Shown here: piece by piece, positions 1 to 64,000 of the stretch
How positions within the stretch are numbered: the stretch's first letter is position 1
Layout: each line of letters starts with the position of its first letter
Assembly: GCA_947581795.1 (NCBI GenBank)
Contig: CANPVS010000009.1
Span: forward strand, 1-64,000
Direction of reading: 5' to 3'
DNA from: an uncultured Oscillospiraceae bacterium
GTDB taxonomy: Bacteria > Bacillota > Clostridia > Oscillospirales > Oscillospiraceae
Length of the DNA stretch: 64,000 nucleotides
Notes under the pieces: model-generated
What the model saw: only the letters and a program-made list of their open reading frames with translations
What the model was told of the DNA's origin: nothing
Database searches by the model: none
Made by a program: the position numbers and the translations under genes

Positions 1-1334
1 GGCTCGTCCCACACGTACAGATGGGCCTGCTGGCAGAGGCTGCGGGCGATGAGCACCTTTTTCTTCTGCCCGGCGGAGTAGTCGCCCATGTCCTTATCGA
101 ACTGCTCCCGGTCAAAGTCCAGCTTCCGCAGGATCGCCCGGAACAGGTCCCCGTCGACGCCGCACCGGTCAGCGTAGTCCGCCAATCGCCCGGCCAGGCT
201 TGCCGTGTCCTGGGGCACGTAGGATATGCGCAGTCCCTCGCCCCGCTCCAGCACGCCGGTATAGGGGACATCCTCCCCGCAGATGAGCTTCAGGAGACTG
301 GACTTGCCCGCGCCGTTGCGGCCGATAAGGGCGATCCGGTCCCCCCGCTCCACGGTGAACGTGACGGGCGGGCACACCGGTCCCCTGCCATAGTCCACCG
401 TGAGGTCCCGCAGCAGCGCCAGCCGGGGGCTGTGCCACGTTAGCGGCGTCAACTTCAGGTCCTCGGCGCTCTCGATGTTTTTCAGCAGTTTCGACTTCTC
501 CTCCACCGCCCGCTGCTGCCGGGCCTCGATGGCCTTGGACCGCTGCATCATCCGGGCGGCCTTGTGCCCGATGGCGCCCCGGTCGCAGGGGCCGTTGCCG
601 ATCTTGGTGGCCTCGACCCGGTCCGACCAGTCCGCCTTCTCCCGGGCGGTGGTCTTCAGGCGCTTGATCTCCTTTTTCAGCCGGTCGTTCTGCTCGGTCT
701 CGAACCGGTCCTGGTTCTGTTTGTTCTCCCACCAGGTGGAGAAATCGCCCCGGCACACTTGGATATCCGTCCGGTTGATGGACAGGATATGGTCCACGCA
801 CCCGTCCAGGAAAGCCCGGTCGTGGCTGACCAGGATGAAGCCCTTTTTCCGCCGCAGATAGCCGCTCACCAGTTCCCGGCCCCGCATGTCCAGGTGGTTG
901 GTGGGCTCGTCGATGAGCAGAAAGGCGTTCTCCCGCAGGAACATGGCCGCCAGCAGCGCTTTGGTGCGCTCCCCGTTGGACAATGTGGAGAACGGGCGGT
1001 ACAAAACGCCCTCCTCCACGTCCAGGGCCGCCAGCTCCCGCCGCAGCTTCCACGCCGGCGCGTCCGGGCACACCGCCTCCAACACGTCGGCGGTGTTCCC
1101 GTCCGGGTCCTGAACGGGATAGGGAAAATACTCGAATTCCACCGGGGCCGTGATGGTCCCCTGGTACTCGTACCGGCCCATGAGCAGCTGCAGAAAGGTG
1201 GTCTTGCCCCGGCCGTTGCGGCCGGTGAAGCCCAGGCGCCAGTTGGTGTCCAGCTGAAAGCTCACGTGCCGGAAGATGTAGTCATAGCCCCCGCCGTAGG
1301 CGAAGGACAGGTCGGAAACGTCTATCAATGCCAT
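1..1334 (-). CDS. ABC-F family ATP-binding protein (antibiotic-resistance/ribosome-protection type, Lsa/Vga-like), 3' end outside window
   Basis: Minus-strand frame from ATG at 1334 reads MALIDVSDLSFAYGGGYDYIFRHVSFQLDTNWRLGFTGRNGRGKTTFLQLLMG...LSNGERTKALLAAMFL...LLIDEPTNHLDMRG...LIGRNGAGKSSLLKLICG...YSAGQKKKVLIARSL. Two ABC cassettes and no TMDs. Not in the ORF track because no stop lies inside the window; the listed 169..1071 ORF is an off-frame shadow. Confidence 0.88.
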   Translation of the reverse strand, partial: MALIDVSDLSFAYGGGYDYIFRHVSFQLDTNWRLGFTGRNGRGKTTFLQLLMGRYEYQGTITAPVEFEYFPYPVQDPDGNTADVLEAVCPDAPAWKLRRELAALDVEEGVLYRPFSTLSNGERTKALLAAMFLRENAFLLIDEPTNHLDMRGRELVSGYLRRKKGFILVSHDRAFLDGCVDHILSINRTDIQVCRGDFSTWWENKQNQDRFETEQNDRLKKEIKRLKTTAREKADWSDRVEATKIGNGPCDRGAIGHKAARMMQRSKAIEARQQRAVEEKSKLLKNIESAEDLKLTPLTWHSPRLALLRDLTVDYGRGPVCPPVTFTVERGDRIALIGRNGAGKSSLLKLICGEDVPYTGVLERGEGLRISYVPQDTASLAGRLADYADRCGVDGDLFRAILRKLDFDREQFDKDMGDYSAGQKKKVLIARSLCQQAHLYVWDE

Positions 1335-1356
1335 AAAGTCATGCCCTCCTAAATGT

Positions 1357-1394
1357 AAAAATATCGGCCGCGGGAGAACGCTCCCACAGCCGAC
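1357..1394 (-). terminator. Intrinsic terminator in the ABC-F leader (attenuator)
   Basis: Minus strand TCGGCTGTGGGAGCGTTCTCCCGCGGCCGATATTTTTA: GC-rich stem followed by a U-tract, just upstream of the SD/ATG. Confidence 0.7.
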
Positions 1395-1518
1395 GGAGGG
1401 CATAGTCATCGCCTATGCCGCTTATATCGGATGAAAAGAATGCCGCTCCCCGCAGGACCGGCATGACGAAACGGCGGCTTTCGCCGCCGGGCCTATGGTG
1501 AGCCCGTCATGCCAAATG

Positions 1519-1539
1519 TCAGCAGGCAGCGTTGATCAT
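1519..1539 (-). CDS. Leader peptide MINAAC upstream of ABC-F gene
   Basis: GAGGTGAAAAG-ATG ATC AAC GCT GCC TGC TGA on minus strand; downstream of a TTGCGT-N17-TATACT promoter (1572-1600) and upstream of hairpins. Confidence 0.6.
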   Translation of the reverse strand: MINAAC

Positions 1540-1571
1540 CTTTTCACCTCAAATCATTATCAGATGAGCAG

Positions 1572-1600
1572 AGTATAGCACGTCTCAGCCCAAAACGCAA
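1572..1600 (-). promoter_or_regulatory. Predicted sigmaA promoter for ABC-F leader
   Basis: Minus strand TTGCGT (1595-1600), 17-nt spacer, TATACT (1572-1577). Confidence 0.6.
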
Positions 1601-1602
1601 CA

Positions 1603-1628
1603 CCGCCGCGGAGGGTTCTCCGCGGCGG
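1603..1628 (-). terminator. Terminator after clpB
   Basis: CCGCCGCGGAG-AACC-CTCCGCGGCGG hairpin just after the clpB stop. Confidence 0.55.
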
Positions 1629-1638
1629 GCCGTTATTT

Positions 1639-4233
<2,595 letters not shown>

Positions 4234-4409
4234 GACAGGTCACTTCCTTATTGATAATTCTTTATGTGGTGTAAGGGCGGCCTCGCCCGACAGTATCCCT
4301 GCGCTAAGGCTCGCTACGCTCGTCAACCGCGTCCGGGACACTGCCGGTTCTCGCCGCCCGTCGGGTGGGAGCGCCATGGCACCACGCAGGTTAGCGCAGT
4401 TTTTGCTCC

Positions 4410-5060
4410 TTACAAAATCACATTCCCCGCCCGGAGCCAGTCGAGGTATTCCGCCTCCACGTCCCGGGGGGCCATGTTACCGGCCAGGTATCCCTTCATG
4501 AGCCGGTCAAAAAGCCGCACATAGGCGCTGATGGCCGCGGCCACGTCGGCGGTGGCGTAATCCCGCCGGCCGGCAAGCTCCAGAGAACGGGTGAAACGGC
4601 CGGGGTACAGGGCGTACTCCACCGGCGTGGCGTGATAGGCCGCCACCAGTTCGTCCTCCACCTCTTTCCACAGCCGGAAGAAGCCGCCCATGGCGTCCAG
4701 AAGCTCCTGGGACTGGGTGCGGAACACCACCGCCAGCTCCCCCATGGCGCCCTCCCGGTCCCGGTACAGTTCCACAGAGTACTTCACCGTGGGCCGGTAG
4801 CGGTACTGCAAACTGGACTTCATGCTCATAGTGGTGGCGTTGGGGGCCACGAAGGGCACCAGATCCGAGTCCGCGCCCAATATCTCCCCGATCTGGCGGA
4901 AGATGTCCTGGACCCGGCGCTCCGGCGTCACCATATCCGTGTACTCGGCCAATATCTGGTTCACCAAGGCAGAGCGGTTGGTGCCCATCCGGTGGGCCAG
5001 GGCGTCCACCGCCCGGACCACGTCGTCCGAGAGCATCAGGCTGTACAGGGTCTTTTTCAT
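4410..5060 (-). CDS. Ribbon-helix-helix-like N-terminal domain hypothetical protein
   Basis: MKKTLYSLMLSDDVVRAVDALAHRMGTNRSALVNQILAEYTDMVTPE..., RHH-like start; ATG at 5060 follows GAGGTGAGAGAT. Confidence 0.6.
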   Translation of the reverse strand: MKKTLYSLMLSDDVVRAVDALAHRMGTNRSALVNQILAEYTDMVTPERRVQDIFRQIGEILGADSDLVPFVAPNATTMSMKSSLQYRYRPTVKYSVELYRDREGAMGELAVVFRTQSQELLDAMGGFFRLWKEVEDELVAAYHATPVEYALYPGRFTRSLELAGRRDYATADVAAAISAYVRLFDRLMKGYLAGNMAPRDVEAEYLDWLRAGNVIL

Positions 5061-5328
5061 ATCTCTCACCTCGGAAAATATTTTACCGCGTCTCATTAAA
5101 TTTGTCAAGTGATTTATATAAAAATTCCGCACATATTTTTAGTTTTTCCCGCAAAAAGCCGCCCTATCCCATGAGGGACAGGGCGGCGCATATCGCAGAA
5201 TAATAAAACGGGAGCGAAGCCCGGTCAGGGCGAGCCGCGCGGCATTCCCGCGCGTGAAGTCAAAAGCCGTTGTACGACAGGCTTTTGACTTCCTGCCGGC
5301 GGGATCCATTCTCGCCGAGCAGTTTTAA

Positions 5329-6444
5329 TCAGCTTGTTATCACGTAGGAGTCCCCCACCTCGGGGACGATGCCAATGAAGGGCACGAACCGCACGTCACC
5401 CTCGCCGGCGTTCATCTTGTCCAGGGCCAGCTCCATGTCATTGGCCAATATGGACGGGTCGGTGGGGCAGTACAGCCGGGCGAACAGCCGCCAGAAGATG
5501 CCGATGTCCTGGCCGGTCTGACTGCCCAGCCCCTGGCGCAGGGAGGTGCCGTTCAGCCGCACGGACACCGCCGTACCCGTCCCCTCCAGAGCCAGGGCCA
5601 CCCGCCGGCCCATCTGGCACACGGCCACCACCGGGTCGGGGCTGGTGCGCAGCTGGGTGGTATAGGTGAAACCCGTCTCCGAGTCGGTGGTGGGATGCTC
5701 CAGGTCCGCCAGGATGATCTCGTCAAAGCCCATACCGGCCAGCTCCTCGGCCAGGTCCGTGATGTAGGTGCGGACAGTCTGGTTATAGGGGTCCACCCAG
5801 CTCCGGCCGTCCCCGTCCTGATAGGACATGCCGTCCTTCACCAGGGCAACGGTCCAGTTCCGCTGGGCCAGCAGGGCGTCGGTGAAGCAGCTGATCTGGG
5901 CCACGGCGGACTTGCCCGCGTCGTGCAGGGCCGCGACGGCCGCCGACACGTCCGTGACGCCGGAGGTGCCGTAGGACACGGCGGTGGCCGCGGCGGAGGG
6001 CCAGGCCAGCCGCCCGCTTGCGTCCTTCAGCTGCAGAACCGCGGCGTTATAGTCCCCCGTGACCACGGAGTTCACCGCCGCCTCCAGACCGCCGCCGGTC
6101 ACCTCGGCGATGGGTATGAACCGGCCCTGGATGGGCTTTAAGTCCTCCCAGCCGCCCAAGTCCACGTCCTCAAAGTCCGGGTCCTCCCAGATGACCTGCA
6201 CGTCCACCGGCTCAAAGGTGGGGTCCGGCTGGACCACCGCGGGGTCCTCCTGGGGGGCTTCCTCTTTCCTGCCGAAGGGCAGCTCCAAATGCGCCCCCTC
6301 GTCGTCGTACACCGCGTACTGCTGCAAAAAGTAGAACAGCGACACGGCCCCGATGAGAAGGAACGCGAACACGAACAGGAATATGTTCAGAGGCACCTTG
6401 AATTTCCGGCGGCCCCTGTATATGTCCTTGGGACGGTAGGGCAT
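5329..6444 (-). CDS. Membrane-anchored putative glycoside hydrolase (DUF4015/GHL13-like)
   Basis: N-terminal TM helix; YNQTVRTYITDLAEELAGMGFDEIILADLEHP TIM-barrel-like motif. Confidence 0.6.
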   Translation of the reverse strand: MPYRPKDIYRGRRKFKVPLNIFLFVFAFLLIGAVSLFYFLQQYAVYDDEGAHLELPFGRKEEAPQEDPAVVQPDPTFEPVDVQVIWEDPDFEDVDLGGWEDLKPIQGRFIPIAEVTGGGLEAAVNSVVTGDYNAAVLQLKDASGRLAWPSAAATAVSYGTSGVTDVSAAVAALHDAGKSAVAQISCFTDALLAQRNWTVALVKDGMSYQDGDGRSWVDPYNQTVRTYITDLAEELAGMGFDEIILADLEHPTTDSETGFTYTTQLRTSPDPVVAVCQMGRRVALALEGTGTAVSVRLNGTSLRQGLGSQTGQDIGIFWRLFARLYCPTDPSILANDMELALDKMNAGEGDVRFVPFIGIVPEVGDSYVITS

Positions 6445-6879
6445 TTATTTCTCCATATCGCGTATCTGGCCGATACGCCGGATGTGGCTCTCCCCGTTGG
6501 AAAAGCCCGTGTCCAGATAGGTGTCCACGATGCGCTTGGCAAGCTCGGAGCCCACCACGCGCCCGCCCAGGCACAGGACGTTGGCGTCGTTGTGCTGGCG
6601 GCTCATCTCCGCGGAGAAGCAGTCCCCGCACAGGGCCGCCCGGATGCCGGGTATCTTGTTGGCGGCGATGGACATGCCGATGCCCGTGCCGCAGACCAGG
6701 ATGCCCCGCTCATAAGTTCCGTCCGCTATGGCCCGGCAGAGCTTATCGGCGTAGAGGGGGTAGTCCACCGGCTCGCCGCCGCAGCCCAGGTCCTGGACGG
6801 GGACGCCCCGCTCGTTCAGATGGTCGATGATGATACCTTTCAGGGCATAGCCCGCGTGGTCCGACGCAATAGCGATCAT
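6445..6879 (-). CDS. rpiB: Ribose-5-phosphate isomerase B
   Basis: MIAIASDHAGYALKGIIIDHLNERGV...GILVCGTGIGMSIAANK... Confidence 0.95.
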   Translation of the reverse strand: MIAIASDHAGYALKGIIIDHLNERGVPVQDLGCGGEPVDYPLYADKLCRAIADGTYERGILVCGTGIGMSIAANKIPGIRAALCGDCFSAEMSRQHNDANVLCLGGRVVGSELAKRIVDTYLDTGFSNGESHIRRIGQIRDMEK

Positions 6880-6894
6880 GATAACGCTCTCCTT

Positions 6895-7713
6895 TTAAAG
6901 TGGGATGAATTCCGGTTTCCGCTGGGCGAACACGGTCAAATACTGAAAGCCGCACGCCTTCAGGACCTCCTGGCCCTGGTCCACGCACTTGGCCGCGTCC
7001 TGGGGCTTGTGGGCGTCGGAGCCCACGGTGACGATCTCGCCGCCCAGGGACTTATAGAGCTTCAGTATCTCCTCCGAGGGGAAGGGGCCCACCCCGTCCC
7101 GGATGCCGGAGCAGTTGATCTCGATGCCCCTGCCGTTTTGGATGAGGGTCTTCAGGAGGCGCTCCACTCTGTCCCCGTGCTCCCGGAGGGTCAGGCCCGT
7201 GTCCACCCCCTGCCAGGAGGCGTAGCGCCGGAAGTAGCCGATGTGGGCCATCACGTCAAAGTAGTTCAGGTCCGCCACCCGCTGCAAGTCCCGCAGGTAG
7301 ATGTCTATGAGCTTCCGGCGGAAGGCCGGGTCCCGGTAGTCCTGGAAATAGTAGTCCCCGTGCTCCCGGGAGATGTGATAGGACCCCAGGATGAAGTCCA
7401 GCCCTGGCGGGGTGGACAGCTCCTCGGCCAGCTCCGGGTGGAAGATGAGCTCGGCCAGCTCCATCCCCTTGCGCAGATGGAGGTCCCTGGGGATGCGGTC
7501 CTTCACCGTCTCATAGGCCTCCCGCTCCCGCTCTGCCACGGTGCGGCAGGCCGGGTTGAGCTCCAGCGTATGCCAGTCCACCGTGTCGCAGTGGTCCGTG
7601 ATGCAAAGGTACCGGACCCCCGCGGCGTACTCCGCCATGACCATGTCATAGTAGGGCGCGCTGCTGTCCTGGGATATATTCGTATGGCAATGGAAATCCA
7701 CTAAAACGGCCAT
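6895..7713 (-). CDS. PHP-family histidinol-phosphatase-like
   Basis: MAVLVDFHCHTNISQDSSAP...YLCITDHCDTVDW...VGSDAHKPQD. Confidence 0.85.
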   Translation of the reverse strand: MAVLVDFHCHTNISQDSSAPYYDMVMAEYAAGVRYLCITDHCDTVDWHTLELNPACRTVAEREREAYETVKDRIPRDLHLRKGMELAELIFHPELAEELSTPPGLDFILGSYHISREHGDYYFQDYRDPAFRRKLIDIYLRDLQRVADLNYFDVMAHIGYFRRYASWQGVDTGLTLREHGDRVERLLKTLIQNGRGIEINCSGIRDGVGPFPSEEILKLYKSLGGEIVTVGSDAHKPQDAAKCVDQGQEVLKACGFQYLTVFAQRKPEFIPL

Positions 7714-9569
7714 GTGTCTGCAAACCACCTTAAGAAGATACGGCAGTACTCCGTGCTGACCTCGGTGCCGGCCAGGACGGGATAGAACATGCCGAAGAGC
7801 ACGACCGAGACGGCCGTGAAGCCCCCCACCGAGGTCTTCCAGCTGGCGTCCCAGCGGCGCAGGTCCGCGAAAATGTAGCCGATGGCCAGCACCAGGAACA
7901 CCCCGCAGGGGAAGTAGTGATAGGCGAAGGTGAGCCGGCTCACCAGCACCCAGGGCAGCAGATTGGCAAGATACCCGACGAGGATGAACAGGGCGTTCTT
8001 GTCCCGCTCCCGGACGGCCAGCCAGCCCATGCCCACCATGGCGGCCAGACCACCCCAGGCGACCATGGGGTTATTGAACGCGCCGAAGCGGATGGTGGTG
8101 CCGGCGCCGGGGTTATCCATATAGTACAGGATGGGCCGCACGTCGAACAGCCACTGGTACCATTTGGAGGCATAGGGGTGGGTGGCCACCAAGTCGGAGT
8201 GGTAGTCCCACATATAGGTCTGGTTGTCCAGCACCACCTGCAGGTACTGGGGCGAGAACCACCGGAAGGGTCCGTCCGCCCCCTGGCTGGGGCCGTAGGC
8301 CCAGTAGCTGCAATAATAAACGGTGCAGGGAACCAGCACGAAGAAGATGAGACACCAGCCCACGTTCTGGAGAAACTCCCACTTGACCGCCTTCTTCTCC
8401 TTCACGAAACGGCTGATCCAGTAGGCCAGCCACAGCACGCCGAGACCAGCCCCCGCATAGACGCCGGTCCACTTGCTGGCCGCGCCGAAGCCGAAACTGA
8501 GTCCCGCGAGGCCCAGCCACAGCAGCCGCTTTTTCTCTTTATCCGGCGGCTCTGTGAGCCACATGTACATAAAGAGGTACATGAGGATGGTGAAGAACAC
8601 CCCGTAGGAGTCGATGGTGGCCAGCCGCGTCTGGACAAAGTGCATGAAGTCGAAGGCGAACACCGTGCTCCCGGCCAGGGCCACGGAGAGATAGCCGAAC
8701 ATGCGCTTCAATAGCAGGTACAAAAACGGCAGCATCAGCACGCCGAACAGCGTGCCCATGAACCGCCAGCCGAAGGGCGTCATGCCGAACAGCCGGATGC
8801 CCAGGGAGATGATCATCTTTCCCATGGGCGGGTGGGTGATCTCGTAGGGCCAGCGCTCCTGGATGTGCTCCAGGGCCGTGCGGGGGAAGTATATCTCGTC
8901 GAAATAGGTGCCGTTTTTATAGCTGTAGGCGTCGGGGATCACGTCCTGCTCGTCCAGAAGCATCTCGCAGCCCGGGGCGGCGGTGATCTCCGACGCGTCT
9001 ATCAAAAGCCCGTCCTCGCCGTAGACGGCCACCTCTCCCAGGTACTCCTCACCGCCGGAGACGATGCGGATATACCGGCACTCGCCCCGGTTCCCGTTGA
9101 GGATGGCATCGTTCCAGCGGAACAACTGGGTGTACTGCTGGGTCATGCCCGAGGTGCCGTTGGCCTGTATCTGGTCGGTCCAGGTCTCCCCGTCCATAGA
9201 AAGCTGCAGCTCATAGTCCGCCGTGCACAGGCCGGACCAGTAGCGGATGCCGCTGATCACCTGAGGATGGGCCAGCTCCAGCTGGGCGTAGGTATTGCCC
9301 TGCTGGAAGTGGAGGTAAGTCTGGGGCGCCTTGGTGGAGCCCAGGCCCACGAAGGCAACCACGGCGTAGACCGCCGTCAGCGCGCCCACCGCCAGCCAGT
9401 CCTTTTTCTTCATGGACCGGTCTGGCTCGGGACGCGTTTCCCCCGCCGCCGGGACCGGGGCGTTTTTCCGATGGATATCCGCCCAGCGCCAGCACCAGAG
9501 CAATATCCCTAAGGCCACCGCCAGGGGGAAGATGATCGTCAGATGGGATGTGATCTCGCTCAAGGTCAT
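7701..9569 (-). CDS. PMT/GT39-family protein mannosyltransferase-like membrane protein with discoidin-like insert
   Basis: EITHPPMGKMIISLGIRLFGMTPFGWRFMGTLFG, multiple TM segments; likely start MTLSEITSH. Confidence 0.8.
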   Translation of the reverse strand: MTLSEITSHLTIIFPLAVALGILLWCWRWADIHRKNAPVPAAGETRPEPDRSMKKKDWLAVGALTAVYAVVAFVGLGSTKAPQTYLHFQQGNTYAQLELAHPQVISGIRYWSGLCTADYELQLSMDGETWTDQIQANGTSGMTQQYTQLFRWNDAILNGNRGECRYIRIVSGGEEYLGEVAVYGEDGLLIDASEITAAPGCEMLLDEQDVIPDAYSYKNGTYFDEIYFPRTALEHIQERWPYEITHPPMGKMIISLGIRLFGMTPFGWRFMGTLFGVLMLPFLYLLLKRMFGYLSVALAGSTVFAFDFMHFVQTRLATIDSYGVFFTILMYLFMYMWLTEPPDKEKKRLLWLGLAGLSFGFGAASKWTGVYAGAGLGVLWLAYWISRFVKEKKAVKWEFLQNVGWCLIFFVLVPCTVYYCSYWAYGPSQGADGPFRWFSPQYLQVVLDNQTYMWDYHSDLVATHPYASKWYQWLFDVRPILYYMDNPGAGTTIRFGAFNNPMVAWGGLAAMVGMGWLAVRERDKNALFILVGYLANLLPWVLVSRLTFAYHYFPCGVFLVLAIGYIFADLRRWDASWKTSVGGFTAVSVVLFGMFYPVLAGTEVSTEYCRIFLRWFADTWPF

Positions 9570-9680
9570 ATATCGGGATTCCTTTTCCGAAAGTCCGCAT
9601 AAGTAAATAATCGTAGTTATTATATACCAAAACCGGGGACACTTCAATGTCCCCGGTAAAGATTAAGAGAATGTTCGTTT

Positions 9681-10805
9681 TTAAAACCGCTTTTTCCGCT
9701 TGCCGCCCGTCTTCTCCCCCGCCAGGTCCGCGAACTCCTGCAGAAGCTCCTTCTGCCGGTGGCTCATGTTCTTGGGCGTGGTCAGGTCTACGGTCACGAA
9801 CTGGTCGCCCTTGAGGCCGGTGCGCACGTTGGGCACGCCCTTGCCCCGCAGGCGGAACACCAAGCCGGTCTGGGTCCCCTCGGGTATGTTCAGGCTCACC
9901 TGGCCGTCCAGGGTGGGCACCTGGATCTCCGTGCCCAGAGCCGCCTGGACGAAGCTGACGGCGGCGGTGGTGTAGAGGTTGGTGCCCTCCCGCTGGAAGG
10001 TGGGACTGGGCCGCACCTGCACCGTCACCAGCAGGTCTCCGGCGGGGCCGCCGTTGGCCCCGGCGTTGCCCTGGCCCCGGAGGGAGACGGTCTCCCCGTC
10101 GTCGATGCCCGCGGGGATGGACACGTTCAGCTTCCGCTGGGCCCGGATGGAGCCCGCGCCCCGGCACTTGGAGCAGGGGGAGTGGATGATCCGGCCGGAA
10201 CCGCCGCACTTGGGGCAGGGCCCGGTGGACTGCATCATGCCGAAGGGGGTGCGCTGCTGGCGCATGACCGTGCCGCTGCCCCGGCAGTCGGGGCATATCT
10301 CCGGCGTGGTGCCGGGGGCGCAGCCGGTGCCCTTGCAGTCCGGGCACTGGTCCACCTTGGTGATGTTGATGTCCTTCTTGCAGCCGAAGGCCGCCTCCTC
10401 AAAGGAGATGGTCAGCCGCACACGCAGGCTCTCGCCCCGGCGGGGGCCGGTGCGGTTCTGCTGCCGGGCGCCGCCGAAGCCGCCAAACCCTCCGAAGCCG
10501 CCGAAGATGTCCCCGAAGATATCCCCCAGGTCCCCGAAGTCCCCGGTGAAGCCGCCGGCGTTGGCGGCAAAGTTGGGGTCTACCCCGGCAAAGCCGAACT
10601 GGTCGTACTTGGACCGCTTCTCCGGGTCCGACAGCACGGCGTAGGCCTCGTTGGCCTCCTTGAAGCGGGCCTCCGCGTCCTTGTCTCCCGGATGGAGATC
10701 CGGGTGGTTTTCCTTGGCGGCCTTGCGGTATGCTTTTTTGATCTCCTCGTCCGTGGCGCCCTTTTTGAGCCCCAGGACCTCATAGTAATCCCGTTTGTCT
10801 GCCAT
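9681..10805 (-). CDS. dnaJ: Chaperone DnaJ
   Basis: MADKRDYYEVLGLKKGATDEEIKKAYRK..., G/F region and four CxxCxGxG zinc motifs. Confidence 0.97.
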   Translation of the reverse strand: MADKRDYYEVLGLKKGATDEEIKKAYRKAAKENHPDLHPGDKDAEARFKEANEAYAVLSDPEKRSKYDQFGFAGVDPNFAANAGGFTGDFGDLGDIFGDIFGGFGGFGGFGGARQQNRTGPRRGESLRVRLTISFEEAAFGCKKDINITKVDQCPDCKGTGCAPGTTPEICPDCRGSGTVMRQQRTPFGMMQSTGPCPKCGGSGRIIHSPCSKCRGAGSIRAQRKLNVSIPAGIDDGETVSLRGQGNAGANGGPAGDLLVTVQVRPSPTFQREGTNLYTTAAVSFVQAALGTEIQVPTLDGQVSLNIPEGTQTGLVFRLRGKGVPNVRTGLKGDQFVTVDLTTPKNMSHRQKELLQEFADLAGEKTGGKRKKRF

Positions 10806-10940
10806 TTATATCACTTACCTCTTAGGCCCCCTTGTGTCGTCGATGCACGCCAGCCAGGTCTCCCTTTGCCGCAAAGCGGCAAAGCTCGAATGGCGGCGGC
10901 ATCTCCTCTCCCCAAAAGACTGACAGCCTTTTGGGGACCC

Positions 10941-11044
10941 CTGGGGGCTGTCAGCGCCGCCAGGCGATGACTGAGGGAGAGACAAGACTTAGTATCTCTC
11001 CCTCCGTCCGCCTTCGGCGGCCACCTCCCTCGTCAGAGGGAGGC
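10941..11044 (-). repeat. Palindromic MITE-like element, copy A (between dnaK and dnaJ)
   Basis: CTGGGGGCTGTC...GACTGAGGGAGAGA-spacer-TCTCTCCCTCCGTCCGCCTTCGGCGGCCACCTCCCTCGTCAGAGGGAGGC; same layout as copies at 22.0, 32.3-32.8, 43.6 and 49.3 kb. Confidence 0.85.
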
Positions 11045-11067
11045 ATTTAACGCCTTGGGTCTATCGC

Positions 11068-12927
<1,860 letters not shown>

Positions 12928-13000
12928 TTCAATATTCCTCCTGTATTATAAGTCGTAAATTATTTTTATCCTGAAGTCCCTTCCGGGACGGGTATGCGCT

Positions 13001-13564
13001 TTAATTGGCTACCTGGACCTTGGCGAAGCGGATCACCTTGTCGCCCAGCATGAAGCCCTTTTCCAGCTCCAGGACGATCTCGCCCTCGCCGTACTTGTCA
13101 TCCTGGATGTGTAGCAGCGCGTCGTGGAGATTGGCGTCGAACTTCTTGCCCACGGTCTCGATCTCCTTTACTCCCAGTCCCTCCAGGATGGACCTGAGCT
13201 GATTGAAGATGCCCTCCACGCCCTTGCGGGTCTCCTCGTCCGTCTCGTGCTGGATGGCGCGGGCCAGGTTGTCGTACACCGGCAGGAACTTCTTCACCGT
13301 GTCCGCCCGGACGTCGGCGTAGATGCTCTCCCGCTCCTTGGCGCTGCGGCGGCGGTAGTTGTCATACTCCGCCAGCATACGAAGGTACTTGTCGTTGGTC
13401 TCGGCCAGGCTGGCCTTCAGCTTGTCGGTCTCGCTGGGCTCCGACTTGGTCTCTTCAGCAGGAGCTGCCGTCTCAGGGGCCTTTTCCGCGGCCTTTTCGG
13501 CCTCTTCCTTCTTCGGCTCCCCAGGCTTCTGGGCGTTATTCTTTTTCTCTTCCTTCTTGCTCAT
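13001..13564 (-). CDS. grpE: Nucleotide exchange factor GrpE
   Basis: MSKKEEKKN...YLRMLAEYDNYRRRSAKERESIYADVRADTVKKFLPVYDNLARA. Confidence 0.95.
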   Translation of the reverse strand: MSKKEEKKNNAQKPGEPKKEEAEKAAEKAPETAAPAEETKSEPSETDKLKASLAETNDKYLRMLAEYDNYRRRSAKERESIYADVRADTVKKFLPVYDNLARAIQHETDEETRKGVEGIFNQLRSILEGLGVKEIETVGKKFDANLHDALLHIQDDKYGEGEIVLELEKGFMLGDKVIRFAKVQVAN

Positions 13565-14636
13565 AATGACCACTTTCCTTCAATACCAATTTGTTGTCCA
13601 GCCCCCTGGGGGCGTCCGTCCCCGCCAGCATCCGGCTCAGGCCGGCGGCGATGTAGCTCAGCTTGGCGGCCACGCCGGAGTAGTCCATTCTGGTGGGCCC
13701 CACCACGCCGATGTAGCCCCGCATACCGTCCCCGGCGTCGTAGGAGGCCATGACCACGCTGGAGTCTTTGAGCTCTTCCGCCATGTTCTCCGGCCCAATG
13801 GTCACCCGCACGCCGTCCGTGCCCATGCCCGCCGGGGGCAGGTCGTCCATCAGGTGGCTGCCGTCTGAGATGAAGCTCATAAGGGCGTGGGCCTTGTCAG
13901 GGTCCCGGAACTCCGGCTGGTCCAGGAGCCTGGACTGGCCGGCCACCCGCAAAGGCGCGGTCCGCGCCGCCGCCAGGCACTCCATGGTGAAGCTGGCCAC
14001 CACGGCCACCAGGCCGTAGGTGTCGCCGGCGGCCCGCTCCGTGGAGCGGATGATGGAGTCGGTGATCTCCCGGTCCGTCACGCCGGTGAAGTTGGCGTTG
14101 AAGAGGCTGGAGAGGGTGGTGATCTGCTCCTGGTGGACGGAGAAAGGCAGGTGGATCAGCTTGTTCTTCACCGTGTTGTCCGTCAGAAGGGCCACCACGA
14201 TAAAGGTGTTGGCGTCCACGTAGATGAAGTCGAAGCGCTTCACCGCCACCGGCGGCTTCATGGTCAGGGCGTAGGCCGGGTACTGGGTCATGGAGCTGGT
14301 CAGCTGGCCCACCTCCGCCATGAGCTTTTCGATCTGCTCGTCCTTTCGGGCCAGCTTCTCGTTGATGGCGGCGGTCTCCGCCTCGGAGAGCTTCTGCTTC
14401 TCCATGAGCTCGTTGACGTACAGCCGGTAGCCCGCCGGGGAGGGCACCCGCCCCGCGCTGGTGTGGGGCTGCTCCAGATAGCCCATGGCGGTCAGTTCGC
14501 TCATCTCGTTGCGGATAGTGGCGGAGGAGCAGCCGATGGTCTGGGCCAGCGCCTTGGACCCCACCGGCTCCGCCGTGGCGATGTAGCCCTCCACGACGGC
14601 GGTCAGTATCCTCTTTTTCCGCTCGCTCAGTTCCAT
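13536..14636 (-). CDS. hrcA: Heat-inducible transcription repressor HrcA
   Basis: MELSERKKRILTAVVEGYIATAEPVGSKALAQTIGCSSATIRNEMSELTAMGYLEQPHTSAGRVPS. Confidence 0.97.
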   Translation of the reverse strand: MELSERKKRILTAVVEGYIATAEPVGSKALAQTIGCSSATIRNEMSELTAMGYLEQPHTSAGRVPSPAGYRLYVNELMEKQKLSEAETAAINEKLARKDEQIEKLMAEVGQLTSSMTQYPAYALTMKPPVAVKRFDFIYVDANTFIVVALLTDNTVKNKLIHLPFSVHQEQITTLSSLFNANFTGVTDREITDSIIRSTERAAGDTYGLVAVVASFTMECLAAARTAPLRVAGQSRLLDQPEFRDPDKAHALMSFISDGSHLMDDLPPAGMGTDGVRVTIGPENMAEELKDSSVVMASYDAGDGMRGYIGVVGPTRMDYSGVAAKLSYIAAGLSRMLAGTDAPRGLDNKLVLKESGHYEQEGREKE

Positions 14637-14668
14637 GTCCGCCTCCTGGCATTCCCGGCTCTGTGCTG

Positions 14669-14695
14669 CTAGCACTCTTTCTATCCGAGTGCTAA
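14669..14695 (-). promoter_or_regulatory. CIRCE operator (HrcA binding site)
   Basis: CTAGCACTC-N9-GAGTGCTAA; one mismatch to TTAGCACTC-N9-GAGTGCTAA, directly upstream of hrcA. Confidence 0.95.
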
Positions 14696-14790
14696 TTTAC
14701 CACGTCTTTCAGTATATGTCAAGGGCCCCTTCCTTATAATTTGTAATTTGTTCATATTCCGGGAGGGTAAAACAAAATGCCGCGCCGGAC

Positions 14791-14918
14791 TTGACATACA
14801 GTCCCTGCGCGGTCTATAATAGGCATACAAAAAGGGCGCTGTGACAAGCGGTTAGCCCCTGCTAGTTAAAGTTCTTTTGGAGAACCGTCACCGGCCAGGG
14901 TGGCGGTTCGTCCTTTTT
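14791..14918 (+). ncRNA. Candidate antisense sRNA (type I antitoxin-like), TSS about 14827
   Basis: TTGACA-N18-TATAAT promoter (14791-14820), no evident ORF, terminator GAACCGTCACCGGCCAGGGTGGCGGTTC + TCCTTTTT (14882-14918); overlaps the 3' end of the convergent peptide gene. Confidence 0.6.
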
Positions 14919-14971
14919 ACGGTCAGCGTTATCGTATATCTTCCGATATGTAACGTCAACGTAATAGGCAT
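14888..14971 (-). CDS. 27-aa candidate type I toxin peptide MPITLTLHIGRYTITLTVKRTNRHPGR
   Basis: Strong SD (GAAAGGGGGTGAGGCGTATG), upstream TTGCGT-N17-TATTCT promoter (15048-15076), 5'-proximal UUCG hairpin (15024-15045), convergent sRNA. Confidence 0.55.
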   Translation of the reverse strand: MPITLTLHIGRYTITLTVKRTNRHPGR

Positions 14972-15105
14972 ACGCCTCACCCCCTTTCGGGGAGTGTGAC
15001 TAACCGCCCGCCGTTGTTCAGCGCCCTGGTGCCGAAGCACCAGGGACAGAATATCACACCATTCGGCAAAACGCAACTCCCCGGGACCGCCGTCCCGGGG
15101 AGCAT

Positions 15106-15258
15106 TTATTCTTCTGACTTGATATACATTTCCTCCGCATCGCATTGCGCCTGTCGGAGAATGTCAGCGGCCGCATCCGGCGCATCCGACCCCAGCTCCT
15201 CCAGCGCGTCTGTGATGGCATTGAACAGCAGATGATACATCCTCTCGTAGTCTGTCAT
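15106..15258 (-). CDS. Small acidic protein (50 aa), MTDYERMYHLLFNAITDALEELGSDAPDAAADILRQAQCDAEEMYIKSEE
   Basis: SD GGAGGAGAATAGG-ATG; similar in pattern to the ORF at 60722..60871; divergent from an Xre gene. Confidence 0.65.
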   Translation of the reverse strand: MTDYERMYHLLFNAITDALEELGSDAPDAAADILRQAQCDAEEMYIKSEE

Positions 15259-15363
15259 CCTATTCTCCTCCGTACACCAAGTGTTGTATTCAAGGCATAA
15301 TAATACATCGTTTGATGTATTTTGTCAACATCATTCGTTGTAATGAGGCATAATAACGCCATC

Positions 15364-15595
15364 AATACAAGGGGAGGGATGGCGTCTGTATTACAGAAGG
15401 ATACGGGACTTGCGGGAAGACGCCGACCTGACCCAGGTGAAGCTGGCGGAAAAGCTGGGCATGCACAAGACCACCTACACCAACTATGAGCAGGGCAAGC
15501 GGGAGCCGCCCTTTTCTTTCATCATCCGGCTGGCTGATTTTTACGGCGTGAGCTGCGACTATATCGCCGAACGGGACCCCCGCAGAAAGAAATAG
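15364..15595 (+). CDS. Short Xre-family HTH regulator (start unclear, possible frameshift near start)
   Basis: RIRDLREDADLTQVKLAEKLGMHKTTYTNYEQGKREPPFSFIIRLADFYGVSCDYIAERDPRRKK; no ATG in the main frame. Confidence 0.7.
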
Positions 15596-15605
15596 AAAAG
15601 TGGAT

Positions 15606-16677
15606 TGTCAAACTAAGTGCAACAGTAAGAGAGTTCAAGATCCCACAGATCAGCGGGAGAACGGAAGTTAAGAACCTTACGAGGCCTGGCGTTGAGAAGC
15701 GCCAGGTTTCGTTTTAGGGTGGCAGGACTAACGCGCGAGAGATTCTTTCCCTTGGGATAGAACTCCCGAAGAAGGCCGTTGGTGTTCTCATTCGTTCCCT
15801 TCTGCCATGCACAATATGGGTCCGCAAAGTAGACGTCACAGTGAAGGCGTTCCTCAATGTTGCTCCAATTGGCGAACTCCGAGCCTCTGTCACAGGTAAT
15901 GGTCTTGACCAGAGAAGAAGGGAACTGAGACAGCATGCCCACCAGCGCGTTCTCCATGGTCTCCGCCCGCCGGTCCGGTATCTTCATGGCGATGTAATAA
16001 CGGGTCTTTCTCTCTGCCAGTGTGGCGAAGCATGCCTTACTTTTGCCCAGACCGCTCACTACCGTGTCCGCTTCCCAGTGTCCTGCCTCGGCACGGCTGT
16101 ATATGCTCTTGTCCCGTTTTCGTATGGACTTGCCCTTGTTGTATTTTCCTCGCGTCTCCACCTTTCCATGGCTCTTTCCCTTCCGCCGCAGCACTTTCAG
16201 GTTCCCGTTCACCAGGTACTTCTCGTATATCCAGCGGTAGATGGTCCTCCAGCTGGGCATGGGCAGTTCACAGGGCGTACATGCGATTTGCTCCGGCGAC
16301 CATGTCGCCAGAAGCTTCTCGTTTATGTAGTCAAGGACCTCCTGCGAGTGGTACATCCCCCGGTGACAGTATGAGCGGCGCAGCAGATACTTCTTTTGGG
16401 CGGTATGAGGGTAGTACGTGGGAACGTCGTACATATGGGTACAGTTCCGCCGCAGTTCCCGGGACACGGTGCTCACATTTCGCCCTATGAGTCGGGCGAT
16501 CTCTCTGTAACTGAGCCCATCCACGTAATATTTTCGTATACAACTGCGCTCTTCTATGCTAAGATGTTGGTAGTTCATACATTTCTCCTCTGTAGCTTGT
16601 TGGTTTGGTCACTTCCATTCTACACGAGATTTGTATGAACTTCTTTATTTTTCCCTCCTGTTGCACTTGATACTATA
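15606..16677 (-). mobile_element. IS30-family insertion sequence
   Basis: Transposase plus inverted ends AAGTGCAACAG (15615-15625) and CTGTTGCACTT (16658-16668); exact ends not resolved. Confidence 0.75.
15613..16578 (-). CDS. IS30-family transposase
   Basis: MNYQHLSIEERSCIRKYYVDGLSYREIARLIGRNVSTVSRELRRN...HWEADTV...ITCDRGSEFANW...YFADPYCAWQKGTNENTNGLLREFYPKG. Confidence 0.95.
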   Translation of the reverse strand: MNYQHLSIEERSCIRKYYVDGLSYREIARLIGRNVSTVSRELRRNCTHMYDVPTYYPHTAQKKYLLRRSYCHRGMYHSQEVLDYINEKLLATWSPEQIACTPCELPMPSWRTIYRWIYEKYLVNGNLKVLRRKGKSHGKVETRGKYNKGKSIRKRDKSIYSRAEAGHWEADTVVSGLGKSKACFATLAERKTRYYIAMKIPDRRAETMENALVGMLSQFPSSLVKTITCDRGSEFANWSNIEERLHCDVYFADPYCAWQKGTNENTNGLLREFYPKGKNLSRVSPATLKRNLALLNARPRKVLNFRSPADLWDLELSYCCT

Positions 16678-16730
16678 ATTCACCAGAAAAGTAAAAACTC
16701 CTGAGACGCAATGTCTCAGGAGTTCTTGCA

Positions 16731-18086
<1,356 letters not shown>

Positions 18087-18088
18087 CC

Positions 18089-19831
18089 TTATGAACCATA
18101 CCCTTTCGTTTGTTTCAGCTTTTCCGCGTACCCCCGCAGGTCGTCGCCGGCGGTGGTCTTGTCTCTCTGGGCGCGTATTTTGTTTATGTAGTCCGCCATG
18201 GCCTTATCCGCGGCCGCGGCGGTGATCTCGTCCCGCTGCAATATGCCCGCCAGCAGGGCCGTCTCCTCCGGGGAGAACTGCTGCTCCAGGGACGCCATGG
18301 TCACGTGCTCGCCCTGACGGGCCCGGGCCGCCACGGCCTCGTAGAGCCCGCCCAGGGCCGGGGACGTGAAGTCCTCCTTTGTAAGCGGCAGGTCCCGGAA
18401 CTGCTCCGGGAATCGGCAAAGCAGGTTCAGCACACCCTCCTCCGCCACGGCGCTTGGTACGTCCGTGTACCGAAGGCTCCGCTCCGCGGGCTGGGCGGCG
18501 CGCAAAGGCGCGGCGGCCTCCCGCTCCCGCTTTTTCCGGGCCGCGGCGGCGTTCTGCCGCCGGACCTTCTCCACCTCCAGCAGGAAGGCGTCCTTGGACA
18601 CGTTGGCCTTTTCCGCCGCCCGCATGCCGTATATCTCCCGCTCCACGCTCCCGGGCAGGGAGGCGATGAGCCTGGCCGCGGCCCGCAGGTAGTTCAGCCG
18701 CCCATCGTCGGCAGTGAGGTCGAACTGGGCCGCCGTCTCCTCCAGGCGGTACTCCATCTGGTTGCCGCTGCGCTCGATGAGCTGGCGGAACTTGTCGGGG
18801 CCGTTGGCCTGAACGAACTCGTCCGGGTCCTTGGCCCCCGGTATCTTCACCACGTGGATCTTCAGGTCCAGGGGCTGGAGGATGCCGATGGCCCGCTGGG
18901 CGGCCTTCTGGCCGGCGGCGTCCGCGTCGTAGGCGATGACCACCTTCTGGGTGTAATTGGATATCAGCCGGGCCTGGTCCGCCGTGAGGGAGGTGCCCAG
19001 ACTGGCCACCGCGCTGTCGAACCCGGCCTGATGGAGGCTGACAACGTCTATATTTCCCTCCGCGAGAAGAATATATCCGCTTTTGGACTTTTTAGCCAGA
19101 TTCAGGGCGAATAGGCTCCGGCTCTTGCTGTAGACCAGGGTGTCGGGGCTGTTCAGGTACTTGGGCTCCCCGTCCCCCAAAATGCGCCCCGAAAAGCCTA
19201 TGACGCTGCCCCGCACGTCGATGACGGGAAACATGAGCCGATTGCGAAAATAGTCGTAAAGGCCGCCGCTCTTCCCCACCCGGCAAAGACCCGCGTCCAC
19301 CAGCTCCTGCCGGGTGAAGCCCTTGGCGGTCATGGCGTCGGTGAGGTTCTGCCAGCTGTCGGGGGCCAGCCCCAGGCCGAAGCGGATGACCGTCTTTTTG
19401 CTGATGCCCCGCTTCTGCACGTAGGCCTGTCCCGGCCCGCCGGCGGGGCCCATGAGCTGGGCGTGGAAATACCGCGCCGCCTCCCGGTTCAGGGCCAGCA
19501 TCCGCTCCCGCCGGTTCCGGCGGGGGTCCGGGGCGTCCTCGGGCACCTCCATACCCGCCCGCCTGGCGAGAAACCGCACCGCGTCCGGGTAGTCCAGGTT
19601 CTCGATCTCCATGATGAAGCCGATGACGCTGCCGCCCTTGCCGCAGCCGAAGCAGTGGTAGATCTGCTTTTCGCCGTTGACGGCGAAGGAGGGGGTCTTC
19701 TCCCCGTGAAAGGGGCACAGGCCGAACAGGTTCGCGCCGCTGCGCTTGGTGAGCGCCACGTAGGAGCTGACCACGTCCACGATGTCGCAGCGCTGGCGCA
19801 GTTCCTCGATGAATTCCTCGGAAAATGCCAT
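18089..19831 (-). CDS. dnaG: DNA primase
   Basis: CHC2 zinc finger [47 protein letters not shown]...[10 protein letters not shown]. Confidence 0.97.
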
Positions 19832-19873
19832 GGACGGGTTCCCCCCTTCACTGGGCTCTTGGCCTGTTTATAC

Positions 19874-20884
19874 TTACTTCACCGACCAGCTGGCCGGGAT
19901 GAAGAGATTCTCAAAGGCGTAGATGGCAAAGCTGTCGGTCATGCCGGAGACGTAGTCCGTCACGGCCACGGCCACGCCCTCCCCGTCCGCGATGGCCCGG
20001 AACTCCGGGGGGAGCTTGTCCGGATGCTTGCCGTAATACTCCATGATGGGGGCCAGGATGCCCTTGACCTTGGACTCCTCCCCCTTGGCGGTGGGGTTGT
20101 GGTATACCGCCTGGTACATAAACTCCTCGAAGGCGGTGTAGACCTTCTCCATCTCGTCGGAAAACCGCACGACGCCCTCCCCGCTGGACCGAATCATATC
20201 CGTGACCATGGCGTTGATGCGCCGGGAGTTGCGGGTGCCGATCTTCGTTCGTATGAGAAGGGGCACGTCCGTGGCCTGGACGATGCCCGCCCGCTCCGCG
20301 TCGTCCAGATCGTGATTGAGGTAGGCGATGTGGTCGGCGAGGCGCACCACATCCGCCTCCAGGGTGTCCCTGGGCCTGCCGGTGGTGTGGTTCAAAATGC
20401 CCATGCGGGTCTCCTGACACAGGTTCAGGCCCTTGCCGTCCTTCTCCAGCTTGTCCACCACCCGAAGGCTCTGCTCATAGTGGTGGAAGCCCCCGGTGAT
20501 GTCCCGCAGGGCCCGCTCCCCGGCGTGGCCGAAGGGGGTATGGCCCAGGTCGTGGCCCAGGGCTATCGCCTCCGTCAGGTCCTCGTTCAGCGCCAGCGCC
20601 CGGGCGATAGTCCGGGCGATGCGGGCCACCTCCAAGGTGTGGGTCAGGCGGGTGCGGTAGTGGTCCCCCTCGGGCCGCAGGAACACCTGGGTCTTGTGGC
20701 GCAGGCGGCGGAAGGCCTTGGAGTGGGTCACCCGGTCCACATCCCGCTGGAAGCAGGTGCGCACCTCGTCCTCCGGCTCCGGCACGGGCCGGCCCTTGCT
20801 GTTTACCGACAGGGTCCCGTAGGGTCCGATGATGAGCTCTTCCTGCTGCTGACGTATCTGGCGAAAGGTGGGCGTATCCGACAT
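19874..20884 (-). CDS. dgt: Deoxyguanosinetriphosphate triphosphohydrolase
   Basis: HD domain: RTRLTHTLEVARIARTIARALALNEDLTEAIALGHDLGHTPFGHAGE. Confidence 0.93.
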   Translation of the reverse strand: MSDTPTFRQIRQQQEELIIGPYGTLSVNSKGRPVPEPEDEVRTCFQRDVDRVTHSKAFRRLRHKTQVFLRPEGDHYRTRLTHTLEVARIARTIARALALNEDLTEAIALGHDLGHTPFGHAGERALRDITGGFHHYEQSLRVVDKLEKDGKGLNLCQETRMGILNHTTGRPRDTLEADVVRLADHIAYLNHDLDDAERAGIVQATDVPLLIRTKIGTRNSRRINAMVTDMIRSSGEGVVRFSDEMEKVYTAFEEFMYQAVYHNPTAKGEESKVKGILAPIMEYYGKHPDKLPPEFRAIADGEGVAVAVTDYVSGMTDSFAIYAFENLFIPASWSVK

Positions 20885-20988
20885 ATTCGTTTACCCCATA
20901 TGTAAAAAAGGTATCGCAAAATCACTTTGCAATACCTCTATACGCCGCATTTTTGTTTTTTCCCTTTTTTGTTTGAAAAAATTTTTTA

Positions 20989-21020
20989 TGACGTTTTCGG
21001 AATCAAACCTGACTTTTACG
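20989..21020. repeat. 32-bp direct repeat, copy 1
   Basis: TGACGTTTTCGGAATCAAACCTGACTTTTACG, identical to 22580-22611. Confidence 0.9.
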
Positions 21021-21100
21021 CGATGTCCGCCCCCGCCCGGTTGACAGACGGGGCGGCGAACTTTAAAGTAGAATAAGCTCTATGGAAAGGCGGTGCTCTC

Positions 21101-21967
21101 ATGGCGGACTGGCATGAGAAACTAGATGGATTCGTGGCACAACACAGTGAGGACTATGCCCAAAAGCGGGTGGATTATCTGGGCGTCAATATCGGCGGAG
21201 AAGAACCGCTGTTCAAGATATACTACAAAAATGACTATACCAGCGCCCGCAGCGAGGGACGGCAATCTTCCCTCATTGACCTTCTGCGGGAGCGGGATAT
21301 GATAAACTTTCTCACCCTGGCGGAGGACACGGGCGGCTGTCGGCGGTACCGCTACGACATCGGCCTGAAAAACCGCACTGACGAGAATATGGAGGCCCTT
21401 TTTGCCTGGCTGAAGGAACACGTCGGCGTGTTCTCCCAGCGGGAGGACGAAATCAGAAAGCTGGCCGCTATGCGGGTATACAGTGAGGAGGAATTCCGTC
21501 TGGCCGCCATGCACTTTCTGGGCTTCATCGACCAGGCCGGCCAGGTCACCGCCCTGAAATGCCACTATCTCTGCTGGATGCAGAAGGACCTCTCCTCCCG
21601 GCGGGGCCATTTCCCTGACGACTTCTATCTGTCCTGTCTGGAGCAAAGCGGCATACCCGGCTTCCAGCGCCTCTGCCCCCTGGTCCGGGACGTGCTCGGC
21701 CGCTGCGGCGGGCACGTGTTCATGGCGGGGACGGACTACTGGCTCACCGGGGAGCGGAAAGATAAAATTTACATCACCGACCCGGTATTCCTCTATCAGG
21801 GTCTGGCGGAGGCGTTCGGGCAGGAACAGAACCCCCGGCTGCTCCGGCAGCTCGAAGAACTGATGCGCTGGGACGACGCCCGCCCTCGGTTTTACTGCGC
21901 GGGGCTGGCCCTGGCCCTGGACGACTGGGACCGGCTGACCATCAATTTCTATTACCGGGAGACATAA
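21101..21967 (+). CDS. Hypothetical protein (DUF3878-like)
   Basis: MADWHEKLDGFVAQHSEDYAQKRVDYLGVNIGGEEPLFKIYYKNDYTS...; intact ORF with RBS; family call from memory. Confidence 0.6.
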   Translation: MADWHEKLDGFVAQHSEDYAQKRVDYLGVNIGGEEPLFKIYYKNDYTSARSEGRQSSLIDLLRERDMINFLTLAEDTGGCRRYRYDIGLKNRTDENMEALFAWLKEHVGVFSQREDEIRKLAAMRVYSEEEFRLAAMHFLGFIDQAGQVTALKCHYLCWMQKDLSSRRGHFPDDFYLSCLEQSGIPGFQRLCPLVRDVLGRCGGHVFMAGTDYWLTGERKDKIYITDPVFLYQGLAEAFGQEQNPRLLRQLEELMRWDDARPRFYCAGLALALDDWDRLTINFYYRET

Positions 21968-22003
21968 TGATGCTCTCCCAGTCGGGAGAGCTCTGCTTGG
22001 AAG

Positions 22004-22115
22004 GCCCCCTTGTGTAAAGGGGGCTGTCGCCGCCGCCAGGCGGTGACTGAGGGATTGTCGTTTTACAACCCCTCCGAGCGGCTATCGCCGCCCACCTCCC
22101 CTTACACAGGGGGGC
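22004..22115 (-). repeat. Palindromic MITE-like element, copy B (TGTGTAAG-loop subfamily)
   Basis: GCCCCCTTGTGTAAAGGGGGCTGTCGCCGCCGCCAGGCGGTGACTGAGGGATTGTCGTTTTACAACCCCTCCGAGCGGCTATCGCCGCCCACCTCCCCTTACACAGGGGGG. Confidence 0.8.
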
Positions 22116-22182
22116 ATATCATATGACAAGGGGCTGTCACGGGAGTGGCAACCCCTTGTCATAGTTTGGAGTTATTTCCCAG

Positions 22183-22412
22183 TCATCGGATTCCCAACAC
22201 GTCTTCGGCAAACCATTCATTGAAATATCTGCCCCCGGCGACGGCCTCTACCGCGTCGTCGGACAGTTCGCCGGCCACGGAGTTCTTCACCCGGTCCAAC
22301 AGGGCCTGCGCCTGCTCCAGGGTCAACTCTTTGCCGTGCTCCTTCGCGATGGCGACCACTTCTTCAGGAGTCTTTACCCCCCCAGGAGCTCTTTCAGCAT
22401 TTTCTCGTTCAT
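22183..22412 (-). pseudogene. Nif11-like leader peptide (RiPP precursor-like), frameshifted at G7 tract
   Basis: ATG at 22412: MNEKMLKELLGG* in frame 1; then frame-shifted GVKTPEEVVAIAKEHGKELTLEQAQALLDRVKNSVAGELSDDAVEAVAGGRYFNEWFAEDVLGIR. Confidence 0.7.
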
Positions 22413-22579
22413 GGTGTGTCTCCTTCTGAAAATGTATTTGAAACGCACATGCGTCGTTTCCCCACTTTTTGTTCCGTCTCTTTATACGTTTCACCGGGGC
22501 AAATGGGCCAACACGAAATAAAATTCCTTCTGAATGAAATTTTAACACGTCAGGGCCGGCGTCTTCAACGCGCCGGCCC

Positions 22580-22611
22580 TGACGTTTTCGGAATCAAACC
22601 TGACTTTTACG
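22580..22611. repeat. 32-bp direct repeat, copy 2
   Basis: Identical to 20989-21020. Confidence 0.9.
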
Positions 22612-22628
22612 AAATCCCAAGCCTTTTC

Positions 22629-23240
22629 TTATCGTTCTGACGGCGTTGCCGCCGCTCGTCCATTGGTAGCATCCGTCACCCACCGGGAGAAATCCTCCGT
22701 CTTATCCGCCAGGAGCCGCACGGTGAGCTTTGCCCGGTCCGGGTCGGACTCATAGTCGCTCTCCAGAAGCGCCCCCTCGTACTCCCGGATCAGCCGGTGG
22801 ACCCGGTCCACGCTGTCCCAGGGGCAGGCCACGGTGAGCTCCGCCGTCTCCGGGTCAGGCTCGGTCCCCGCGTCCGCCAGGGCCAGGCTGGCCGCCCTGG
22901 AATAGGCCCGGACCAGGCCGCCGCTGCCCAGCAGGGTGCCCCCGAAGTACCGGGTCACCACGCACAGCGCGCCGTACAGGTCCGCCCCCTTCAGCACCGC
23001 CGCCATGGGCCCGCCCGCGGTGCCGCCCGGCTCCCCGTCGTCGGACCAGCGGGTCGCCCCGTCGGGCATCACCCAGGCCCAGCAGTGGTGCCGGGCATCG
23101 GGGTATTTTTTCTTTACCTGGGCCAGATATTCTTTGGCCTCGTTCTCATCGGCCACAGGGAACGCCTCCCCGATGAACCGGGAGCGCTTTTCCTCGTACT
23201 CCCCGGTGCCATAGCCCCGAAGGCGCATCCGCTCACCCAT
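22629..23240 (-). CDS. YigZ/IMPACT family protein
   Basis: KRSRFIGEAFPVADENEAKEYLAQVKKKYPDARHHCWAWV...SDDGEPGGTAGGPMAAVL...VTRYFGGTLLGSGGLVRAYS. Confidence 0.92.
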   Translation of the reverse strand: MGERMRLRGYGTGEYEEKRSRFIGEAFPVADENEAKEYLAQVKKKYPDARHHCWAWVMPDGATRWSDDGEPGGTAGGPMAAVLKGADLYGALCVVTRYFGGTLLGSGGLVRAYSRAASLALADAGTEPDPETAELTVACPWDSVDRVHRLIREYEGALLESDYESDPDRAKLTVRLLADKTEDFSRWVTDATNGRAAATPSER

Positions 23241-24504
23241 GGCGCTCCACCTCATAGGGGCGTACCGCGTCCCGCAGCGCCGGCCGCACCACGGCCAGCA
23301 CCTCCGCGCCCTCGTCCGTGTACCGCACGTCCAGGACGTTCGCCTCCCGGCGCAGCCGTTCCACCAGCCCGCTCTGATCGTAGGGCACCCGCAGCTCCAC
23401 TCTTGTCAGGTCCCCGCTCAGCTTCCGGCCAACGGCGTACAGCAGCGCGGCGGTACCCTCCCCCGTCCGGGCGCAGACGCATATCTCGTCCTCGCCGGAG
23501 GGCAGGCGCCCGAAGTAGGCGTCACATTTATTATATACCCGCAGGCAGGGGGTCTGCCCCGCCCCCAGGCGGACGATCAGGTCGTCCACCACCCGGGCCT
23601 GGGTCTCCCAGTCTGGGTTGGAGATGTCGATGACGTGCAGGAGAAGGTCGGCGTAGGTCAGCTCCTCCAGCGTGGCCTTGAAGGCGTCCACCAGCTCCGT
23701 GGGCAGCTTTCGGATGAAGCCCACCGTGTCGCTGAGAAGAGCCTGTCCCCCCTCGGCCAGGTCCAGCCGCCGGGTAGTGGTGTCCAGGGTGTCGAAGAGC
23801 CTGTCCCCGGTCTGGATGCTGTCCCCGGTGAGGGTATTCAAAAGCGTGCTCTTGCCCGCGTTGGTGTAGCCCACCAGGGCCACCACGGGCACGGCGTTTC
23901 GCTCCCGCTGCCGCCGCTGGGTGCCCCGGACCCGGCGCACCTGCTCCAATTCCTCGGAAAGCTTCTGGATGCGCCGGCGGATGTGCCGCCGGTCCGTCTC
24001 CAGCTGTGTCTCGCCGGGGCCCCGGGTGCCGATGGGGGCGGATGTGCCCGCCTGGCGCTTTAAGTGTGTCCACATGCCCGTGAGCCGGGGCAGCAGATAC
24101 CGGTACTGGGCAAGCTCCACCTGCAGCTTGCCCTCTCTTGTATGGGCCCGCTGGGCGAAGATGTCCAAAATGAGCCCGGTCCTGTCCAGCACCCGGACCC
24201 CCAAAGCCTCCTCCAGCACCCGTGCCTGGGAGGGCGTCAGGTCGTTGTCGAACATCACAAGGTCGCAGCCCTCGTTCTCCACCAGGTCCTTCAATTCCTG
24301 GACCTTGCCCATTCCCAGAAAGCTGTGGGGGTTCGGCTTGTCCCTGGTCTGGAGCACCGCGCCCACGGGCTCGGCCCCCGCCGTCTCGGCGAGCCGCCAC
24401 AGCTCGTCCATGGACACGTCGTCGCTGCGCTCCGCCTGGTCCATGCTGGCCGCCGCGAGGCCCGCCAACGCGGCCCGTTCCTTTTTTACCGTCGTATCCT
24501 GTAT
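23233..24504 (-). CDS. hflX: GTPase HflX (start codon uncertain)
   Basis: GTRGPGETQLETDRRHIRRRI...VALVGYTNAGKSTLLNTLTG...LSDTVGFIRKLPTELVDAFKATLEE. Confidence 0.93.
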   Translation of the reverse strand: MQDTTVKKERAALAGLAAASMDQAERSDDVSMDELWRLAETAGAEPVGAVLQTRDKPNPHSFLGMGKVQELKDLVENEGCDLVMFDNDLTPSQARVLEEALGVRVLDRTGLILDIFAQRAHTREGKLQVELAQYRYLLPRLTGMWTHLKRQAGTSAPIGTRGPGETQLETDRRHIRRRIQKLSEELEQVRRVRGTQRRQRERNAVPVVALVGYTNAGKSTLLNTLTGDSIQTGDRLFDTLDTTTRRLDLAEGGQALLSDTVGFIRKLPTELVDAFKATLEELTYADLLLHVIDISNPDWETQARVVDDLIVRLGAGQTPCLRVYNKCDAYFGRLPSGEDEICVCARTGEGTAALLYAVGRKLSGDLTRVELRVPYDQSGLVERLRREANVLDVRYTDEGAEVLAVVRPALRDAVRPYEVERHG

Positions 24505-24521
24505 GGCTGTATCTCTCCTTC

Positions 24522-27500
24522 TTACTTGACCACTACGTTGGACTCGCCCAATGTCTCCTTCAGCTCCTCCACCAGGGCCGGATGGATGAGGCACCGGGCG
24601 CCCATGCGCTTTTTCGTGTCCTCGAAGTACACCACCATGCTTTCCGTGCCGGGGAACATATTGAGCACCAGCTCGATGTGGTGGAAGGCCGGATGGCTCC
24701 GGCTTGGCACCTTTGCCCAGAGGGTCTGCCCGCCCCCGCTCATGGGCGTGACAGGCGCGGGCACCGGGGCCGGCGTCCGCCGTCCGGCGTAGCCTCCGTC
24801 CCGGGCGGCGTTTTTGATGGCGGCGATGGCGTTGTCCTCCAGGCCGTCCAAAGGGTAGGCCGCGTCCAGCATGAGCTGGGGGTCCTTCTCGTCCCGGACG
24901 GAGATGCGCCCGGCGCAGCACACCGCCGCGTTTTCACGGAGGTACGCCCCGCCCTGGTCCAGCGCCCGCTGGAAGGCCAAAAGCTCCATGGAACCGGAGT
25001 CATCCTCCAGCGTCACATAGCTCATCAAGGTATTGTTCTTTGTGGTCCGGGTCCTGGCGGCGGACACCACTCCCGCCAGGATCACGTACTGTCCATCGTG
25101 GAACCGGCTGGGACCCTCCTCGCCGGTGAAGTCCTCCATGATGGCGCCGATAGAGGCGGCCCCCAGCTTCCGGGCGGTGCCCCGGTAGCCGTCCATGGGG
25201 TGGCCGGTGAGGTACAGGCCCGTGGTCTGCTTCTCCATCTCCATCTTCTCCCGGTCCGTGAACTCCTCCACGTCGGGCAGCTCCAATGTGGAGGCGGGCT
25301 CGCCCCCATCCATATCCATGGAGAACAGGTCGAACTGGCCCTCCACGTTCTTCCGCCCGGCGGAGTTCACCCCCTCCAGGACCTTGTCCAGCACCTGCAG
25401 GAGGACCTTGCGCTTGTAGCCCATGGAGTCAAATGCCCCGGCCCGGATGAGGCTCTCCACCGGCCGGCGGTTCAGCTCCTTGCCGTAGAGCCGGCGGCAG
25501 AACTCGTCAAAGGCGGTGAAGGGGCCGGAGGCCTCCCGCTCCGCCATGAGTTCGTTCACGAATCCCCGGCCCACGCCCTTCACGGCGGCCAGGCCGAAGC
25601 GGATGTTGCGCCCCGCCACGGTGAAGTCCGCGTCGGACTCGTTCACGTCCGGGGGCAGCAGGTCGATGCCCATGGCCTTGCACTCGGCGATATACTCCGC
25701 CACCTTCCCGGGCATGTCCAGCACGCTGGTGAGGAGCGCGGCCATGTACTCCCGGGGCCAGTGGCGCTTCATCCAGGCGGTCCGGTAGGCCACCACGGCG
25801 TAGCACACCGCGTGGGCCTTGTTGAAGGCGTAGGAGGCGAAATCCAGTATCTCGTCGTAAATGCTGTTGGCGATGTCCTCGGAAACGCCGCTCGCGAGAC
25901 ACCCGGGGATGCCCCGGGCCGGGTCGCCGTAGACGAAGGCCTTCCGCTCGGCGTCGATGACGTCGTGTTTTTTCTTGGACATGGCCCGGCGGATCATGTC
26001 CGCCTGGCCCAGGGAGAACCCCGCCAGGCGCTGGAAAATGCTGATGACCTGCTCCTGGTAGACGATGCACCCGTAAGTCACGTCCAGGATGGGCCGCAGC
26101 AGCTCGTGCTTATAGGTCACCCGCTCCGGGTGGGAGGCGCACTCCAAAAACCGGGGGATGGACTCCATAGGGCCCGGCCGGTACAGGGCTATCACGGCGG
26201 TAATGTCCTCGATGGACCGGGGTTTCAGGCCCGTACACACGCCGGTCATACCCGCGGACTCCAGCTGGAACACCCCGCTGGTATGGCCCTCGGAGAGCAT
26301 GCGGAAGGTCTCCGGATCGTCCTCGGGAAGCTGGTCCGCCCGGAAGTCCGGCTGCGCACGGCGCACCAGCGTTTCCGCGTCCTTCAGGACCGTCAGGTTC
26401 CTGAGGCCCAGAAAGTCCATTTTCAGAAGGCCCAGCTGTTCCAGCGTCACCATGTCGAACTGGCAGACGATGGACTCGTCGTTCCGGGCCAAAGGTACAT
26501 AGTTGGTGAGGGGCTTGGCCGAGATGACCACGCCGGCGGCGTGGGTGGAGGCATGGCGGGGCATGCCCTCCAGCGCCCGGGCGGTGTCGATGAGGTTTTT
26601 GATCCGCTCATCGGAGTCGTACATCTCCTTGAGGGGCTTCGACAGCCGCAGGGCCTCGTTCAATGTCATGCCCAGGGCCCAGGGCACGTTTTTCGCCACC
26701 GCGTCCGTCTCGGCGTAACCCACGTTCAGCACCCGGCCCACGTCCCGGATGGCGGCCCGGGCCGCCATGGTGCCGAAGGTGACAATCTGGGCCACGTGGT
26801 CCGCGCCGTACTTCTCCGTCACGTAGTCTATCACTTCGCCCCGGCGGCGGACACAGAAGTCCATGTCGATATCCGGCATGGTCACCCGCTCCGGGTTCAG
26901 AAACCGCTCGAAGAAGAGTTTATATTTGATGGGGTCCACGTCGGTGATGTGCAGGGTGTAACTCACCACGGACCCGGCGGCGGAACCGCGGCCCGGGCCC
27001 ACGGGGATGTCCCGGCCCTTGGCGAAGGCGATGAAGTCCCAGACGATGAGGAAGTAGTCCACGAACCCCATCTGGCGGATCACGCCCAGCTCGTAGTCCA
27101 GCTGTTTGGTGTGCTCCTCCCCGTAATCGGGGTACCGCTCCGCCAGACCCTGGTAGCACAGCTTTTTCAGGTACTCGAAGCTGTCCGTCTCCCCGGCGGG
27201 GAGTTGGAACCGGGGCAGGTGGTAGTTGCCGAACTCAAAGTCGAAGCTGCACAGCTCCGCCACCTTCACGGTGTTGTCGTACGCCTCGGGGAAGTCCGGG
27301 AACAGGGAACGCATCTCCTCCTCGGATTTGAGGTACATCTCCTGGCCGGTGAACTTCATCCGGTCCGGGTCGTCCACGGTCTTGCCCGTCTGGATGCACA
27401 TGAGCACGTCCTGGATGGGGGCGTCCGTCTTTTTCAGGTAGTGGGCGTCGTTGGTGACCACCATGGGGATGCCCGTCTCCTCATGGATGCGGATAAGGCC

Positions 27501-28061
27501 CTGGGCGGCCCGGCGCTCCTCCGGGATGCCGTGGTCCTGCAGTTCCAGGTAAAACCCGTCCTCGCCGAACAGGTCCCGCAGCTCCAGGGCCCGGGCCTTG
27601 GCCGCCTCGTACTGGCCGTTCACGATCTTCTGGGGGATGTCCCCGGCGAGACAGGCCGACAGGCAGATGAGCCCCTCGGCGTGTTCATGCAGAAGGTCCC
27701 AGTCTATCCGGGGGCGAATATAAAAGCCGTTCACGAACCCCTCGCTCACCAGCTTGCAGAGGTTATGGTAGCCCGTCTCGTTCCGGCACAGGAGGATGAG
27801 GTGGGAGTAGTTGTTGTCCACGCCGTACTCCTTGTCCGTCCGGCCCCGGGGCGCCACGTACACCTCGCAGCCGATGATGGGCTTCACGTCCGCCTTCCGG
27901 CAGGCGCGGTAAAAGTCCACCACGCCGTACATGACCCCGTGGTCGGTGACGGCCAGGGCGTCCTGGCCCATCTCCTTGGCCCGGACCGCCATCTCATCGA
28001 TGCGGCAGGCCCCGTCCAGGAGGCTGTACTCACTGTGGACATGAAGGTGTACGAAGCTCAT
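24522..28061 (-). CDS. dnaE: DNA polymerase III subunit alpha
   Basis: 1179 aa; MSFVHLHVHSEYSLLDGACRIDEM...MPDIDMDFCVRRRGEVIDYVTEKYG. Confidence 0.97.
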   Translation of the reverse strand: MSFVHLHVHSEYSLLDGACRIDEMAVRAKEMGQDALAVTDHGVMYGVVDFYRACRKADVKPIIGCEVYVAPRGRTDKEYGVDNNYSHLILLCRNETGYHNLCKLVSEGFVNGFYIRPRIDWDLLHEHAEGLICLSACLAGDIPQKIVNGQYEAAKARALELRDLFGEDGFYLELQDHGIPEERRAAQGLIRIHEETGIPMVVTNDAHYLKKTDAPIQDVLMCIQTGKTVDDPDRMKFTGQEMYLKSEEEMRSLFPDFPEAYDNTVKVAELCSFDFEFGNYHLPRFQLPAGETDSFEYLKKLCYQGLAERYPDYGEEHTKQLDYELGVIRQMGFVDYFLIVWDFIAFAKGRDIPVGPGRGSAAGSVVSYTLHITDVDPIKYKLFFERFLNPERVTMPDIDMDFCVRRRGEVIDYVTEKYGADHVAQIVTFGTMAARAAIRDVGRVLNVGYAETDAVAKNVPWALGMTLNEALRLSKPLKEMYDSDERIKNLIDTARALEGMPRHASTHAAGVVISAKPLTNYVPLARNDESIVCQFDMVTLEQLGLLKMDFLGLRNLTVLKDAETLVRRAQPDFRADQLPEDDPETFRMLSEGHTSGVFQLESAGMTGVCTGLKPRSIEDITAVIALYRPGPMESIPRFLECASHPERVTYKHELLRPILDVTYGCIVYQEQVISIFQRLAGFSLGQADMIRRAMSKKKHDVIDAERKAFVYGDPARGIPGCLASGVSEDIANSIYDEILDFASYAFNKAHAVCYAVVAYRTAWMKRHWPREYMAALLTSVLDMPGKVAEYIAECKAMGIDLLPPDVNESDADFTVAGRNIRFGLAAVKGVGRGFVNELMAEREASGPFTAFDEFCRRLYGKELNRRPVESLIRAGAFDSMGYKRKVLLQVLDKVLEGVNSAGRKNVEGQFDLFSMDMDGGEPASTLELPDVEEFTDREKMEMEKQTTGLYLTGHPMDGYRGTARKLGAASIGAIMEDFTGEEGPSRFHDGQYVILAGVVSAARTRTTKNNTLMSYVTLEDDSGSMELLAFQRALDQGGAYLRENAAVCCAGRISVRDEKDPQLMLDAAYPLDGLEDNAIAAIKNAARDGGYAGRRTPAPVPAPVTPMSGGGQTLWAKVPSRSHPAFHHIELVLNMFPGTESMVVYFEDTKKRMGARCLIHPALVEELKETLGESNVVVK

Positions 28062-28972
28062 ATCTTCTCCTCATTGACGGCGCGGGCAAGCTCCAGGAGC
28101 TTTCTCAGCCGGTGGTTCATGCAGCTTTTCGTCACGGTTGGATAGGCCAGCTGGGCCAGGTCCGACAGGGAGCAGGAGGGGTTCGCAATGCGCAGCAGCG
28201 CCGTCTCCTGCAGCGCCGGGGGCAGGGCGTCCAGCCCCGGTCCCGCCTCGATGGCCCGGATGGCGGCCAGCTGCTCCGCCGCCGCGTCGGTGATCTTGTC
28301 GGCGTTGGCCATGTCGCAGTTGGTGAGCCGGTTCATGGCGTTGGCCATGTGCTTTTCCGCCTTGGCCTCCATGATGCCCATGGCGGAGACGCTGGCCCCA
28401 AGAGTCACCAGAAAGTCCTCGATGACCCCGCTGCGCTTAAAATACGTGATCCATGTCCGGCCCCGCACCGCGTCCCGGGGCTCGAAGCCCATCTCCAGGA
28501 GAAGGGCGTGGCTCTCCCGGCACACGCTTTCGTGGCCGGTGGCCAGTTCCAGGTGGTAGCTGCGGCGGGGGTCCGTGACGCTGCCGCCGGCGAGAAACGC
28601 TCCCCGCAGGAAGGACACCCGGTCACACTCCTGCTCCACTACCGCGAGGTTGATGTGGTGGGACACCGCCCGGTCCGGGTCGTAGCCGAAGGCGGTGAAA
28701 ATGGCCCGGAGCTTGTCCGGGTCGGTGATGAGAAAAGACCGCTTTCCCGCCCCGTCCTCGGGGGGCAGCACGTCGAAATCCACGTTGAAGGCCCTGCGGA
28801 ACAGCTTGGGCAGCCGGGCGGCAAAGGCGTCGCTCTCGGTCAAGATCCGGATCTGTCCCAGGGAGAAGGTGTTGGCGTACAAGAGCACCCCGTAGGCCTC
28901 CGCCAGGGCGCAGCACCGGCGGGTGAGCCCCGCCCGGCACAGCTCCGCCTTCACATCCGATGAAAAGCTCAT
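28058..28972 (-). CDS. whiA: WhiA DNA-binding protein
   Basis: MSFSSDVKAELCRAG...RGAFLAGGSVTDPRRSYHLEL...RIANPSCSLSDLAQLAYPTVTKSCMNHRLRKL. Confidence 0.95.
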   Translation of the reverse strand: MSFSSDVKAELCRAGLTRRCCALAEAYGVLLYANTFSLGQIRILTESDAFAARLPKLFRRAFNVDFDVLPPEDGAGKRSFLITDPDKLRAIFTAFGYDPDRAVSHHINLAVVEQECDRVSFLRGAFLAGGSVTDPRRSYHLELATGHESVCRESHALLLEMGFEPRDAVRGRTWITYFKRSGVIEDFLVTLGASVSAMGIMEAKAEKHMANAMNRLTNCDMANADKITDAAAEQLAAIRAIEAGPGLDALPPALQETALLRIANPSCSLSDLAQLAYPTVTKSCMNHRLRKLLELARAVNEEKI

Positions 28973-29820
28973 GCCCCGCCGCCCAGCTCCCGGTGTATCA
29001 CCGTCACGGCGGCCTTGTCCTTCAGCGCCTCGGCCAAGGCCTGGGCCATGGCCACGCTCCGGTGGCGGCCGCCGGTGCAGCCCACCGCCACGGTGAGCTC
29101 CCGCCGGTCCGCCTCAAAGAGGGGGATGGTCAGCTCCATCAGTTCCGTGAGCTTCGCCAGCATGGCCTGGGCGTGGCCATTTTTAAAGACGAAGTCCGCC
29201 ACAGGCTGGTCCAGCCCGGTGAGCTCCGCCAGGTCCGGCTCGTAGTAGGGGTTGGGCAGGCACCGCACGTCGAAGACCATGTCCGCCTCCGGGGGCAAGC
29301 CCCGCTTATAGCCAAAGCTCATCACCGTCACGGCGAAGGGCAGTTCCTGCTGGTCAAGGCACCGGCATATCTTCGCCTTCAGCTGATTGAGGGGGGCCGC
29401 GTCCGTGCAGATGATGTAGTCCGCCCGCTCGCGGACAGGCGCGAGAAACTCCCGCTCCCGCTCCACCGCCTGGGCGATGGTCTGGCCCCGTCTTCCCAAA
29501 GGATGGGGCCGGCGGGACTCCTTATACCGGCGGATGAGGGTCTGCGTCTCCGCCTCCAGGTAGAGCATCTTTACGGTGCAGTCCAGCTCTTTGAGCTCGT
29601 CCAGCGCCTGGGTGAGCTCGGAGCAGTCCGTCACGCTCCGGGCGTCCATCACCAGGGCCACCCGCTCATACCGGCCGTGGGTGGCCAGGCACAGCGCCGC
29701 GAACCTGCCCAACAGCGCCGCCGGCAGGTTGTCCACGCAGTAATAGCCCAGGTCCTCGCATATGTCCGCGGCCCGGGTCTTGCCCGCGCCCGAGAGGCCC
29801 GTGATGATGAGAAATTCCAT
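28969..29820 (-). CDS. rapZ: RNase adapter RapZ
   Basis: MEFLIITGLSGAGKTRAADICEDLGYYCVDNLPAALL...FGYKRGLPPEADMVFDVRCLPNP...VAVGCTGGRHRSVAMA. Confidence 0.96.
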   Translation of the reverse strand: MEFLIITGLSGAGKTRAADICEDLGYYCVDNLPAALLGRFAALCLATHGRYERVALVMDARSVTDCSELTQALDELKELDCTVKMLYLEAETQTLIRRYKESRRPHPLGRRGQTIAQAVEREREFLAPVRERADYIICTDAAPLNQLKAKICRCLDQQELPFAVTVMSFGYKRGLPPEADMVFDVRCLPNPYYEPDLAELTGLDQPVADFVFKNGHAQAMLAKLTELMELTIPLFEADRRELTVAVGCTGGRHRSVAMAQALAEALKDKAAVTVIHRELGGGA

Positions 29821-29822
29821 TT

Positions 29823-30734
29823 CTATCTCCCCAGTACCAGCACTTCCGGCTCCAGCAGGATGCCGTTTCTGGCAAAAACCGTCTTTTGGATGTGGTCCAT
29901 GAGCCGCAGGATGTCGGCGCAGGTGGCGCCGCCCGCGTTCACCACGAACCCCGCGTGTTTTTCCGATACCTGGGCCCCGCCTATGGTGAAGCCCCGCAGG
30001 CCCGCCTGGTCGATGAGGGCCGCCGCGTAGCCGCCCACGGGCCGCTTGAAGGTGCTGCCCGCCGAGGGCATATCCAGGGGCTGGCTGGCCCGGCGCTTCG
30101 CGGCCAGCTCCCGCATTTTGCCCTGAATGGCGTCCCGGTCCCCGGAGGACAGGGCGAAGGAGGTGCGCAGTATGACCACCTCCCGGCCCGAAAAGGCGCT
30201 GTGCCGGTAGGCGAATTCATGTTCCTCGCCCTTGGCGGTCCGCAGGACCAGTTCCTCGTCCAGATATTCCGTCTCCGCCACGGCGTCTTTCAGCTCCCCG
30301 CCGTAGGCGCCCGCGTTCATGACCACGCCGCCGCCCACGCTGCCGGGGATGCCGTGGGCGAATTCCAGGCCCGTGAGCCCGGCGTCCGCCGCGGCCATGG
30401 CCGCCGCCGCCAATGTGGCGCCGCAGTCCGCCGTGACGGTATTGCCCTCCACGGTCACCTGCCCCACGCCGGGGCAGGAGGCCACCACGAACCGGTCCAG
30501 CCCCTCGTCCGGGGGCAGGATGTTGGTGCCGTTGCCGATGATGAGGGGCTTCACCCCCCGCTCCCGCAGCAAGCGGCAGAGGGTTTCCAACTCCGCCGCC
30601 GACCGGGGCAGGGCCATGGCCGCCGCGGGGCCGCCCACCCGGAAGGAGCAATGCTCCGCCATGGGCTCCCGCTCCCGCAGGTCCAGCTCCGGCATTGCCG
30701 CGCGTATGTCGTTAGCCAGCTTTGAATAGTCCAT
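29823..30734 (-). CDS. murB: UDP-N-acetylmuramate dehydrogenase
   Basis: AEHCSFRVGGPAAAMALPRS...LEFAHGIPGSVGGGVVMNAGAYGGEL...PSAGSTFKRP. Confidence 0.96.
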   Translation of the reverse strand: MDYSKLANDIRAAMPELDLREREPMAEHCSFRVGGPAAAMALPRSAAELETLCRLLRERGVKPLIIGNGTNILPPDEGLDRFVVASCPGVGQVTVEGNTVTADCGATLAAAAMAAADAGLTGLEFAHGIPGSVGGGVVMNAGAYGGELKDAVAETEYLDEELVLRTAKGEEHEFAYRHSAFSGREVVILRTSFALSSGDRDAIQGKMRELAAKRRASQPLDMPSAGSTFKRPVGGYAAALIDQAGLRGFTIGGAQVSEKHAGFVVNAGGATCADILRLMDHIQKTVFARNGILLEPEVLVLGR

Positions 30735-30916
30735 AAAGCCTCGCAGAGTTTGCGCCCGCAGGCGCAAATAAAGTGGGATGATTTTTCCGGGGGCGTGTAC
30801 CTCGGAAAAATCTCTTATCGGCCCGCAAACGTGAACGCACCGTCCATCGGACGGGGCGCTTTGCGCTGCAGCGGGCCGCCGCCTTCTCGTTTGAAAGGGT
30901 CTCCCTTTCAAACGAC

Positions 30917-31867
30917 TCAAAAGCCCAGTCCAAGATCCACGCTCTCGTCCACCCGGCGGGCCAGGTCCTCGGCGGCGTTGTAGCCGGTCTTCTTCTGCCG
31001 GTTGGTCATGGCCGCGATCTCCAAAATGACGGCCAGGTTCCGGCCGGGCCGGACGGGGATGGTCACCAGCGGCACGTCCACGCCCAGATACTCGGTGGTC
31101 CGGGTGTCCAGGCCCAGGCGGTCATAGTGCTTCGACTCGTCCCACAGCTCCATCTGCACCACCAGGTCGATCTGGCAGGAGGGCTTCACCGCGCCGATGC
31201 CGAACACGCTGGGCACGTTGATGACGCCGATGCCCCGCAGCTCCATGAAGTGCTTGATGATGGACGGGGACCGGCCCTCCAGGTGGAAGGAGGATGTCCG
31301 CAATATCTCCACCGCGTCGTCCGCGATGAGGCGGTGGCCCTGCTTCAGAAGGCCCAGGGCTGTCTCGGACTTGCCCACGCCGCTGTCGCCGATGATGAGC
31401 ATGCCCTCGCCGTAGACCTCCATGAGCACCCCGTGGATGGTCTCCCGGGGGGCCAGGTGATAACGCAGGGAGTGGATGAACCGGGCGGAGAACTCGGAGG
31501 TGTCCACCGTGGTGGTCAGCAGGGTCACGCCGTACTTCCGGGCCATTTCCAGACACTCGGGCAGCACCACCTCGTCGTGGGCCACGATGACCGCCGGAGG
31601 CCGGCGGCTCATGATGGCGGCGAAGCCCGCGGTGCGCTGCTGGCTGTCCTGCTCCTCCATCATGGCGTTCTCGCTGCGGCCGATGACCTGGATGCGGTTG
31701 GCGTCAAAGTGCTCCAGATAGCCCATGAGCTGAATGCCGGGACGGTTGATGTCCATGGAGCCGACGCGGATGGACTCATAGTCCGGGGAGGCGTAGACCA
31801 CCCTCAGCTCGTGCTCCTTCGCCAGCTCCGGCAGGCTCACAAAGTATTTCTTCTCCAAGCGGACCAC
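30917..31867 (-). CDS. hprK: HPr kinase/phosphorylase
   Basis: GEGMLIIGDSGVGKSETALGLLKQGHRLIADDAVEI...ELRGIGVINVPSVFGIGAV. Confidence 0.96.
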   Translation of the reverse strand: MVRLEKKYFVSLPELAKEHELRVVYASPDYESIRVGSMDINRPGIQLMGYLEHFDANRIQVIGRSENAMMEEQDSQQRTAGFAAIMSRRPPAVIVAHDEVVLPECLEMARKYGVTLLTTTVDTSEFSARFIHSLRYHLAPRETIHGVLMEVYGEGMLIIGDSGVGKSETALGLLKQGHRLIADDAVEILRTSSFHLEGRSPSIIKHFMELRGIGVINVPSVFGIGAVKPSCQIDLVVQMELWDESKHYDRLGLDTRTTEYLGVDVPLVTIPVRPGRNLAVILEIAAMTNRQKKTGYNAAEDLARRVDESVDLGLGF

Positions 31868-32040
31868 TTCCTTTGCATTTTATGTCTATTGTATTTTAAT
31901 ACAGAACCGCCTTCGGCGCAATCGTTCCCGCCGGATTTTTTCAAGTTTTTCCCGGCCGTGAAAAAAATGCTTGCATTTTGTCTTAGGCTCTGTTATTATA
32001 TTGAGGCTGTCCGCCGGACAGTAGGAAGGAGCTGATTACG

Positions 32041-32229
32041 ATGGCAAAATGTGAGGTTTGCGGAAAAGGCGTGACTTTCGGCATCAAGGTCAGCCACTCC
32101 CACCGGCGTTCCAACCGCATGTGGAAGCCCAACGTAAAGCGCGTGAAGGCGGTCGTGGACGGAAAGCCCCAGCATGTGTATGTCTGCACCCGCTGCCTGC
32201 GCAGCGGCAAGGTCCAGCGCGCCGTCTGA
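32041..32229 (+). CDS. rpmB: Ribosomal protein L28
   Basis: MAKCEVCGKGVTFGIKVSHSHRRSNRMWKPNVKRVKAVVDGKPQHVYVCTRCLRSGKVQRAV. Confidence 0.97.
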   Translation: MAKCEVCGKGVTFGIKVSHSHRRSNRMWKPNVKRVKAVVDGKPQHVYVCTRCLRSGKVQRAV

Positions 32230-32244
32230 TTTTCCGTAAATACA

Positions 32245-32271
32245 AGAGCCCGGAGCATCGCTCCGGGCTCT
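32245..32271 (+). terminator. rpmB terminator
   Basis: AGAGCCCGGAGCATCGCTCCGGGCTCTTTCCTTTTT. Confidence 0.85.
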
Positions 32272-32289
32272 TTCCTTTTTGTGAAGGAA

Positions 32290-32341
32290 TCTCTCCCTCC
32301 GTCCCGGCTTCGCCGGGCCACCTCCCTCGTCAGAGGGAGGC
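32290..32341 (-). repeat. Solo left arm of the MITE-like element (copy C2)
   Basis: TCTCTCCCTCCGTCCCGGCTTCGCCGGGCCACCTCCCTCGTCAGAGGGAGGC. Confidence 0.85.
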
Positions 32342-32364
32342 TTTGCCTTCGCTGCAAAGAGGAC

Positions 32365-32816
32365 GGCCCCCTCTGACGAGGGGGCTGTCGAGCGTCAGCG
32401 AGACTGGGGGAGAGACCGACGGACGACCAGGTCAATGTGTTCGCATACGCCGTAAAAGTTCCGGTCAATGTCCAGATTGCTGACTCTAAGAACTTCTACC
32501 CCCTGCCTCTGTAAATCAGACGTTCTTCTGGCATCCTTTTCTGTCTGGTCAGTGCTATAGTATCCACCGCCATCAAGTTCTATGACGAGCTTCGCCTTGG
32601 CGCAGTAAAAGTCAGCAATATAGTCTCCAATCGCTTTTTGACGCTGAAACCGGATGGGATACTCTTTCAAAAACTCGTACCAGAGCTTTCGCTCCCAAGG
32701 TGTCATGTTTTTGCGCAGTTGCTTTGCCAGTGGGATGTTATCCCGATTGTAGGGCTTCATATCTCTCCTTCCGTCTCGCCCTGACGGGCGAGCCACCTCC
32801 CTCGTCAGAGGGAGGC
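32365..32816 (-). mobile_element. Putative DUF559-carrying element: left arm (32762-32816) - ORF - right arm (32365-32415)
   Basis: Arms match the two halves of the ~110-bp elements at 43.6 and 49.3 kb, but the ~9-12 nt spacer is replaced by an ORF. Confidence 0.6.
32395..32760 (-). CDS. DUF559 (Vsr-like/PD-(D/E)XK endonuclease-fold) protein
   Basis: MKPYNRDNIPLAKQLRKNMTPWERKLWYEFLKEYPIRFQRQKAIGDYIADFYCAKAKLVIELDGGGYYSTDQTEKDARRTSDLQRQGVEVLRVSNLDI...; SD GGAAGGAGAGAT and last codons (SLPQSR*) are encoded by the flanking arms. Confidence 0.85.
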   Translation of the reverse strand: MKPYNRDNIPLAKQLRKNMTPWERKLWYEFLKEYPIRFQRQKAIGDYIADFYCAKAKLVIELDGGGYYSTDQTEKDARRTSDLQRQGVEVLRVSNLDIDRNFYGVCEHIDLVVRRSLPQSR

Positions 32817-32856
32817 TTCCGAGCAGAATGCGCGGGGCCAACGCCCCGCGCATGTA

Positions 32857-34137
32857 TTATTCTTTCTCCTCTTCTTTTTTGCTCCGGGTGACCCGGACCT
32901 TTTCCACCCGCTTGTCGTCCGCCTCCAGGACCGTGATGTTCAGGTCCTCATAGGTGACGGCGCTGCCGGCGGAGGCGTAGCCCTCCATGAGCTCCATAAC
33001 CCAGCCGCCAACGGTCTCGCTCTCGAAGTCGAACTCCTCGCCGTCCAGGTCCACCAGCTCCAGAAAGTCCTCGATGGACAGGTCCCCGTCCAGCTCCCAG
33101 CTGTCCTCGGAGGTCTGGACCACTTCCTCCTCCACCTCGTCGGTCTCGTCCCAGATGTCGCCCACCAGGTATTCCAGCACGTCCTCCATGGTGATGACGC
33201 CGGCGGTGCCGCCGTACTCGTCCGTGACGATGGCCAGGTGGGTCTGCTGGGCCCGGAGCTTTTCCAGCACGGCGGGCAGCTTCACGGTCTTGTACACCCA
33301 GCAGGGTTCCGTGAGCAGGTCCCGGATATCCACATCGCTGCTGTCCAGCAGGGCTCTATAGAGCGTATTGAGGTGCAGCACGCCGATGATGTTGTCTGTG
33401 TCGCCCTCGTAGACAGGCAGCCGGGAGTGAGGGCAGTCGCTGACCTCCTCCAATATCTTCTCCAGGCCGTCGTCGATGTCCAGGGCCATCATGTCCACCC
33501 GGGAGGTCATGGCCTGGCTGGCGGACACGTCGCCGAAGTCCAGGGCCGCCTGCAGAAGTTCGCTCCGGTCGTCGTCCAGCACGTCCTCGTCCTGGGCGGT
33601 CTCAATGATGGACTGCAGCTCCTCCACCGCCGCCTCCTGGGCGTCCTCCTGGTCCTCGCCCTTCAGGGCCCTGCCTACCAGGTGAGTAAGGGACACGGCG
33701 CACCACACCAGCGGGGACAATACCACCGCCAGGGCCCGCAGGGGCCCGGCCACGGCCAGGGAGAAGCGGGTGGCGTTCTTTTTCGCTATGATCTTGGGCA
33801 TGGTCTCGCCGAAGATGATGACCAATATGGTCACGCACACGGTGGCCGCGGTGGAGGCCAGGCCGTCCGTCACGCCGGTGCGCATGGCGATACCGATGGC
33901 GATAACGGAGCTGATGGAGCTGGCCGCCACGTTCACCAGGTTGTTGCCGATGAGGATGGCCCCCAGGGCCTTGTCGAAGTCGTCCAGGAGCTTGAGCGCG
34001 CTCCTGGCGCTGGCGTCGCCGTCCTCCGCGGCGTTTTCCAGGCGCAGCCGGTTGGCGGAGGACAGGGCCATCTCCGACGCGGAGAAGAACCCGGACAGGG
34101 CCAGGCACACCAGAAGGGCCAGAACATAGCCGATCAT
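32857..34137 (-). CDS. Hemolysin/CorC-HlyC family (CNNM + CBS) membrane protein
   Basis: SGFFSASEMALSSANRLRLENAAEDGDASARSALKLLDDFDKALGAILIGNNLVN...EYGGTAGVITMEDVLEYLVGDIWDE. Confidence 0.9.
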   Translation of the reverse strand: MIGYVLALLVCLALSGFFSASEMALSSANRLRLENAAEDGDASARSALKLLDDFDKALGAILIGNNLVNVAASSISSVIAIGIAMRTGVTDGLASTAATVCVTILVIIFGETMPKIIAKKNATRFSLAVAGPLRALAVVLSPLVWCAVSLTHLVGRALKGEDQEDAQEAAVEELQSIIETAQDEDVLDDDRSELLQAALDFGDVSASQAMTSRVDMMALDIDDGLEKILEEVSDCPHSRLPVYEGDTDNIIGVLHLNTLYRALLDSSDVDIRDLLTEPCWVYKTVKLPAVLEKLRAQQTHLAIVTDEYGGTAGVITMEDVLEYLVGDIWDETDEVEEEVVQTSEDSWELDGDLSIEDFLELVDLDGEEFDFESETVGGWVMELMEGYASAGSAVTYEDLNITVLEADDKRVEKVRVTRSKKEEEKE

Positions 34138-35453
34138 TCCGCTACGCCCCCTTTCTCCGTCTCCTCCGCCTTGGGCAGGCGGCGGACCGTGAGCTTGCGG
34201 ATGCGGTGCTGGTGCACGTCGGACACCGTGAACTCCAGGTCGTGGTAGGTGAATTTATCCCGCTGCTGGGGCATGAGGTCAAAGTGCTCCAAGGTCCACT
34301 CGGCCAGGGGCTTGTGGACCAGCTCCTCGTCGTGGTCCGGGTCCTCCCAGTCCAGCTTTTCAAACAGCTCGTCCACGTCCAGCCGGCCGTCTGCCTCGTA
34401 GCGGCCGCCGCCGATGGGCTGGAACAGCTCTTCCACCTCGTCCTCCTCGTCCCAGATCTCGCCCACCAGTTCTTCCAGGATGTCCTCCACCGTCACGATG
34501 CCCAGGGTGCCGCCCCAGGGATCGGTGACCACGGCCATATTGGAGCGGTTGCGGCTCAGCTCCGGCAGGAGGTCGTCCACCTTCGTGGTGGAGGGGACGA
34601 AATAGGCCACGTCCAGCAGGCCGCGGAGGTCCGTATCGTCCCCCTGGCTCAGCCAGGCCTTGATGTACTTGCGTATCTGCAAAATGCCGATAATCTGGTC
34701 GATCTGCCCCTCGTAGACGGGCAGGCGGGTGTGCCGCTGGGAGCGGATGAAGTCAATGACCTTCTCCGCCGGCCAGGCCACGTCGATGGCCGCCATGTCC
34801 ACCCGGGCGGTGAGCACGTGCTCCACGGTGATGTCGCCGAATTCCAAAGCGGACTGGACCAGGTCCCCCTGGTCCTCGTCCAGGCTGCCCGCGTCGGTCA
34901 TATCCTCGATGAGATCGTAGAGCTCATCCTCCGTCACGGACACCTCGCCCTCCCCCTTGGAGAGCCTGGCCGCCGCCTGGCCGATGAGAGTCAGCACCGC
35001 CGCCACGGGGGCGAAAAAGTGCATAAAAAAGCACAGCGAACCGGCGGTGCCCAGGCAGAACCGCTCGCTGTATTTTTTCGCGATGGACTTGGGGAGCATC
35101 TCCCCGAAAAAGAACAGGACCAGCGTCGTCGCCAAGGTCCCCCAGGCCACCGCGCCCATGCCGAAGTGGTGGGTCACCAGCACGGTGACCACCGCCGCGG
35201 CGGACAGATGGGCGATATTGGTGCCGATGAGGATCGTGGTGATAGCCCGGTCGAAATTATCAAGCACCCACATGGCCTTCTTGGCCCTCGCGTCCCCCTT
35301 TTCCTGGCGGACGCGGATGCGGGTCCTGGACACGGAGGCGAAGGCCGTCTCCGCGAAGGCGAAGTACATAGCCATGCCCACGAGAGCGATCAGAAACAGG
35401 ATAGACAGCCAACTGCCATCATCCATCTGGAAAAACCACCTCTTGCTTTCCAA
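34134..35453 (-). CDS. Hemolysin/CorC-HlyC family (CNNM + CBS) membrane protein, adjacent paralog
   Basis: AFAETAFASVSRTRIRVRQEKGDARAKKAMWVLDNFDRAITTILIGTNIAHL...DPWGGTLGIVTVEDILEELVGEIWDEEDE. Confidence 0.9.
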   Translation of the reverse strand: MESKRWFFQMDDGSWLSILFLIALVGMAMYFAFAETAFASVSRTRIRVRQEKGDARAKKAMWVLDNFDRAITTILIGTNIAHLSAAAVVTVLVTHHFGMGAVAWGTLATTLVLFFFGEMLPKSIAKKYSERFCLGTAGSLCFFMHFFAPVAAVLTLIGQAAARLSKGEGEVSVTEDELYDLIEDMTDAGSLDEDQGDLVQSALEFGDITVEHVLTARVDMAAIDVAWPAEKVIDFIRSQRHTRLPVYEGQIDQIIGILQIRKYIKAWLSQGDDTDLRGLLDVAYFVPSTTKVDDLLPELSRNRSNMAVVTDPWGGTLGIVTVEDILEELVGEIWDEEDEVEELFQPIGGGRYEADGRLDVDELFEKLDWEDPDHDEELVHKPLAEWTLEHFDLMPQQRDKFTYHDLEFTVSDVHQHRIRKLTVRRLPKAEETEKGGVAE

Positions 35454-35563
35454 TGTTAAATCGATTTGGTATTATAGCATATCAGAAAATTTTCGTCAAC
35501 TGAGCGAACCGTTCGGGGTCTCGCGGCGATATACAGGCGTACACACCAGCGGAGAAAGGGGGC

Positions 35564-36085
35564 ATGTCCGTGGACGGCTTGCGCGCGAAAGTGGATACGG
35601 ACGGTCTGGCGGACCGGTACGGGCCCATGCTCTACCGCTTCTGCCGGAGCCTGGCCTTCTCCAAAGAGGACGGGGAGGACCTTTTCCAGGATACCTTTTT
35701 AAAAGCCCTGGAGCGGCCCCGGAAACTCATGGAGGACCCGAAGAACTTCCTGTTCTCCATGGCCCTCAGCCTGTGGCGCAGCCGCCGGCGGAAATACGCC
35801 CGCCGGGAGCGCATCGCCCCTTTGGAGCCCCTGGAGGACCAGGACCTCCCCGGCGGAGACGACCCGGAGGCCAGTTTGCTGGTCCGGGAGGAGGAGCGGC
35901 GGGTGCGGCAGGCGGTGGCCGCCCTGCCGGAGAGATACCGCCTGCCCCTGGTGCTGTACTATTCCATGGAGATGAAGGTAGCCGACATCGCTTTGACCCT
36001 GGGTCTTCCTGTGGGGACGGTGAAACGCCGTCTGCACACGGCCCGGGCCCTGGTGGAGAAAGGACTTGGGGAAGATGAAAACTGA
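35564..36085 (+). CDS. RNA polymerase ECF-type sigma factor
   Basis: YRFCRSLAFSKEDGEDLFQDTFLKALERP...ALPERYRLPLVLYYSMEMKVADIALTLGLPVGTVKRRLHTAR. Confidence 0.88.
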   Translation: MSVDGLRAKVDTDGLADRYGPMLYRFCRSLAFSKEDGEDLFQDTFLKALERPRKLMEDPKNFLFSMALSLWRSRRRKYARRERIAPLEPLEDQDLPGGDDPEASLLVREEERRVRQAVAALPERYRLPLVLYYSMEMKVADIALTLGLPVGTVKRRLHTARALVEKGLGEDEN

Positions 36086-37205
36086 TACCGATGTGCTGCT
36101 CCGCCGGGCGCTGGCCCCGGAAGCCCCGGACCCGGCCCTGCTGGGGCGGGTAAAGGCGGTCATGAGAAAGGAGCAGGATATGAGAACACACAAATATACG
36201 AAACGCATCGTCACGCTGGCCCTGGCCGCCGCGCTGGTACTGGCATTGGGCGTCACCGCCTACGCGGCCCTGGACGGGGCGGAATGGTTCAAAAGCTGGT
36301 TCGCCACAGCGAGCCAGACCGAGCTCACCGAAGGGCAGAAGGAGTACATCGACCGGGCCGCCGCGGACGTGGGCCAGTCCGTCACCGCCGGCGGCTGGAC
36401 CGTGACGCTGGAATCGGCTATGACCGACGGAGAGCATGTCTTTATGACCCTGACCGCCCAGCCCGCGGACGGGGAGACAGAGCTTCACGATACTATCCTG
36501 TACGGCCGGCTGACCAGCGGGGACCCGGATGTGCCGGAGGATCTGTTCACCGGCGCCGGGATGAGCCAATTCGACCGGACGGACGAGACGCTCACCCAGG
36601 TCATGGAGGCGACCGTCCACTCCAAATACCTGGACCGGGACGTCGACTTCTCCTACTCGCTGACGCTTACGGTGGACTATCTGAAGAACGGGTATGACGG
36701 CGAGGAGACCTATATCGAGGGCCCCTGGGTGTTCCAGTTCACCCTGACGCCCGGGGAGAACGGGGAGATGGAGCTGGTGGACGAGCCCTTCACCGCCACG
36801 GCCCGGTTCGCCCACGATTATCTGAACGGCGAGCCCTTCGACAGGACCACCCTGGAGCCGGGCACCATGATCGACAGCGCCGACGGCTTTGAGGTCCGGT
36901 ATGAGGAGGTGGACGTGACCGTCACCAGTCTGAAACTCAACTCCATGGGCGCCGTGTGCACCTTTGTGTACGAGGGCGAATATGCCGAGGGCGAAGGCCC
37001 GGAGAGCGGCCCCGACATAGGCATGGACCTGGACATCGAGCTGGCCGGCGGCAGCGGCCGGGCGGAGATCGTGGGCTCCGGCGGCGGCTGGCGGGAGGAG
37101 CTGCAGGCCCACGTAAATCACTACGAGTTCGCCGCGCCCATCGACCTGGACGAGGTGACCGCCGTCACCTTCCAGGGCCGCGAGCTGACGGTCCCCGCCG
37201 CCTGA
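36066..37205 (+). CDS. DUF4179-like anti-sigma/membrane protein
   Basis: Overlaps the sigma gene; one TM followed by a large extracytoplasmic domain. Confidence 0.65.
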   Translation: MGKMKTDTDVLLRRALAPEAPDPALLGRVKAVMRKEQDMRTHKYTKRIVTLALAAALVLALGVTAYAALDGAEWFKSWFATASQTELTEGQKEYIDRAAADVGQSVTAGGWTVTLESAMTDGEHVFMTLTAQPADGETELHDTILYGRLTSGDPDVPEDLFTGAGMSQFDRTDETLTQVMEATVHSKYLDRDVDFSYSLTLTVDYLKNGYDGEETYIEGPWVFQFTLTPGENGEMELVDEPFTATARFAHDYLNGEPFDRTTLEPGTMIDSADGFEVRYEEVDVTVTSLKLNSMGAVCTFVYEGEYAEGEGPESGPDIGMDLDIELAGGSGRAEIVGSGGGWREELQAHVNHYEFAAPIDLDEVTAVTFQGRELTVPAA

Positions 37206-37498
37206 GCTGTTAATAAACCATTCATCTTTTGTTTACAAATCATTACAAATTTATTCACCACTTCCCGGGAGGGGTGCGGTATCATACAGTCACAAGGTCA
37301 AGGGAGCGAGCCGACGCCCCCGGGACCAAGACAGCAGAGATCACCCATCGACATTTTCATTTTTCACTCCTCTCTTCTTTGTTGCGGAGCCGGTCACCCT
37401 CGGGTGGCCGGCTTTGCACTATCGGCGGGCGAATAAATTTTTATTGACAAAAAAACGAGTCGGCGCATATGATGCTCCATAGGAAAGGAGGCGGCGGT

Positions 37499-38677
37499 AT
37501 GTTTCGGTTTTTGGCGTCCCGGTTCATCAAGGACTGGGACAAGACGGACCGGCCCCAGGTCCGGGTGGCCTACGGCCAGATGGCAAGCGTTCTCGCCATC
37601 GTATCCAACGCCGCCCTGTTCCTGTTCAAGCTTCTCACCGGTCTCGCCGCCGGCTCTGTGGCCATCGTGGCGGACGGCGTGAACAACCTGTCCGACGCGG
37701 CCAGCAACATCATAACCTTATTGGGCTTCCGGCTGGCGGCCCGGCCCGCGGACGCGGAGCACCCCTACGGCCACGGCCGGTACGAATACCTGGCCGGGCT
37801 CACCGTGGCGGTGCTCATCCTGGCGGCGGGGCTGGAGCTATTGAAAAGCGGCGTGGAGCGCATTTTGCACCCCCAGACGCCCGTCTTCTCCTGGGCCATG
37901 GCCGGGGTGCTGGCCGGGTCTATCCTGGTGAAGCTGTGGATGATGGCCTTCAACGCCGACGCCGGAAAACGCATCGCTTCCGGGACGCTGGCCGCCACGG
38001 CGGCGGACAGCCGCAACGACGCCATCGCCACGGGCGTAGTGCTCCTGGGCATGGGTGCGGCCCGGTTCACGGGCCTGGACCTGGACGGCTGGCTGGGCGT
38101 GGGCGTGGCGCTGTTCGTGCTCTGGAGCGGGTACGGCCTTATCCGGGGCACACTGGACCCCCTGCTGGGGCGCATGCCCGCGCCGGAGGTCATCGGGGCC
38201 ATCCGGGCACGGATCATGGCCTGCCCCGGCGTGCTGGACACCCACGATCTGCTGCTCCACGACTACGGCCCCGGCCGGCGCTACGCCAGCGCCCACGTGG
38301 TGGTCTCCGCAGACGAGGACATCATGGCCCTGCATCGGTCCCTCATCGCCCTGGCCGACGAGTTTCTGGAGAAGGACGGGCTGCACATCCTGTTCCAGCT
38401 GGACCCGGTGGCCCAGGGGGATACCCCGGAGAATCGCCTGCAGACCTGCGTCATGGGCCGCATCGCCCCCCTGGATCGGCGCTTCACCATCCACGACATG
38501 GACGTCTCCCAGGAAGGGGGCCGGACCCGGGTCCGCTTCGACTGCTTCGCCCCGCCGGACACGGACATCCCGGAGGCCGCCCTGCGGCGGGTGCTGGAGG
38601 ACGCGGTCCGGGAGCAGTACCCGGAGGCGGAGGTAGCCATCACCATAGACCGAGACTATATGGCCCCCCGTAGTTGA
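37499..38677 (+). CDS. Cation diffusion facilitator family transporter
   Basis: LAAGSVAIVADGVNNLSDAASNIITLLGFRLAARPADAEHPYGHGRYEYLAGL. Confidence 0.93.
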   Translation: MFRFLASRFIKDWDKTDRPQVRVAYGQMASVLAIVSNAALFLFKLLTGLAAGSVAIVADGVNNLSDAASNIITLLGFRLAARPADAEHPYGHGRYEYLAGLTVAVLILAAGLELLKSGVERILHPQTPVFSWAMAGVLAGSILVKLWMMAFNADAGKRIASGTLAATAADSRNDAIATGVVLLGMGAARFTGLDLDGWLGVGVALFVLWSGYGLIRGTLDPLLGRMPAPEVIGAIRARIMACPGVLDTHDLLLHDYGPGRRYASAHVVVSADEDIMALHRSLIALADEFLEKDGLHILFQLDPVAQGDTPENRLQTCVMGRIAPLDRRFTIHDMDVSQEGGRTRVRFDCFAPPDTDIPEAALRRVLEDAVREQYPEAEVAITIDRDYMAPRS

Positions 38678-38776
38678 GGCTCGCTTCAGAGGACTCGTAC
38701 AAGGCCACGATATAGCACACGCGCCGGTTGTTTTTTGACCGGCGCGTGTGTTATGATAAAAGTGAGGTGAGTACCT

Positions 38777-39445
38777 ATGCCCAAGAATATCCCCCCGTTT
38801 GAGGGGTTTCCCAAGGACCTGCCCGACTTTCTGTGGGGCTTGTCCTTCCATAACGAGCGGCCCTGGTTCAACGCCCACCGGGAGGACTTCGACCGGTGTC
38901 TGAACATCCCTATCCGCGCCCTGGCGGAGGACGTGAAGGCCGCCGTCCAGGAGCGCCACCCGGGCCTGGCCCCCGCGCTGCACGTGTCCCGCATCTGGCG
39001 GGACGCCCGGCGGCTTTACGGGCGGGGCCCCTTCCAGGACCACATGTGGTTCTCTCTCGGCCTGTCCGGGGAGATATACACCCCCCTGCCCCAGTTCTGG
39101 TTCGGCGTGGACGCCAAGAGCTGGGAGGCGGGCATGGGCTGCTGGAACATGAAGGGGGAGCTTCTGGAGCGCTGGCGCAAGGCCATCGACCTGGCCCCCC
39201 AGCGGCTCACCCCCATCGTGCGGGCCCTGAAAAAGCGGCCGGACCTGGTCCCTTACTGGGAGGTCTACAAGAAGCCCAAGGGCGACCCCGGGCCGGAGCT
39301 GTACGACTGGTACAACGCCCGCAGCGTGGGCCTGGGCACCACGATGTACTTCGACCCAGACCCTCCGGGGAAGGAGCTCCTGGACCAGGTGCTGGACGTC
39401 TTCGAGGCCCTGACGCCCCTCTACCAGTACCTCACCACCATCTGA
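38777..39445 (+). CDS. DUF2461/TIGR02453 family protein
   Basis: FPKDLPDFLWGLSFHNERPWFNAHREDFDRCLNIPIRALAEDV. Confidence 0.8.
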   Translation: MPKNIPPFEGFPKDLPDFLWGLSFHNERPWFNAHREDFDRCLNIPIRALAEDVKAAVQERHPGLAPALHVSRIWRDARRLYGRGPFQDHMWFSLGLSGEIYTPLPQFWFGVDAKSWEAGMGCWNMKGELLERWRKAIDLAPQRLTPIVRALKKRPDLVPYWEVYKKPKGDPGPELYDWYNARSVGLGTTMYFDPDPPGKELLDQVLDVFEALTPLYQYLTTI

Positions 39446-39512
39446 ACGGTTGACAATCCTTGCCGGGGCATGTATAATATTTTAGGAATCAATCCTAAAA
39501 GGCGGTGAGACC

Positions 39513-39881
39513 GTGACCCGGCAGAGACAGCTCATCTACGACATCATCATGGCCGAACCGGAGCACCGGACGGCGGAGGAGATATACGACCTGGCCAGGG
39601 CGCAGATGCCCTCCCTGGCCCGGGGCACCGTGTACCGCAACCTGGGCCTGCTGGTGGGAGAGGGACAGATCGGGAAGCTGGAGATGCCCGACGCCCCCGC
39701 CCGGTATGACCGGGAGCGCCGCCCCCATCCCCATCTGGTGTGCCAGAAGTGCGGAAAGGTGGAGGACCTTACCATGCCTGACGACCTGCTCCGCCCCTTC
39801 GCCCTGTCCCTGGGGGAGGACATCACCGGCTATGAGCTGAAGCTCTACCACATCTGCCCGGCCTGCCGGAAGCGGGCATGA
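39513..39881 (+). CDS. Fur/PerR family transcriptional regulator
   Basis: EHRTAEEIYDLARAQMPSLARGTVYRNLGLLVGEGQIGKLEM...HPHLVCQKCGKVEDL. Confidence 0.9.
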   Translation: MTRQRQLIYDIIMAEPEHRTAEEIYDLARAQMPSLARGTVYRNLGLLVGEGQIGKLEMPDAPARYDRERRPHPHLVCQKCGKVEDLTMPDDLLRPFALSLGEDITGYELKLYHICPACRKRA

Positions 39882-39965
39882 CCCGCCCGTAACGGCATAT
39901 ACTGTAAAGGTAAATAGCCGCCCCCGCCGGGCGGCTATTTTGGACGACGAAAGCGAGGGCGCTCC

Positions 39966-40787
39966 ATGAAGAACATGTCCAAAATGGATAAGCTGCGCTG
40001 GGCCCTGGGCGAATACGGCCGCACCAACCTGTGGCTGTACGCCACCAGCGGGGCTTATTACCTGTTCTTCTCCCTGGGCCCCCTGCTGGTGATCCTGCTG
40101 GGCCTGCTGCCCTACATGCCCTTCACCGAGGAGGCGCTGATGGACGCGGTGCTGGGCTACGCGCCCGGTCCTTTTCGGGAGCTCATAGAGGGCCTGGTGG
40201 ACGGGCTGTACGCCGGCTCCACAACGGCCATCGGCGTGGGCGCTTTGGTGGAGCTTTGGTCCGCCGGGAAGGTGTTCAGCCTCATCCTGCGCACCATCGA
40301 GCAGATCTACGACGGTCAGACCCATGGCAGTTTCCTGCGCCGCCGTCTTCTGGGCGCGGTCTATACCCTCGCTCTGATCGTGCTCATCCTGGGCAACATG
40401 ATCCTGCTGTTCATGGGCGAGAAGATACTGGACTCCATCGGGCTCATGTCCAAGTGGTCTGCACTGTGGACCCTGCTCATCCGGGGCCGGGAGATATTCT
40501 TTTTCCTGGTGGTGACGGCGGTGAACGCCCTGCTTTTCGCCCACGTGCCCCAGCGGAAGCTGAGCTATATCCTGCAGCTGCCCGGCGCGGCCTTCTCCGC
40601 GGCGGCCTGGCTCATCTTCTCCCACATCTACTCCTGGGCCGTGTCCAGCTTCGGGTTCTACAGCATCTACGGCGGCCTGGCCGTGGTCATCATCTCCCTG
40701 TTCTGGATGTACGCGTCGCTGTTTCTGCTGTTCCTCGGCGCCTGGCTCAACACCCTCATCGAAAAGTGGCCGCTGCTGGAACAATGA
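39966..40787 (+). CDS. YihY/BrkB family membrane protein
   Basis: YATSGAYYLFFSLGPLLVILLGLLPYMPF...YGGLAVVIISLFWMYASLFLLFLGAWLNTL. Confidence 0.88.
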   Translation: MKNMSKMDKLRWALGEYGRTNLWLYATSGAYYLFFSLGPLLVILLGLLPYMPFTEEALMDAVLGYAPGPFRELIEGLVDGLYAGSTTAIGVGALVELWSAGKVFSLILRTIEQIYDGQTHGSFLRRRLLGAVYTLALIVLILGNMILLFMGEKILDSIGLMSKWSALWTLLIRGREIFFFLVVTAVNALLFAHVPQRKLSYILQLPGAAFSAAAWLIFSHIYSWAVSSFGFYSIYGGLAVVIISLFWMYASLFLLFLGAWLNTLIEKWPLLEQ

Positions 40788-40864
40788 AATTGAATAAAGA
40801 AGCGCGGTCCTGTAAAAGCAAGCCCGCGCTTTTTCTTAGCATGAAGTATAATCTGTCATAGCTT

Positions 40865-40896
40865 GACATATAGTATTATATATGATACTATATGTC
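40865..40896 (+). promoter_or_regulatory. Perfect 12-bp inverted repeat spanning the promoter of the toxin-antitoxin operon
   Basis: GACATATAGTAT-TATATATG-ATACTATATGTC; overlaps TTGACA-N17-TACTAT. Confidence 0.8.
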
Positions 40897-40911
40897 CGGG
40901 AGGAACCGGCC

Positions 40912-41166
40912 ATGGAAATAAGACTGGAAAAACAGCCGCAAAAGTACCTGGCATCGGCCGACGCGGCGACACGGAAGAAACTGGAGAAAGCGCTCGACGG
41001 CATTACACGGCTGGAGGGCAATATTGTAAAGCTGGGCGGCACAAAAAACATGTTTCGGTGTAAAATAGACCACTACCGCATCATATTTTCCTACAGCGGC
41101 GGTCAGATCATCGTCGTAGAGACGATAGACGCCCGCACAAACATCAAGTACAGGAGGTTCAAATAA
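40912..41166 (+). CDS. RelE/ParE-family toxin
   Basis: MEIRLEKQPQKYLASADAATRKKLEKALDGITRLEGNIVKLGGTKNMFRCKIDHYRIIFSYSGGQIIVVETIDARTNIKYRRFK. Confidence 0.85.
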   Translation: MEIRLEKQPQKYLASADAATRKKLEKALDGITRLEGNIVKLGGTKNMFRCKIDHYRIIFSYSGGQIIVVETIDARTNIKYRRFK

Positions 41167-41417
41167 TGGATGCTGCTGAATTTGAGAAAAAACTGAACGC
41201 CCTCCCCGTGGAGGAGCCAGACGAAATAGACAAAGCCATGTTGGCCGACGCCGCGACCATCAACGATGGGACTACCATCCCGCTGGAAGACCTGGAGGAA
41301 TATAGTGGAAAGCTGGTCCTTCGGATACCCAGAAGCCTCCACAAGTCGCTGAAAGAGGCCGCCGCCGCCGAGGGCGTGAGTCTCAACCAGTATATGCTCT
41401 ATAAGCTGGCGCGATAA
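41166..41417 (+). CDS. HicB-like/RHH antitoxin
   Basis: C-terminal LVLRIPRSLHKSLKEAAAAEGVSLNQYMLYKLAR; TAATG overlap with the toxin. Confidence 0.8.
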   Translation: MDAAEFEKKLNALPVEEPDEIDKAMLADAATINDGTTIPLEDLEEYSGKLVLRIPRSLHKSLKEAAAAEGVSLNQYMLYKLAR

Positions 41418-41438
41418 GAAAAAGCAAAAGAATAGATG

Positions 41439-41464
41439 CCCGGACCTGAAAAATCAGGTCCGGG
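41439..41464. terminator. Convergent-gene terminator
   Basis: CCCGGACCTG-AAAAAT-CAGGTCCGGG. Confidence 0.7.
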
Positions 41465-41478
41465 TCGCTCTATCTCAT

Positions 41479-43320
41479 TCACTTGCTCCGTAACATTCTC
41501 CCCGAGTTCAATATCGCGATGACGGCCACGCCCACGTCGGCGAACACCGCCTCCCACATGGAGGCAAGACCAAAGGCGCCCAGGATGAGGAACAGAGCCT
41601 TCACCCCCAGAGCGAACACGATGTTCTCCCGGACGATGCGGCTGCACTTGCGGGCCACGTCCATGGCCACGGCAAGCTTCCCCAGATCGTCGTCCATGAG
41701 CACCACGTCCGCCGCCTCCAATGCCGCGTCGGAGCCCATGGCCCCCATGGCCACGCCCACGTCCGCCCGGCTCAGCACCGGCGCGTCGTTGACGCCGTCG
41801 CCCACATAGGCCAAGGCGTCCTTGGGGTCCTTTTTCGCCAGGATGGCCTCCAGGCAGTCCACCTTGTCCCCGGGCAGGAGCCCGCCGTGGACCTCGTCCA
41901 GGCCCAGCTGGGCCCCCACCGCGTCGCCCACGGACTGGGCGTCGCCGGTGAGCATGACGGTGCGGATGCCCCGGTCCTTCAACTCCCGGATGGCGGCGGG
42001 GGTAGAGTCCTTCACCCCGTCGGCGATGAGGATATGGCCCAGATACTTCCCCGCCCGGGCCACATGGACCACCGTGCCGGCGGCGCTGTCCTCAGGAGCC
42101 GTGAGGCCCTGGGCCGCCATGAGCCGCCGGTTGCCGGCGGCCACGGCTGCGCCGTCCACCAGGGCGGTGACGCCCTGGCCGGCGGTCTCGGCCACGTCAG
42201 ATACCCGGGCCGGGTCGGCGGGCTTTCCGTAGGCCCGCAGCAGGGACAGGGCGATGGGGTGGGTGGAATACTGCTCCGCCAGAGCGGCGCATTCCAGAAG
42301 CCCGGCCTCGGTCACGCCCGGCTCCGGATGGACAGAGGCCACCTCGAACTCGCCCTTGGTGAGGGTGCCGGTCTTGTCGAACACGGCGATCTTCACCTGG
42401 GCCAGCTTCTCCAGGTAGTTGCCGCCCTTCACCAGGATGCCCCGGCGGGACGCCCCGCCGATGCCCCCGAAGAAGGCCAGGGGGATGGATATGACCAGGG
42501 CGCAGGGGCAGCTGATCACCAGGAAGATCAGCGCCCGATGGACCCAGGTGGACCAGCCGCCCACGAAAAGCGGCGGGAGCACGGCCAGGCACACCGCGCT
42601 GAGCACCACGGCGGGGGTGTAGACCCGGGCGAAGCGGGTGATGAAGTTCTCCGCCTTCGCCTTCTTGCTGGCGGCGTTCTCCACCAGCTCCAGGATCTTC
42701 GCCACGGTGCTCTCCCCGAAGGGCTTGGTGACCCGGACGGTCAGCAGGCCGGACAGGTTCACGCACCCGGACACGATCTCGTCCCCCTCGGCCACCCGCC
42801 GGGGCACGCTCTCGCCGGTGAGGGCGGCGGTATCCAATGTGGAGGCGCCGGTGAGCACCACCCCGTCCAGGGGCACCTTCTCGCCGGGCCTGATCTGGAT
42901 GATGTCGCCCACCTGGACCTCGTCCGGGTCCACCTCCACGAAGGCGCCGTCCCGCTCCACGCTGGCGGTGTCGGGGCGGATATCCATGAGGGAGACGATA
43001 GACTTGCGGCTCTGGCCCACGGCGTGGGTCTGGAACAGCTCGCCCACCTGATAAAAGAGCATGACACCCACGGCCTCGGAATATTCTCCTAAGGCAAGGG
43101 CCCCCACGGTGGCCAGGGCCATGAGGAAGTTCTCGTCGAACACCTGCCCGTGGGCGATGTTCCGCACCGCCTTCCACAGCACGTCCCAGCCCACGACGGC
43201 GTAGGGCACCAGATAGGCCGCCAGGGCGATATACCCCTCCGGCTTCCAAATGCTCACCGCAATGAGCAGCGCCCCGGCAACCAGGATGCGGGCCAGGGCC
43301 TTCTTTTCCTTACGGGTCAC
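41479..43320 (-). CDS. Heavy-metal-translocating P-type ATPase
   Basis: LVISCPCALVISIPLAFFGGIGGASRRGILVKGGNYLEKLAQVKIAVFDKTGTLTKGEF...GDGVNDAPVLSRADVGVAMG. Confidence 0.94.
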   Translation of the reverse strand: MTRKEKKALARILVAGALLIAVSIWKPEGYIALAAYLVPYAVVGWDVLWKAVRNIAHGQVFDENFLMALATVGALALGEYSEAVGVMLFYQVGELFQTHAVGQSRKSIVSLMDIRPDTASVERDGAFVEVDPDEVQVGDIIQIRPGEKVPLDGVVLTGASTLDTAALTGESVPRRVAEGDEIVSGCVNLSGLLTVRVTKPFGESTVAKILELVENAASKKAKAENFITRFARVYTPAVVLSAVCLAVLPPLFVGGWSTWVHRALIFLVISCPCALVISIPLAFFGGIGGASRRGILVKGGNYLEKLAQVKIAVFDKTGTLTKGEFEVASVHPEPGVTEAGLLECAALAEQYSTHPIALSLLRAYGKPADPARVSDVAETAGQGVTALVDGAAVAAGNRRLMAAQGLTAPEDSAAGTVVHVARAGKYLGHILIADGVKDSTPAAIRELKDRGIRTVMLTGDAQSVGDAVGAQLGLDEVHGGLLPGDKVDCLEAILAKKDPKDALAYVGDGVNDAPVLSRADVGVAMGAMGSDAALEAADVVLMDDDLGKLAVAMDVARKCSRIVRENIVFALGVKALFLILGAFGLASMWEAVFADVGVAVIAILNSGRMLRSK

Positions 43321-43333
43321 AGCCCCCGCCCCC

Positions 43334-43555
43334 TCACTTCAGGATGATCCTGCAGTCGGGCTCCACCTTTTTGCAGCACTTGACCACCTGCTGCATGATG
43401 TCGTCGAAGCGGGCGTCGTCCGCGTCGATGGTCATCTTCTGGGTGAGGAAGCTCACGGTGGCGTCGGCGACGCCGTCCAGCTTCTTGATGGCGTCCTCCA
43501 TCTTCCGGGCGCAGTTGGCGCAGTCCAGGTCCTCCAGCTTGTAAGACTTTTTCAT
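43334..43555 (-). CDS. Heavy-metal-associated (HMA) domain protein
   Basis: MKKSYKLEDLDCANCARKMEDAIKKLDGVADATVSFLTQKM. Confidence 0.9.
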   Translation of the reverse strand: MKKSYKLEDLDCANCARKMEDAIKKLDGVADATVSFLTQKMTIDADDARFDDIMQQVVKCCKKVEPDCRIILK

Positions 43556-43594
43556 GATGTATATCTCCTCTCAAATATAATACACTTTCCTCTT

Positions 43595-43704
43595 CGGCCC
43601 CCTCTGACGAGGGGGCTGTCGGCGGAGCCGACTGGGGGAGAGAAATAGTCTGTCTCTCCCTCCGTCGCGGCTGTCGCCGCGCCACCTCCCTCGTCAGAGG
43701 GAGG
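43595..43704 (-). repeat. Palindromic MITE-like element, copy D
   Basis: GGCCCCCTCTGACGAGGGGGCTGTCGGCGGAGCCGACTGGGGGAGAGA-AATAGTCTG-TCTCTCCCTCCGTCGCGGCTGTCGCCGCGCCACCTCCCTCGTCAGAGGGAGGC. Confidence 0.92.
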
Positions 43705-43717
43705 CGCTGGGGAGGCG

Positions 43718-44083
43718 TCATTCCTCCACGTGTTCCATGCCCTGGGCGATGAGCGTTCTCACGTGGTCGTCGGCCAGGGAGTAGAATACGGTCTTGCCCT
43801 CTTTCCGGGGCTTCACCAGGCGGCCGGACTTCAGCACCCGCAGCTGGTGGCTCACCGCGGATTGGGTCAGGCCCAGCAACTGGGCGATGTCGCACACGCA
43901 GAGCTCCGCCTCGAACAGGGCGTAGAGGATCTTGATCCGGGTGGAGTCCCCGAAGACCTTGAAAAGCTCCGCCAGGTCGTAGAGCTTCTCGTCCGCGGGC
44001 ATCTCCGAGAGCACCCGCTCCACCGTGGCCTCGTGGACGCACAGAAAGCCGCACCGCTCGATGATGTCGTTCATGTCCGCCAT
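43718..44083 (-). CDS. ArsR/SmtB-family metalloregulator
   Basis: LYDLAELFKVFGDSTRIKILYALFEAELCVCDIAQLLGLTQSAVSHQLRVLKSGRLV. Confidence 0.93.
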   Translation of the reverse strand: MADMNDIIERCGFLCVHEATVERVLSEMPADEKLYDLAELFKVFGDSTRIKILYALFEAELCVCDIAQLLGLTQSAVSHQLRVLKSGRLVKPRKEGKTVFYSLADDHVRTLIAQGMEHVEE

Positions 44084-44103
44084 GATCCGTCCCCCTTTTC
44101 GCA

Positions 44104-44129
44104 AACATATGAATTGTTGTTCATATGTT
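44104..44129 (-). promoter_or_regulatory. ArsR/SmtB-type operator
   Basis: AACATATGAA-N6-TTCATATGTT upstream of the arsR-like gene. Confidence 0.85.
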
Positions 44130-44268
44130 ATCATATGCATCTGCATCTGTCAAGGCCACGGCGCATATTTTTTCCTGTCGCCCGCCATTTGCCAGGGCAC
44201 TTGATTTTTCCCGAAAAACATGGCACTATTATATGATGTAACAAATAAACGGAACAGGAGGAGAGGAT

Positions 44269-45837
44269 ATGCCCGACAAAGAGCCCGTTTCCCGCAATAC
44301 GAAGCCCCGGCGCGGAGTTTTCAGCGTCGTGTTCGGCCGCGGCGCCGTGGCGGCCATATTGGTGCTGATCCAGTTCTTCTTCCTGTTCGTGCTCTTCTTC
44401 CGGCTGCAGCGGTCCAGCATTTATCTGTCCTGGGCGGTGAGCCTGTTGGCGGGGCTGTTTCTGGTGTATCTGCTCAACACCGGCTCCGAATCCACCATCA
44501 AGCTGACCTGGTGCGTCATCATCGCCCTGGTGCCGGTGTTCGGGGTGCTCCTGTATCTTTTCATCTCCTTCGATTTCGGCCACCGAGCGGAGCAGCGCAT
44601 CTTCCGGGTCCAGGTGGCGGAGAGCGCCCCCTATATGCCCGCCCAGACCGAGCTCATGGAGCGGCTCAAAGAAGCGGAGCCGGAGCTCTACCCTCTGGCG
44701 GTGTACGCCGCCCGGCGCAACGGCTTCGCCGTGTATGAGAACACCGCCGCCCGGTACTTCCCCCAGGGGGAGGACAAATACGCCGCCATGCTGGAGGAGC
44801 TGGAGAAGGCGAAGGAATTCATCTTCCTGGAGTACTTCATCGTGGAAGAGGGAGAGATGTGGGACGCGGTGCTGGACATCCTGGCCCGGAAGGTCCGGGA
44901 GGGCGTGGACGTGCGGATGCTCTACGACGGCACCTGCTCCCTGCTGCGCCTGCCGGCCAGCTATCCTAAAAAGCTCCGGGCCCTGGGCATCCAGTGCAAG
45001 GTCTTTGCCCCCATCCGGCCCTTCATCTCCACCAGCTACAACAACCGGGACCACCGGAAGATTCTGGTCATCGACGGAAAGGTGGGCTTCACCGGCGGGG
45101 TGAACCTGGCGGACGAGTACATCAACCGCCGGGAGAAGTTCGGCCACTGGAAGGACGCCGCCGTCATGCTCTCCGGCGACGGGGTGCGCAGCATGACCCT
45201 CATGTTCCTGCGGCTGTGGAACGCCGGGGAGAAGGTGCAGGAGTACGCCCCCTATCTCAACGATCCCACGCCCCCTGCCAATGACAGCCAGGGCTACGTG
45301 ATCCCCTACGGGGACAGCCCGATGGACGACGAGCGCACCGGGGAGATGGTCTACCTGCACATGATCAACACCGCCCGGGAGTACGTGTATATCATGACCC
45401 CCTATCTCATCCTGGACGGGGAGATGGCCACCGCCATCACCTTCGCCGCCCACCGGGGGGTGGACGTGCGGATCATCCTGCCCGGCATCCCGGACAAGAA
45501 GTACGCCAACCTCCTGGCCAAGGGCCACTACAAGGCCCTCACCGAGGCGGGGGTAAAGCTCTACGAATACACCCCCGGCTTTATCCATTCCAAGGTGTTT
45601 TTGGCCGACGGCGTCTCCGCCGTGGTGGGCACCATCAACCTGGACTACCGGAGCCTCTACATGAACTTCGAGTGCGCCGCGTACCTCTACAAGTCCCCGG
45701 CCCTGCCGGATATCCTCAAAGACTTCGAGGACACCTTCCCCCAGTGCCGGGCCGTCACCATGGAGACGGTAAAGAATATGAAGCTCTCCACCCGGCTGGC
45801 CGCGGCCCTTCTGCGGGTCGCCGCCCCCCTCATGTGA
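44269..45837 (+). CDS. cls: Cardiolipin synthase (PLD family)
   Basis: Two HKD motifs: NRDHRKILVIDGKVGFTGGVNL and FIHSKVFLADGVSAVVGTINLDYRS. Confidence 0.93.
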   Translation: MPDKEPVSRNTKPRRGVFSVVFGRGAVAAILVLIQFFFLFVLFFRLQRSSIYLSWAVSLLAGLFLVYLLNTGSESTIKLTWCVIIALVPVFGVLLYLFISFDFGHRAEQRIFRVQVAESAPYMPAQTELMERLKEAEPELYPLAVYAARRNGFAVYENTAARYFPQGEDKYAAMLEELEKAKEFIFLEYFIVEEGEMWDAVLDILARKVREGVDVRMLYDGTCSLLRLPASYPKKLRALGIQCKVFAPIRPFISTSYNNRDHRKILVIDGKVGFTGGVNLADEYINRREKFGHWKDAAVMLSGDGVRSMTLMFLRLWNAGEKVQEYAPYLNDPTPPANDSQGYVIPYGDSPMDDERTGEMVYLHMINTAREYVYIMTPYLILDGEMATAITFAAHRGVDVRIILPGIPDKKYANLLAKGHYKALTEAGVKLYEYTPGFIHSKVFLADGVSAVVGTINLDYRSLYMNFECAAYLYKSPALPDILKDFEDTFPQCRAVTMETVKNMKLSTRLAAALLRVAAPLM

Positions 45838-45851
45838 GAAAGGAACCGTAT

Positions 45852-45902
45852 ATGATCGTTTTACCGCTTGCCATCGTCTCCGCTCCATGCAAGGCCGACT
45901 AG
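45852..45902 (+). CDS. Leader peptide MIVLPLAIVSAPCKAD upstream of MFS gene
   Basis: GAGAAAGGAACCGTAT-ATG, TAG stop, followed by stacked inverted repeats. Confidence 0.6.
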   Translation: MIVLPLAIVSAPCKAD

Positions 45903-46013
45903 GATAGGGGCTGCATGGAGCGATATAGCTGACGGGAGGCGAACACACATCAGCTATTCCTATCCTGCCGGCTTTGCTTCTCTGACCTACACAAGATCAA
46001 AAAGGAGCAAAGC
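45881..46013 (+). promoter_or_regulatory. Translational attenuator (hairpins H1-H3, SD sequestered in H3)
   Basis: H1 CGCTCCATGCA/TGCATGGAGCG; H2 ATAGCTGA/TCAGCTAT; alternative AGGATAGG/CCTATCCT; H3 GCTTTGCTTCT/AGGAGCAAAGC contains the SD. Confidence 0.65.
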
Positions 46014-46015
46014 AA

Positions 46016-47314
46016 ATGAACAGAATATCCCGGGGCCTCAAGGATATGGGGCCCTTTCTTCTCCTGTGGAGCACCCAGGCCCTCTCCGGGCTGGGCAGCG
46101 CCATGACCAGTTACGCCCTGGTGCTCTGGTCCTACGGCGAGCACGGCTCGGCCCTTCGCACCGCCCTTTTGATGGTGTGCTCCTACACGCCCTATGTGGT
46201 GTGCAGCGTCTTCGCCGGGGCTCTCTCGGACCGGTGGGACAAAAAACGCACCATGCTCTGCTGCGACGGTCTGGCCGCGGCGGGCACCATGGCGGTGGCC
46301 CTGCTGCTGCGTACAGGCCGCCTCCAGGTGGGGCATCTCTATCTCATCAACGCCCTCATGGGCCTGATGAACACGGTCCAGCAGCCCGCCTCAGAGGTGG
46401 CTGTGACCCTGCTGCTGCCGGAGAAATACTACCAGCGGGCCGGGGGCCTGAGCCAGCTTTCCCAGTCCGTGACCAGCCTCCTCACGCCCCTTCTCACCAC
46501 GGCGGTGATGGGCCTTTGGGGCATGGGCGCGGTGCTGGTCACAGACCTGGCCACCTTCCTTCTCGCGGCGCTGGCGCTGCTCTTCTTCATCCGCATTCCC
46601 TCAGCCCCCAGCGCCGGGGAGAAGCGGGAGAGTCTGTGGAAAGAGGCGGGCGAGGGGCTCGCCTATCTGCGCCGGGAGCCGGGCGTCGCCCACATGATCG
46701 TCTTTCTCGCCGCCGTCAATCTGGTGGCGTCCATGTACGACGCCGCCTTCCCCGCCATGCTCCTGTCCCGGTCCGGCGGCGGACAGCGTGTCATGGGCCT
46801 GGTGAGCGCCGCGGCGGGTCTCGCCACTTTGATGGGCAGCATTCTGGCCGCGGCCCTGCCCGCGCCGAAGCGCCGGGTCCCGGTGATCTGGTGGTGCCTG
46901 CTGTTCTCCCTGGGCACGGAGAACTTCCTCCTGGCCTTCGGAAAGAGCCCGGCGGCGTGGTGCCTGGGGTCCTTTCTCGGCTGGGCGCCTATCCCCCTTA
47001 TGAACGCCGACATGAGCGCCCTGTTCCGGCTGCGCATTCCCCTGGCCGTCCAGGGCCGGGTCTACGCCGTGCGCAACTCCCTGCAGTTTTTCACCATCCC
47101 CGCCGGGTACCTGCTGGGCGGGGCGCTGGTGGACCGGGTGTTCGAGCCCTACATGGCCGGACCGGGGGCGGACGCCCTGCCGGCGGTCCTCTTCGGCACA
47201 GGCAAGGGCAGCGGCGCGGCCATGTTTTTCGCCCTTCTGGGCGTGCTGGGCGTGAGCGTGTGCCTCTGCTTCCGGCGGGACAGGGCCATGGAACATTTGG
47301 ACGAAACAGAATAA
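46016..47314 (+). CDS. MFS transporter (macrolide-efflux/DHA3-like)
   Basis: MNRISRGLKDMGPFLLLWSTQALSGLGSAMTSYALVLWSYGEHGSALRTALLMVCSYTPYVVCSVFAGALSDRWDKKRTM. Confidence 0.88.
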   Translation: MNRISRGLKDMGPFLLLWSTQALSGLGSAMTSYALVLWSYGEHGSALRTALLMVCSYTPYVVCSVFAGALSDRWDKKRTMLCCDGLAAAGTMAVALLLRTGRLQVGHLYLINALMGLMNTVQQPASEVAVTLLLPEKYYQRAGGLSQLSQSVTSLLTPLLTTAVMGLWGMGAVLVTDLATFLLAALALLFFIRIPSAPSAGEKRESLWKEAGEGLAYLRREPGVAHMIVFLAAVNLVASMYDAAFPAMLLSRSGGGQRVMGLVSAAAGLATLMGSILAAALPAPKRRVPVIWWCLLFSLGTENFLLAFGKSPAAWCLGSFLGWAPIPLMNADMSALFRLRIPLAVQGRVYAVRNSLQFFTIPAGYLLGGALVDRVFEPYMAGPGADALPAVLFGTGKGSGAAMFFALLGVLGVSVCLCFRRDRAMEHLDETE

Positions 47315-47319
47315 CCTTC

Positions 47320-47350
47320 GCGGGGCCGGGTTTTCGGCCCCGCTTTTTTT
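47320..47350 (+). terminator. Terminator after MFS gene
   Basis: GCGGGGCCGGGTTTTCGGCCCCGCTTTTTTT. Confidence 0.9.
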
Positions 47351-47443
47351 GCGCCGCGCCTGTCCGCACAAACAAGTCCCTCTCTGTATAGAATGGAGCG
47401 AGGCAATCAAGCCTCACTGAATTTTACAGAGAGGGGTATACAC

Positions 47444-49303
47444 ATGAGAATACGTCGTATCGTGACCGGGTGTATAGCCGGTCTCTATTTATTTCTTCGC
47501 GCGGCCTCCGGGTCCCCCGCCGTCCCCGGCAGCGGGCCGGTGGTCATCGACAGCCCCGACGCCCTTATCGCCTTCAGCGAGGCGGTCAGCGCCGGGCAGA
47601 CCTACGCCGGCCAGACCGTGGTCCTGGCCGGGGACATCGACATGGCGGGCCGGGCCTTCGGCCCCATCGGCCAGCGGCCGGGCGGGGACGGGTCGGGCGC
47701 CTTCCGGGGCGTCTTCGACGGCCAGGGCCACGCCATCCGGCGGCTCACGGTCACCGGCGGCAGCGGCGAGGCGGGCCTGTTCGCCATCCTGGACGGGGCC
47801 GTGGTCAAAAACCTGCGCCTGGAGGTGTCCGTAAGCGGCCAGGGCCAGACCGCCGTGGGCGGACTGGCGGGCCGGATGGTCAACACCGGCCTCTTCAATG
47901 TGGCCGTGGACGGCAATGTGACCGCCGGGTCCTGGGCTGTCCCCGGGGACGGGGTCCTGGCCGCCGGCGGCATCGCCGGCCGGGCGGAGGGCCGGACCGT
48001 GCTGGACCGGTGCGCCGCCCGGGGCTCCCTGGGCGCGGCGGGCTCTTTCAGCGCCGCGGTCTATGCCGGCGGCGCCTTCGGATACCTGCAGGGCGCCACG
48101 GTCACCAACTGCTACTCCACCGCCTACCTTTTCGTAAACGACGCGGGGATCACCGCCGGCGGCTTCGCCGGGTATCTGGCGGACAGCGCCCTTCGGGACA
48201 GCTACGCCGCCTCAGGCATGGTCACCGGCGCCAACACCGCCGGGGCCTTCGCCGGTCTGACGGCGGGCTCGTCTTTCAGCAACGTCTGGCACGATGGGGA
48301 GCTGACCGCGCCCCTGCCCGGCGCGGGCGGCGTCTTCAGCGGAGTCATACAGGGCGCGCCCACCGCCCAGATGCAGAGCGCTCCCTTCCCCGGCCAGCTC
48401 AGCGAGGCCTTCTATCAGGCCGCCCCGGGGCAGAACAACGGCTATCCGGTCCTGGACTTCGAGGCCATCATTATCCCCACGGAGGCCCCGGCCCCCACGG
48501 AGGAGCCCACTCCTGTCCCTACCGACACGCCGGCTCCTACGGAGGGACCGACGCCAGTCCCCACTGACACGCCAATTCCTACCGATGAACCAACGCCGGT
48601 CCCCACTGACACGCCAATTCCTACCGATGAACCAACGCCACTCCCCACCGACGAGCCTATTCCTACCGGGGAACCGTCGCCCGTCCCCACTGACGAGCCT
48701 ATTCCCACCGGGGAACCGTCGCCCGTCCCCACTGACGAGCCAATTCCCACCGGGGAACCGTCGCCGCTCCCCACTGACACGCCAATTCCTACCGATGAAC
48801 CGATGCCAGTCCCCACTGACGAACCAATTCCTACCGATGAACCGTCACCCGTCCCTACCGACAAACCAATTCCCACCGAAGAGCCGTCGCCCGTCCCCAC
48901 TGACACACCAATTCCTACTGATGAACCGTCGCCACTCCCCACTGACACGCCAATTCCCACCGAAGAGCCGTCGCCCGTCCCCACTGACACACCAATTCCT
49001 ACTGAGAACCCGTCGCCAGTCCCCACCGACACACCGGCTCCCACGGAGGCTCCGCTGGAGAGCCCGGTCCCGCCGGTGACCAGCGAACCCTATGACCCCA
49101 CAGCGGCCACCCCCGCCCCCACCGGGGCCCCGGCGCAGCCCGCCGGGTCATGGTCCGGCCCCACAGGACCGGACGCGTCCACCACTGCCGCCGGGCCCAC
49201 GGCCCCCCGGACGGCGGATGACGCCCACGCCCTGCCGTGGCTGGCGCTGTTCCTGGCCCTGACAGCGGCCTTCACTGCCATTGTTCGGAGATACAGAAGA
49301 TAA
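47444..49303 (+). CDS. Secreted/surface GLUG-motif protein with Pro/Thr-rich repeat stalk and C-terminal TM anchor
   Basis: Signal-like N-term MRIRRIVTGCIAGLYLFLRAASG; GLUG-like GGLAGRM, GGIAGRA, GGFAGYL units; 14-aa repeats; ALFLALTAAFTAIVRRYRR tail. Confidence 0.75.
   Translation: MRIRRIVTGCIAGLYLFLRAASGSPAVPGSGPVVIDSPDALIAFSEAVSAGQTYAGQTVVLAGDIDMAGRAFGPIGQRPGGDGSGAFRGVFDGQGHAIRRLTVTGGSGEAGLFAILDGAVVKNLRLEVSVSGQGQTAVGGLAGRMVNTGLFNVAVDGNVTAGSWAVPGDGVLAAGGIAGRAEGRTVLDRCAARGSLGAAGSFSAAVYAGGAFGYLQGATVTNCYSTAYLFVNDAGITAGGFAGYLADSALRDSYAASGMVTGANTAGAFAGLTAGSSFSNVWHDGELTAPLPGAGGVFSGVIQGAPTAQMQSAPFPGQLSEAFYQAAPGQNNGYPVLDFEAIIIPTEAPAPTEEPTPVPTDTPAPTEGPTPVPTDTPIPTDEPTPVPTDTPIPTDEPTPLPTDEPIPTGEPSPVPTDEPIPTGEPSPVPTDEPIPTGEPSPLPTDTPIPTDEPMPVPTDEPIPTDEPSPVPTDKPIPTEEPSPVPTDTPIPTDEPSPLPTDTPIPTEEPSPVPTDTPIPTENPSPVPTDTPAPTEAPLESPVPPVTSEPYDPTAATPAPTGAPAQPAGSWSGPTGPDASTTAAGPTAPRTADDAHALPWLALFLALTAAFTAIVRRYRR
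48491..49036 (+). repeat. Tandem 42-bp coding repeat, about 13 units
   Basis: Consensus IPTDEPSPVPTDTP. Confidence 0.9.
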
Positions 49304-49310
49304 AAATAAA

Positions 49311-49423
49311 GCCTCCCTCTGACGAGGGAGGTGGACGCCGAAGGCGGCCGGAGGGAGAGAAAACAAATATCTCTCCCCCAGTCACCGCCAAAGGCGGCGA
49401 CAGCCCCCTCGTCAGAGGGGGCC
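49311..49423 (+). repeat. Palindromic MITE-like element, copy E
   Basis: GCCTCCCTCTGACGAGGGAGGTGGACGCCGAAGGCGGCCGGAGGGAGAGA-AAACAAATA-TCTCTCCCCCAGTCACCGCCAAAGGCGGCGACAGCCCCCTCGTCAGAGGGGGCC. Confidence 0.92.
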
Positions 49424-49444
49424 GTCTTTTACGTCTTTCAATAT

Positions 49445-50839
<1,395 letters not shown>

Positions 50840-51002
50840 GTCTGTTTCCTCCGTTTCCGCCAAATAAGCCAAATAAAAGTATAGTGGCTGCGTTGCAGCG
50901 CCTATGCCACGTTTTGCGGTTCCGCCGGACAGGCGGGAGCAAAAAGGCATAAAAAGTATAATGGCTGCACAGCAGCCATTATACACATCTGATTTGATTT
51001 TT

Positions 51003-51770
51003 TCAATATTCGATGTAAGGACACCGGAGCCAATCTGTCCAGGTCCGGTCCGCCACCCGGGTCTTCACCACGCCTCCGGCGTGGGATATGGCCTCGATGG
51101 CCCAGCCGCCGCCGATGTACACGCCGATATGCCCGTCAGCGTAGACCAGCAGGCCCGGTATCTCCGGGATGGTGTCGATGGGTCCCTTTTCCACGGCGTT
51201 GTCGTAGAATTCCTGGGTGCCCCAGTCGGGCATGTCCCCGGCGTTGTAGTCCACACCCTCGCCGGGCACGTACCAGCCGTAGCTCTTGATGAGCCCGGCG
51301 CAGTCCACCACCCGCCGGCCGAGCCACTTTTCCCGGATGATAGCCTCGTACTCCTTCACGTCGTCGCCGAACTGCTCTATCTTAAAGGCCAGAAAGTCCT
51401 CCGTCAGCACAGTGCCGAAGGTGCCCCACACGTAGCCCCACTGGTTGTCCCAGGCCATCTGGGCCCATGCCACCAGGTCCGCGGCGGTCTTTTTGTCCGG
51501 GGTGGCAAAGATGCTCTCGTCGATGATGTTGGAGTTGTGCTCGCCGTACTCCACGTGCACATACTGCCCCGGCTTCCACTCGAACATATCCGGCGGGATG
51601 GGCGAGGGCTCCGGCGTGGCCGTGGGCGAGGGTTCAGGGGTGGGCGGGGCACTTTCCCCGCCGACATGCACCCATATGATGGATACCGCCGCCGCTAGCA
51701 GGATCACCAGCCCCGCCAGCAGGAACGGGCCATATCCGGTCCGCTGCTTCGTGGTGTTCGGCCTGCTCAT
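51003..51770 (-). CDS. Membrane-anchored NlpC/P60-like peptidase
   Basis: [19 protein letters not shown]...[22 protein letters not shown] after one TM. Confidence 0.75.
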
Positions 51771-51963
51771 GGTCCATCCCTCCTCTTGCGCACGGTCCGC
51801 GCGCCTTTATCATATCAATAAGAGGAGCAAACTACAATACTGTTTTTTTAAGTTTTTCTTAAGCCTTTCTTAATTTCCGTGCCTCTTACAATTCCTGCCA
51901 AATTTCGGCCGATTGCATAGGTTTGGGACTTTTGCGGATAATAAATCCTGCGAGACAAAAGAC

Positions 51964-53793
51964 TTACAGGAGGATAAAGATGAAAGCAACTGGGATCGTG
52001 CGCCGCATCGACGACCTGGGGCGCGTTGTCATCCCCAAGGAGATCCGCCGCACCATGCGCATCCGCGAGGGTGACCCGACACTGATAATATTGACACCGT
52101 AAACCTTGTCCACATGCTGTTTTGACGCCTGGACTATCCGGGTCTGTAAGCTATCCACGGTGCCGGACTTAAAATTTGCCGCGTCCTCCCCCGGGAGCAT
52201 CCCCGTGCGCAGAATACTGTCCACATCCGCCTTCAGCTGCACGTCGATGTGGTCCTCGTAAACGGTGATACGCTCCACGATGAGGGCCAGGTCGTTCTTG
52301 TCCAGCTTGGGCTTGTGGAGGATGTCATCGAAGATGTCCATGGCCGTTTTGGCCGCCCGGTTCACCCGGATGATGGTGTTGCGCCGGTCCGCGCTCATCT
52401 CGATCTGCGTCGTGATGGCCTCGATGCGGCGGAGCAGGTCCGTCTCCATCCCGTCGTAGGTCTCCTCCAGCAGCGCCTCGTTCTCCGGGTGCTTCATGAT
52501 GTCCCGTATCCGCTGGCGCTTAGTGGCCTTCAGCTCCTCCTGGAGCTGTTCCCGGACCTTCTCCAGGTTCTCCATGGCTGTCTCCACCCGGGATACGTCA
52601 TGCTCCTCGTTCTTCAGGTCCGCGTTCAGCCGTGCCAGTATGGCGTCGGAGCTGTCCATCACCTTCCGGATGTAGATCTTCAGTACTTCGTCCAGCTTAT
52701 CTCCCCGGATGTGGTGGCTGGTGCAGCCCTTCAGGCCCCGGCGGTGATAGAGCCCGCACCGGTAGGCCTCCTTGAGTTTGGGGTTGCTCATGGCGAACAT
52801 GGGGCTGCCGCAGTCCCCGCAGAAGAGGAAACCGGAGTACATATTGTCGTACTTCTTATTGCCCCGGTAGCAGTTGGTGGAGCGGCGCTGCCGGGCTTCC
52901 CGGGCCGCGGCGAAGGTGCGGTAGTCGATGATCGCCTGGTGGTGGTTTTCAAAGACCAGCTGTGCCGTCTCGTCCTGGCGCATGTCCCGGCCGTTGATGA
53001 AGCGGCGTGTGAACTTGCCCTGCCGGAGAGTGCCGATGTAGAAGTCGTTGTCCAGGATGGTCTGTACGGTGATGATGCTCCACTCAGGCTTCACTTCCCG
53101 GCGGTACTCGGCGCCCTCCGCCTCCTTGCGCTCCCGCTCCGCCATCCTGGGCGTGGGTATGTGCTGGTCGGTGAGATAGTTCGCGATCTTCTTGTAGCCC
53201 CAGCCGTCCAGGTAGAGCTGGAATATCTGCCGGACCACATCCGCCTCCACAGGCACCACCTCGAACCCCTTGCCCTTGACGATGTATCCATATGGCGCGG
53301 CGCAGATCCACTCCCCCTCCTGCTGCCGGCGGGTGATGACCGACCGGACCTTCCGGGAGGAGTCTGTCACCGGCATCTCATTGAGGAAAAACCGCAGGAT
53401 GATGTTCTCCCACTGGTCCGACTGAGGGAAGTCGATATTGTCATCGATGGCGATGATCCGCGCCCCCGCGTCCCGCAGGTCCTCCAGCTCTACCAGCCCC
53501 CGGCTGGTCCGCCGGGAAAACCGGGAGAAGTCCTTGACCACCAGGATGTCGTATTGGTGGCTGAGCAGCTTGGGCCGCATGGCCTGGTAGCCCTCCCGCT
53601 GGGTGAAGGTGTACCCGGACCGGTCACGGTCCTCATACATGGTGAGGGTGCTTCCCGGGAACCGACGTCTGACAAAGTCCTCGATGATGGACTTCTGGTT
53701 TTCGATGGACACGTTCTCCCGTCCCATGTCCTCATCCACCGATATCCGGCAGTACCCGGCGATGTCATAGTGTTCTATCAATGTTATCACCAA
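51964..53793 (-). CDS. Large serine recombinase (Resolvase + Recombinase + zinc ribbon)
   Basis: IAGYCRISVDEDMGRENVSIENQKSIIEDFV...VVKDFSRFSRRTSRGLVELEDL...FLFCGDCGSPMF...; last ~32 codons antisense to spoVT fragment. Confidence 0.93.
   Translation of the reverse strand: MVITLIEHYDIAGYCRISVDEDMGRENVSIENQKSIIEDFVRRRFPGSTLTMYEDRDRSGYTFTQREGYQAMRPKLLSHQYDILVVKDFSRFSRRTSRGLVELEDLRDAGARIIAIDDNIDFPQSDQWENIILRFFLNEMPVTDSSRKVRSVITRRQQEGEWICAAPYGYIVKGKGFEVVPVEADVVRQIFQLYLDGWGYKKIANYLTDQHIPTPRMAERERKEAEGAEYRREVKPEWSIITVQTILDNDFYIGTLRQGKFTRRFINGRDMRQDETAQLVFENHHQAIIDYRTFAAAREARQRRSTNCYRGNKKYDNMYSGFLFCGDCGSPMFAMSNPKLKEAYRCGLYHRRGLKGCTSHHIRGDKLDEVLKIYIRKVMDSSDAILARLNADLKNEEHDVSRVETAMENLEKVREQLQEELKATKRQRIRDIMKHPENEALLEETYDGMETDLLRRIEAITTQIEMSADRRNTIIRVNRAAKTAMDIFDDILHKPKLDKNDLALIVERITVYEDHIDVQLKADVDSILRTGMLPGEDAANFKSGTVDSLQTRIVQASKQHVDKVYGVNIISVGSPSRMRMVRRISLGMTTRPRSSMRRTIPVAFIFILL
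51980..52102 (+). pseudogene. 5' fragment of SpoVT/AbrB-family regulator, disrupted by element insertion
   Basis: AGGAGG SD; MKATGIVRRIDDLGRVVIPKEIRRTMRIREGDP then foreign TLIILTP*. Confidence 0.88.
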
Positions 53794-53906
53794 CTTATAT
53801 TCCTTAATTTTTCTGTAATTGTATCACACCCTCTGCTCTCATGCAAGTGTATGGATGGGGGTAGCAGAAAAAACGGGAGGACGAATCTCATCGTCCTCCC
53901 GCCTAG

Positions 53907-54464
53907 TTATTTGAGCTCAACGGTCTGTCGCGATATCTCCGCTGTGATACCGTCCGGCCAGCCTTCCAGGAAGTCTGTGTTCTCCGGGATAGCCGCTGAA
54001 AGATCATATCCCCTGCGGATCTCGATCTGCTCGGAAAAGGGGATCGGATCTTTTATGAACGCGATCTCCCGCCCTCCTGCATAGAACACGATACCTCTCG
54101 TGAGCCACACATCATAGGTCTGTTCACAGTATGAAAATGTCTTTTGGTTCTCGTTTATCAGTACGATTTTGTCCACCGGCGCCCCTACAGGCGTGTCTGT
54201 CTGCTCCGTATCGTCAAAATATGAGCGGATACGGTCGGCCGAAGTCTCAGAGATCCTGAACACGGCGCAGTCCTCCGGGGTGCCGAAATAATCTACCGGC
54301 TCTTGTTCGTTCCTCAGTTCAAAAACTCTGCCGCTGACAAACAGGCCTGCCGTTGCCGTAACTGTATCGGTGTACAGGAATGTATCGCTGCGATACTTTT
54401 CAAAAATCTGTCCGACCAGACTGTGGACCAGCCGCTGATCAAACCGCATATCAATCGTTTTCAC
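53907..54464 (-). CDS. Hypothetical protein, tandem paralog 1 (IRRGYDL motif)
   Basis: VGQIFEKYRSDTF...PVG...IRRGYDLSAAIPENTDFLEGWPDG; GTG start likely. Confidence 0.65.
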   Translation of the reverse strand: MKTIDMRFDQRLVHSLVGQIFEKYRSDTFLYTDTVTATAGLFVSGRVFELRNEQEPVDYFGTPEDCAVFRISETSADRIRSYFDDTEQTDTPVGAPVDKIVLINENQKTFSYCEQTYDVWLTRGIVFYAGGREIAFIKDPIPFSEQIEIRRGYDLSAAIPENTDFLEGWPDGITAEISRQTVELK

Positions 54465-54492
54465 TATATGCCCGCCTTTTTTGCAAATCTTG

Positions 54493-55056
54493 TCACTTGA
54501 GCAATATGACCTCACGGAAGCATTCGGGTGTGTAGCCTTCACTGTCTTCCCACTCCTCCAGAAAGTCTTTCGTTGGAGTAAATTCCTTTACAAGATCGTA
54601 TCCGCGCCGAATAGTGATCATTTCAGAAAACCATGTACCGATTTCAAAGGAGACCTCATTCCCGCTTGCAAGGTGGAATATTACGCCTTTTGTAGAGTGG
54701 AGCGTTCTTCGATCTCCGCTATGCGTAACAGTTTCAAAATCATTTACAACTTCTATGCTGCTGATGGAGTCTCCCACGGGATTGTCAATCAGTTTTCCAT
54801 CATCCATCATACTGCCTATCTCGTGAGGTTTGCACTCCGCAAACCTCATAACGGCGTTATCATCTGTATGGAAAAACCGCCTCACCGCTTCGAGACCGCT
54901 GGTCATTTTATAGCTCTTTCCCCCGATTCGAAAGCCAACGACGCCAAACGCATTTGGCGAAAAAACAAATGAATCGCACAAATATTTCTCAAACGTTTTT
55001 CCAATCATGCATTTGAGTGTTTCCATCGTAACACTGTCAAAAGAAATATCAACCAT
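54493..55056 (-). CDS. Hypothetical protein, tandem paralog 2 (IRRGYDL motif)
   Basis: IGKTFEKYLCDSF...PVG...IRRGYDLVKEFTPTKDFLEEWEDS. Confidence 0.75.
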   Translation of the reverse strand: MVDISFDSVTMETLKCMIGKTFEKYLCDSFVFSPNAFGVVGFRIGGKSYKMTSGLEAVRRFFHTDDNAVMRFAECKPHEIGSMMDDGKLIDNPVGDSISSIEVVNDFETVTHSGDRRTLHSTKGVIFHLASGNEVSFEIGTWFSEMITIRRGYDLVKEFTPTKDFLEEWEDSEGYTPECFREVILLK

Positions 55057-55067
55057 GTTTTAGCCTC

Positions 55068-55400
55068 TCACAAAATGTCCCCCTTGTGCGGATTGGAAAG
55101 ATATTCCCTCGCGCACTCTGCCCATTCTTTGCTGTCCACGTTCAAAAACGCATTTTCAAGCTCGTCTCTCCCCAGCGAATCGATATAGTTCCGTGCAATG
55201 CCATAGCTTTCTTCTATCTTGATCGTTTCCGGTACTGCCTGGCAAAAGCGCTCATAGGCAGACGGTTCGGCTGAGCCAATATCGGCAAATGCAAAGGGAT
55301 TCATCTCACTGAGGAAATTACCGAGCTCTTCGTCCTTCGTTTCATCCCACTCTGCGTCCAGGACATAGAATATCATACAAAACAACTCGAACCGATTCAT
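55068..55400 (-). CDS. Hypothetical acidic protein
   Basis: MTMNRFELFCMIFYVLDAEWDETKDEELGNFLSEMNPFAFADIG... Confidence 0.6.
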   Translation of the reverse strand: MNRFELFCMIFYVLDAEWDETKDEELGNFLSEMNPFAFADIGSAEPSAYERFCQAVPETIKIEESYGIARNYIDSLGRDELENAFLNVDSKEWAECAREYLSNPHKGDIL

Positions 55401-55513
55401 TGTCATCTTCTCCTTCTTCTCCGTGATGACTGCAAGAACATCATATATAATCAGCCCCAAATAATCAAGACAATATGTAAGACCGGGCAGGGGTATCCTG
55501 CCCGGTCCTCAGT

Positions 55514-55720
55514 TCAGCCCCGGTTGTGCCGCAGAAGGGCAAGAGTGCTGTCGTACAGCGGTTCCTGCCCGGAGCGGAACACCACCGGGGTCAGCTTTTG
55601 CCTGACCAGCGATTGGATGATGCCGGGAAGCTCGGCCATGCACTGATCGTTTGATTGATCCTCTCTTGTCAGCCAAATCGCCGCGATGTTATTTGCGGGA
55701 CCGGTCTGAACGATCTCCAT
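55514..55720 (-). CDS. Hypothetical small protein of the mobile element
   Basis: MEIVQTGPANNIAAIWLTREDQSNDQCMAELPGIIQSLVRQKLTPVVFRSGQEPLYDSTLALLRHNRG. Confidence 0.55.
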   Translation of the reverse strand: MEIVQTGPANNIAAIWLTREDQSNDQCMAELPGIIQSLVRQKLTPVVFRSGQEPLYDSTLALLRHNRG

Positions 55721-55816
55721 GGACAGCCCCCCTTTCTTGCTTACGGTCCGTCACCGGGATTATGGCCCGCGAGGGCGGGCGATATACCGGATATGCCATG
55801 TTCGCGCCTCCGGGAT

Positions 55817-56743
55817 TCAGCGGGCGTCCCTGTCCCGCTGACGGCGGAGATACTTGGCGTAATACTCGCAGGCCTTGACGATGAACTCCTCCCGGTGCTT
55901 GGCGTCGTAGTCCTCCGGCACCGCGCCCCGGAGCCGCTCCCAGGGCACGCGCACCGCCTCCCGCTGGTTGGGTTTTTCCCGGGCCATCATCTCCGCGGCC
56001 AGTTCCCGCGTCAGCCGCCCCGCCTGGCTTTCCTCTTTCAGGTGGTATGCCTGCCCCACGGAGGGGGTGCAGGCGTTGGCCTCCACCTCTTCCAGCACCC
56101 AGCTCTGCTCCTCCGGCTTCAGATAGGACAGGCTCACCGCGGGCGTGAACGCGATCCGCCCCTGGTCCACCATGTCCAGCAGTTCCGGGAGGAGATAGGT
56201 CAGGCGGATGAAGCGCTGGATTTGTCGGCTGCTATCATCCCCGTTTTCTGCCATTTGGTCCCGTGACCACTTCTGGCCAACTCGGCCAGAAGTTTGTCCC
56301 TGATGATTCAAAGCCTCTAATTTCATTTTGTAAGCAAACGCTTTTTCGCTGGGGAGGATGTGCTCACGCTGGAGATTGGCGTCCACCATGGCGATCACCG
56401 CTTCGTCGTCGGTCATCTCCCGGACGATCACGGGCATGGTCTCCATGCCCAGGCGCCGGCATGCTTCCAGCCGCCGATGGCCGGAAACCAGCTCATAGCC
56501 TCCCTCCTCCAAAGGCCGGGCCAGGGCCGGGGTAATAGAGCCGAACTGGCGGATGCTCTCCGTCAGCCGCTCCATCTCCTCCCCTTCCAGATTCTTGAAC
56601 GGGTGGTCTTTGAATGGGCGCAGTTCCTCCAGCGGAATGATCCGCACCCGCTCCAGCTGCCGGTCGTCCCGCTCCTCCTGGGTCGTGAACAGGTCGTCCA
56701 GCGACGTCAGCATGCTCGCTACCGATTTTTGTTGTCTGCTCAT
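55817..56743 (-). CDS. ParB/RepB/Spo0J-family protein
   Basis: IPLEELRPFKDHPFKNLEGEEMERLTESIRQFGSITPALARPLEEGGYELVSGHRRLEACRRLGMETMPVIV. Confidence 0.92.
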   Translation of the reverse strand: MSRQQKSVASMLTSLDDLFTTQEERDDRQLERVRIIPLEELRPFKDHPFKNLEGEEMERLTESIRQFGSITPALARPLEEGGYELVSGHRRLEACRRLGMETMPVIVREMTDDEAVIAMVDANLQREHILPSEKAFAYKMKLEALNHQGQTSGRVGQKWSRDQMAENGDDSSRQIQRFIRLTYLLPELLDMVDQGRIAFTPAVSLSYLKPEEQSWVLEEVEANACTPSVGQAYHLKEESQAGRLTRELAAEMMAREKPNQREAVRVPWERLRGAVPEDYDAKHREEFIVKACEYYAKYLRRQRDRDAR

Positions 56744-58134
56744 CGTACAGCCTCCCTTCTCCTGTTGCCGTTTCTGTCAATTCGTTCCTGTCCGGGCGTC
56801 CGCCCGTGGCGCATGTCCCGCTCCACATGGAGCTGCCGCTTCATTTCCCCGCTCGCCGCCAGGATGTCCCGGGCCGTTCTGTTCTGGTCACGCAGCACCT
56901 TGATTTGGGTGGTCAGCCTGTCCCGCTTGGCTGTCAGTTCCTTCTTCTCCTCCGGGTCCGAACAGCGCCGCAGCCGGTTCCGCACCTTCTCCCGCTGGGC
57001 GGTGAGTTCGGTCACCTTTTCGCCTGTCACCTGAATGAACGCCTCCACGTCCGGCACGGTCTTAAGCCTGTACTGGGCCAGGACCTGAATGCGCTTGGCG
57101 TATACATCCAGCTTCCGGCAGGCCTCCCGCATCTCCGGGCTCAACGGCTGCTGTTTTGGCTTGTGCCGGTCAAACACCCCCAGCAGATAACAGTAGTGAT
57201 AGCACAGCGCCATGAAGCCCGTGACCTTTTTGGCCTTTTTGAAACTGCCGTGCATCCGCATGGGCTGGGCCGGTATAGTTGTCCTCCGCTGGGCCGGCTG
57301 GTATCTCTCCTGCTGACGATACCGCACCTTCCCGCCCACATCGGCCCACACCCGCTCCATCACCTGGGGAAAATCGTAACCTTCCCCCAGCCGGAACATC
57401 CGGGTGCTGCGGTCGCTGCCGATCGGGCGGATGGTGGCATACTTTCGGTTGGGGCCCGCCTGCACGATATAGCCCAGGCGCTTCATCTCGTCCACGAACT
57501 CCTGCCGGCTGATGCTTACAGCGGCGGCTTCGTCGATGGCCTCCCGCATGAGGTTGTACCGGGTGGGCAGGCCCTCCTTCTCGGCTAGATAGATGTTCCG
57601 GGGCGTTCGGTTCTGGGGCTTTTCGATGACCGTGAGGCAATGCTCGGCGCAGAGCTTGTCCGACAATTCCCGGAATCGGTAATAGGCCCGCTTGTTGCAG
57701 TCGAACTTCTTTCCGTCCCAGAGGCCCACGGAGTTGACGACAAAATGGTTGTGATAGGTGCCGGTGTTGAAGTGGGTGGCCACCAGCACCTGGTAGCCGT
57801 CGCCCCACATCTGCCGGGCCAGTTCCACCCCCAGCCGGTGGCACAGCTCCGGCGTGACCTCGCCGGTCTTGAAGCTCTGGTAGGCGTGGTAGGCCACGTC
57901 GCCGCCGGTCTTGCCGAAGCAGCTCTGCACCGCCGCCATCTCCTCATAGGCGGTGGCGGCCTCGCAGTTCACACCGGTGACGAACACGGCCGACTCCTCC
58001 CGGACCTTCTCCCCGTTGGCGGCGTAGTGGAGCACCGCCTTCAGGTTTTTCAGCTCCGTCTTCTCCGGGTCTCTCGCGTAGTCCAGCACCCGGACCAGCT
58101 TATCCTTCACCGGCCATATCTTCGTCACGCCCAC
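56740..58134 (-). CDS. MobA/VirD2-like relaxase
   Basis: GVTKIWPVKDKLVRVLDYARDPEKT...VATHFNTGTYHNHFVVNSVGLWDGKKF; GTG start likely. Confidence 0.9.
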   Translation of the reverse strand: MGVTKIWPVKDKLVRVLDYARDPEKTELKNLKAVLHYAANGEKVREESAVFVTGVNCEAATAYEEMAAVQSCFGKTGGDVAYHAYQSFKTGEVTPELCHRLGVELARQMWGDGYQVLVATHFNTGTYHNHFVVNSVGLWDGKKFDCNKRAYYRFRELSDKLCAEHCLTVIEKPQNRTPRNIYLAEKEGLPTRYNLMREAIDEAAAVSISRQEFVDEMKRLGYIVQAGPNRKYATIRPIGSDRSTRMFRLGEGYDFPQVMERVWADVGGKVRYRQQERYQPAQRRTTIPAQPMRMHGSFKKAKKVTGFMALCYHYCYLLGVFDRHKPKQQPLSPEMREACRKLDVYAKRIQVLAQYRLKTVPDVEAFIQVTGEKVTELTAQREKVRNRLRRCSDPEEKKELTAKRDRLTTQIKVLRDQNRTARDILAASGEMKRQLHVERDMRHGRTPGQERIDRNGNRRREAVR

Positions 58135-58426
58135 GGTCGTCGCTCCCCTCTCCCCGGCAGAGCTCCAGTATCCGGCTCTCGATGGTCCGCATCGCCACAT
58201 CGATCTGGATAGGCGCCAAAGTCTTCGCATTCCGCCGGACGTTCTCCGCAGCGTTGTATATGCCGCGAAGTGCCTCCGGTCCCAGCGGCTTCACCTGGTG
58301 TCCCATGGCCAGCTCCCGCAGGTATGCGGACAGGCCCAGCCCGCAAAGTCTGGCATTGCGCTCCATCTTCCGCTTCTCCGTCTCTGTCACCCGGATATTG
58401 ACGGCGGCGGTCCGCTTTCTAGGCAT
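58100..58426 (-). CDS. MobC-like mobilization protein (RHH)
   Basis: MPRKRTAAVNIRVTETEKRKMERNARLCGLGLSAYLRELAMG...IYNAAENVRRNAKTLAPIQID. Confidence 0.85.
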   Translation of the reverse strand: MPRKRTAAVNIRVTETEKRKMERNARLCGLGLSAYLRELAMGHQVKPLGPEALRGIYNAAENVRRNAKTLAPIQIDVAMRTIESRILELCRGEGSDDRGRDEDMAGEG

Positions 58427-58452
58427 GGCGCCCTCCTCTCCTGCCGGGGTCC

Positions 58453-58550
58453 CAGGGGCGGCGCCCCTGCCGGCCGCAGGCCTCCGGGTTTGTGGCAACA
58501 CAAACCCTATGCTCGTTACACCTGCGTACGGTGTAGCCCCGTAGTGCCAC
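58453..58550. other. Candidate oriT region upstream of mobC
   Basis: Clustered inverted repeats: CAGGGGC-GGC-GCCCCTG, GGGTTTGTG-GCAA-CACAAACCC (58486-58507), TACACC-N7-GGTGTA (58517-58535). Confidence 0.5.
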
Positions 58551-58772
58551 AGGTCGCACCTTCCTGCGGCTGCCCATCGGCTGTCTCGATCTGGTTTTCC
58601 CTCTCATTGGATGTCCTCCTTCCGAATTATTTGCTAAACAATTTCGTTTAGCTTCGTTAAGTATACTAAACATTTTCGCTTGTGTCAAGGCTGCACCCAG
58701 GAAAAAGTTAAACAAAAAAGTTCATGTCACCTTGACATGAACTAAACATATTTGCTATAATCCAGGCAGATA

Positions 58773-59327
58773 ATGCAAAAGGAGCGATCATATATGGCTA
58801 TCGGCGAGAGGATACATTACTTCCGTGTCAAGCGCGGGATCACCCAAAAGCAACTGGGCCTGGGGCTCGGTTTTCCGGAGCGGTCTGCCGACGTGCGCGT
58901 GGCGCAATATGAGTCCGGCACCCGCACACCGAAGGCGGATTTGATGGCCGCCCTGGCCTACGGCCTGGATGTGGCGCCGGAGGCTTTGAACGTGCCGGAC
59001 ATCGACAGCCTTATCGGCCTGATGCATACCCTGTTCACCTTGGAGGACGTCTACGGTCTTTCCGTGGAGGAGGCGGACGGAGAGGTGTGTCTGCGCTTCG
59101 GCAGGGACCCGGACAACAAAACGCCTGCGGATCTCTTGACTGCCGTGAGGGAGTGGCGGCGCCAGGCAGTCAGGCTGGAGGCCGGCGAGATCACCCGGGA
59201 GGAGTACGACCGCTGGCGGCATTACTTCCCCAAGTTCGACACCTCCCAGCACTGGGTACACGTCCCCTCCAAGCAACTGAGCGACGCTCTGACCCCTGCA
59301 TTCCTCGACCGCCTGAAAGATAAATAA
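58773..59327 (+). CDS. Xre-family HTH regulator
   Basis: [65 protein letters not shown]; start at 58794 possible. Confidence 0.85.
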   Translation: MQKERSYMAIGERIHYFRVKRGITQKQLGLGLGFPERSADVRVAQYESGTRTPKADLMAALAYGLDVAPEALNVPDIDSLIGLMHTLFTLEDVYGLSVEEADGEVCLRFGRDPDNKTPADLLTAVREWRRQAVRLEAGEITREEYDRWRHYFPKFDTSQHWVHVPSKQLSDALTPAFLDRLKDK

Positions 59328-59423
59328 AGAACAGCCATCCGATCTTGCTGATCGGATGGCGCTTCTTTCTGGTGGAGCAGATATATCATCCGGCGCTGAA
59401 AACCGGGCAGGGTTCCCTTTGAA

Positions 59424-60386
59424 CTAGTTATCAAAAGTGTCCCATGGGCAACTAGTTTCTATATTAATCCTATCAACTGTAACCACATCTGAAGATACAG
59501 CCTCACAATCATCTGGGTTAAACAGTACCACATTTACCCCTCCCGCATGAAGAGAACTTTTAAAGCGTAGGCCATCAAACCCCATTTGTTTTATTTCTTC
59601 AGCTAAAAACTGTGTTGGTATGTATGTCGAAACGTCCCCGTTATGCGGTTTAGAAAACCGATTGCCGATGGAATCATATAAACGAGGAAGTACTTCCTGC
59701 TTCTTGTCGTTCCAACGTTTAGACCACTCTAACGTCAAGTCATATAGTTTTATGCTTCGTTTCAATTTAAACTTTGCAATATTGATTCTTTCTCCTATTG
59801 TCGGGCGAATTTCATATATTGGTGTAACTTTATCCTCTGATAGATATAGATAACGAATATGATCTGGATTCGCTCTTCCACTCTTAATTTTATCTGCCTC
59901 TGGTGCAGTTGAATCTTTCTTGTTGTATCCCTTAAACTTAACTTTTTTCCATCCCTCTATTGCCCTCTTCATTTCATTCGTTATGGGGTACTTCGACAAA
60001 TTCTCCGGCGAATAGTCAACCGTCTTATATAGAAGAGGAACCAACATTAATTCACTTTCTGATGATTGCTCTAATATTCTTTTTATGTCTCTTTCCGTAT
60101 AATTATATACTTTCAAATAATACTTTAACAATTTGTCCCAGCCGCTCATATGAAAAGATCTTGCTCGATATAGCGGTGTTTTAGGATTCATTGTAATCGT
60201 CGCCATTTCTGCACATGTATGCAATTCTTTAACCACCTCATGTGTAGATGAAAAGCGATTCTCATATATCAATTGATGTTCAAATTCTTCCCATTTCTTA
60301 TCTCGTTCCTTTTCATCCTGTATGTACAAATATAGGATCATCAGCAGTAAATCATTCTCGCTGAAACTATTAATGTTCTCATTCAT
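59424..60386 (-). CDS. RES-domain protein (putative NAD+-targeting toxin/effector)
   Basis: LYRARSFHMSGWDK...GRANPDHIRYLYLSEDKVTPIYEIRPTIGERINIAKFKLKRSIKLYDLT...YIPTQFLAEEIKQMGFDGLRFKSSLHAGGVNVVLFNPDDCE. Confidence 0.75.
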   Translation of the reverse strand: MNENINSFSENDLLLMILYLYIQDEKERDKKWEEFEHQLIYENRFSSTHEVVKELHTCAEMATITMNPKTPLYRARSFHMSGWDKLLKYYLKVYNYTERDIKRILEQSSESELMLVPLLYKTVDYSPENLSKYPITNEMKRAIEGWKKVKFKGYNKKDSTAPEADKIKSGRANPDHIRYLYLSEDKVTPIYEIRPTIGERINIAKFKLKRSIKLYDLTLEWSKRWNDKKQEVLPRLYDSIGNRFSKPHNGDVSTYIPTQFLAEEIKQMGFDGLRFKSSLHAGGVNVVLFNPDDCEAVSSDVVTVDRINIETSCPWDTFDN

Positions 60387-60721
60387 ACCCTTTCACACCT
60401 CGCAAATCCTTATCTTTATCAATGGGCAACGATTGTTTTCAAGAAAGTCACAGTCCTATTTCCTTTCCAGACGAGTTTCGTTGGATTCCCATTATTGTTA
60501 TATTCCTATGCCAAACACTTCAGTCTTTTTAATAGTATACTACAATATGACAACACTTGCAAATGGATTAACTGAAGATCGCGTATCTTTGATCCCACAG
60601 AGCTGTCAACGGCATTACCACCTTTCAAAAAGGATAATTATAAGCATCGAAAAGTTCATAAACCCGGTCCTCTTTAACTTCTTATAATAGCTACTCCCGG
60701 CTGATCCAGCCGGGAGCGTCA

Positions 60722-60871
60722 TCATTTTTCTTCTCCATCTTCACTTTCAGTCGGAGGGTCCGTCTCCTTCAAGTACTCCTCCTCGCATTCGCGCTGGGCT
60801 TCCACCAAAATGTTGATGGCCTTCTCCATGGCCCGGTTCATCTTGTAATACATCTCTTGATAGTCAACCAC
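60722..60871 (-). CDS. Small acidic protein, (M)VDYQEMYYKMNRAMEKAINILVEAQRECEEEYLKETDPPTESEDGEEK
   Basis: GTG start; pattern-similar to ORF 15106..15258; divergent from a short Xre gene. Confidence 0.55.
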   Translation of the reverse strand: MVDYQEMYYKMNRAMEKAINILVEAQRECEEEYLKETDPPTESEDGEEK

Positions 60872-60889
60872 TGTTCCACGCCTCCTCTT

Positions 60890-60928
60890 TAGGCTATGTA
60901 TAGCCTAATAGTAGCACGGGTAGCCTAC
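60890..60928. promoter_or_regulatory. Operator-like repeats between divergent genes
   Basis: TAGGCTAT-GT-ATAGCCTA plus a third TAGCCTA half-site. Confidence 0.6.
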
Positions 60929-60976
60929 TTTGTCAAGGAATCTCCCCTACAATGGAGGCGAGGAGCGTGATGCCTT

Positions 60977-61216
60977 ATGACAGCACAGGAAGCCGTACGC
61001 AACCGCATTTTACAGCTTTGCGGGGAGAGAAATATCACCATCAACAAGCTGGCAACCTTGGCGGCCCTTCCGCCTTCCAGCGTGAAAAACATCTTGTATG
61101 GGAAAAGCCAGAACCCAAAGCTGCTGACCATCAAGCTGATTTGTGATGGCCTTGGTATCACATTGAGTGAGTTCTTTGATACCGACGACTTCAACCAATT
61201 GGACTCTGATACATGA
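60977..61216 (+). CDS. Short Xre-family HTH regulator
   Basis: MTAQEAVRNRILQLCGERNITINKLATLAALPPSSVKNILYGKSQNPKLLTIKLICDGLGITLSEFFDTDDF. Confidence 0.9.
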   Translation: MTAQEAVRNRILQLCGERNITINKLATLAALPPSSVKNILYGKSQNPKLLTIKLICDGLGITLSEFFDTDDFNQLDSDT

Positions 61217-61271
61217 ATATGAGGCGCACCGGGAACAAACCCGGTGCGCCTCTCGTTATAGTCGTCGTTTA

Positions 61272-64000
61272 TTACCCCACCATCAGCTTGTTGGTCTTCT
61301 TCAAATACTTCGCCGGGATGGGGGCGTCCAGCTTCCACGTGATGTTCATGGGACGGGAGCCCTCATGCTTGACATAGCTCGCCGTGCCGAGATAGGTATA
61401 CGCCGCCGCGGTGTTCAATATCCGGTCCGACTTAAACTCCCGGACGAACAGCAGCACACGGCTCCCTTGCTCTCGATGATGGATATACCGCTGGCCGGTG
61501 GCTGAGTTCTCCGCCGTCGTGCTCTGGCTCTGCCAGTGGAACAGCTCGCTGTTGATGGAGTAGTCGTTGTACATCGTGGTCGGCGAATAGTCCTTATCGG
61601 CCTTGTTGAGCGTCACAAAGAACACATCCAGCTTCTTCTCCGGCAGCCACTTCACGCCCTCACGCACGGTCGCCGGCTTCATAAAGTCCAGCGCCAGCAG
61701 GATCTGATCACGGGTGTATGTACAGTGCAAGTCCAGGGGGCAGTTGAAACCCACGTCCACCGGCGCGTCGATGAAGTCGATATGGTCATACTGATACTTC
61801 AAAAGCTCCATGAGCTCGCCCAGCATGACCGGCGAATCCGCGAGGGAGCGGAGATTGGCCCGCACCTCCTCGCTTCTCCAATCCTCCGCAGCCTTCAGCC
61901 AGATGCTCACATAGAGCATCTGCATCATGCGCTGCTCGACGGGCGCCATTGCCGCCACATCCACATCGCCTATGCGCGGCAGCACCTCCAGCAGAAATGC
62001 TATCCACCGGCGGGAATCGATGGTCGCCAGCCGCGGGAAGGCCTTTTTCATGATCTCCTCCGCAGACTCTGTGAAATCCTCTATCACATCCGCCCGCGCG
62101 CACAGCCGGGAGAAGGTCTCAAATTTATAGATGGAGCGCGGGTCAATGCGGTAGTGCTCCAAGAAGTTGGCCAAGGTCAGAGGCCGTCCCGTATCCTCCT
62201 CGAAGCTGGCGATCCGCGCGATGAGCCCAGCGCTGTTCCCATAGGACGCCCGGATGTTGTCCAGGATATACTTCGCCGCCTTCTTCTCCAGTTGGACGTA
62301 GCAGCCCTTGGGAAGCGATACGAACCCGTCCTTGATCTCCCGGCTAACGCTTCGCGTCGTGTTGGAGAGCAGCGCCGAGAACTTGTCCTCAAAATTATAC
62401 TTCCTGTTTGCCTGACCGATGAAATCCAGCACGGTCAGGCATTCCTTATTCTCCGCCAGGCGAAGGCCGCGGCCAAGCTGCTGCAGGAAGATGGTCAGCG
62501 ACTCGGTGGGTCGCAGGAACAGCACCGTATTGACCTCCGGGATGTCCACGCCCTCGTTGTAGATATCCACCACGAAGATAAACCGGATCTCCCCGTCGAT
62601 GAGCTTTTTCTTAGCCGTCTGCCTGTCCTCGTCTGGGGATCTACCGGTCAGAAATATGGACGGGATGCCGTGTTCGTTGAAATAGTCCGACATGAACTGG
62701 GAATGCTCCACTGTCACGCAAAAGCCCAGCCCTTTCACATCGTCGATGTCCGTGACGTATTTCAGCAGAGACGACACCACATGGTCCGCCCGGCGCTTGG
62801 CCACTACCTCATTCATGGTGTAGAGGTTGGACAGCTCATTTCTATCATACCCGCCGGCAGACCACTTCAGCTGGTCCAGGTCCACCGTATCCGTTACTCC
62901 AAAATACTGGAACGGGCACAGCAGCTTCCGGTCGATGGCCTCCGGCAGCCGGATCTCCGCGGCGATGCGGTTGTTGAAATACGGCAGGATACTCTTGCCG
63001 TCCATTCGCTCCGGCGTCGCGGTTAGCCCCAGAAGGATTTTGGGCTGGTAGTAGTCGAGCAGCTTCTGGTACGTCGGGGCCGCCGCATGGTGGAACTCAT
63101 CGACGACGATATAATCGTAGAAGTCCGGCGATGTCTTTTCCGTGAAGTCTTGGGAGTTGAAGGTCTGGATGGAGATGAACAGATTATCGATGCTCTCAGG
63201 CCGGAAGCTGCCCACAAACATCTCTCCGAAATTGGCGTCCTTCAGCACCGCCCGAAAGGTATACAGGCTCTGCCGGAGGATCTCCTCACGGTGGGCGACA
63301 AACAGCAACCGGCAGGGCTTTCCCGGGTTCTGCCTGCGGAACCGTTTATAGTCCAGCGCCGAGATGACCGTCTTTCCCGTGCCCGTGGCCGCCACCACAA
63401 GATTTCTTGTGTACCCCCGCACGGTGCGCTCTGCATTCAGCTTGTCCAATATCTCCTGCTGGTAGGAGTAGGGCAAAATGTCCAGGGTATAGGCCTCGGC
63501 ATTGTTGCTGTCAAAGTACTTCTCCGCCTTCAGCGCCCTTGCCAGCCGCTCCTTCTGCCCCTCATCGTAGTACTCAAACTCGTTGGAGTTCCAGTAGCTC
63601 TCAAATGTCGCCGCAATCTTGTCGATGGTCTCCGGCAGGTCGCTTTTCGTGATCTTCACATTCCATTCCAGGCCGCTGGACATGGCGGCGTTGGATAGGT
63701 TCGATGAACCCACGTAGGCCGTGGTAAAACCGGTATCCCGATAAAACACATAGGTCTTGGCATGCAGGCGTGTCCGCTTCGTGTCATAGCTCACCTTGAT
63801 CTGGGTATTGGGCAGTTGGCGGAGCTCCTCGATGGCCTTCACGTCGGTGGCACCCATATAGGACGTGGTGATGATCCGCAGCGTGCCGCCGCGCTGGGTG
63901 AACGCGGTAAGCTCATCCATGATGAGGCGCAGGCCGCTCCACTTGATGAAGGAGACCAGCATATCGATCCGGTCGCTGGTGACGATCTCCTTTTTCAGTT
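61272..64000 (-). CDS. PLD-nuclease-like + DEAD/DEAH helicase + DUF3427-like protein, 5' end outside window
   Basis: [28 protein letters not shown] (HKD-like); [62 protein letters not shown]; open reading frame continues to base 64000. Confidence 0.9.

Follow-up and report, generated by a model that had tools for sequence, protein, structure and literature searches.

Background

Several described type I toxin-antitoxin systems resemble, in part, the locus analyzed here. In Bacillus subtilis, the txpA/RatA, bsrG/SR4 and bsrE/SR5 pairs consist of convergent RNAs that overlap at their 3' ends, with a small toxin ORF and a Shine-Dalgarno sequence (SD) held in a short helix, as laid out in the excerpted text of PMC7430163; the known toxins of the txpA/bsrG/bsrE group are hydrophobic membrane peptides, according to an extract of PMC6563280. 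The hok/Sok and aapA/IsoA systems are found in Gram-negative bacteria, occur as multicopy loci and have a toxin mRNA closed by 5'-3' long-distance pairing, which is conserved between copies. In AapA the long-distance pairing itself covers the SD, and hok is repressed via the mok reading frame (excerpts of PMC6733600 and PMC8167048). The par locus of Enterococcus pAD1 (Fst/RNAII) has a short toxin and a convergent antisense RNA; its two RNAs share a single bidirectional terminator, and each contains direct repeats (excerpt of PMC8167048). In Listeria, rli28 comprises a BsrH-like putative toxin with a RatA-like antisense RNA (PMC9484302; Rfam RF01492). For the Clostridia, the review extracts describe type I systems with local SD hairpins and 3'-overlapping antisense RNAs.

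We have analyzed a locus in a 64,000-nt stretch of DNA (the window) from an uncultured Oscillospiraceae bacterium (contig CANPVS010000009.1). A first-pass annotation, made from the letters of the window alone, had proposed a candidate type I toxin-antitoxin locus with a 27-aa peptide and a convergent antisense RNA, and the comparative sequence evidence supports that reading. The locus is a real, multicopy and conserved module, and it probably represents a new type I family. Comparison of its copies supports two convergent genes, a conserved peptide, long-distance pairing, SD sequestration and the strand assignment of the terminator. The most likely interpretation of these sequences is a new type I family in the Clostridia with end-to-end mRNA closure like that of hok and AapA, a closure not described for txpA/RatA, bsrG/SR4 and bsrE/SR5 in the excerpt of PMC7430163.

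Elements of the locus

The elements of the locus are summarized in Table 1. The sequence contains all those listed in the first-pass annotation, none of them more than a few bases from where it had placed them; these include the minus-strand promoter, UUCG hairpin, SD, ORF and 3' GGGGCU..AGCGCCC-U5 element, as well as the plus-strand TTGACA-N18-TATAAT promoter.

Table 1. Putative features of the toxin-antitoxin locus, in coordinates of the window
Feature	Position	Strand	Remarks
Toxin promoter TTGCGT-N17-TATTCT	15048..15076	minus	TTGCGT 15076-15071, TATTCT 15053-15048; weak
5'-proximal hairpin with UUCG loop, toxin mRNA start	15024..15045	minus	9-bp inverted repeat
Predicted toxin mRNA, ~215 nt	14825..15041	minus	ends inferred from promoter and terminator positions
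Leader arm, long-distance helix 1	15019..15027	minus	15027-15019 pairs with 14841-14833
Leader arm, long-distance helix 2	14998..15012	minus	15012-14998 pairs with 14857-14843; covariation and strand-specific wobbles
SD hairpin CACUCCC/GGGGGUG	14978..14996	minus	SD at 14976-14987
Toxin ORF, 27 aa MPITLTLHIGRYTITLTVKRTNRHPGR and stop	14888..14971	minus	conserved peptide family
Antitoxin promoter TTGACA-N18-TATAAT	14791..14820	plus	12/12 against consensus
Predicted antisense RNA antitoxin, ~92 nt	14827..14918	plus	ends inferred from promoter and terminator positions
Antitoxin terminator	14882..14918	plus	stem 14882-14909, then T-rich; overlaps last toxin codons
3'UTR arm, long-distance helix 1	14833..14841	minus	inside toxin mRNA terminator
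3'UTR arm, long-distance helix 2	14843..14857	minus	
Toxin mRNA terminator GGGGCU..AGCGCCC-UUUUU	14829..14859	minus	overlaps 3'UTR arms

The toxin promoter matches the consensus at 7 of 12 positions, and its form, TTGCnn-N17-TATyCT, is seen again in many sister copies. The predicted sRNA is fully complementary to the toxin mRNA along its whole length; it would be, as in other type I systems, an antisense RNA with its own promoter and terminator that overlaps the toxin mRNA. The predicted mRNA (15037-14825) folds with -88.5 kcal/mol (z -5.6) and the predicted sRNA has a minimum free energy (MFE) of -40.1 kcal/mol (z -4.1). Of 5200 trials with shuffled DNA, 7 gave a best antitoxin promoter score of 11/12 and none a score of 12/12; together with the z scores of both folds, this control indicates that the elements go beyond chance. 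An 85-aa upstream extension of the ORF was rejected, as it is the ATG of the 27-aa ORF that the strong SD serves and at which both conservation and homologues begin.

The first-pass annotation had also drawn attention to a 12-bp direct repeat at the sRNA promoter and over the peptide start codon. The repeat is indeed exact at 14817-14828 and 14962-14973 and occurs nowhere else in the window, but a role for it is unsupported, because sister copies do not conserve it and its first copy precedes the position where the sRNA is predicted to start and would therefore be absent from the sRNA. In nearly all sisters of the same clade the sRNA-side copy is altered (after TATAAT come GAACATAC, GAGCATAC and others), and in a sister copy of 99% identity the repeat is gone on the start-codon side. 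The repeat is a local coincidence. A par-like DRa/DRb reading was rejected for the same lack of conservation, and the locus differs from Fst/par in having a separate terminator for each RNA as well.

Distribution of the module

We read 52 intact copies, which come from an uncultured genus of Oscillospiraceae, from another genus that is distant from it, from Vescimonas fastidiosa (a cultured species) and from a small number of further Clostridia. The copies have a 20-30-aa peptide ORF with a strong SD and a convergent antisense RNA, and the family is multicopy and often tandem; the first-pass annotation had proposed a search for the peptide family next to the same sRNA in other Firmicutes, and in all of these groups it is found beside an sRNA of the same kind. 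A DNA search of 60 relatives identified two other copies in the window's own genome, one intact (C21) and one with the antitoxin only (C1), and showed that many genomes of the same genus carry dispersed copies, some of them in tandem. A search with a divergent member revealed up to ten copies per genome in the other genus and family. In the human-gut isolate V. fastidiosa MM35, three or more intact copies lie in unannotated intergenic DNA of an 861-kb replicon, at sites such as the gap separating nadE from a LysR gene or the DNA beside jag. Since these genes are unannotated in the record examined, gut Clostridia may hold many unseen modules.

Copies from the home genus may reflect a search bias towards the sRNA, of which copies found by the peptide alone are free. 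A terminator-pattern scan of 392 genomes yielded mostly matches without the layout, and a reversed control pattern also gave scattered matches; the count is therefore not taken as evidence, and only matches with the full layout were used. The phage records searched contained no match to the module, and a match in Acetoanaerobium proved unrelated on inspection.

The antisense promoter and terminator are kept in intact copies. The promoter matches TTGACA/TATAAT at 12 of 12 positions in 42 of the 52 copies and at 10 or more in all 52, a set that includes the copies found by peptide search alone; the terminator hairpin is kept in the 44 aligned copies. No intact peptide copy lacks the antitoxin promoter (0/52). 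Conversely, four orphan antitoxins (L038, L041, L117 and L149:2280-2400) retain intact consensus promoters with little or nothing left of the toxin ORF. Antitoxin-only remnants and the lack of unguarded intact toxin copies fit a toxin that cannot be kept unguarded.

In five further loci (L016, L020, L031, L040 and L048), the terminator hairpin of the antitoxin is broken at almost the same point by inserted or foreign sequences, of which there are at least three kinds. This suggests that the hairpin is an insertion target; several of these copies sit at contig ends.

The peptide family

The peptides fall into clades typified by MPITLTLHIGRYTITLTVKRT.., MRITLHIGPYRVTIIVVRS.. and MRITFHIGxFTVTIIVKRR... 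Values of dN/dS, computed on the codons upstream of the antitoxin terminator, were 0.25 in the window's clade and 0.04, 0.16 and 0.18 in three others, pointing to purifying selection on the peptide. With this range and an SD that is near-invariant among the aligned copies, the short ORF is conserved as a protein sequence, as a type I toxin gene would be. Of the observations named in the first-pass annotation as able to overturn its reading, a lack of amino-acid conservation was the one open to sequence comparison, and the peptide is conserved. Because the final residues (NRHPGR, NRHSAK) are specified by the terminator hairpin of the antitoxin, conservation at the C-terminus says little about the peptide itself.

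AlphaFold, given 37 family members, places strands at residues 3-9 and 12-18 and leaves the tail poorly defined, with a mean pLDDT of ~89 across the first 20 residues; the model is that of the 30-aa member L141 rather than of the shorter window peptide. Polar and apolar residues alternate, and the predicted structure is an amphipathic beta-hairpin. Maximum hydropathy is 0.86, versus ~2.6 in hydrophobic relatives, and the window peptide thus lacks the hydrophobic transmembrane character that is typical, if not defining, of type I toxins. By these predictions it is not a transmembrane helix, and in this it differs from the majority of type I toxins described. No family match was found in Pfam, NCBIfam or PADLOC, and the PDB, searched by sequence and by fold, gave nothing informative for the peptide.

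The locus and its relatives were compared with Rfam. RatA gave no match, and no match to TxpA/RatA or rli28 reached the gathering score, the window locus having none at E<=1. One relative, L113, matches the Listeria rli28 family RF01492 over its full length, although weakly (32.6 bits, under the cut-off of 45, E 0.88).

Hydrophobic peptides are encoded by several relatives of similar layout (L024, L042, L109, L110 and L113). L024 belongs to a different genus within the order. Its leader and SD match those of the window locus over 43 nt at 86% identity; it encodes MKKKLLKSVIFWITILLLVYFLQIDVN from a TTG start, and its leader and 3'UTR are altered jointly to CGGUUCGUCUC and its complement. In L109, L110 and L113, which belong to other families, the leaders are GGCGGUUGUUUCCG, the SD is unchanged and the antitoxin terminator is similar; MEEIISFTLLVMIIVLYIKK is an example of their peptides, and the stop codon falls just before the terminator hairpin. 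In a tandem array of the home genus (L042:1473-2001), beta-type copies are mixed with a copy encoding the hydrophobic peptide MTVEETILLLNLLAVVIFGVITITKK. Judged by sequence, the peptides of these relatives have ordinary type I toxin shapes, and they provide the strongest reason for reading the beta-hairpin peptide as a toxin. Perhaps a third peptide type, MSTSSLIALAQLCLETIRFVCDLIRNKHN.., is present in the same array.

Predicted closure of the toxin mRNA

The pairing between leader and 3'UTR, which the first-pass annotation had overlooked, comprises two helices of ~9 and 15 bp and shows the clearest covariation in the system. Compensatory changes, a preference for cognate partners and G-U wobbles specific to one strand support this pairing, which is reported here for the first time. 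In an alignment of 44 copies, 98.1% of helix 2 is paired, and in five of its pairs both partners vary. The covariation score of helix 2 and the terminator hairpin exceeded those of all 500 shuffles and all slid controls, and slid versions of the tested structure dropped to 16-47% paired. The shuffle control ignores shared ancestry, for which the slid controls and the cross-family cognate test correct in part, and where copies are divergent, their alignment by MAFFT may be biased towards the anchored helix.

Duplexes between leader and 3'UTR are more stable for cognate than for non-cognate partners: -42.9 versus -33.9 kcal/mol, -43.8 versus -25.9 for L024, -44.4 versus -32.9 for the hydrophobic set and -36.8 versus -28.4 for the distant genus. 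The preference is clearest between families whose leaders differ. Wobble pairs also differ by strand. Read as mRNA, the long-distance helix is 98.1% paired, against 82.1% for the opposite strand; for the terminator hairpin, pairing amounts to 98.5% in the sRNA and 86.4% in the mRNA. This asymmetry assigns the helix to the mRNA and the terminator to the sRNA, and the strand assignment it gives is independent.

End-to-end closure is present in the MFE structure of 42 of the 44 copies, so that, as in hok and AapA, the leader pairs with the 3' end of the toxin mRNA with covariation. The SD is held in a short hairpin in almost all copies; unlike in AapA, it is this separate local hairpin that covers the SD at the window locus. 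In the predicted folds the SD stays in the local hairpin in both the full-length and the 3'-trimmed mRNA, so that closure does not hide it and trimming does not free it. Since the SD is sequestered in the model even after 3' truncation, the opening step is unexplained by the fold. A metastable pairing of the leader with the end of the ORF fits some members of the clade, but overall it scored 9.44 against 9.15 for shuffled sequences and is not claimed.

Proposed function of the module

Taken together, the sequences make it highly probable that the module of this new peptide family is a type I toxin-antitoxin system. For transcription, RNA stabilities, processing, repression and toxicity we infer the following course. 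A strong promoter would produce the ~92-nt antisense RNA, and a weaker convergent promoter the ~215-nt mRNA, which encodes an amphipathic beta-hairpin peptide of 27 aa whose tail is basic. As long as this mRNA is full-length, its leader would pair over ~24 bp with the 3'UTR while the SD and start codon lie in local hairpins, leaving the message closed. By analogy with hok and aapA (excerpt of PMC6733600), trimming of the 3' end may open it; the antisense RNA would then pair with the remaining end of the ORF and lead to RNase III decay, as in the Bacillus systems (excerpt of PMC7430163). Because the 5' half of the antisense RNA is similar to the leader, the two could compete for the 3'UTR before closure. 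Loss of the antitoxin would allow accumulated mRNA to be translated, and the peptide would harm the cell.

A broader proposal, for which we consider the chances even, is that these are amphipathic beta-hairpin type I toxins carried by a conserved cassette for RNA control (a lock between leader and 3'UTR, a hairpin over the SD and an antisense RNA), that unrelated toxin ORFs were exchanged in it as the Clostridia evolved, and that the antitoxin terminator dictates the C-terminus of the toxin. If true, a peptide toxin of a different fold would join a class known mostly for membrane helices, and hok-like end-to-end closure would be shown in Clostridia. Multicopy loci with matched leader/3'UTR pairs would make cross-talk and specificity directly testable by swapping.

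Less probable, and rather unlikely, is a functional but non-toxic small protein (regulatory or membrane-associated, for example) whose level is merely set by the antisense RNA. A charged amphipathic beta-hairpin, predicted to be unlike most known type I toxins and without a family match, would suit such a protein. It would not account so readily for tandem multicopy arrays, for remnants that have lost the toxin and kept the antitoxin, for the near-perfect antisense promoter that guards every intact copy, or for same-layout relatives with ordinary hydrophobic toxin-like peptides. A self-spreading repetitive RNA or DNA element (MITE-like or REP-like) with an incidental ORF is very improbable: its dispersed and tandem copies and long inverted repeats have to be set against codons under purifying selection, a near-invariant SD, conserved promoters and strand-specific wobbles that fit two RNAs. 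Least probable of all is an hrcA-linked regulatory RNA pair controlling the adjacent heat-shock operon: hrcA does follow directly after the window copy, and the alignments of a few relatives extend into the hrcA upstream region, but most copies are elsewhere, such as the LysR-nadE and jag sites of V. fastidiosa.

Neighbourhood of the module

An IS30-family transposase gene (window 15613-16578, minus strand) adjoins the putative toxin-antitoxin module. Between 15105 and 15600, an XRE/RstR-like regulator (plus strand) and an ORF of ~50 aa (minus strand) diverge around a ATACATCGTTTGATGTAT palindrome, in a region that also has a TTGACA-N17-TATTAT promoter; this segment is possibly a mobile-element remnant. 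On the other side, a CIRCE-like inverted repeat (14663-14697) with TTAGCACTC-type half-sites is located upstream of hrcA, ~100 bp from the sRNA promoter. A strong symmetric hairpin, CTCCCCGGGAC/GTCCCGGGGAG, lies at 15077-15102, between the toxin promoter and the next gene.

Follow-up and report, generated by a model that had tools for sequence, protein, structure and literature searches.

In ermC, a leader open reading frame (uORF) with its own Shine-Dalgarno (SD) sequence encodes the peptide ErmCL; ribosome stalling rearranges hairpins and exposes the SD, and regulation is translational (PMC13410324, PMC5418344). The streptococcal mef/mel (msrD) leader encodes MefAL (MTASMRLR), which carries the +x+ macrolide-arrest motif, and includes a transcription terminator (PMC4335068, PMC10314930). 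Translational attenuators of chloramphenicol acetyltransferases and exporters have been tabulated for cat, cmlA, and fexA (PMC5418344). In C. difficile, the ABC-F gene cplR is controlled by a uORF consisting only of MR[I/M]; its SD lies in a hairpin, the leader includes a terminator that ends in polyU, and translational attenuation has been shown experimentally (PMC10201436).

The leader described here was found in a 64,000-nucleotide stretch of DNA from an uncultured Oscillospiraceae bacterium (the window). It has the features of erm- and cat-type attenuators, namely, a uORF with its own SD, a second SD held in a hairpin, an exclusive alternative pairing, and no terminator. Like ermC, it combines a uORF with its own SD, a hairpin rearrangement that is predicted to follow stalling, and probable control at the level of translation. 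It differs from ErmCL (MGIFSIFVIS) in its peptide, which reads L-[CAM]-I-[AVD] before A-P-C-K-V; an IFVI-type arrest sequence is absent from the uORF consensus, and the likeness to ErmCL is confined to hydrophobic residues. It further differs from ermC in that the anti-SD is captured by the uORF's own last codons and stop codon and that the regulated gene is usually an efflux pump of the major facilitator superfamily (MFS). With mef/mel it shares a leader peptide, predicted to stall, upstream of a Mef-type MFS pump; in contrast to MefAL with its +x+ motif and terminator, there is no RLR and U-tracts are few. Neither the Arg/Lys-X-Arg/Lys motif of MefAL and ErmDL (+x+) in the uORF consensus nor a terminator was found. 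A translational attenuator before chloramphenicol acetyltransferase (CAT) and exporter genes recalls cat, cmlA, and fexA, but here one three-helix switch is common to CAT, MFS, Cfr, and Vat genes (cat and cmlA were compared by description). The cplR leader is similar in being a clostridial uORF before an ABC-F resistance gene with the SD in a hairpin, and differs in its MR[I/M] uORF and polyU terminator. The general principle is already known from the ermC and cat attenuators (PMC13410324, PMC5418344). Three aspects appear to be new: the peptides, the role of the uORF end as an anti-anti-SD, and a single switch common to unrelated resistance genes. Rfam 15 gave no match in the window at the gathering score, and in six homologous loci, with E values up to 5 allowed, there were only three matches, all at chance level. 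Among the hits listed in a literature search that took in few subscription journals, no paper described the LxI[AVD].. peptides or the MKRGLD.. peptides discussed below.

All features of the locus lie on the forward strand. The upstream gene, cls, encodes a cardiolipin synthase (44269 to 45837; TIGR04265 above cut-off), and its stop codon is immediately followed by the SD region of the uORF, GAAAGGAACCGTAT (45838 to 45851), in which AAAGGA is the SD. The uORF runs from ATG to TAG over 16 codons (45852 to 45902) and encodes MIVLPLAIVSAPCKAD; its distance from the cls stop is 14 nt, and another 113 nt lie between its end and the ATG of the regulated gene (46016 to 47314). No sigma-70-like promoter was found within 45300 to 46100, and since the spacing to cls is only 14 nt, the leader is perhaps cotranscribed with it. 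According to its profile matches, the 432-amino-acid product is an MFS efflux protein (Pfam MFS_1, 4e-24; NCBIfam TIGR00900, 1.4e-47; Mef(A), 4.7e-26). Its score against Mef(A) was 91.8 bits at a cut-off of 675, and curated Mef cut-offs were not reached; by sequence, the protein is a distant relative of Mef(A). Plasmid-borne spread was rejected, as only three plasmid records contained an MFS relative, each with <60% identity. Downstream of the MFS gene, the window contains a 636-amino-acid open reading frame (47393 to 49303) with a subthreshold GLUG match and long PTDEPIPT-type repeats.

Searching species genomes with the MFS protein yielded 79 loci, 76 of which were near enough for use (L002 to L077). 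A short uORF with a common ending was present upstream of the MFS gene in 75 of these 76, the exception being L058; in L014, L015, L023, L073, and L076, it was placed by hand. In most homologous loci the uORF is preceded by an SD. The 16-residue uORF with its own SD that the preliminary description had read from the window alone is present there as described. The consensus is L-[CAM]-I-[AVD]-x-A-P-C-[KR]-V-stop. If the GCT codon in the first arm of the leader's first helix is numbered 0 and upstream codons are counted negatively, codon -5 encodes Leu in 72 of the 76 loci (window included), codon -3 Ile in 67, and codon -2 Ala, Val, or Asp in 68. Apart from the few non-Leu loci, the Leu at -5 is spelled with all six codons (CTT 21, CTC 21, TTA 15, CTG 10, CTA 3, and TTG 2), and the TTR bias of the Leu codons (Fisher p 5e-7) is indicative only, since the loci share ancestry. 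Over codons -5 to -2, pN/pS was 0.51 in the uORF frame; the two alternative frames gave 1.54 and 0.76. The varied spelling of Leu and the lowest pN/pS in the uORF's own frame indicated that the peptide is under selection, and this frame-specific selection suggests that the uORF is translated. In the window, CTT GCC ATC GTC (Leu-Ala-Ile-Val, codons -5 to -2; 45867 to 45878) are the putative sensor codons, both by their frame-specific conservation and by the open fold obtained with the P site on codon -3 (see below). The following A-P-C-K-V stretch varies together with the first helix (ALC and APR variants) and therefore seems to be shaped by the RNA rather than by the peptide. A role of the Cys and Pro codons as a starvation sensor was rejected on the same ground, because A-P-C-K changes along with this helix.

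Three helices make up the leader RNA. H1 pairs segment a (CGCTCCATGCA, 45881 to 45891), which contains the uORF codons for Ala-Pro-Cys, with segment a' (TGCATGGAGCG, 45912 to 45922); this is the 11-bp hairpin of which one arm had been noticed in the 3' half of the uORF. H3 pairs GCTTTGCTTCT (45971 to 45981) with AGGAGCAAAGC (46003 to 46013), whose segment d is the MFS SD, and the proposal that this SD is buried there holds at the same positions. The alternative pair AGGATAGG/CCTATCCT (45901 to 45908/45959 to 45966), which had been taken to start at the uORF stop, is present as well, but its extent had been underestimated: with GCAAGGCCG/CGGCTTTGC (45889 to 45897/45969 to 45977), it forms H2, with 17 bp together. 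The 5' arm of H2 (GCAAGGCCG plus AGGATAGG, segment b, 45889 to 45908) is the uORF end with its stop codon, and its 3' arm (CCTATCCT plus CGGCTTTGC, segment b', 45959 to 45977) includes the anti-SD. The leader as a whole (45840 to 46030) folded at -62.9 kcal/mol versus -48.75 ± 4.07 for shuffled sequences (z, -3.5), and none of 200 shuffles was as low.

An alignment of 63 homologous leaders was used for covariation of H1 (GCUCCAUGCA with UGCAUGGAGC) and H3 (GACUUUGC with GCAAAGUC, adjoining the SD GGAG). In these two helices, 96.6% of alignment cells were paired and 10 pairs had changes on both sides; compensatory both-side cells numbered 53 versus 11.8 in shuffles (0/500 shuffles). For H2, whose strands read GCAAGGU..GAGGA (uORF end and stop codon) and UCCUC..ACUUUGC, 91.5% of cells were paired, with 44 both-side cells versus 16.7 in shuffles (0/500). 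H2 and H3 are mutually exclusive because both need the same strand, the anti-SD; H1 and H2 overlap as well. In addition, GGAGC of the MFS SD (46004 to 46008) can pair with GCTCC of the uORF (45882 to 45886). This pairing was compatible in 99% of cells, and as its positions are nearly invariant, covariation neither supports nor rejects it.

No homologous locus was seen to keep the hairpins and lack the uORF, a combination that the preliminary description had held to speak against an attenuator, and the reverse was found in three leaders of simpler form. In L006 (VILCIAIAPCKVN) and L010 (VILCIASAPCKIN), the uORF is followed by a single hairpin, the 3' arm of which (a') is the MFS SD, and L108 has the peptide MINCIAYAPCR plus one hairpin, which likewise contains the SD. 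These leaders bear on the reading that the RNA is a riboswitch that binds a small molecule directly, the uORF being incidental. The strong, covarying structure and the topological possibility of an H1/H2 pseudoknot would suit such an RNA, but all three simple forms retain the uORF peptide without H2 and H3. Selection on the peptide also acts at codons outside the covarying helices, from one regulated gene to another the sensor peptide changes but the RNA helices do not (see below), and Rfam gave no match; we therefore regard a riboswitch as highly improbable.

Transcription attenuation, with H2 or H3 as an intrinsic terminator and the uORF setting read-through as in mef/msr(D), or with both levels in use as in cplR, is a further reading. 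A few leaders have such runs after the anti-SD, and terminators are used by mef (PMC4335068, PMC10314930) and by cplR (PMC10201436). However, at least five U within 10 nt of the anti-SD occurred in only 4 of 68 leaders, 48 of the 68, the window's included, had three or fewer, and a terminator scan of the window leader itself was empty. Moreover, the covarying 3' arm of H3 holds the SD, and if H2 were the terminator, an early stall would turn the gene off. A terminator was rejected as the main mechanism on account of the rare U-runs and the empty scan, and transcription attenuation in any of these forms is unlikely. The absence of a U-tract, from which translational control had first been suspected, is shared by most leaders.

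The effect of ribosome position on the translational switch was modeled with the 3' edge of the ribosome set, by assumption, at +15 from the P site, and all fold results are model calculations. Full-length equilibrium folds with a masked ribosome gave no clean switch: H3 was preferred in many loci, and the median SD accessibility was about 0.5 (0.00 in the window with the P site on codon -2). Because these folds favor H3, release of the SD must depend on H2 forming first, during transcription. Since H3 still won under a masked ribosome, full-length equilibrium folding was dropped as a switching test. In a second model, chosen once the full-length folds had proved uninformative, the transcripts were truncated at the end of the anti-SD so as to follow the course of RNA synthesis. 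In 68 such transcripts, the median probability of b' pairing with the uORF end was 1.00 with the P site on codon -3, 0.52 on -2, 0.10 on -1, and 0.00 on codons 0 and 4 (the last codon). The model thus gives the open state only if the ribosome halts before it reaches the H1 arm, within the conserved part of the peptide; a ribosome at the stop codon leaves the anti-SD free, and H3 can close. Without a ribosome, the truncated transcripts often preferred H2 over H1 (median b'/uORF-end pairing, 0.93). H1 alone thus fails to explain the off state, as the ribosome-free anti-SD is mostly tied to the uORF end, and the ribosome-free off state rests on the nearly invariant pairing of the SD with the uORF arm, which lacks covariation. 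With b' tied to the uORF end and the uORF free of ribosomes, pairing of the SD with the uORF arm came to 84%, and the mean unpaired probability of the SD rose from 0.07 to 0.55 when a ribosome was placed on codon -3. For the window leader, this kinetic-trap calculation gave an SD accessibility of only 0.36 with the ribosome on that codon.

The selection on the peptide and the covariation of both the SD helix and its competitor support the earlier proposal that the leader is a translational attenuator whose peptide stalls the ribosome, as far as comparative analysis reaches, and we consider it very probable that the leader controls the MFS gene in this way. In the absence of drug, ribosomes would translate all 16 codons of the uORF and, on reaching its stop, mask segment b; b' would then pair with the MFS SD (H3), and the gene would be off. 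An untranslated leader would also be off, either through H1 and H3 or through pairing of the uORF GCUCC with the SD GGAGC. A ribosome-targeting compound is predicted to stall the ribosome with its P site at about codon -3 or -2 (Ile, or Ala/Val/Asp, of L-x-I-[AVD]). The stalled ribosome would cover the H1 arm and leave segment b free to capture b' (H2), upon which both SD locks would be gone and the pump could be made.

A covariance model of the leader (R1) was searched in overlapping samples of genomes from the class (391), the phylum (398), and the order (245). It matched in 31, 6, and 30 genomes, respectively, some of the weak matches being due to chance; by inspection, L107, L144, L167 to L169, L171, and L172 were dropped as chance-like. 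Most leaders were located upstream of MFS genes. Others preceded CatA-like acetyltransferases (L100, L101, L103, and L163; 210 to 214 bits, the CatA cut-off being 270) and Cfr methyltransferases above the cut-off (L110 and L164). In L143, L109, and L106, the first gene behind the leader encodes a small protein of the CD3324 family, and the next one a Vat-like acetyltransferase (L143), an ABC-F protein (L109), or some other protein (L106). Leaders also preceded S-adenosylmethionine (SAM) methyltransferases without an NCBIfam match (L105:1635-2390 and L170:1665-2444), possibly rRNA methyltransferases, and ceramidase-like proteins (PF04734) on the reverse strand (L161:230-1501, below the Pfam cut-off, and L166:239-1501), which are candidates for unrecognized resistance functions. 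H1 and the helix of the uORF end with the anti-SD could be drawn in all non-MFS cases examined.

These associations bear on a reading in which the leader senses cellular translation trouble, such as amino acid shortage, polyamine, or another metabolite, and not an antibiotic. The MFS protein has no proven substrate and lies far from the Mef(A) cut-off, and two leaders stand before ceramidase-like genes, as metabolic sensing might have it. On the other hand, the uORF contains no run of any one codon, and the same switch is found upstream of CatA-like, Cfr, Vat-like, and ABC-F-linked genes; sensing of this kind seems improbable. The occurrence of the switch before such genes, which are resistance genes against ribosome-acting drugs, supports the drug-responsive attenuator. 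Among potential inducers, the evidence speaks neither for nor against the macrolides named in the preliminary description, and the position upstream of CatA-like and Cfr genes points also to drugs of the peptidyl transferase center.

The sensor peptide differed with the type of gene. MFS pumps are preceded by LxI[AVD] and CatA-like genes by MKRGLD; the Cfr leaders have VTH[ND][KR]LHAK, which is read from a shifted frame. CatA-like leaders encode MKRGLD[AN]APC[EK]A, except for L100 (MKFCIAVFPCKA), and the DNA pattern for MKRGLDxA occurred three times in the 391 class genomes, each time upstream of a CAT gene. In one of these three, L129, a single SD hairpin replaces the three-helix switch. Within the class sample, MKRGLD leaders (L101, L103, L163, L129, and L175 to L177) were confined to CatA-like genes. 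The Cfr leaders, two cases only, read CTCCATGCAAAG in another frame (..VTHNRLHAKSD and ..VTHDKLHAKPG). We give roughly even chances to the idea that the leader serves gut Clostridia as a portable attenuator cassette, in which one three-helix switch around GCTCCATGCAARG is retained and the sensor peptide is swapped to suit the drug that the downstream gene deals with. If so, it would provide new drug-specific arrest peptides and flag the ceramidase-like proteins and SAM methyltransferases as candidate resistance genes; the leader could be used as a guilt-by-association tag for unrecognized ones. Since its RNA part is constant and its peptide differs between resistance genes, it provides a natural series in which to ask which nascent peptides sense which ribosome drugs. 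Confirmed stalling would add a new family to the few known arrest peptides, in commensal gut Clostridia, where inducible resistance has been little studied.

In L102 and L142, the leader is intact and is followed by apparent remnants of a deleted MFS gene, indicating that the leader can outlive its gene. The leader of the window also contains the remnant of a MITE-like element, TA-GCTGACGGGAGGCGAACACACATCAGC-TA (45926 to 45956), between H1 and the anti-SD. It shares an end with an element of 273 bp with TA flanks and 17-bp inverted ends elsewhere in the same genome (C34:18945-19217, L174). The hairpin ATAGCTGA/TCAGCTAT (45925 to 45932/45950 to 45957), listed in the preliminary description among the leader's helices, does exist, but was rejected as part of the switch, being a nonconserved MITE remnant. 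The leaders of L002 and L003 are without the element, whereas L066 carries a copy of 273 bp (92% identical) and L062 one of 180 bp. The switch apparently tolerates such insertions in its loops. Both these long copies and shorter remnants were observed in leader loops of several genomes, including L066, L062, L061, and L004, and at more than one position.
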